Position numbers and translations under genes: made by a program. Of a stretch of 24,217 nt of DNA, positions 1 through 24,217 are shown piece by piece. Within the stretch, counting starts at the first letter, position 1; every line of letters begins with the position of its first letter. The notes beneath the pieces were generated by a model. That model ran no database searches. It had not been told where the DNA came from and saw nothing but the letters and a program-made list of their open reading frames with translations. Source of the DNA: a virus. The DNA lies in IMG/VR virus record IMGVR_UViG_3300010354_000637, positions 1-24,217 of that record; one strand, written 5' to 3'.

Positions 1-2282
1 ACAGTGGTATCAGAAACATTTGTAGTTGTTATAATAAATTTCACAGTTTCTCCTTCGGAAACTATTTCTTTATCTGATGTCACATCATACGTTGGAACTT
101 CAACAATTGTCAAATTAGGAGATGATCCTCCAGGTATATCACTAACTAAAAGATTGGAAGGTACGGTATCTGCTGGAGATGAACTATCTGGAATGTTTCC
201 GTCGTCATTTGGAATCAATTCTTTAATTGTGCATATTAAATATACCGATGTTTCAAACACAGCATAACATCCTTCTGGGGTACTTGACTCTCCCAATTCT
301 ACTTCAAATATTTCTGTTCCTTCATCAACAGTATCTAAAAATGTTTTAAATTCTATAGTTTTTGTGGTTTCTCCTGGAGAGAAAGCAATTATACCGCTTG
401 TCTCAACCTGTTCAAAATCTGCACCAAGAGTAGCTCCTATATTAATATTCTGTGGACTTAATTTATAAGTTAAGCTACTGCTCACATCAATTTTACCAGA
501 TCGAGTAATAGTAAATATTGCTGGCTGTCCTTCGTAAACTTCAATATCTTCAGAACTATAATTTATACTACCATAGGTAGTGTTTTGTAACTCCACATTA
601 TCCGATGGAATATCATCACCTGTATCTACATTTGAATTAGGATTTTTTGGTGGTTGATAAACTCCACCAATAAATCTAATGTTTGTTGGTGGTTGTTGTG
701 GATAATTTTTAGCTTCATCACAAATATTATTTGAAAAATCCAAATCTCCTTGTTCAATTGACTTTATTAAATTATCCAAGAAATCACCTTCTTCTTGAGA
801 TGTAGCACAATCTGTGCAAGTAACCTGAATCTTTTCACACTTAGCATCAGGACCGCTACAACTAATTCCTAATAAATTTAGTATCTTTGCAAGTGCATTA
901 CCTATAATATTTAAAGGAGAAGCAATCATACCGAGTAATGCTTGCAGTCCTCCAAGTACATCATTGATTAAAGTATCAATGTAACCTAAGATTTCATTAA
1001 TAATTCCATTAACTAACTCATCTATTAAACAAGTAGCTGCATTGAACGCATCTTGTATGTATCCCAGCAAAAGATCAGTCAACCATTGAGCTAATTTATC
1101 AGTAAGATCTTCCATCTTACATCCAATTTCTTTCAATAAATTGTCTAATAAAGTTTGAATACCTTTTATTCTAGATTTCTTTTTAGCTACAGCTGGATGA
1201 CCTCGTGTTGCATTTATTTGTTTAACAACTCTATCATATTCTTCCATGGCTGCTTTCGCACTTGCCACGTCTTTATTTGCTTCAGCAATAGCTAATACTT
1301 CTTTTGCTCCTTCTAATGCATTTTTTTCTTCTGTTGATAAAGGTTTGTTAATATCTTCTGGTATGATTGAAGTATCTTTTTCATACAGAACAGTGTCTAT
1401 TAATGATTTAGTAGCGCCTTTTAACTCTGTTATTATTTCTCCCTTTGCTCTAGCCATCAAACTTTTCACAAGTCTAGTAGCTCTAGTAATATGATATCTT
1501 CCAATAGATAATTGTTCATTCAATTCACCTGTAGCTTTGCTCACATAATAATCTCCTAACTGTCCATTTGATTGTTGATTTGCTCGTAGCATATCACCAA
1601 TGATATAAGTTAAAGATGATTTTAAATTCTTTTCAGTTCCACATTTTGGATTAGCAACAACTACACAAAATTTCCCTCCAGTTGGATTTGTTTCTGAATT
1701 TTCTCCAAACGCTCCCATCAATGCAGAAGGCCAACCACCCTCTTCTCCCGCCCTAGAACTCGCTACAGGGGGTCCTCCCATAGTATTTGATCCAGTTTCA
1801 TACGGAGAATTTTCTCCAGCTCTACCGTCCGATTCTGATGCAGGTAAATCTGTTGCTGGATTTACATCAGTTGCATATCTAGTAAAAGATTTACATTGCC
1901 CACCTGGATTTGGATCTTGATTAACAACTACAGTTGACCCAGGAACATGCCCAATTGATCCCATGACAATTGGTATTTGCTTTTCATCACTATCTAAATA
2001 AAAACCAATTACCCAATCTCCAATATGTAAATTAGAAGATGCTCCAGTTCTATTTGAATCGCTATAAGGAGTTGTGACTGGAAGCATAGTCATTGCCCAC
2101 GGAAGTTCTTCGGTGGGCATACTATCACAACTTTTTAAATGTTGTCCTACAATTCGTACTTTATATCTTCCTGCTTTTTTTGGATCTGCACTACGCTCAG
2201 ATTCTATTTGACCAATCCACCAAGAAAACCCATCTGATCCTATTTGATGCAAAGGAAATAAAGATGATAATGATTGATCCAT
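1..2282 (-). CDS. gp5: gp5-like baseplate hub/spike protein, 3' end outside window (partial)
   Basis: An uninterrupted frame runs from ATG at 2282 to the left edge (about 760 residues seen, no stop). Residues about 25-115 resemble the gp5/VgrG N-terminal OB-fold: RYKVRIVGQH, then PWAMTMLPV, then IGDWVIGFYLDSDEKQIPIVMGS. This fold joins the hub to the needle. A long helical, hydrophobic stretch lies at about 395-470, followed by a Cys-rich patch (CSGPDAKCEK, CTDC). From about residue 575 there is a Calx-beta-like repeat (EVYEGQPAIFTITRSG ... GADFEQVETSG ... IIAFSPGETTKTIEF), and a second one begins near 727 (VSEGETVKFIITT). I see no T4 gp5-type lysozyme domain in the visible part. It is the last visible gene of the late tail operon, 30 nt after the gp27-like gene, with a late promoter between. 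gp5 role by family and position; the Calx-beta call is from pattern only. Confidence 0.75.
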   Translation of the reverse strand, partial: MDQSLSSLFPLHQIGSDGFSWWIGQIESERSADPKKAGRYKVRIVGQHLKSCDSMPTEELPWAMTMLPVTTPYSDSNRTGASSNLHIGDWVIGFYLDSDEKQIPIVMGSIGHVPGSTVVVNQDPNPGGQCKSFTRYATDVNPATDLPASESDGRAGENSPYETGSNTMGGPPVASSRAGEEGGWPSALMGAFGENSETNPTGGKFCVVVANPKCGTEKNLKSSLTYIIGDMLRANQQSNGQLGDYYVSKATGELNEQLSIGRYHITRATRLVKSLMARAKGEIITELKGATKSLIDTVLYEKDTSIIPEDINKPLSTEEKNALEGAKEVLAIAEANKDVASAKAAMEEYDRVVKQINATRGHPAVAKKKSRIKGIQTLLDNLLKEIGCKMEDLTDKLAQWLTDLLLGYIQDAFNAATCLIDELVNGIINEILGYIDTLINDVLGGLQALLGMIASPLNIIGNALAKILNLLGISCSGPDAKCEKIQVTCTDCATSQEEGDFLDNLIKSIEQGDLDFSNNICDEAKNYPQQPPTNIRFIGGVYQPPKNPNSNVDTGDDIPSDNVELQNTTYGSINYSSEDIEVYEGQPAIFTITRSGKIDVSSSLTYKLSPQNINIGATLGADFEQVETSGIIAFSPGETTKTIEFKTFLDTVDEGTEIFEVELGESSTPEGCYAVFETSVYLICTIKELIPNDDGNIPDSSSPADTVPSNLLVSDIPGGSSPNLTIVEVPTYDVTSDKEIVSEGETVKFIITTTNVSDTT

Positions 2283-2305
2283 ATCAAATTAGAGATTTTA
2301 TTTTA

Positions 2306-2313
2306 TATTTATT
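2306..2313 (-). promoter_or_regulatory. T4-type late promoter (AATAAATA)
   Basis: The minus strand reads AATAAATA, close to the T4/cyanophage late consensus TATAAATA, about 24 nt before the ATG at 2282. It overlaps the TAA stop of the upstream gene (2312-2314). Promoter function is inferred from motif and placement. Confidence 0.5.
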
Positions 2314-3727
2314 ACTTGTTTTCAATGGTCTTCCCATAAGAGTCTCGTATCAATGTCAAAAAAGTAAATGATTGCCTATTCTTAGGAGAAAAAGCATGAT
2401 TAACTTCTTTAATTAAATATACACCACTGTGAGTTTCATCATAAGGTGCTTGTGTTCTATTTGCTGATGGTATTTGATTAGGAACTTTTATTTCTATTTT
2501 ATCTCCAACCATTAAAGAAGGATTCCCTGGAATTTTTATCTTAACCACTTGATTCATCAAAGAATTTATTCTAGATATTGATTGAGAAATATAATATTTT
2601 TTAAAGTCTTGGAATGGAGCAGAAGAAGTGGAAGAAACTCCATTTCTATCTTTAGATTCGGCAGAAGCTATTCCAGATTCATTGTACCATGTTTCATGGT
2701 CCATCACTGCACTCATAATTCTAGTAGGATACTTTGACAATTCTTTTTGACCGTGTGGTAATTTTTCTTGCTTCCCTAAATGAGCCATATTGTCATAACT
2801 ATTGGCAAGAGAATATGAATATTCTTCATAAGAACCCGTGCTTGCATTATAGTAACATATTAAAGAAGAGAATGCTCCTGTTCTTAATTTTGTCATTATA
2901 TCTATCTCATCAACATAATCAATGTCTAATATTTTATTAGAGTTTGGTCCACCAAGATCTACATTCTCTTGTACATAAGTTCCTACTGGAAGAGAACCAT
3001 TAAATTTATTAGTAGATGAACATAAGCTATCGATAGATCTATAATTAAATCCTTTTTTGTTTTCATAAAATAAAAAGCCACCAGTACCAGTTGCTTTATC
3101 AGCAGAAGAATCTACAGAATCTAATAAGGATGTTGCAGATAATTTTTCTCCATTAGTTTTTTTCGTATTGTTATTTGATAAAGTATCTGCACTATCTTTA
3201 TGTACAGATTTAATCTGCATAGAATTTATAATAGTAAACGGAGTTTTTTTACCTGGATTGAATTTCATATTAAATTTTGTTTGGTCATAAAAAAATTCTT
3301 TTTCTGTCTTCAAATCATTTTTTAAAATACTCTCAACAATGGTCTCTGCTTTTCCACTCAATGTTTTTGGGATTCGTATTCCCTCATTAACTAATGCTTC
3401 TAAAGATACTAAACCAATTTTATAATTTTGGAATCGATCTCCAGTAAATCTGTTATAGATTTTGTAAACTCTAAGATTATATGTGTGAGATTTTTTATAA
3501 TAGTCTGTTAATTTTATTGTAATTTTTTCAAAGCCCTGCAATTTAGATACTAAATTAAATCCAGTGTCAACCAATTCGAGGCTACCCGAAACAGTTGGAT
3601 ATAATATGTCTTCAAAATAATCAAATCTAATAACTAGATCAGAAATATTTTTGAATGTATTTGATCCTATCAATTGTATTTCAACACTATCTAATAAAAA
3701 ATCTGAAGAATATGGTAATTCTCTCAT
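2312..3727 (-). CDS. Baseplate hub protein, gp27-like (cyanophage VrlC-type)
   Basis: A 471-residue protein in the late tail operon. Its ATG overlaps the stop of the SleB-type gene as ATGA (3724-3727), which points to translational coupling. The start MRELPYSSDFLLDSVEIQL and the early beta-rich part (residues about 20-130) look like the tail-hub fold that pairs with a gp5-type OB protein. In cyanophages a gene annotated VrlC often occupies this slot. The C-terminal part (residues about 390-465) is also beta-rich (VVKIKIPGNPSLMVGDKIEIK, GVYLIKEVNHAFSP), like the hub/tube domains that contact gp5. No catalytic motif was seen. The hub role is inferred from position directly before the gp5-like gene and from overall pattern; the gp27 relation is not proven. 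Confidence 0.6.
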   Translation of the reverse strand: MRELPYSSDFLLDSVEIQLIGSNTFKNISDLVIRFDYFEDILYPTVSGSLELVDTGFNLVSKLQGFEKITIKLTDYYKKSHTYNLRVYKIYNRFTGDRFQNYKIGLVSLEALVNEGIRIPKTLSGKAETIVESILKNDLKTEKEFFYDQTKFNMKFNPGKKTPFTIINSMQIKSVHKDSADTLSNNNTKKTNGEKLSATSLLDSVDSSADKATGTGGFLFYENKKGFNYRSIDSLCSSTNKFNGSLPVGTYVQENVDLGGPNSNKILDIDYVDEIDIMTKLRTGAFSSLICYYNASTGSYEEYSYSLANSYDNMAHLGKQEKLPHGQKELSKYPTRIMSAVMDHETWYNESGIASAESKDRNGVSSTSSAPFQDFKKYYISQSISRINSLMNQVVKIKIPGNPSLMVGDKIEIKVPNQIPSANRTQAPYDETHSGVYLIKEVNHAFSPKNRQSFTFLTLIRDSYGKTIENK

Positions 3728-6279
3728 GCTAAACCATCTCTTAAATATAATCCACTACTATTTAATATATTTACACTGGGACCAAGTGTATCAACCTGAC
3801 GACTAACAGTAGATGCTGTTTTTGATTGGGTTCCTCCTTGTGGTAAACCCAAAGCAATTATATTAGAAGAAGGAGAAGACTCGCTTTGTTGTAAAGGATT
3901 TAAACTTTGTGGTGTAGGAGGAGCAAATGATAACTGATTATTAGAATCTGGCTTACTAATAGATTCTGTTTGCATATATTGTTCAAACGCTTGCAATATT
4001 TTTGGTCCCTGAACAGTATTAGAATTCATATTAATTTTTTCATTCTTTGAATTATAGAAATCAAATCCCATAGTAGTTTTATAAGCCTGTACTTTACCAT
4101 AACCAGGAACATTAAAATATTTTTTCACATGAGGTTGAATAACCGTATCATAATTAGTAAATTGTTGACCAAGATCAACTGGAGCTACTGGAGCAGTAGG
4201 TGTTTGTTGTACTGGAGCTAAAGATCCAACTTGAGTTCCTATAGGGAAAACTCTTTGTAGAAATTTATGTTTATTTCCAGTAGAAGCAGTTGGCAAAGGT
4301 GCCCCAGATATATGATCAGTGAATGGTATGCTGTCAGCAATTGTTGGATTGTAATAAGTTTCAGATAAAGCTAATGCATTAGCTTCTGCTTCCGATTTCC
4401 CAGACGCTATAGCATTTTGTTTTATTTGAGCTGGATCTAATCCCCCTCCTCTAATACCAGCGTTTAAAGAAGTAAGAGCTTGTTCTTTGGTAATACCAGG
4501 AAGTTTTGGTATTGATTGGCTATATTGACCATCAGCCATTAAAATATCACGTATAGTAACCTCAGATGCTTTTTTCCCAGTAATACCCCATGCTTCTGGA
4601 GTTACTATTCCTTGTTTTATTTGCCTTTGTCTATTCAAAATAGAATTTAAAACGTGAGCAGTTCCTTCTTGTGAAGTTCCCGCCTCAGCATTTAACATTT
4701 TACCTAATAAAATTGTGTCTTCTTGACTCATTCCTTGTAGACTAACTGGAGATAAATCAGGATTGCCACCTGGAGGTGGGGGAGGATTATTAGGAATTTC
4801 ATCAACTTTTTTACCAAAGCTTTCTAAAAGTTTTGAAAATCCTTCAGTAAGTCTAGCTATAATATCTTTCTTCCCATAAGAATCTTCACGTTCTGCTGTA
4901 GGTTTTTTTATTCCAGCCTTAGCTTTTTTAGTTATACTAGATGGCAACCCAAATACATCAGCAATAGGTCTTGATATTTTTTCTATTTCGGGGGAAATAT
5001 TTTCACCAGAAGAACCCATTCTTTTCAATACTTCTGTAGTGGTAGCTAAAATAGTTCCTCCAGTAGCCATCATAGGAATACTCATGGTATCCATTAATGT
5101 TTGTGTCATCTTAGAATTTGCAGTGGTTCCTCCTCCAGCAATTCCAGTCATATTAGTGATACCAAATCCAAACTTACCACCAATAGAAGAATGTCTAGTT
5201 CCAGTTTCGTATGGTTTTGGTCTTGTTATACCATCAACTGCACTTGCTTTGCCTCTAGTATAGTTATTATCTAATGGAATCACAGCTTCATTACCATGTA
5301 ATTCAGCAAGATACCCAGTGTTAGGGCCAGAAAATATTCCACCTCTTTCTGCTTTTGGATAACCATATGCCTCCATATGTTCCATTTCAGATTTTTGTGC
5401 AGACTGAACAGAAATATTTTGAACATTAGTTATTGCTGTAGTCGGCGTTATACTTTGATTTGTTTGAGATTCATTAATTTGTGTTGTAGTATTATCAGGA
5501 ACTTCAGATGCTGAAGTATCTTTAATAGCTTCTAATCTATTTTCTTGCTGAATATCTTTTGCTTTATCTATAGATTGTTTTTGAAATTGGGTTTGATTAT
5601 TAATTGCATCAACTAATCTATCTAATTTATCTTCTATTATATTATTTCTAGTTTTCAGTTGTTCTGCGATATCACTTTGAGCAACAGATGCTCTCATAAT
5701 TCCAGCACTTACTTCATTATTATTTTCAGCTATTTTCTCTGCTGTTTTATTCAGACTATCTATGAGTACATTAAATGTATTAAATAGTTCTTCCTTCGAT
5801 ATCCTTTTGCTTCTTCCAGTAGTAGCTTTTTTAATTTTCTTTGCTGTACTTGGAATCTTTTTACTTTTAGGAATAACATTAGATGAATCAGTAGTATAAT
5901 CAAATAATTTTCTAAAGCTTTTAGATTTTTTACGATCAACTTCAACATCCACAAATTTTCTTTTAAGTAAAGCACCAATCGCTTTTGGATTATTTCTAAT
6001 TCTCTTTGCTAGCTTGACATTGTGTACAATCTTTTTTACTTTATCAAGTTTTTGTCCTAATGCTTCGCCACCAAATTCATGTCTTAATGCTTTTTTAAAA
6101 AAGTGTCCTTTCTTTATTCCCAGTTCTTCTAGCGTCGTTCCTTCTTCTAGTGCTTTCTTCTCAGCATACTCTCTTTCATCTTCGGCTAACTGTCTAGCAA
6201 CAAGAACTTTATGTATTACTTTACCAACAGGATTTACATAACCCCTAGTATCCGTAGCTGTTTCTAATCCAGCGGCCAT
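3724..6279 (-). CDS. Large tail protein with SleB-like cell-wall hydrolase domain
   Basis: An 851-residue protein. The basic N-terminal 160 residues are followed by helix-rich sequence (about 165-255). Residues 311-336 carry GGIFSGPNTGY ... LHGNEAVIPL, a motif seen in phage tape-measure-type proteins and found twice in the upstream 1561-residue protein. Residues about 517-675 resemble the SleB/Hydrolase_2 family: KMLNAEAGTSQEG, then AHVLNSILNR, with E532 the likely catalytic acid, and later SIPFTDHISG. A proline run (499-503) separates it from the preceding part. The start ATG has a good ribosome binding site, AAGAGGT, 7 nt upstream. It lies 24 nt after the 1561-residue gene. Likely role: a tail-carried lysin that opens peptidoglycan at injection, or a second tape-measure-like component. 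The domain call is from motif pattern; the virion location is inferred from the operon. Confidence 0.7.
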   Translation of the reverse strand: MAAGLETATDTRGYVNPVGKVIHKVLVARQLAEDEREYAEKKALEEGTTLEELGIKKGHFFKKALRHEFGGEALGQKLDKVKKIVHNVKLAKRIRNNPKAIGALLKRKFVDVEVDRKKSKSFRKLFDYTTDSSNVIPKSKKIPSTAKKIKKATTGRSKRISKEELFNTFNVLIDSLNKTAEKIAENNNEVSAGIMRASVAQSDIAEQLKTRNNIIEDKLDRLVDAINNQTQFQKQSIDKAKDIQQENRLEAIKDTSASEVPDNTTTQINESQTNQSITPTTAITNVQNISVQSAQKSEMEHMEAYGYPKAERGGIFSGPNTGYLAELHGNEAVIPLDNNYTRGKASAVDGITRPKPYETGTRHSSIGGKFGFGITNMTGIAGGGTTANSKMTQTLMDTMSIPMMATGGTILATTTEVLKRMGSSGENISPEIEKISRPIADVFGLPSSITKKAKAGIKKPTAEREDSYGKKDIIARLTEGFSKLLESFGKKVDEIPNNPPPPPGGNPDLSPVSLQGMSQEDTILLGKMLNAEAGTSQEGTAHVLNSILNRQRQIKQGIVTPEAWGITGKKASEVTIRDILMADGQYSQSIPKLPGITKEQALTSLNAGIRGGGLDPAQIKQNAIASGKSEAEANALALSETYYNPTIADSIPFTDHISGAPLPTASTGNKHKFLQRVFPIGTQVGSLAPVQQTPTAPVAPVDLGQQFTNYDTVIQPHVKKYFNVPGYGKVQAYKTTMGFDFYNSKNEKINMNSNTVQGPKILQAFEQYMQTESISKPDSNNQLSFAPPTPQSLNPLQQSESSPSSNIIALGLPQGGTQSKTASTVSRQVDTLGPSVNILNSSGLYLRDGLA

Positions 6280-6300
6280 TTGGTTTACCTCTTATAGTTT

Positions 6301-6308
6301 TATTTAGT
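6301..6308 (-). promoter_or_regulatory. Possible weak late promoter (ACTAAATA)
   Basis: The minus strand reads ACTAAATA, overlapping the TAA stop (6304-6306) of the 1561-residue gene and 22 nt before the next ATG. It departs from consensus in the first bases. Listed because the same stop-codon placement occurs at 2306-2313 and 11907-11914. Confidence 0.25.
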
Positions 6309-9300
6309 TTCTACCAAGACGTTGTATATAAAGTTGTCTAGTGCTAGACGGCAATTCAGATTCTGATATCCATCTTCCAGGCATCTCTTCTCTAAACACT
6401 GCAGACACTGTTCCATTCATCACTGGAGCAGTTGGTTGATTCACGATTAAAAATTTAGTATCACTATCTTTATCCGATCCCTGAATAGATTCAAATCTCG
6501 GATTGGATGAAGGAGGAGAAATATTTTTATTAAATTCACCTCCTTGGTAAATTCCTTCGGATATATGGGTAGCAAGTTCATTAAACTTCGATGATGCAGT
6601 AAAGTTTTTACCATGTTCTTTTTCCCAAGCTACCATAGATCCCATCTCAACTAATGTCGCAGGAGATAATCCAGCTCTATTAATTGTAGCATTACTTTGA
6701 GTGTCAGTTGGTCCTAAATTACCAAGTTTAGGATTTGATTTTTGAAACATTGCAAGTCGTCGTTGAATTGGAGAAGCTAAAGAAGCATCTGCTCTATCTC
6801 CAGCTCCAATCCTAGTTAGAAATCCTGTTCCTCCTTGCCCAACTGCAGCATCAAAATGTAAAGGAACTACTCTCACTCCCTTACTTGCTTGAGAAGTAAT
6901 AAAATTATCGTAGTCTTGATAGTTTCCAAATTCTTCTGGTGTTATTATTCTAACTCGCAATCCTTTTGCTTCAAGTTTTGATTTTACTACCGATGCAGCA
7001 CTATCTTGGTGTTGTCTTTCTCTTCCAGCAGCACCTGTAGCAGAAGCATTTTTAAAAGTATTGCCTCCACGAGTATCAGGAATTTTATTTTCATTTCCTG
7101 GTTTAACGTGATCTAAAGGTATAATTACATCATAATTGCCAGATGGTTGTTGAGAACGTTGAGCCTGTTGCTGTTGATATGCTTGCTGTCTTGCTTTTTC
7201 AATCGAACCTTCAGGTCCTTTGCGAAGTTCTTTTAAAACATAGTCTCCAATTTGTGTTGCTTTAGGGTGGGGTGTATTTCTTGTTCCCTTTTGGAAAAAA
7301 TCTAAACTTGTATGGGCTCCAGTACCACTACCAACTTCCCTTCTTGTAGCTGGATTATTAAATTCTTCTCTTGTTGCCATTCTACCAAGATTTTGACCAA
7401 CAGATACTTTATCTCCTTGTTTGACTTTGATTTCTCCTTTAGGAAAATGAGCGTATAGCATATCAACTTCAGAACCATCTACTGGATTTGTTGATCTTAT
7501 TACTATATAATTTCCATAACCTGTTTGTGATTGTTCATTATATTGATGACCAATTTCAATAACTTCTCCCGAAAAAATAGCTCTATTTTGTGTTCCTTTT
7601 AATGTAAAATCAATACCTGGCTGCCTATCATCTTGACTGCCTCTAAGTAAAACAAATGGTTCTGCTCCAACTTCTCCTGGAGTACCAGGAGGTAGTAAAG
7701 GGTTTCTAAAATTTAAAAGTTTAATTTTAAACTTTTCCAAAACATCTAAAAATTTTCCAGATGGATCTATCATTTTGTAGAGTCTTTCAGAAAACATATC
7801 AGCATTTGAAGTTTCTAAAAGTTCTTTTTCAATTCCAGTCAATTCTTCATCAGCTAATTTAGTTTTTACATTTTTCATCGCAGAAGATAATGAAGATATA
7901 TTACCTCCTATAGGAGCACTAACAGATACATTTGGCACACCATATATTTTCGCTAATGGAGAAATCGCTTGCTTTATAGTAGGCGCAATAGAATTTGCAA
8001 CAGGTCCAGCTTTTTGTATATAATTTGAAGTAGCAGCTAATAACACACCCCCAATTGGATCGACTGGAGTGATATTATCTTTAGGAATAACTGCTTCAGT
8101 TCCATGAAGCATAGCTGTTCCAGGTTTAGTAAGTCCTCCTCGTTCATAATCTCCATCAGTTACTCCCAAAGCATCAGCAAAAAATGCTGCTATATGTTCA
8201 TCTCCTTTTCCAGTAGTAATAGCTCCAAGATTAGACTCAATATGTTTTGTATATGCAGGAGTATCAATGTCTCTCAACACATCGACCGCAGCAAATCCCC
8301 ACCCAGCAACTGGAATAGCACTACCAAAAGATAAGAACCCTCCTTTAATGTCGCCCATAGCCATACGAGCAAGACCTTCTCCGAGACCATAAACGGTAGA
8401 AACTCCAGGTATTAATTTACCAGCTAGTTTAACAGATAGTTTTTCTGCACCTTCTTTTCCTATTTTTTTAACTAATGCTTCTTGAACTTTTTTGCTTTTT
8501 AATATTTTAATTAAAATATTATCTCCACCAGTAGAAAATGCTTTGGCAGCTGGTTTGTCAGCACCTTGAGTAACCGCCCTAGAAACTCCAGGTAATGCTA
8601 TGTGTTCCCACCCCTTTGCTACTGCTCTGTTAGTTGCAGCAGTTGCAATCTTAGGAGCAAATCTATTACCTATACTTGTTAATGCTTTAGAAGATATTTT
8701 AGATGCTATTCGTGAAGGTAAGGTTACTATTTTATTAACTTTACCAAGTAAGTTTACTAATCTTTTTGGTAAAAATCCTCTTATCATTTTCCATAGATAC
8801 TTACCAACATTTGTCTGGAAAAATTTCCTGATTTTACTAATCATTCCTGGACCAGATTTTGATGAATCTTTTCTAGTATCAAACGGAGTTTCTAAGCCTG
8901 CAGATTTTCTAATTCTTTCTAATCCAGATTCACTACGTCCCAATTGTTGTTTATCATATAAATCTTTAGCAATACTATTTTGTCTGACAAATGCATCAGT
9001 TAATGCATCTATTTTATGTGCTAAAACTTCATCTTGTTCTTCAACTTTCTGTAAAGTAACAAATGATATGTCTACAATATTTTGTAGTAATAAATTTTGA
9101 TGTTGTATATTACTATCAATAGAATTTAATTTGTTTTGTACTTCTATAATTCCTTTAGACAAAAAGTTATATATTTTTGTGTTAGTAATTCCTGTTCTCT
9201 TTTCAGATTTTTCTTTTGTTGGTATTGTTTGTTTGCCAGTTTTTTTATTAACATGTTTAGCTAATGCTTCCCTGATTCCTTCTGGAAGATCGTCTAAAGC

Positions 9301-10989
9301 ATCTGCAGGAATTTCTGACGATGGTTCATTAATAACATCATTTAATAAATCATCCAAACCTTCTGGTTCTGAATCATCCTCTTCGTCATCGTCTTCATTT
9401 TTAATATCATTCAATAGATCATCTAATCCTTCTGGTTCTTCAGAATCTTCACGAATTTCTTTTAACTTCTGCTGAAGTCTTGCATTTTCTTCTTCTTTAA
9501 ATTTATTAAGCTTTTCCTGATCTTGTTTCAGCAATTCATCAATCATGTCCATAATATCAGATGCAGTTTCGTCAAGTGCTTCTTCTGCATTTGACAGTGT
9601 TTGATCTAAAAATTCTTTTTGATCATCAACAAATTTTTCTCCAGGACTATATACAGAAGTTTGAGAAGACTCCATGTATATTTCTCTTTCAAAATCAGAA
9701 TCTATTTTAGGAATTATTAAGGTAAGCTCATCGCCAGCTCCCCATCCACTTGGAGTTAATTCTCTAATCTTATCAATAATTTTTTTTCTATGGTCATGGA
9801 TTTCTTTAAATGTTAATCCTAAAGTATCTTGAAGCCAATCTAATACTTCTGTTTGCTTTGCTCCTTTAGGGAATGGAGATTTACCAGCAAAGTATACTGC
9901 GTGATCTAATACAGATTCAAATTCCAATTCCCAAACTGCAGATTGACCTTGAATGAATCTTGCTGGAGGAAGATTAACATCATTGAGAGGAATTACTGCC
10001 TCAGTTCCATGTAATATTACTGGATATCCAGATTCGGGACCAGAGAATACTCCACCTTCCGATGCTTGAGGAATAGTTCCTGGGAATCGATATTTTTTAT
10101 TAATAGAAGAAACAATTCCAGAAGTTTTAGACGCAATAGATGTTTTAGGTACAATAGTTCGTATCTTTTTAGGATTTTTTGTATTAATTTTTAGTGCTGT
10201 ATCTAATGCATTATACAAAAGTGAAATAATATTTTTTTCATTTCCAGCAGGAAGCAAAGATATCTTATGTAATTCATCAAAATATAGTGTTTCTTTTTTT
10301 TCGTCTCCTTCAATATCAGCATAGTCTGTAAACACAATCGTCGGATCTGCACCAACAAGTTTGCATATTATTTTAACAGTATTTCGTAAGATTCTATTGT
10401 ACGTTTTATACGATTTTGTATTTTCAAATGAGTGTGCTATTAATCCTAAAGCACCTTGACTAGGATCACTATTACTACCAAATATTGCTTCGTAATATGC
10501 AGCGCCAGATTTTTTTAATGCTTGTCCATAATCAAGAATCTTAACTTGATAATCATTAGTAATGAAAATATTTCCTGCATGAAGATCTCTATGAGCAATA
10601 TTTTTCCTGTGTAATGCCCCAACAGATTCTACAATCTTTCTAAAAATATAGTCAGCAAAAACAGGATCTTCTTTTATTTTTGATAGGTTATTCCATAAAG
10701 TATCTCCGTCAAACTTTTGAATAGCAGCAAATCCTTTTCCACTACCAAGTAGTTTAGGAGCAACTCCAATACCACTTGTTTGTTGTAGCATTTGTATCTC
10801 ATTCTCAAGAGCTTTCAATCCTTTAGAATGAGATACTTTTACTGCACTACCTTTAGTAGAATAGACTGTTCCAAAAGCACCTTGCCCCAATTTTTTATCA
10901 CCAAACATGCTAAACGCAGTGTTGTAGCCCAATAGTTTTCCAACTAATCTTATTCTTTTCGATAGTTTAAACTGGTTGGAGCTTTTCAT
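6304..10989 (-). CDS. Tape-measure-like tail protein with N-terminal protein kinase, degenerate M23 and C-terminal Amidase_3-like domains
   Basis: 1561 residues, the largest gene here. Residues 30-270 form a protein-kinase-like domain: glycine loop GQGAFGTVY (35-43), K51 in AVKV, E62 or E64 in the next helix, catalytic loop HRDLHAGN (133-140) and DYG (153-155). Residues 311-336 and 949-971 carry the LHGTEAVIP motif shared with the 851-residue neighbour. Residues 460-700 are acidic and coiled-coil-like, with a duplicated EPEGLDDLLND. A hydrophobic Gly/Ala-rich stretch spans 855-905. Residues 1106-1235 resemble an M23 peptidase fold but two metal-ligand His positions are Q1123 and S1228. Residues 1286-1485 resemble Amidase_3, with H1294, E1324, H1378 (PLHFDA) and E1448 (LVEMG). 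The start overlaps the -1 extension of the gp26-type gene (ATGA) and follows the chaperone gene, as tape measures do. Tape-measure role is inferred. Confidence 0.75.
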   Translation of the reverse strand: MKSSNQFKLSKRIRLVGKLLGYNTAFSMFGDKKLGQGAFGTVYSTKGSAVKVSHSKGLKALENEIQMLQQTSGIGVAPKLLGSGKGFAAIQKFDGDTLWNNLSKIKEDPVFADYIFRKIVESVGALHRKNIAHRDLHAGNIFITNDYQVKILDYGQALKKSGAAYYEAIFGSNSDPSQGALGLIAHSFENTKSYKTYNRILRNTVKIICKLVGADPTIVFTDYADIEGDEKKETLYFDELHKISLLPAGNEKNIISLLYNALDTALKINTKNPKKIRTIVPKTSIASKTSGIVSSINKKYRFPGTIPQASEGGVFSGPESGYPVILHGTEAVIPLNDVNLPPARFIQGQSAVWELEFESVLDHAVYFAGKSPFPKGAKQTEVLDWLQDTLGLTFKEIHDHRKKIIDKIRELTPSGWGAGDELTLIIPKIDSDFEREIYMESSQTSVYSPGEKFVDDQKEFLDQTLSNAEEALDETASDIMDMIDELLKQDQEKLNKFKEEENARLQQKLKEIREDSEEPEGLDDLLNDIKNEDDDEEDDSEPEGLDDLLNDVINEPSSEIPADALDDLPEGIREALAKHVNKKTGKQTIPTKEKSEKRTGITNTKIYNFLSKGIIEVQNKLNSIDSNIQHQNLLLQNIVDISFVTLQKVEEQDEVLAHKIDALTDAFVRQNSIAKDLYDKQQLGRSESGLERIRKSAGLETPFDTRKDSSKSGPGMISKIRKFFQTNVGKYLWKMIRGFLPKRLVNLLGKVNKIVTLPSRIASKISSKALTSIGNRFAPKIATAATNRAVAKGWEHIALPGVSRAVTQGADKPAAKAFSTGGDNILIKILKSKKVQEALVKKIGKEGAEKLSVKLAGKLIPGVSTVYGLGEGLARMAMGDIKGGFLSFGSAIPVAGWGFAAVDVLRDIDTPAYTKHIESNLGAITTGKGDEHIAAFFADALGVTDGDYERGGLTKPGTAMLHGTEAVIPKDNITPVDPIGGVLLAATSNYIQKAGPVANSIAPTIKQAISPLAKIYGVPNVSVSAPIGGNISSLSSAMKNVKTKLADEELTGIEKELLETSNADMFSERLYKMIDPSGKFLDVLEKFKIKLLNFRNPLLPPGTPGEVGAEPFVLLRGSQDDRQPGIDFTLKGTQNRAIFSGEVIEIGHQYNEQSQTGYGNYIVIRSTNPVDGSEVDMLYAHFPKGEIKVKQGDKVSVGQNLGRMATREEFNNPATRREVGSGTGAHTSLDFFQKGTRNTPHPKATQIGDYVLKELRKGPEGSIEKARQQAYQQQQAQRSQQPSGNYDVIIPLDHVKPGNENKIPDTRGGNTFKNASATGAAGRERQHQDSAASVVKSKLEAKGLRVRIITPEEFGNYQDYDNFITSQASKGVRVVPLHFDAAVGQGGTGFLTRIGAGDRADASLASPIQRRLAMFQKSNPKLGNLGPTDTQSNATINRAGLSPATLVEMGSMVAWEKEHGKNFTASSKFNELATHISEGIYQGGEFNKNISPPSSNPRFESIQGSDKDSDTKFLIVNQPTAPVMNGTVSAVFREEMPGRWISESELPSSTRQLYIQRLGRN
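9334..9444 (-). repeat. Tandem duplication encoding SEPEGLDDLLND
   Basis: Two copies, 9403-9444 and 9334-9375, encode EPEGLDDLLND twice, 69 nt apart in phase, joined by a run of Asp/Glu. Both lie in the acidic linker (residues 516-552) of the 1561-residue protein. Confidence 0.8.
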
Positions 10990-11174
10990 TTGTTTTTATT
11001 TGCTTCCCGTTTGGCTTCTTGTTCTTGTAAATATTGTTTCAATAAAGCAATATAAACTTCTCTTTCCCAAGGTATTAAATTTTCAACTTCACTTAAAGAG
11101 TACTTATGATATTGTAACAAAGCAAAATTAGTTTTGTAATACCCCTCCAAACTATTTTGGAAGAGTGCTATACG
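10986..11174 (-). CDS. -1 frame extension of the gp26-type protein (frameshift product of 298 residues)
   Basis: In the -1 frame after the slippery site, 62 codons run to TGA at 10988-10986. The peptide starts RIALFQNSLEGYYKTNFALL, continues QYHKYSLSEVENLIPWEREV, and ends with a Lys/Glu-rich helix. It has no ATG and no start codon with a ribosome binding site; the only near candidate is a TTG at about 11150. Its stop overlaps the tape-measure-like start as ATGA, as expected for a translated, coupled reading frame. The region is otherwise a gene-less gap of 178 nt in a very compact operon. Fusion to residues 1-236 of the gp26-type protein would give 298 residues. Composition (aromatic and charged, helix-like, with an EREVY core) looks like real protein. 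This is the G/GT arrangement of lambda-type tails; translation itself has not been shown. Confidence 0.8.
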   Translation of the reverse strand, partial: RIALFQNSLEGYYKTNFALLQYHKYSLSEVENLIPWEREVYIALLKQYLQEQEAKREANKNK

Positions 11175-11180
11175 AAAAAA
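11141..11180 (-). promoter_or_regulatory. Programmed -1 ribosomal frameshift site with downstream hairpin
   Basis: On the minus strand, T TTT TTC at 11180-11174 is in the zero frame (codons AAT TTT TTC GTA TAG) and fits the X XXY YYZ rule. A 7-nt spacer (GTATAGC) follows. The hairpin is ACTCTTCCAAA (11166-11156), loop ATAG, then TTTGGAGGGGT (11151-11141): 11 pairs, two of them G-U. The zero-frame stop lies 3 nt after the heptamer. Confidence 0.8.
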
Positions 11181-11881
11181 TTTTGTAACCCCTCTATAGT
11201 ATACTTTGATGTGTTACCTGTTAATGGATTAACAACTTCAAAATCATGCTTTAATCTAGGCATAGTATCATAGAACTTTTGAATAGCTTCGAACTGTTGT
11301 ACAGTGAGAGTATCTAAAAATTCCTTGAACTCTTTTTTAGATGTTGTACTAGAATCATAAACACTTTCCGAATCAAATATTTGTTCTATGTGTTCAGAAA
11401 TAAAATCAAATACTTCTGTTGTTTTTAAATCTTTACCCAAAAATTCAGATTCTATAAACCTTTGCATACTTGGATATTTCATAATCATCCCAGTATTTTC
11501 AGTCAGCATGATCTTATTTGAATGTCCTTCTGGTTTATAAACTTCAACATCATTTATATTAATAGCCACATCAACTTGAGTTTCATTATCATCTTGACAA
11601 GTCACTTTCATAGAAATAATCTCGCCAACAGATGCAGCACGAATCTTCAGAAAAATATATTCCAGATCAAAAGAAGGCAAATCATCTACTTTGATTCTAG
11701 ATAGTACACAATTTTTTATTAGATCTTTCACTGCACTTGTTATTTGCTTATCATCTTCCGACTCTAAAGCAAGTAAAAGAATCTTTTCTTCTTTAACTAA
11801 GAATGGTCTGTATTTAATATCTTTCCCAGTTGAAGGTAATTTCAATTCAAGAGAAGGAACTGCAATTTTAGGTAAAGCCAT
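11168..11881 (-). CDS. gp26: gp26/gp51-type baseplate hub assembly protein (tail chaperone, zero-frame product)
   Basis: A 237-residue protein ending at TAG 11170-11168. The N-terminal block YRPFLVKEEKILLLALES with following helices is typical of the T4 baseplate family that includes gp26 and gp51, which act in hub assembly. Residues about 45-70 carry DLIKNCVLSRIKVDDLP, and the C terminus has YTIEGLQNFFV. The start ATG at 11881 has no clear Shine-Dalgarno site; a late promoter lies 26 nt upstream. The gene sits between a gp54-like tube gene and the tape-measure-like gene, the slot of tail assembly chaperones. Its last codons contain a slippery heptamer (see 11141-11180), so a longer fusion is likely also made. 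T4 gp26 is about 208 residues, so the size fits. The family call is strong; the chaperone role is inferred. Confidence 0.8.
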   Translation of the reverse strand: MALPKIAVPSLELKLPSTGKDIKYRPFLVKEEKILLLALESEDDKQITSAVKDLIKNCVLSRIKVDDLPSFDLEYIFLKIRAASVGEIISMKVTCQDDNETQVDVAININDVEVYKPEGHSNKIMLTENTGMIMKYPSMQRFIESEFLGKDLKTTEVFDFISEHIEQIFDSESVYDSSTTSKKEFKEFLDTLTVQQFEAIQKFYDTMPRLKHDFEVVNPLTGNTSKYTIEGLQNFFV

Positions 11882-11906
11882 TTTTTATTAATGATTTCAA
11901 TACATT

Positions 11907-11914
11907 TATTTATC
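11907..11914 (-). promoter_or_regulatory. T4-type late promoter (GATAAATA)
   Basis: The minus strand reads GATAAATA, 26 nt before the ATG of the gp26-type gene at 11881. It overlaps the TAA stop (11910-11912) of the gp54-like gene. Confidence 0.55.
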
Positions 11915-12623
11915 CAGTATACTTACCACTAATATTGTTGTAGATAATCGTATGTTTTCTGTAATAAAAATTGGCAGTAACTTTAGTTATTTGAGATGTG
12001 CCATACGATAAAGGAACAGCATCAATTGAATATGGATAGCAATCTTGTAATAAGTATGAAATAGGTGCTCTACTATTAGGGGCACTCCTACCTCTCTCAG
12101 TTTTAGTAATTTTAACGTCACAAAGATACTCAGATGGAAATTTTAATCTAGTTGTTCTGTCTATAGGATTAGCTCTTTTGGATTTTAAAGATTCTAAATT
12201 AAGTGTTTTATCAGAAATAACAGAATCAAGGCTAGTTCCTTCTCCATATATGTAATCATACCAGGCTGTCAAAAATTTTAATGGGGTCATGTTAGCATCG
12301 CTCATCCACCCAAGAGAAAAATCACTATACAATTTTGTGTGAGGATAACTTACAGCACCTTCACCTAAAACAACTCCAGTTACTTGTCCAGTTGCAGATT
12401 GTATGTTAGGTAATTGTGCCTCATCACATAAATGTTGAATTAAAAATCCCGCTTTTGATGGACTATCAGTTGAAGAAGGATCGGATCCCAATACTTTAAT
12501 CAGCCAAGACTTTAAATCATTCCTATTCCCAAAATTAAATTCTACATCATATCCATTTGTCATGGACATGCCACCAGCTTGAGATATAGCTGAAATAAAA
12601 TTACTTATTGATGCTGGTGCCAC
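11910..12623 (-). CDS. gp54: gp54-like baseplate tail-tube initiator protein
   Basis: A 237-residue protein with the tail-tube fold pattern. The N terminus is MAPASISNFISAISQAGG, the middle has LCDEAQLPNIQSATGQVTG (as in tube proteins, the loop before the strand that forms the ring), and the C-terminal half has SYLLQDCYPYSIDAVPLSYG followed by ITKVTANFYYRKH, as in T4 gp54 and gp19. gp54 caps the baseplate and starts tube polymerisation, next to gp48. The sheath and main tube genes are not here, and gp48 is encoded just across the divergent promoter, so gp54 is preferred over gp19; T4 gp54 is longer (about 320 residues). It is the first gene of the minus-strand late operon. Transcription probably starts from the late promoter at 12651-12658. 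Confidence 0.7.
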   Translation of the reverse strand: MAPASISNFISAISQAGGMSMTNGYDVEFNFGNRNDLKSWLIKVLGSDPSSTDSPSKAGFLIQHLCDEAQLPNIQSATGQVTGVVLGEGAVSYPHTKLYSDFSLGWMSDANMTPLKFLTAWYDYIYGEGTSLDSVISDKTLNLESLKSKRANPIDRTTRLKFPSEYLCDVKITKTERGRSAPNSRAPISYLLQDCYPYSIDAVPLSYGTSQITKVTANFYYRKHTIIYNNISGKYTG

Positions 12624-12631
12624 TCTAAATA
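12624..12631 (+). promoter_or_regulatory. Possible late promoter (TCTAAATA) for gp4 operon
   Basis: The plus strand reads TCTAAATA, one or two bases from TATAAATA, 25 nt before the gp4 ATG at 12656. It faces away from, and lies inside the leader of, the minus-strand promoter at 12651-12658. Confidence 0.4.
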
Positions 12632-12650
12632 AGTATAAAGGTCTACAGTA

Positions 12651-12658
12651 TATTTATG
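12651..12658 (-). promoter_or_regulatory. T4-type late promoter (CATAAATA) for the tail operon
   Basis: The minus strand reads CATAAATA, 28 nt before the ATG of the gp54-like gene at 12623. It overlaps the first codon of the divergent gp4 gene. Confidence 0.55.
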
Positions 12659-13093
12659 GCTTATTCTGGAATATACAAGCCAATAAACCCAAAAAAATAT
12701 AAAGGAAATCCACAGAGAATCATATATAGATCTCTATGGGAAAGAAAATTATTTGTTTATTGTGATTCAACTCCAAATATAATTGAATGGGGTAGTGAAG
12801 AAATTATAGTTCCCTATCTATGTCCCACTGATGGAAAGTATCATCGATACTATCCAGATGTTTATATAAAAGTTCTTTCTTCCTCAGGAGAATATAAAAA
12901 ATATATCATCGAAGTAAAACCAAAAAAGCAAGTAGAAGGTCCAAACCCAAATCCAAAAAGAAAAACTTCATCATGGAAAAATGAAGTAAAAGTTTTTGTA
13001 AAAAATCAAGCTAAGTGGAAGGCGGCAAGAAGCTACTGCAAGGATAGAAATATGGAATTTATAATTTTAACAGAAGATCATTTGAAGGTATAA
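12656..13093 (+). CDS. gp4: gp4 head completion protein (TnsA-like nuclease fold)
   Basis: A 145-residue protein close in length to T4 gp4 (150). Visible features of the PD-(D/E)XK/TnsA-like fold are IYRSLWERKLFVYCD (residues about 24-38) with the conserved Glu, then YYPDVYIKV with the Asp at about 68, and YIIEVKPKKQ with the E-x-K pair at about 82-84. The C-terminal part has NQAKWKAARSYCKDRNMEF. In T4, gp4 (gp50) finishes the filled head so that the tail can attach. It is the first gene of the plus-strand late operon, with the probable gp2 gene only 3 nt downstream. The ATG is preceded by a short leader with a weak ribosome binding site. The catalytic triad appears intact; whether it cuts DNA is not known to me. 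Confidence 0.85.
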   Translation: MAYSGIYKPINPKKYKGNPQRIIYRSLWERKLFVYCDSTPNIIEWGSEEIIVPYLCPTDGKYHRYYPDVYIKVLSSSGEYKKYIIEVKPKKQVEGPNPNPKRKTSSWKNEVKVFVKNQAKWKAARSYCKDRNMEFIILTEDHLKV

Positions 13094-13096
13094 CAA

Positions 13097-13990
13097 GTGT
13101 CACAAAAAAAGAACAATTTAAAACCAAAACCATATGCAAAAACAAATCCAGAAAGATGGGCTCATCTAACTGGATATGAATTGGAAGGAGCATTGTCTGC
13201 CGATACATACACGAGAGATCAAATAAGAGCTTTAGCATCAAAATACGGGATACCAAGATATTCAACCGAAAAGAATATGTACACTTTGGTTGAGGCAATC
13301 AAAAAAACCAAAGGGTATATAGATGCAAACCCAAACAAAAATATAAAACAATCCAGTAGTTATAAAACTATATTTGAAAAGATAAAAGATAAGACGCAAG
13401 GATCAGCTAAGTCATTAAGTTGGTATAAAAGCAACATCTCAATGCTATCAAAAAACTTTTCAGCAGAACCAACTAAATTAATACTAAGCGAAAAAAGAGA
13501 TGCATTAGATGATTTAATTTACCAAGATAGAAATATAAATCGCAAAACTGTTTTCGTTGGTCATTTATATTTTTTTGATTACAAAGCAGAAACCAAAGAG
13601 CTACCTTACTATGACAAGTTTCCTCTAGTTTATGTGTTAAAGGTAGATAACAATAGTTTTTATGGAGCAAACTTACACTACGTAGAACCAAAAAAGAGAA
13701 TAAAAATTATAGCAAGTTTGCAAGACAACAAAGTAGATATTCCTAAAAGAATCATACATAAATATCTTAAGAATAGATGCGGTGAATATTATCTAGATCT
13801 AGCCAAGCAAGAATGGCAAACATCTATATTATTACCAGTTGAAGATTTTGTTTTGATGCGTGGCAATGGCACTATAGCATACGACAAAGAACTAGTGTGG
13901 GAAGAAATGAAACAATACTACAATGATCGTTTAGTTGGCACTAGAATCATCAAAGGCAAAAACCAATCAGACATGCAAAGAGTACGATAA
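13097..13990 (+). CDS. Probable gp2-like DNA end protector / head completion protein with SAP-like N terminus
   Basis: A 297-residue protein, with GTG chosen as start because GAAGG lies 11 nt upstream. Residues about 36-70 (YTRDQIRALASKYGIPRYS ... MYTLVEAIKK) look like a helix-turn-helix SAP or LEM-type DNA-binding motif. Residues about 148-207 contain LPYYDKFPLVYVLKV and FYGANLHYVEPKKRIKIIASL-like sequence, a pattern I associate with the T4 gp2 family, which protects packaged DNA ends from RecBCD and completes the head. T4 has gp2 and gp4 adjacent, as here. The stop overlaps the gp48 start (TAATG). The family call is moderate, based on recalled motif and order; a second possibility is an unrelated cyanophage head or neck protein. 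Confidence 0.5.
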   Translation: MSQKKNNLKPKPYAKTNPERWAHLTGYELEGALSADTYTRDQIRALASKYGIPRYSTEKNMYTLVEAIKKTKGYIDANPNKNIKQSSSYKTIFEKIKDKTQGSAKSLSWYKSNISMLSKNFSAEPTKLILSEKRDALDDLIYQDRNINRKTVFVGHLYFFDYKAETKELPYYDKFPLVYVLKVDNNSFYGANLHYVEPKKRIKIIASLQDNKVDIPKRIIHKYLKNRCGEYYLDLAKQEWQTSILLPVEDFVLMRGNGTIAYDKELVWEEMKQYYNDRLVGTRIIKGKNQSDMQRVR

Positions 13991-15015
13991 TGGCAGGAAA
14001 TCCAGGTGGAGCAAGAGCAAATCAAGCCAATAGGCAAGCTGCAGAAAGTAAAGAAGAAGTTATAACTATCGGAAATTTGGGACTAAATCCACCTAAAGTA
14101 CGAGCTGGATCAAAAAATGATACTGTATTACGATATCCATGGGAATTAGATATAGACAGTAGAAGTGATTATGTGGTCTTTGAATTTTATAAGTACATGC
14201 CACCATTTGGAAGAGGCGAAGGAGAATCTCTAGGAACTCTTACTGATAATTTATGGGCATCTGGGTATGAATCATATAGTAAATCTGGTGTAGCAGAGAC
14301 AAAAGGTATGCAACCATCAGATACTGTTAAGCCTATTATATTATACATGCCAGAAGATATACAAGCTCAGTATGGTTCCAGATGGGGAGGTGCAGAGTTT
14401 GCCACAGGAGCAGTTGGAGTAATGAGAGCTATGGGAGGCAAAGGCGACCTTAGAACACTTGTTGGAAATATTCCTGGCTCAGTAAAAAATCTTGTGTATA
14501 ATGAAACATTAAAACAAATAAATGAATACACTGGAAGTAGTATTAATTTAAATCAAATGCTTGGTGCTATTTCTGGAACTATACTGAATCCAAACACAGA
14601 AATGCTTTACCAAGGTCAAGATTTAAGAACTTTTTCTTTATCATTTAAAATGACACCAAGAACAGATAAAGAAGCAAAAATCATAAGACAAATATGCAAT
14701 AGTTTTAAAAAAGCATCTATGCCATATATTGGCGGTCAAGCAGTGTTAGGAGCATTTAAAGCTCCTAACTTAATAAAAGTTCCCAATGTATGTAAAGTAA
14801 GTTTTATGAATGGTTCTAATTTACATGATTATTTGCCACAATATAAGCTATGTGCTATTGCTGGGGTAGAAGTAAATTACACACCAGATGGTTCATACGC
14901 TACGGTAGGAGAAAAAGGATCACCAGTCGCAACACAACTAACTGTAAGTTTCAAAGAAACTAAGATTCTTTTTGGCAATGATATAAATACGAACGAAGCT
15001 GGAGCAAGTTATTGA
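13990..15015 (+). CDS. gp48: gp48 baseplate tail-tube cap protein
   Basis: A 341-residue protein, near T4 gp48 (364). After a Gly/Ala-rich N terminus comes LRYPWELDIDSRSDYVVFEF, then the most typical block NPNTEMLYQGQDLRTFSLSF with KMTPRTDKEAKIIRQICNSF, and near the end LTVSFKETKILFGNDI. In T4, gp48 forms the ring between the hub and gp54 from which the tube grows. Its start overlaps the previous stop (TAATG), and gp53 starts 2 nt after its stop. The late promoter for gp53 lies inside its last codons. The call is strong because the tube-cap block and the gp48-gp53 order both fit. Confidence 0.88.
   Translation: MAGNPGGARANQANRQAAESKEEVITIGNLGLNPPKVRAGSKNDTVLRYPWELDIDSRSDYVVFEFYKYMPPFGRGEGESLGTLTDNLWASGYESYSKSGVAETKGMQPSDTVKPIILYMPEDIQAQYGSRWGGAEFATGAVGVMRAMGGKGDLRTLVGNIPGSVKNLVYNETLKQINEYTGSSINLNQMLGAISGTILNPNTEMLYQGQDLRTFSLSFKMTPRTDKEAKIIRQICNSFKKASMPYIGGQAVLGAFKAPNLIKVPNVCKVSFMNGSNLHDYLPQYKLCAIAGVEVNYTPDGSYATVGEKGSPVATQLTVSFKETKILFGNDINTNEAGASY
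14982..14989 (+). promoter_or_regulatory. Consensus late promoter TATAAATA upstream of gp53
   Basis: A perfect TATAAATA lies on the plus strand, 28 nt before the gp53 ATG and inside the end of gp48 (codons for DIN). GGAG at about 15000 could be the ribosome binding site of gp53. Confidence 0.5.
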
Positions 15016-15016
15016 T

Positions 15017-15664
15017 ATGTATTTTAAAAATATTCCAAATATACAATACGATAACAAGCCAATAAAATATCCTTTTTCAGATTCTGACTATACGGTAGCC
15101 AAGAATTTCTTTAGAAGGTATCAAGTAAATCCAGAAATGTTTTCTTATGCTGTATTTTTTTCAAAGTATGCAGTAGAAGAAGGAGAACGATTAGATCAAA
15201 TAGCATATAAGGCATACGATGATCCGTTTTTAGATTGGGTAATTGTGTTGACAAATAATATGATGACACCTGGATTTGCTATGCCAATGTCATATAATGA
15301 ATTAAGAACATATTGTGAAAAAAATTACGACTCGCCATACTCAACGATAAAACATTACGAAACATACGAAGTAAAAAACTCTAGTGGTAATATTGTATTA
15401 AACAAAGGATTAATTGTAGATTCTTATTTCAAAAATAAACCATTCAAATACTGGGATAATGGTACAGTTACTCAAGTAGCAGGAAATTTAATCACAAGAC
15501 CAGTAACAATTTTTGAATATGAAGAAGAACAAAATGAAAAAAATAGAGAAATATATTTACTAAAAGGCGAATACCTAACTTCATTCATGGACAATTTTAA
15601 ATCAACAATACTATACAAAAAATCAAACAACTACATATCACAAAGTTTGAAAAAAACCAATTAA
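15017..15664 (+). CDS. gp53: gp53 baseplate wedge protein
   Basis: A 215-residue protein (T4 gp53 is 196). The N terminus MYFKNIPNIQYDNKPI and the block YAVEEGERLDQIAYKAYDDP followed by FLDWVIVLTNNMM are typical of gp53: a LysM-like segment that joins neighbouring wedges in the baseplate. It is the last gene of the plus-strand late operon, ending 2-4 nt before the bidirectional terminator. The C-terminal 60 residues are Asn/Lys-rich and little conserved. Nothing odd is visible. Confidence 0.88.
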   Translation: MYFKNIPNIQYDNKPIKYPFSDSDYTVAKNFFRRYQVNPEMFSYAVFFSKYAVEEGERLDQIAYKAYDDPFLDWVIVLTNNMMTPGFAMPMSYNELRTYCEKNYDSPYSTIKHYETYEVKNSSGNIVLNKGLIVDSYFKNKPFKYWDNGTVTQVAGNLITRPVTIFEYEEEQNEKNREIYLLKGEYLTSFMDNFKSTILYKKSNNYISQSLKKTN

Positions 15665-15694
15665 AAAAGGGGGCATCAGCCCCCTTAGTTTTTT
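15663..15694. terminator. Bidirectional intrinsic terminator between gp53 and gp32
   Basis: AAGGGGGC (15667-15674), loop ATCA, GCCCCCTT (15679-15686) form an 8-bp GC-rich stem. T-tracts lie on both sides: TAGTTTTTT on plus, and the A6 at 15663-15668 gives T6 on minus. It serves the convergent gp53 (+) and gp32 (-) genes. Confidence 0.9.
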
Positions 15695-15707
15695 ATATGG
15701 ATTTACT

Positions 15708-16583
15708 TCAATCTTCTTCTGCCAGACGAGCAAAATAGCTGAGAGCATCGTCGTCATCATTTGATGAAGAAGTAGACGCTTTTCGAGATGCAAAAGATTC
15801 AGCAACAGAAATTGGTTCTTCTTCCTCTTCTTGCTGGACTGCTCGATTAACAGGAGAAGCTCCCAAGACAGAATTCAAACGAGTCTCTAGTTCATCGTAG
15901 CTCTTAAATTCAGAAGCAGAAGTGAAAGCTTCGAGCGAATGTTCTTGCTTCCAAATTTGTTCCATCTCATCATCATCAGAACTCAAAGCAGTTGGAGGAG
16001 AAAATTCTGAACTATCATAGTTCCAGTATCCACCAACAGTTTTGATCTTGACTTTGAAGTTAGCTCCTTCCCAGAAATCAAATACATTTACTGGAGTTTC
16101 ATCTTGAAATTCTGGCTTCATTGCAGCAAGAATTTTATCATGAATTTTCTTGCCATATTTAAACAAGAATACTTTACCTTCATTGTGAGGATTCTTTGGA
16201 TCTTTCACCACATAGATATTGCTGTAGTAAGAGAGCTTACGTTTGCGTTGGCGAGCAACTTCTTTATCAGATTCGATACCGCTATTCCAGAGCTTGGTGT
16301 TGGCGGCACACACAGGACAACGCTCACCATTAGTTGTCAAACAGTTATCAATTAGCCACCCACCAGGACCCTGGAAGGCATGAGAGTAGACTTTCGCCCA
16401 GGGAACAGCTTCTCCTTCGGGAGCTGGCAGGAAACGAATAACAGAATATCCATTTCCAGAAGAATCGAGTTCTGGTTTCCAGAGCCTGTCATCAGAATTA
16501 TTTTGGGTTGTAGATTTCTCCAATTCTTTTTGAAGAAATTCAAAATTGTTTTGGTTTTTGCGCTTAAGTTCAGCAAAAGACAT
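15708..16583 (-). CDS. gp32: gp32 single-stranded DNA-binding protein
   Basis: A 291-residue protein. The N-terminal MSFAELKRKNQNNFEFLQKE is the basic self-interaction (B) region with the LAST-like element. The core contains the zinc site H68, C81, C89 and C92 (H-x12-C-x7-C-x2-C; T4 has H-x12-C-x9-C-x2-C). The C terminus is a Ser/Asp/Glu-rich acidic tail (SSSNDDDDALSYFARLAEED) that in T4 contacts replication partners. It coats ssDNA during replication, recombination and repair. The ribosome binding site GAGGTAA lies 5 nt before the ATG. A near-consensus sigma-70 promoter (16637-16665) gives about a 47-nt leader, so the gene is probably expressed early by host polymerase. Its GC content looks higher than that of the tail genes. 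Confidence 0.95.
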   Translation of the reverse strand: MSFAELKRKNQNNFEFLQKELEKSTTQNNSDDRLWKPELDSSGNGYSVIRFLPAPEGEAVPWAKVYSHAFQGPGGWLIDNCLTTNGERCPVCAANTKLWNSGIESDKEVARQRKRKLSYYSNIYVVKDPKNPHNEGKVFLFKYGKKIHDKILAAMKPEFQDETPVNVFDFWEGANFKVKIKTVGGYWNYDSSEFSPPTALSSDDDEMEQIWKQEHSLEAFTSASEFKSYDELETRLNSVLGASPVNRAVQQEEEEEPISVAESFASRKASTSSSNDDDDALSYFARLAEED

Positions 16584-16636
16584 AAGATTACCTCGGATTT
16601 TTTAGATTCGGCTTGTGTGACTCCCATCACCACATA

Positions 16637-16665
16637 ATCATACCATGGGAAGGGCTGGGTGTCAA
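16637..16665 (-). promoter_or_regulatory. Sigma-70 promoter for gp32
   Basis: On minus, TTGACA (16660-16665), a 17-bp spacer, then TATGAT (16637-16642), with TGG just before the -10 (extended -10). The -35 overlaps the last codons of the DUF1825-type gene. Confidence 0.85.
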
Positions 16666-17003
16666 GTGCCCGTGGCTTCCAATTTGCTACGCATCTCGGA
16701 AACTTTATTATATAGTTGATCAAACATTACATTTATATTTTCATCTGGATTAGCTCCCAACATAACGGCAGCTTGTTTCATACTGTTCATCATATCTATC
16801 GCTTCTGGGTCATCACTTAATGATAACCTAGCATTAAATATTTTTTGCTTTTCTATAAGAGTTTGTAGAACATCAAAATACTCCATCTTTTTTTCCTTGC
16901 TTAGCACAGGGAAAGCAGAAGCAGATTGAAAGCAATATTTTTGCAACTCCATTATTTGTTGTAGGTCTCCACGAACCATTTCGGATTTGAAAAAATCAGA
17001 CAT
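16662..17003 (-). CDS. DUF1825-type conserved protein
   Basis: A 113-residue, probably all-helical protein. It matches the pattern I recall for DUF1825, found in cyanobacteria and cyanophages: N-terminal FFKSEMVRGDLQQI, then FPVLSKEKKMEYFDVLQTLI with EKQKIFNARLSLSDDPEA, and an end with INVMFDQLYNKVSEMRSKL. Its function is unknown. It lies between gp32 and gp33, the position of gp59 (helicase loader) in T4, but no gp59 similarity is visible. The start at 17003 is 1 nt after the gp33 stop, so the two are probably co-translated. Its 3' end overlaps the gp32 promoter. Confidence 0.75.
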   Translation of the reverse strand: MSDFFKSEMVRGDLQQIMELQKYCFQSASAFPVLSKEKKMEYFDVLQTLIEKQKIFNARLSLSDDPEAIDMMNSMKQAAVMLGANPDENINVMFDQLYNKVSEMRSKLEATGT

Positions 17004-17004
17004 A

Positions 17005-17223
17005 TTACACTAACATTAATTTTGCTTTTGAAGTTCTTTTCATATAATTTAATTTTTGAGCATCGTATTTTAGTTTTTCTTTTAATGGTTTAGATAATAG
17101 TTTAGGAACAGATTCTATTTCTATATCATTTGCCTCACAATAATGAATAATAGCATCAATATAATTCATTGAATAGTTGATTGCTATTTTTTCAATTTCC
17201 TGCGAGAATTTCGCAGTCGTCAT
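17005..17223 (-). CDS. gp33: gp33 late transcription coactivator
   Basis: A 72-residue protein. ATG at 17223 is chosen because GGAGG lies 8 nt upstream, inside the last codons of the nuclease gene; longer upstream starts would overlap that gene. The sequence MTTAKFSQEIEKIAINYSMN, then YIDAIIHYCEANDIEIESV, and the end LNYMKRTSKAKLMLV matches the cyanophage gp33 pattern. gp33 bridges host RNA polymerase and the sliding clamp so that late promoters (TATAAATA) can be used, in line with the late motifs seen in the tail genes. T4 gp33 is longer (112), but short forms are usual in cyanophages as I recall. Confidence 0.8.
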   Translation of the reverse strand: MTTAKFSQEIEKIAINYSMNYIDAIIHYCEANDIEIESVPKLLSKPLKEKLKYDAQKLNYMKRTSKAKLMLV

Positions 17224-17227
17224 AAAT

Positions 17228-17917
17228 TTATCCTCCAAATTTTCTATTGTTATTTTCTTCATACTCCTTAAGATATTCTTGTAATTTAATAAAATATTCT
17301 TTCTTAGGAGGCACGACACTAACTTGAATGTCACCTGTTTCGCAAGCAACAATTGTTACTAGTTGTTCAACTTTCAAACCATACAATTCTTGAAGCATAC
17401 AAGCGTATGCTATTTCTTGTACGTAATAATCATAAAGATATTCTTCCTTTTTTTCTTCAGCAGAAGTTTTGAAATCAATAATAGAAAGTTTTCCGTTATA
17501 CTCTGCTATACAATCAACCCGACCAGCTATTTTTAGGTAATCAGAATATAAAGGTGCCTCTTGAAAATATATGTTATTTATATTATCAAAAATTTTCAAA
17601 GAAGAATTAAACATGATCCAGATTAATGGGTTATCCTTATATAATTCTGGATCATGTTCATTGTTAAAATAATTTTCAACAAGTTTATGATACTTATTTC
17701 CTCTATTAGTTGAATATGAAGAAATTTTATTTGCTACTTCTTCTCCTACTCTTTGTCTCCATTTTTTAATTATTTCTACTTTCTTTTTATTATTACTAAT
17801 CACGGTGGTCACTGACTTATATTTGTTTCCAGATGGAGTAATATAATGTCGTTTACCGTCAATTGTTGTGGTTTTCATTTCAATTGGTTCGAGACCAACG
17901 TGATTAAATATTTTCAT
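17228..17917 (-). CDS. RecB/Cas4/MGME1-type PD-(D/E)XK exonuclease
   Basis: A 229-residue protein. The nuclease core is visible in order: RGNKYHKLVENYF (His motif, about 72-84), IAGRVDCIAEYNGKLSIIDF with the Asp of GRVD, then IIDFKTS (D-x-K), and YYVQEIAYACM (the Q-x-x-x-Y motif of RecB-type nucleases). The N terminus has YITPSGNKYKSVTTVIS, as in the MGME1-like ssDNA exonucleases found in cyanophages. It likely trims ssDNA in replication or recombination, or helps degrade host DNA. The stop of phoH overlaps its start (ATGA, 17914-17917). gp33 follows after 4 nt. The nuclease fold is clear; the exact subfamily and polarity are not. Confidence 0.8.
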   Translation of the reverse strand: MKIFNHVGLEPIEMKTTTIDGKRHYITPSGNKYKSVTTVISNNKKKVEIIKKWRQRVGEEVANKISSYSTNRGNKYHKLVENYFNNEHDPELYKDNPLIWIMFNSSLKIFDNINNIYFQEAPLYSDYLKIAGRVDCIAEYNGKLSIIDFKTSAEEKKEEYLYDYYVQEIAYACMLQELYGLKVEQLVTIVACETGDIQVSVVPPKKEYFIKLQEYLKEYEENNNRKFGG

Positions 17918-18666
17918 AGACCCAAATTAATTTTAGCAATGATATAAGATTTGATTAAACCTGATCGAACAATGTCTTCTACACCAAATTCAACAAGAGA
18001 AACTTCTTTCATCTGCTGAAGAATACGTTGGAAATCAATGATTCCAGAACGTTCATTTGTTCTTTGTAAGTCCGATTGACTTGCATCTCCACAGAAGACG
18101 ATCTTGGTATCTTCCCCAACACGAGTGATGATTGAATCAAGTTCATGGAAGTTCAAGTTTTGGCATTCATCTACAATAACAATAGCTTTATCAAGAGTAG
18201 TGCCACGTAGGAAAGAAGTTGACCAGAATGAAATAGTTTCTTGATGCTTGAGATTCTCATATAGCATTTCAAACGAAGCATCATCTGGCATTTCAAACAT
18301 ATACTTTACCATATTCTTATAAGGAATCTGATAAAGAGAAGACTTATCTTCATGTGTACCAGGAAGGAATCCAATTTCTCTAGTGGCAACGAGCGAACGT
18401 ACCACATAAACTTTTTCATATGGAGTGTTTTCATCCAACACATCACGAAGAGCTAAGTACATAGCAACAAAAGTTTTACCTGTACCTGCAGCTCCATAGA
18501 CAAATAGGTTTTGTCCCTTACCATACTCTTCAAACATAACACGTTGGTTATCTGTAAGAGGTTCAATGTTGAGAAGGTAATCATAATTGATTGGTTTCCT
18601 TCTCTTCAATTGCTTAACGCTCATTCCATTAATATCTGGTTGATTTCTTTTTCTTGCTCTAGGCAT
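17914..18666 (-). CDS. phoH: PhoH-like ATPase
   Basis: A 250-residue protein with the Walker A GAAGTGKTFVAMYLALRDVL (residues about 58-77), YVVRSLVATREIGFLPGT typical of PhoH, Walker B AIVIVDECQNLNFHELDSII and the sensor IVFCGDASQSDLQR. PhoH is a P-loop NTPase of the helicase-like class. It is common in cyanophages and often linked to phosphate stress in bacteria, but its phage role is not settled. The N-terminal 40 residues are basic. It starts 1 nt after the upstream stop and overlaps the nuclease gene by 4 nt. No Pho-box was recognised. Confidence 0.93.
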   Translation of the reverse strand: MPRARKRNQPDINGMSVKQLKRRKPINYDYLLNIEPLTDNQRVMFEEYGKGQNLFVYGAAGTGKTFVAMYLALRDVLDENTPYEKVYVVRSLVATREIGFLPGTHEDKSSLYQIPYKNMVKYMFEMPDDASFEMLYENLKHQETISFWSTSFLRGTTLDKAIVIVDECQNLNFHELDSIITRVGEDTKIVFCGDASQSDLQRTNERSGIIDFQRILQQMKEVSLVEFGVEDIVRSGLIKSYIIAKINLGL

Positions 18667-18667
18667 A

Positions 18668-18907
18668 TTACCACTCCACTTGTGATCCAGGTAGTTTTGA
18701 CATTTTGTTCATGATATCATTCCATCCAGGATGAGATTTACTCATCTTGTTTCTCCACTCTCCAACTTCTCCAACACCAGCTACGCCAGCTGACCAATCT
18801 TTATCCCAATCGGGATTGTCTTTACGCCACTGATCGTAGTCTGGCATGGACATATAGAGTTCTTTTTTCTCTCCAGTTTCTTTGTGTATTACAGGATAAG
18901 TAGGCAT
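18668..18907 (-). CDS. Small conserved cyanophage protein (MPTYPVIHKETGE type)
   Basis: A 79-residue protein. ATG at 18907 is chosen because it overlaps the thyX stop as TAATG; a GTG three codons upstream is less likely. It starts MPTYPVIHKETGEKKELYMS and continues MPDYDQWRKDNPDWDKDWSA, with a Gly-rich GVAGVGEVGEW. The N-terminal part resembles the FmdB-like zinc-ribbon start but has no cysteines, so no zinc site can be claimed. It is common between thyX and phoH in cyanophages as I recall. Function unknown. Confidence 0.75.
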   Translation of the reverse strand: MPTYPVIHKETGEKKELYMSMPDYDQWRKDNPDWDKDWSAGVAGVGEVGEWRNKMSKSHPGWNDIMNKMSKLPGSQVEW

Positions 18908-19563
18908 TAGTTCCACTCCAAAGCTTCAGCACAAATAGGAAATTGTTCAACGAACACTTCACGACAAGCATTAGCAATGTCCATGTGTTCTTTTTGAGTG
19001 CCGTGAGCACTCCTCAAATCTATATAGTGGATCCAAGAACGAACAGATCCCGTCATATAGATGCGTGTGGGCGTCGCTAAGGGCAGTACAAACCTTGCAC
19101 ATTCCTTTGCCACTCCCGCCTCCAGCATCCTCTTGTAGAGGTTGTTGGCGTGGGCAAACAGCTCAGCAATTTCTGCTTGATACTTTAGTTTTACATAATC
19201 TCCAAGATCATCAGTAGAGTTCTGACGGTTCTTGGTATCTTGTTTACGCAGATCAGGAATAGGAATATTCTCAGTAATTAGATTAGTATCAGCATAGCGT
19301 TGAGAAAATTCCTGAAATGTAAACGAACGGTGTCGCAATATTTGAGCTGCTATACCACGGTTAGTTTCAATCTCTAGAGACATATGTGCTTGCTCAAATA
19401 CAGACCAATGCTGATGCTTGATACAATACTTTAGCAGACCAGCTACATTAGGGTTCTCCTGATTCTGTGGGTTGCTCACCCTCGCTATGTACCCCATCAT
19501 CTGCTCCGCTTCTGGTGTCACTGAGATCAGTTTCACTGGTGATTTCTGATTCGATTGGGGCAT
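18907..19563 (-). CDS. thyX: ThyX, FAD-dependent thymidylate synthase
   Basis: About 218 residues with the ThyX signature RHRSFTFQEFSQRY. Other family features are HWSVFEQAHMSLEIET before it, ECARFVLPLATPTRIYMTGS and SWIHYIDLRSAHGTQKE. The enzyme makes dTMP from dUMP with methylene-THF, FAD and NADPH, supplying thymidine for phage DNA synthesis. The start is uncertain. ATG 19563 leaves 14 residues before VKLISVTPEAE, where many homologues begin. ATG 19596 adds 11 residues that overlap the better-looking frame of the upstream gene. The upstream gene overlaps it by about 116 nt. The downstream gene overlaps its stop. Confidence 0.93.
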   Translation of the reverse strand: MPQSNQKSPVKLISVTPEAEQMMGYIARVSNPQNQENPNVAGLLKYCIKHQHWSVFEQAHMSLEIETNRGIAAQILRHRSFTFQEFSQRYADTNLITENIPIPDLRKQDTKNRQNSTDDLGDYVKLKYQAEIAELFAHANNLYKRMLEAGVAKECARFVLPLATPTRIYMTGSVRSWIHYIDLRSAHGTQKEHMDIANACREVFVEQFPICAEALEWN

Positions 19564-19741
19564 AGTTGTATCCAAATCCTTTGTGTGCTCGTTCATAATT
19601 CTTAAGATTTTTTCTAAGTTTTTTAATTTCGTGCCTACGTTTTAAAATTTCTATGTATTGATCTTGTGAATAATTTGGATTTTCTAATGCTTTAGTTAAC
19701 ATTTTGGTTGCTTTTTTTAAAGATGGCAATGAATCTTGCAT
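19448..19741 (-). CDS. Small basic conserved protein upstream of thyX
   Basis: A 97-residue frame. GAGGAG lies just before the ATG at 19741, and a strong sigma-70 promoter (19765-19793) starts about 17 nt upstream. Residues 1-60 are Lys/Arg-rich and helical: MQDSLPSLKKATKMLTKALE, YSQDQYIEILKRRHEIKKLR, then ERAHKGFGYNYAP. The last 35 residues are Ser/Glu/Asp-rich and overlap thyX in another frame, so they may be poorly constrained. Function unknown; possibly a small nucleic-acid-binding protein. It is the first gene of the thyX-phoH-gp33 group. Confidence is higher for the N-terminal two thirds than for the end. Confidence 0.65.
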   Translation of the reverse strand: MQDSLPSLKKATKMLTKALENPNYSQDQYIEILKRRHEIKKLRKNLKNYERAHKGFGYNYAPIESEITSETDLSDTRSGADDGVHSEGEQPTESGEP

Positions 19742-19764
19742 GACTCCTCAACTCATTTGTTTGT

Positions 19765-19793
19765 ATCATAACACAATTTACTAGGTTTGTCAA
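19765..19793 (-). promoter_or_regulatory. Sigma-70 promoter for the thyX-phoH-gp33 group
   Basis: On minus, TTGACA (19788-19793), a 17-bp spacer, TATGAT (19765-19770), with TGT before the -10. It has the same two hexamers, spacing and TGn as the gp32 promoter. Confidence 0.85.
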
Positions 19794-19801
19794 TAGAGAA
19801 A

Positions 19802-19809
19802 AATAAATA
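19802..19809 (+). promoter_or_regulatory. Possible late promoter (AATAAATA)
   Basis: AATAAATA on the plus strand, 33 nt before the ATG at 19843. It is adjacent to the divergent sigma-70 -35 at 19788-19793. Confidence 0.45.
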
Positions 19810-19842
19810 TACATTATCATACAAAATTGAATATCTAATACA

Positions 19843-20049
19843 ATGAATCAAATAAATCCAGAGCATTTAATATCACATAAAGAGTGTAAGGAGATGATTG
19901 ATGATGCTATCAGAAGACACAACCGTAATGCTTCTATCATTAGTATGTGCGTTGGTTGGGTGGTTCTTTCTTTATTTGCTGAGGGATTATTAAGACTTAT
20001 TGGAGTTATTCCTCCTCTATTACCATGGCTTAACATTACATTAAAATAA
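19843..20049 (+). CDS. Small membrane protein, conserved in cyanophages
   Basis: A 68-residue protein. The N-terminal 28 residues are soluble (HLISHKECKEMIDDAIRRHN); a hydrophobic segment follows at about 30-50 (ASIISMCVGWVVLSLFAEGL) and then a second partly hydrophobic stretch with prolines. This fits a single-pass inner-membrane protein. The IDDAIRRHNRNASII block resembles small proteins I recall in other cyanophages. It is one of only two plus-strand genes in this part, behind a late-type promoter. There is no clear ribosome binding site. Function unknown. Confidence 0.65.
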   Translation: MNQINPEHLISHKECKEMIDDAIRRHNRNASIISMCVGWVVLSLFAEGLLRLIGVIPPLLPWLNITLK

Positions 20050-20054
20050 AAAAA

Positions 20055-20144
20055 ATGAGTACCCTTTTTATCAAAAGTTTATTGCTATTTACTTCAATTG
20101 GATTGTTCTTGAATTGGGGATTGCATAATGCATATCCACATTAA
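20055..20144 (+). CDS. 29-residue hydrophobic peptide
   Basis: The frame encodes MSTLFIKSLLLFTSIGLFLN then WGLHNAYPH, with one likely membrane segment (residues about 5-20). It lies 5 nt after the preceding membrane-protein gene and ends 2 nt before the terminator stem, so it fills the unit exactly. No Shine-Dalgarno site is seen before the ATG, which follows an A-tract. It could be a real micro-protein or the tail of the transcript. Confidence 0.45.
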   Translation: MSTLFIKSLLLFTSIGLFLNWGLHNAYPH

Positions 20145-20164
20145 AAAAGGGGCAGATGCCCCTT
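20143..20164. terminator. Bidirectional terminator hairpin
   Basis: AAGGGGC (20147-20153), loop AGAT, GCCCCTT (20158-20164). On minus the stem is followed by T6 (A-run 20143-20148), a good terminator for the DUF4278-type gene. On plus the T-tract is weaker (AAATAATTTTATTT). Confidence 0.8.
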
Positions 20165-20172
20165 AAATAATT

Positions 20173-20304
20173 TTATTTAATTGAAGCTAGTTGTGCCTCT
20201 TTTAGACGTACTTCTTTTTCAATTTGTTCTTTGATAAGTTGAAGAACATTGAGCTTACGCTCTTCGACGTTATACTTAACGCCACGATATGTTGCTGTTG
20301 TCAT
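20173..20304 (-). CDS. Small DUF4278-type protein
   Basis: A 43-residue protein: MTTATYRGVKYNVEERK, then LNVLQLIKEQIEKEVRLKEA. The TYRGVKY start is the hallmark of the small cyanobacterial/cyanophage DUF4278 family, as I recall it; function unknown. AAGGAG lies 9 nt before the ATG. The gene ends 8 nt before a terminator stem. It is the last gene of the minus-strand psbA-speD group. Confidence 0.75.
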   Translation of the reverse strand: MTTATYRGVKYNVEERKLNVLQLIKEQIEKEVRLKEAQLASIK

Positions 20305-20344
20305 TAGGTTTTCTCCTTAGTGGTTTAGGTTAAAGAGCGTTCCT

Positions 20345-20497
20345 TCAGTCAACCTTTGCGTCTATTTTACACTCCTTTGGAGAGATCTGTTTGATCTCCC
20401 ATATCAAATCATTCTTTGCTTGCCTAGGAATGTCCTGCGTATGAACTCTACCAGCAATTAGTTGTGCTTGTAGGCATGTGAGAATGAGTGTCTCCAT
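20345..20497 (-). CDS. Short hypothetical ORF, start uncertain (possibly ATA or damaged)
   Basis: From ATG 20497 a 50-residue frame gives METLILTCLQAQLIAGRVHT, then QDIPRQAKNDLIWEIKQISP, ending KIDAKVD. The same frame stays open upstream to a TAA at 20569 and reads KYVHPFGTEVRQLGTGRSS, which looks coding. There is no ATG, GTG or TTG there, but an ATA at about 20557 precedes KYVHPF. There is no Shine-Dalgarno site at either start. Length and composition suggest a real small protein whose original start codon was lost or is non-standard. It is followed by 40 nt that lead to the DUF4278-type gene. Family not recognised. Confidence 0.5.
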   Translation of the reverse strand: METLILTCLQAQLIAGRVHTQDIPRQAKNDLIWEIKQISPKECKIDAKVD

Positions 20498-20568
20498 AGA
20501 TGAACGACCCGTTCCAAGTTGTCTTACTTCCGTCCCAAAGGGATGAACGTACTTTATATATGCAAATT

Positions 20569-20592
20569 ATTTTGTATAATATAATACAAAAT
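20569..20592. terminator. AT-rich hairpin just after speD
   Basis: ATTTTGTAT (20569-20577), loop AATATA, ATACAAAAT (20584-20592): a 9-bp, nearly all A-T stem 2 nt after the speD stop. It is weak as a terminator; it could also shield the 3' end of the mRNA. Confidence 0.35.
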
Positions 20593-20593
20593 T

Positions 20594-20920
20594 TTATCTA
20601 TCAATATAATCTAAAGTATAATGTTGTGCTTTTAATTGTTCAATTATAATATCGCAAGCAATCTTAGGTTCGGAATCTCCACATGTAAATACATCAACAG
20701 CTGCTTCTCCTTTTTCGGGCCAAGTATGAATACTAATATGGCTTTCAGAAAGTAAACAAATAGCTGTTACACCCTGAGGTTCGAATTGATGTGACATAGT
20801 TTGGAGAACATGTGCTCCACATGCTTCTGCAGCATTTTCCAACAAGTCACTAAGAAAATGTTCATTATCTAATAAAGATAATGAACATTTATACAAATTT
20901 AATAAGTAATGCTTGCCCAT
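20594..20920 (-). CDS. speD: SpeD, S-adenosylmethionine decarboxylase
   Basis: A 108-residue, prokaryotic-type AdoMetDC. The autocleavage site is in LLSESHISIHTWPE: cleavage before the Ser of ESH gives the pyruvoyl group. The partner Cys is in AVDVFTCGDSEP. The N terminus is MGKHYLLNLYKCSLSLLDNE, and ACGAHVLQTMSHQFEPQGVT precedes the active site. It makes decarboxylated SAM for spermidine synthesis and is a known cyanophage auxiliary gene. The length is slightly short of typical bacterial SpeD (about 120-130), but all key residues are present. Its ATG directly follows the upstream stop. Confidence 0.95.
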   Translation of the reverse strand: MGKHYLLNLYKCSLSLLDNEHFLSDLLENAAEACGAHVLQTMSHQFEPQGVTAICLLSESHISIHTWPEKGEAAVDVFTCGDSEPKIACDIIIEQLKAQHYTLDYIDR

Positions 20921-21175
20921 TTATTTTTTCTTTTTATCTTTTTTAGTATCACAAGACCATAATCTAGGATTAATTCTTCCTTCAGTTTGTTTAAAGGACT
21001 TAAATTTTTCACGATACCTATCCCAGTAATAATCAAATATTTCTATTTTCTTATCACAAGTAACAATATCATGTGCAACAGAATTATCTAATTCGTATAC
21101 AACCAGATAAGAATTATATGGCAATGAACGATCATTAGCTAATATGGGGTCACATTGTTCATGCAATATTTTCAT
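20921..21175 (-). CDS. Conserved cyanophage hypothetical protein next to speD
   Basis: An 84-residue protein. ATG at 21175 is chosen: it lies 1 nt after the upstream stop (TGATATG), while longer starts overlap that gene. It begins MKILHEQCDPILANDRSLPY, followed by NSYLVVYELDNSVAHDIV and KIEIFDYYWDRYREKFK, and ends with a Lys-rich tail. The YNSYLV ... EGRINPRLW layout resembles proteins I recall near speD in other cyanophages. No catalytic motif was seen. The stop touches the speD start. Confidence 0.65.
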   Translation of the reverse strand: MKILHEQCDPILANDRSLPYNSYLVVYELDNSVAHDIVTCDKKIEIFDYYWDRYREKFKSFKQTEGRINPRLWSCDTKKDKKKK

Positions 21176-21176
21176 A

Positions 21177-21611
21177 TCAAGAACGTCCACCCCATTGAAT
21201 ATGTGGAAATGCTTCTTCAATACAAGCACGAGTAATTTTGTATTTCTTACCAAGTGCTTTGTCTTTCACCAATACCAAAAGATTTGCTTCTTCTTCATGT
21301 AGACCTTCTAACATTTGAATAAACAAATTTTCTCTTTGAGATTGTTTTAAAGATGAACTTCCTCCTTTGAAAAACAAATACAATTTACGATATTCTTTTT
21401 CTAACACTGTATGATCTGTTCCTTTTGGAGCATCATTTACATTAAAAGGAACTTCACCTTCGGGAAGCATAGAGATTACACTTTCATCAAAATTAGCAAT
21501 TAAAATGGAGCGTAAAGCAGGAGTATTATAATCATTTAATAGTTTTATTTTTTCTGCTTTAGTTTTAGCATTACTTACTTTTTGAAGTACTTCAGAAATT
21601 AATAGTTTCAT
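21177..21611 (-). CDS. DUF6433-type conserved phage protein
   Basis: A 144-residue protein. ATG 21611 is preferred over a TTG two codons upstream. The pattern fits a family of T4-like phages that I recall as DUF6433: LLNDYNTPALRSILIANFDE, then LPEGEVPFNVNDAPKG, RKLYLFFKGGSSSLKQSQRE, LFIQMLEGLHEEEANLLVLV and ITRACIEEAFPHIQW. It is probably helical and soluble; function unknown. It lies downstream of RNase H, with the two reading frames abutting (RNase H stop 21614-21616), which suggests coupled translation and a link to DNA metabolism. Confidence 0.75.
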   Translation of the reverse strand: MKLLISEVLQKVSNAKTKAEKIKLLNDYNTPALRSILIANFDESVISMLPEGEVPFNVNDAPKGTDHTVLEKEYRKLYLFFKGGSSSLKQSQRENLFIQMLEGLHEEEANLLVLVKDKALGKKYKITRACIEEAFPHIQWGGRS

Positions 21612-21613
21612 TT

Positions 21614-22468
21614 TCAAAATGGCGATTTACTACGAAAAAAATAATGTTCAATCAAATCAGTCAATTGGTTTTCACGAAAGTATGACAAGGGAACTTTTTT
21701 ATCATCTATATTTATAGAATAATATTCTTCCATAATTTTTGTTTGTATTTCTTCTGGAATATATTCAAAATCAATTAACGTTCTATTCCTACAAAAATTT
21801 TTATACTGTTCTTGTGTTTCGCAAAATTTTTCTGGATCTTGATCTACCCATACATTTAATTTTTTTTGACTAATTGGTTTTTGTCTTTCTCCAGAAACAA
21901 ATGTATCATCTTTTGATAAGATATTAGGTATACCATCAGACTTATCTCCTCTTATAATATGTTCTTTAACATAAGAGTACGGATTATCTGTACAAATATA
22001 ATTTTTTGTAACTGGATTGTATTGATATACTCCTGGGTATTTTTGTAATTGAATAAAGTCTTTATCTCCAGATAAAATTAGTATTTTATCTTTACGCTTA
22101 TTTTTACAAAGAACAGATATTACATCGTCTGCTTCTGCTCCATAAATTTCTAAAACTTTATATGGAAAATACTCTTTTATTTCATCTCTTATTTTATTAA
22201 GAACATCAAAAATAGATTTCCAATTATGTTTAGAACTATCTCTATCTTTTTTTCTGTTCTGTTTATAAAAAGGGAAATAGTTTTTTCTCCAATAACTCTT
22301 AGAATCATACGCTAAAACTATCTCCCCATATTCAGAAGAGTACTGTTTCTCATATGCATATAAACTTTTAAGTACCATATGACGAACTAAATTTTCATTT
22401 ATTTCGTCATTTTTAATTTGAACCATAAGATTAGAAATCATAATCTGGTTCATATCAATAATAATCAT
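21614..22468 (-). CDS. rnh: T4-type RNase H (FEN1-family 5' nuclease)
   Basis: About 284 residues (T4 RNase H is 305). ATG 22468 (MIIIDMNQIMISNLMVQIK) is chosen because IIIDMN supplies the first metal-binding Asp and AGAGG lies immediately upstream. Further acidic sites are VLAYDSKSYWRK, EIYGAEADDVISVL and ILSGDKDFIQLQ, the standard FEN/PIN set. RGDKSDGIPNIL fits the helix-hairpin-helix entry of the family. The enzyme removes RNA primers and 5' flaps during lagging-strand synthesis. It overlaps the upstream acidic-tail gene by 14 nt. Confidence 0.92.
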   Translation of the reverse strand: MIIIDMNQIMISNLMVQIKNDEINENLVRHMVLKSLYAYEKQYSSEYGEIVLAYDSKSYWRKNYFPFYKQNRKKDRDSSKHNWKSIFDVLNKIRDEIKEYFPYKVLEIYGAEADDVISVLCKNKRKDKILILSGDKDFIQLQKYPGVYQYNPVTKNYICTDNPYSYVKEHIIRGDKSDGIPNILSKDDTFVSGERQKPISQKKLNVWVDQDPEKFCETQEQYKNFCRNRTLIDFEYIPEEIQTKIMEEYYSINIDDKKVPLSYFRENQLTDLIEHYFFRSKSPF

Positions 22469-22691
22469 CCTCTTCTTCTTCCTCTTCTGTGTCAACAAAT
22501 CTTACTGAATACAATTCTTCATTTATCCAAAGTCCATTTTCATCATATAATTCAGGATGAAGTTGAAGAGAATTATTTTTATTAGAAAAATTATAAACAA
22601 TGTCATTAATAAACCACCCCGCTATAATTCCAACTATAAAAAATAAAACTACAAAACAACTCATGAAAAAGAGTATCGTAGGTGATTCCAT
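22455..22691 (-). CDS. Small single-pass membrane protein with acidic C terminus
   Basis: A 78-residue protein. A hydrophobic segment lies at about 5-29 (TILFFMSCFVVLFFIVGIIA), followed by LHPELYDENGLWINEELYSV and a strongly acidic end (TEEEEEEDDYY). The PELYDENG ... RFV layout is seen in small cyanophage proteins as I recall. GGAG lies 9 nt before the ATG. The 3' end overlaps RNase H by 14 nt. Function unknown. Confidence 0.7.
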   Translation of the reverse strand: MESPTILFFMSCFVVLFFIVGIIAGWFINDIVYNFSNKNNSLQLHPELYDENGLWINEELYSVRFVDTEEEEEEDDYY

Positions 22692-22715
22692 TTTTAATTC
22701 TCCGAGTGACTTGGG

Positions 22716-22862
22716 TTAGTTTAAGTCCCTCCAAACAAATTCAAATTTAAAAAAGAATTGTTTATTTCGGAGGGAGAAAGATTTATTAATCTTTAGACCA
22801 AATGTTTTAGGTTCTCTTACAACCCTCCTGAGCATTAGCTCCACACCTTTATTTATAGACAT
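22716..22862 (-). CDS. Small basic hypothetical protein (48 residues)
   Basis: The frame ATG 22862 to TAA 22716 encodes MSINKGVELMLRRVVREPKT, then FGLKINKSFSLRNKQFFFKF, ending EFVWRDLN. It fills an otherwise empty gap between glutaredoxin and the membrane-protein gene. A second start at 22835 (MLRRVV) has a better ribosome binding site (GGAGCTA). The sequence has the alternating pattern of beta strands. An imperfect inverted repeat (22726-22775) and a TATAAATA (22850-22857) lie inside it, so the region may be regulatory instead. Confidence 0.5.
   Translation of the reverse strand: MSINKGVELMLRRVVREPKTFGLKINKSFSLRNKQFFFKFEFVWRDLN
22850..22857 (-). promoter_or_regulatory. Perfect late-promoter motif TATAAATA
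   Basis: Exact TATAAATA on minus, at codons 2-4 of the 48-residue ORF if it starts at 22862. It could drive that ORF from its inner start, or the downstream membrane-protein/RNase H genes. AT-rich sequence makes chance matches possible. Confidence 0.35.
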
Positions 22863-22872
22863 TTTATTAGTA

Positions 22873-23127
22873 TTAGACATTTTTCTTTGATGATACTAAT
22901 CCTCTTTCAACAAATAATTTAACTGTTTCTACTAACCCACCAATTTCTTCATCGTCAATTATCGTGAATGGGAATCCAGAAGCAAGAGGATATTTAATTT
23001 TAAATTGCTCTCTAGTAATATCTTTGCCAACAAGAATAGATGTATATTCTACTCCCGCTCTTTGCATAAGTTCTTTAATTTTATCACAGTATATACAACC
23101 AGTCGTAGTGTAAATTGTAATGTTCAT
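22873..23127 (-). CDS. Glutaredoxin
   Basis: An 84-residue protein. ATG 23127 is chosen (MNITIYTTTGCIYCDKIKEL), 1 nt after the upstream stop. The active site C-x-x-C is in GCIYC; the cis-proline lies in SGFPFTIIDDEEIGG and the Gly-Gly motif follows, as in glutaredoxins. The thioredoxin fold is complete for a small glutaredoxin. It likely donates electrons to ribonucleotide reductase or other phage or host enzymes, and is common in cyanophages. No Shine-Dalgarno site precedes the ATG, so it is probably translated by coupling to the gene before it. Confidence 0.9.
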   Translation of the reverse strand: MNITIYTTTGCIYCDKIKELMQRAGVEYTSILVGKDITREQFKIKYPLASGFPFTIIDDEEIGGLVETVKLFVERGLVSSKKNV

Positions 23128-23128
23128 G

Positions 23129-23797
23129 TTATTTAAAGTTGTGAAGGTTTCCTTTGTGATAAACATACCAATCAATGCCTTTACCAATAGTATCTCCATC
23201 GCAATAAACATCCTCGCCATTGTATTCAACTCCACTTACAACAGTCCAGCATTCAGCAACTTCTGTAAGATAAACAATCAATTTAGAAGGATCAAATTCT
23301 TCGCCATCAGGCAATTCAAAACCACCAATGTAACCACCACGCTCATATGAATTGTAAACGATCCAAACGCCATCAGAATCTTCCATCTCATATCGAATGC
23401 AAGCTACAGCATTCCCTGCATCTTCTTCATAATGTACAGAATTTTCAATATCTTCTGCCGTATAATAAGTCAAAGTAGAAAGTGGCTTGACCCAGATTTG
23501 AGTATCCTCATCTTCCTCCAAACAGACACCAATGTTTTGGTCATCTACATCAGGACCCCAACAAAGACACCCATCAGTAATGGTATCCCATGATGGCATA
23601 TCACGTTCAGGATCATCGTACTCTTTTTCAGTTGCTTCTGAAAGAATGTCTTGGTCAAATTCAATTTCACCATCTTCGTCAAAAGTAAAATACTTATCGA
23701 CTTGTTCTTGAGTTAATTGAACTGCTCCAAGTTCATTGAAGTATGTCCGAGCAAAAGAATCGTCTCCAGAGCTGATCCAGATTTTATAGGTTGTCAT
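23129..23797 (-). CDS. Acidic hypothetical protein downstream of psbA
   Basis: A 222-residue, very acidic protein from ATG 23797 (MTTYKIWISSGDDSFARTYF). Features are many Asp/Glu runs (TFDEDGEIEFDQDILSE, CLEEDEDTQIW), a Cys pair around DGCLCWGPD, and a Trp/Tyr-rich C-terminal part (ERGGYIGGFELPDGEEF, IDWYVYHKGNLHNFK). It resembles no enzyme I recognise. It lies directly after the psbA terminator with almost no room for its own promoter, and 1 nt before glutaredoxin. Its base composition is nearer to psbA than to the AT-rich small genes. Confidence 0.65.
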   Translation of the reverse strand: MTTYKIWISSGDDSFARTYFNELGAVQLTQEQVDKYFTFDEDGEIEFDQDILSEATEKEYDDPERDMPSWDTITDGCLCWGPDVDDQNIGVCLEEDEDTQIWVKPLSTLTYYTAEDIENSVHYEEDAGNAVACIRYEMEDSDGVWIVYNSYERGGYIGGFELPDGEEFDPSKLIVYLTEVAECWTVVSGVEYNGEDVYCDGDTIGKGIDWYVYHKGNLHNFK

Positions 23798-23803
23798 AAT
23801 CAA

Positions 23804-23834
23804 TAAAAAACCGCCTACGCATTGTAGGCGGTTT
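23804..23834 (-). terminator. Strong intrinsic terminator of psbA
   Basis: On minus, AAACCGCCTAC (23834-23824), loop AATGC, GTAGGCGGTTT (23818-23808), an 11-bp stem, followed by a T-run (TTTTTTATTG including the stem end). It lies 20 nt after the psbA stop. Confidence 0.9.
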
Positions 23835-23854
23835 AGAGAGTTTTGTCAAGTACC

Positions 23855-24217
<363 letters not shown>

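Follow-up and report, generated by a model that had tools for sequence, protein, structure and literature searches.

A conserved -1 frameshift signal at the end of gp26 in a T4-like cyanophage record points to short and long forms of a probable tail assembly chaperone

Running past the stop codon of a gp26-type gene, the AT-rich IMG/VR virus record IMGVR_UViG_3300010354_000637 (24,217 bases, all of which were analysed and are here called the window) holds an open frame in the -1 register that contains no ATG. How would such a frame be translated, and what would its product do? The reading frames seen in the window include those of a tail tube protein, gp26, a PhoH-like protein, a ThyX-like protein and PsbA (the last three recognized by eye), and because of this gene content we assign the window to a T4-like cyanophage. 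We conclude with high confidence that a signal for programmed -1 ribosomal frameshifting is built into the gp26 gene; it would yield a 237-aa form and a predicted 298-aa form that would act like the lambda gpG/gpGT chaperones for the tape measure.

All features of the locus lie on the minus strand. The zero frame of the gp26-type gene (11168..11881) encodes the TAC-N-like short form of 237 aa, which matches PF12322 T4_baseplate (E 5.4e-68) and phrog_150 (E 9.5e-76). Directly upstream of it is a tail tube gene (11910..12623; PF23849 Phage_TTP_2, E 4e-53), and the next gene downstream is a 1561-aa ORF (6304..10989) in the position where other phages hold tape-measure-like genes. At its 3' end the zero frame reads GAG GGG TTA CAA AAT TTT TTC GTA TAG, with the slippery heptamer T_TTT_TTC at 11174..11180 and the stop TAG, 3 nt past the heptamer, at 11168..11170. 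A 7-nt spacer (11167-11173) separates the heptamer from a candidate stimulatory hairpin (11141..11166) with a 4-nt loop and an 11-bp stem (11166-11156 with 11151-11141) that includes U-G pairs. The -1 frame extension (10986..11174), called 'gp51' elsewhere, comprises 62 codons (10989-11174) and a TGA (10988-10986) that overlaps the ATG of the next gene (10989-10987) as ATGA. A preliminary description of this DNA had reported the heptamer 3 nt before the stop, the spacer and hairpin, the ATG-less 62-codon frame and the ATGA overlap, all of which a reading of the sequence confirms; the product sizes that it gave, 237 and 298 residues, agree with the reading frames, the larger being a prediction.

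Because the AT-rich window contains 29 copies of TTTTTTC against 19.6 expected, the heptamer alone is weak evidence, and we therefore compared homologous loci. These were drawn from five viral-contig scans, in which the ValKK3 and Cr30 queries contributed 2 loci each, and from 16 annotated phage regions. The scan queries contained the extension, and some of the search peptides lay within it, but none lay over the heptamer. Counting as distinct those loci that differ in sequence around the stop gave 185, which were thinned to below 85% identity to leave 67 lineages. Six Ts followed by C or T stand no more than 6 nt from the stop in 182 of the 185 distinct loci (C in 180, T in 2), and in every fully covered case among these 182 the heptamer is followed by a -1 frame of 56-66 codons. 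The spacing from heptamer to stop equals that of the window, 3 nt, in 177/185. Phages that bear the heptamer have hosts that include Synechococcus, Prochlorococcus, Caulobacter, Sinorhizobium, Agrobacterium, Vibrio, Aeromonas, Cronobacter and Stenotrophomonas.

The codons themselves are held fixed. All 67 lineages have TTT at the first slip codon and 65/67 have TTC at the second; counted among lineage pairs that share the amino acid, the synonymous difference at these two codons is 0.00 and 0.06, whereas the 37 codons before them average 0.53. This suppression is restricted to the slip codons, with other phenylalanine columns free to vary (for example, 0.50 at codon -34), and the codon ahead of them always ends in T, though its residue varies (S, D, A, N). 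We give these figures as contrasts rather than as a probability, because the lineages share ancestry and the statistics are not independent.

Three of the 185 loci depart from the pattern. One, the metagenome contig L028, does so because its frame breaks earlier; the heptamer region is visible further on. Another is Vibrio phage K469, whose gp26 homologue lacks the T6 heptamer and reads ACG CTT TTT GCG TAA TGATGG (2193-2230 of locus L091); its -1 extension is open and a stop-start overlap is present, so it may rely on reinitiation, or on weaker slippage at the run of five Ts. The third, Salmonella phage pSK20 of the Ackermannviridae, likewise has a gp26 homologue without the T6 heptamer, reading GAG ATT TTC ATT TAA (2210-2410 of locus L092), followed by an open -1 extension that is unannotated and has no ATG close to the stop. 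In Synechococcus phage S-H34 (2199-2250 of locus L097) the heptamer abuts the stop (GAT TTT TTC TAG) and a 10-bp hairpin follows, an arrangement that is a naturally varied form of the slip signal.

The region past the heptamer tends to be structured. In the window, the RNA from 11173 to 11134 folds at -14 kcal/mol (z -3.9), with 0/200 shuffles as stable, and across the 67 lineages the fold after the heptamer has a mean z of -1.76, where flanking controls average -0.18 and -0.29 (p < 1e-5). Within the window's clade of 18 sequences, 97% of stem cells are paired and two pairs show compensatory changes: 11165/11142 passes from C-G to G-C in six sequences and 11157/11150 from A-U to G-C in two. 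The covariation score of this stem was matched by 0/500 shuffles, and shifting the partner by 1-3 columns destroyed both pairing and covariation. Other clades have stems of unrelated sequence at the same place, among them a 14-bp stem in S-PM2 and others in P-SSM2 and S-H34. The hairpin is weak or absent in about a third of lineages (37% with z above -1), some of which may use a pseudoknot or no structure at all. The expectation that stem pairing would be conserved among relatives thus holds within the window's clade but not universally.

Upstream of the heptamer, comparison of lineages picks out a Shine-Dalgarno (SD)-like element, GAGGGG in the window (11189..11194), as a candidate stimulator; its GAGG starts 14 nt upstream of the heptamer. 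In 62/67 lineages an SD core is present here, either GAGG, which mostly starts 14 nt ahead of the heptamer, or AAGG, which starts 13 nt ahead of it; control windows have one in 8% of cases. The Glu codon at this site is GAG in 62% of cases against 28% elsewhere, GAG being preferred over GAA. The element was absent from the preliminary description. In the dnaX signal of Escherichia coli, an upstream SD-like element, a slippery heptamer and a downstream hairpin are combined, and the gp26 signal has the same three-part layout; the two differ in the heptamer (A AAA AAG in dnaX, T TTT TTC here) and in the shifted product, which is longer here, not shorter.

Beyond the zero-frame stop, most substitutions (19,362 of 27,090, over 1,406 pairs) hit the third position of -1 codons, and dN/dS is 0.067 in the -1 frame against 1.7 and 3.3 in the other two frames. 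Judged from this substitution pattern, the -1 frame is under strong purifying selection. The preliminary description had predicted that homologues would keep the heptamer, the open -1 frame and suppressed synonymous change, and all three proved to be retained. In an alignment across phages of cyanobacteria, alphaproteobacteria and gammaproteobacteria, conservation of the extension starts at the first residue after the slip site, and its consensus is near RIxLxHxxLExYYxxNFALMQHHKYSLTEIENMxPWERE. ATGs occur in it at varying places between lineages, and several lineages, the window included, have none. Taken together, the ATG-less window, the shifting ATG positions and conservation that begins at the slip site indicate that the extension needs no start codon. 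It matches phrog_634 (E 5.6e-25), whose label, 'baseplate hub assembly catalyst', is that of T4 gp51. Among the records that we examined, some annotate 'gp51' as a small gene of its own, with starts that vary, and others omit it; none of them joins the frames. In S-CAM1, Cronobacter phage LPCS28 and Aeromonas phage Aswh_1 the extension is unannotated and appears as an intergenic gap of 160-185 nt.

T4 itself has no such signal: its gene 26 keeps the two phenylalanines as TTC TTT, with no heptamer and no open -1 extension. In hhalign comparisons the family short form aligns with T4 gp26 over the whole length of gp26 (E 2.4e-17); the T4 protein lacks the -1 extension and ends just after the FF that corresponds to the slip site. 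T4 gp51 also aligns with the short form (E 1.3e-6) and, through 38 columns of its C-terminal part, with the -1 extension (E 2.7e-5). The window gene thus belongs with T4 gp26 and gp51 (PF12322, phrog_150/phrog_634), the short form matching gp26 and the extension the gp51 C-terminus. From these alignments it follows that in T4 each form has its own gene, 26 for the short and 51 for the long. According to a review (PMC3004832), T4 gp26 and gp51 are listed as hub assembly chaperones, with gp51 absent from the final particle and some evidence of gp26 within the hub.

Could the extension instead be made independently of slippage? A separate small gp51 gene, with its own start codon and translated by reinitiation after the gp26 stop, is how the region is annotated in S-PM2, P-SSM2, P-HM1, Syn9, Cr30, phiM19, ValKK3 and others, and in some lineages an ATG does overlap or lie near the gp26 stop. 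Yet the annotated starts differ from one phage to the next and exclude conserved residues; the conservation itself sets in at the slip site, before any ATG and with the codons there under strong selection; and reinitiation leaves both the invariant heptamer and the fused T4 gp51 unexplained. As the only candidate starts in the -1 frame of the window are TTG codons, none with a ribosome binding site at the proper distance, and conservation runs from the slip site, we reject a separate gp51 start for the window and consider this explanation very unlikely overall. An extension with its own start in homologues had been named beforehand as evidence against frameshifting; the window and several other lineages have no ATG, but some relatives do have one near the stop (as TAATG in Vibrio phages, for example), which could allow an extra product to be translated separately in them.

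A mixture of mRNAs produced by RNA polymerase slippage on the T6 run could also encode the long form, since a six-T run precedes the frame switch and transcriptional slippage on homopolymers exists in bacteria. Such slippage usually requires longer runs, whereas here the run is kept at six and then followed by C in 180/182 loci rather than lengthened; it would also need no fixed codon phase, downstream hairpin or upstream SD-like element, and we regard it as extremely improbable. That T runs, hairpins and short open frames arose by chance in AT-rich DNA, or that a sequencing error split one gene, gains some plausibility from how common TTTTTTC is in the window, but the same arrangement recurs in 182/185 distinct homologous loci from independent sequencing projects, with both frames constrained as coding sequence. 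Given this conservation we reject chance and error, which we rate as practically out of the question.

Programmed -1 frameshifting accounts for these features together. Signals of the X_XXY_YYZ class are marked by a zero-frame heptamer near a stop, a structure 5-9 nt downstream and coding selection on the -1 frame, and the gp26 site has each of these, with its structure at 7 nt. The data show the parts of the signal, their conservation and the selection on the -1 frame; that slippage occurs, that it involves a minority of ribosomes and that the products serve as chaperones we infer. Most ribosomes would terminate at TAG and release the 237-aa short form. The others would slip with tRNA-Phe on TTT and TTC (UUU UUC), held by the downstream hairpin and pulled by the upstream SD-like GAGG; the tRNAs would re-pair one base back, and 62 further codons would be read to give the 298-aa long form. 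On the model of lambda G/GT, these forms would be TAC-N and TAC-NC, tail assembly chaperones for the tape measure encoded next, and would assemble together on it and bring in subunits of the tail tube.

The gene order (tail tube, gp26(-51), tape-measure-like ORF) is of the G/GT type, and the analogy is strengthened by this order and by T4, in which gene 26 supplies the short form and gene 51 the long one. The earlier proposal that this family is the functional match of G/GT therefore gains support, with the chaperone role itself probable by analogy. We liken gp26 to lambda gpG/gpGT and other tail chaperone frameshifts of double-stranded DNA phages (Xu, Hendrix & Duda 2004) by analogy, not by sequence similarity; compared with lambda, the short form made from gp26 is larger, at 237 aa, and the slip lies 3 nt before the stop, on the canonical U UUU UUC. 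An AlphaFold model built from an alignment of IMG/VR loci only (pLDDT 86.7) was compared with the PDB by Foldseek, in which, among the matches listed, the HK97 tail assembly chaperone 2ob9 had the highest probability (0.44-0.47) at an E of 1.3-1.8, which is below significance; among viral predicted structures it matched gp26 proteins broadly. A search of PDB sequences with the gp26 profile returned nothing credible, the best match being BRR2 helicase (E 0.05).

The 1561-aa ORF is termed tape-measure-like here from its position and from weak profile matches. Its N-terminal region is a Ser/Thr protein kinase domain (Pkinase, E 1.3e-11; HRDLHAGN...DYG), and it also contains an M23 peptidase (E 3.8e-9) and a C-terminal part that looks amidase-like by eye. 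Among the collected loci, the kinase region is found in L003 and L004 only (73% identity), and against the phage collection it gives weak matches to separate kinase genes. The gene that follows, an 851-aa ORF at 3724-6279 on the minus strand, is a member of phrog_10925, a family of unknown function; the true tape measure could be this ORF, either alone or alongside the 1561-aa one.

Vladimirov, Gautam and Davidson, writing in Virology in 2022, are said to have identified the T4 genes as 26 and 51 and to have found frameshifting conserved in several T4-like groups. The core idea is prior art for T4-like tail assembly chaperones, which belong to the same gene family as the gp26 of the window (Virology 2022 566:9-15, doi 10.1016/j.virol.2021.11.003, as cited in PMC10885494 and PMC12846349). 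Citing that work, PMC12846349 describes poly-T slippery sites as known from the TAC-N genes of T4-like phages, and PMC10885494 states that some T4-like phages have one short and one fused long TAC gene in place of the frameshift. The preliminary description had treated such a frameshift as possibly undescribed for T4-like cyanophages; T4-like phages are in fact already covered, as these citing papers indicate, although we found no cyanophage-specific report of a gp26 frameshift in the open literature. The TAC genes of Vandenendeviridae and Andersonviridae, as presented in PMC12846349, likewise have a conserved -1 frameshift at a T-run ending TAC-N and a downstream ORF misannotated as a separate gene; unlike the window, they belong to other phage families and use the motif GTTTTT. 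What we add is comparative evidence on this scale, together with the SD-like element upstream of the heptamer.

Whether the slip signal is modular, with parts that turn over separately, is evenly balanced in our judgment. Under such a scheme, the heptamer and SD-like element would be nearly fixed across T4-like families, and the hairpin would have been rebuilt or lost several times, as the unrelated stems in the clades of the window, S-PM2, P-SSM2, P-HM1 and S-H34 suggest; outliers without the heptamer (K469 and pSK20) keep the -1 extension and may use other recoding or stop-restart.

Since the 'gp51' of many cyanophage and related records would be a trans-frame extension without a start of its own, many of the corresponding protein entries are probably mis-started or missing. 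For T4, the essential gp51, a hub 'catalyst' of unknown function, would then be the counterpart of a tape-measure chaperone's long form, with gp26 as the counterpart of the short one.

Follow-up and report, generated by a model that had tools for sequence, protein, structure and literature searches.

Why does a gene in the tail region of a marine cyanophage open with what reads as a protein kinase, and where in infection would an enzyme built into a tail protein act? The window, that is, the whole stretch of DNA analyzed here, is a 24,217-base virus record with the gene content of a T4-like cyanophage, including gp5, gp26, tail tube, gp48-type and gp53-type proteins. From reading the sequence only, gp32, a PhoH-type ATPase, thyX-like and speD-like genes and the C-terminal part of psbA appear to be in the window as well. 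The source virus is a phage of marine cyanobacteria, with a tail-gene order of the Kyanoviridae type in which large proteins occupy a slot between gp51 and a hub-like tail protein. The genes in question are these:

3..2282, minus strand: gp5-like baseplate hub subunit, truncated at the end of the window (PHROG 1922, E 4.5e-167)
2312..3727, minus strand: hub-like "tail protein" (PHROG 350, E 3.4e-107)
3724..6279, minus strand: large tail-slot protein 2 (851 aa), which contains an LHGNEAVIPL motif of its own as well as a CORE1 segment
6304..10989, minus strand: large tail-slot protein 1, 1561 aa, with N-terminal kinase, spacer modules, shared core segments, Peptidase_M23 and C-terminal domain
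10986..11150, minus strand: short gp51-like ORF with a TTG start (gp51 is annotated there in S-PM2, Syn1 and S-SM1)
11168..11881, minus strand: gp26-like baseplate hub protein (Pfam T4_baseplate, E 5.4e-68)
11910..12623, minus strand: tail tube protein with a GTG start (Pfam Phage_TTP_2, E 4e-53; PHROG tail tube)

The stop of the gp51-like ORF overlaps the start of the kinase ORF (ATGA), and 463 phage records contain matches to the hub-like tail protein. Late promoter words of the T4 type (TATAAATA) were no more frequent than chance in the sequence checked. In the gp5-like spike protein (window 3-2282), residues 576-668 make up a Calx-beta domain (E 1e-6).

The kinase itself occupies the start of protein 1:

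10903..10989, minus strand: N-terminal residues 1-29 (QFKLSKRIR...), kept in the kinase-bearing members according to their alignment
10171..10902, minus strand: protein kinase domain, residues 30-273 (Pfam Pkinase, five-member alignment, PDB profile and fold searches)

A preliminary description of this DNA had placed a complete kinase domain at 10180-10902 (residues 30-270), at the head of a tail-region protein. The motifs on which it relied are present in the order given: GQGAFGTVY at residues 35-43, AVK with K51, the helix-C glutamate E64, HRDLHAGN at 133-140 and DYG at 153-155. Profile searches of the N-terminal region, proposed there as a check, bear this out. Pfam Pkinase matches the whole protein at E 1.3e-11, with 44.8 bits against a cut-off of 31.7. 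Kinase-directed scans of a viral contig collection gave four further distinct kinase-bearing contigs, L005 (identical to L004), L019, L101 and L104; over the kinase, these relatives share 58-70% identity with the window. Pkinase matches all five members, with a best E of 2.5e-14, and a profile built from the five recovers kinases from the PDB at E 5e-15, the top match being BRAF (59 bits, over residues 29-163). Structure prediction agrees in part. Foldseek with the AlphaFold model lists kinases first, but at TM-scores of only about 0.25, and the model has a pLDDT of 61 overall and a poor N-lobe; because of these values, it was relied on for the C-lobe only. In VIA-align, residues 92-277 of this model (pLDDT 61) superpose on classical kinase C-lobes with a Z of about 7 (131 residues, 3.6 A). 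The C-lobe had been called not clear, and this is now answered in part, since all five members can be aligned over residues 161-275, which are partly conserved and align to kinase C-lobes, although in a weak model. Pfam, the PDB profile and the fold search agree on a kinase domain.

The suggestion that the domain is closer to atypical, RIO or aminoglycoside kinases found no support. Over the whole protein, Pkinase (44.8 bits) exceeds ABC1 (19.5), APH (12.8) and Kdo (11.8), the last three lying below cut-off; it also outscores WaaY, and Pfam lists no RIO model for the window protein. With the domain alone, Pkinase reaches 50.4 bits and ABC1 narrowly passes its cut-off (24 vs 22.9). By profile, then, the domain is nearest to classical, BRAF-like kinases, and the atypical look is confined to the DLHxGN loop. 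PADLOC matches to PD-T4-6 and mads_6 look like generic kinase-fold matches.

In Kyanoviridae, the order is tail tube, gp26, gp51, protein 1, protein 2, hub-like tail protein and gp5, and it recurs, with minor variation in which genes are present and how they are arranged, in S-CAM3, S-CAM1, S-RSM4, S-PM2, Sf-CH1b, Syn1, Sf-FP1, S-SM1, Syn9, S-CREM2 and S-N03. For instance, S-RSM4 has one large protein in the slot, and in Sf-FR1, protein 1 comes after gp53 instead. The kinase-bearing protein lies in this same slot, 3′ of gp26, in all five members. Tape-measure PHROGs match 9 or fewer of 55 slot proteins, some of them weakly, and none is listed for the window protein. The slot proteins measure 1565 and 1456 aa in S-CREM2, with its 418 nm tail, and 933 and 722 aa in S-N03, with a tail of 138 nm, a comparison that is informative in direction only.

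What stands at the N terminus in this slot varies: a kinase in five contigs, an ADP-ribosyltransferase (ART) in S-PM2 and one contig, small shuffled modules, or nothing. In a module map of about 100 proteins, the kinase, the ART and the small modules M1, M2 and M3 are combined in various ways before shared core segments and varied hydrolases. Sf-FR1, for example, has M1, M3, core segments and M23 without the kinase; Pfam at E 0.05 did not recover the "MuF C-terminal domain" named in its label. In S-PM2, p209 (L014:1593-5096) matches Pfam ART at E 1.3e-5 over residues 66-218 and also carries a tail lysozyme; the gene is annotated as "hypothetical protein". It resembles the window protein in its slot, its N-terminal protein-modifying enzyme, its glycine-rich linker motif and its C-terminal wall hydrolase, and differs in having an ART rather than a kinase and a tail lysozyme rather than M23. 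A second protein (L118:4851-8063) starts 169 bases after gp26 with an N-terminal ART that is 78% identical to that of S-PM2 and keeps the ExE region. The Pfam domains counted over the 55 complete slot proteins are Phage_lysozyme2 (6 proteins), Hydrolase_2 (4), Phage_lysozyme (3), M23 (3) and ART (1). A different or absent enzyme at the same spot in relatives suggests a swappable N-terminal module. The kinase is rare: the kinase-directed scans of the viral collection turned up just these members. All five are uncultured contigs, no phage isolate in the collection has a kinase at this slot at E 1e-3, and the cellular genomes searched yielded no kinase-bearing relative.

Whether such a protein travels in the particle can be judged by analogy with S-CREM2, where mass spectrometry of virions detected the two large slot products abundantly, through 73 and 71 unique peptides (PMC10665884). 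Protein 1 of S-CREM2 corresponds to the window protein by position; no link in sequence between the two was found. By this analogy, a virion location of the window protein, as first proposed, is likely. On the reading that we prefer, and to which we give an even chance, the kinase is an optional protein-modifying enzyme on a tail hub or tape-measure-type protein, which would be carried in the virion, delivered to the host and there phosphorylate host proteins. What we infer in it is virion membership in this virus, kinase activity, delivery and target. Protein 1 would be made from the late baseplate operon and then built into the virion. Upon infection, the wall hydrolases that follow in the protein would open the peptidoglycan, and the hydrolases of the slot proteins fit a role in entry. 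The N-terminal kinase would then enter the cytoplasm together with hub or tape-measure material and, with ATP available, phosphorylate host proteins at the start of infection.

A kinase needs ATP and must therefore act in cytoplasm, either that of the newly infected cell or that of the cell producing virions. It could thus act late, in the producing cell, where it would phosphorylate host proteins or tail proteins of the phage while particles are assembled or the cell is lysed, and be merely carried along. This we regard as unlikely, though it is the most probable of the alternatives; ATP is available in the producing cell, and the kinase is encoded in the late baseplate operon, with its start overlapping gp51. 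Nevertheless, S-CREM2 virions contain the slot product in abundance, and S-PM2 has in place of the kinase an ART, the enzyme type to which Alt belongs, a head protein injected by T4 (PMC9503650). The exchange of kinase for ART would thus favor the newly infected cell.

The remainder of protein 1 is built from the following parts:

9979..10068, minus strand: post-kinase linker, residues 308-337, GGVFSGPxSGYPVxLHGTEAVIPL (similar motifs after the kinase in L005, L101 and L104)
9757..9957, minus strand: small shuffled module M3, residues 345-411, common to L005, L019, L101, L104 and phage Sf-FR1
8869..9186, minus strand: CORE1, a shared core segment (residues 602-707) that occurs in both protein 1 and protein 2 among several phages
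8062..8433, minus strand: shared core segment (residues 853-976) with a second motif, LHGTEAVIPK, at its end
7354..7623, minus strand: Peptidase_M23, residues 1123-1212 (Pfam E 3.8e-9, above cut-off)
6544..7143, minus strand: C-terminal domain, residues 1283-1482, 59% identical to part of Sf-CH1b protein 2

Motifs of the GGxxxxxGYxxxLHGxEAVIPL type recur at window 9979-10068 and 8080-8166 in protein 1 and at 5266-5361 in protein 2, and those of the LHGxEAVIPL type in protein 1 sit beside enzyme domains. By eye only, the C-terminal domain looks amidase-like; Pfam gives no match for residues 1283-1482. The C terminus seems to have been exchanged too, because of its 59% identity to Sf-CH1b protein 2 and because L005 differs there (32% identity with the window over residues 1280-1561).

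The linker bears on a further alternative, namely that the kinase is cleaved off at residues 275-340 and acts, or is packaged, separately, as are the stand-alone kinases of other Kyanoviridae. The existence of those kinases and the conservation of the glycine-rich motif after the kinase in four of the five members speak for it. It is nonetheless improbable, as there is no known cleavage site and the motif is also present at other places in proteins 1 and 2, including ones with no enzyme before it.

The loss of K51, D135 or D153 in most homologues had been named as evidence against the kinase; all three are kept, and K51, E64, R134, D135, N140, D153 and G155 are invariant in the five members. 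Estimates of dN/dS, from one pair (window vs L005) and by a simple counting method, are 0.14 for residues 30-160, 0.43 for residues 161-275, 0.17 for M23, 0.38 for the spacer (residues 431-800) and 0.88 for the C terminus. The catalytic core thus has the lowest value among the segments compared, which fits an active enzyme, and the kinase is probably complete and predicted to be active. A degenerate or purely structural pseudokinase is the least probable alternative: H133 is replaced by Q in three of the five members, a His stands two residues after the catalytic Asp where Ser/Thr kinases usually have Lys, and the AlphaFold N-lobe is poor, but none of the ATP-binding and catalytic residues varies, and no other region compared is as constrained as the core.

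A broader proposal, which we offer tentatively, is that a tail hub or tape-measure protein of T4-like cyanophages provides a polymorphic effector slot, with an exchangeable kinase or ART delivered by the tail, separate from head-packaged effectors such as T4 Alt. If this is true, cyanophages would modify host proteins via the tail as soon as infection begins. The proposal can be tested in a cultured phage, S-PM2, for which it predicts an ADP-ribosyltransferase in the tail, and it would make this late slot, whose products are mostly annotated as hypothetical or endolysin, a place to seek more effectors.

Several known systems are comparable. T7 gp0.7 and T4 Alt, like the proposed kinase, are phage enzymes that modify host proteins. 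The T7 protein kinase gp0.7 is synthesized after entry and is not known to be part of the virion. T4 Alt is an ADP-ribosyltransferase of the head that is injected into the host (PMC9503650). Polyvalent proteins and MuF- or portal-fused effectors are large virion proteins with swappable enzymes, including kinases and ARTs, that are thought to enter the host (PMC5512222, PMC9503650). These, however, are described as head-borne, whereas the window kinase lies in the tail hub region. In addition, polyvalent-protein kinases are without the whole C-terminal subdomain (PMC5512222), while the window kinase keeps residues 161-275 in all five members, and Pfam lists no polyvalent kinase model for the window protein or its family. 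Kinases in cyanophage virions and head-borne injected enzymes are therefore already known; a kinase fused to this tail protein may be new, as no report of it was found in the open-access literature searched, including PMC10665884, PMC5512222 and PMC9503650.

The cyanophage virion kinases already known are stand-alone: examples are S-CREM2 gp14 and those of S-CBWM1, S-CRM01 and S-TIM5, and gp14 was detected in virions by mass spectrometry (PMC10665884). They belong to the kinase superfamily and, in those read, share with the window kinase an LGxGAFGxVY-like glycine loop and a D-x-H/N-x-G-N loop. By contrast, they are separate genes, and those of S-CREM2 gp14 and of its counterparts in S-B68 and MA01 are found outside the tail operon. 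With the five-member profile, stand-alone cyanophage kinases reach 26-43 bits against 59 bits for BRAF; a special kinship or common origin with them is unsupported, because their scores fall below that of BRAF. Strong E-values for S-B68, MA01 and S-CREM2 were set aside because the iterated profile had absorbed these sequences. Near the stand-alone virion kinase gene of S-CREM2 lies gp12 (L110:4205-6814), which is annotated as a Cas9-type nuclease and virion protein.
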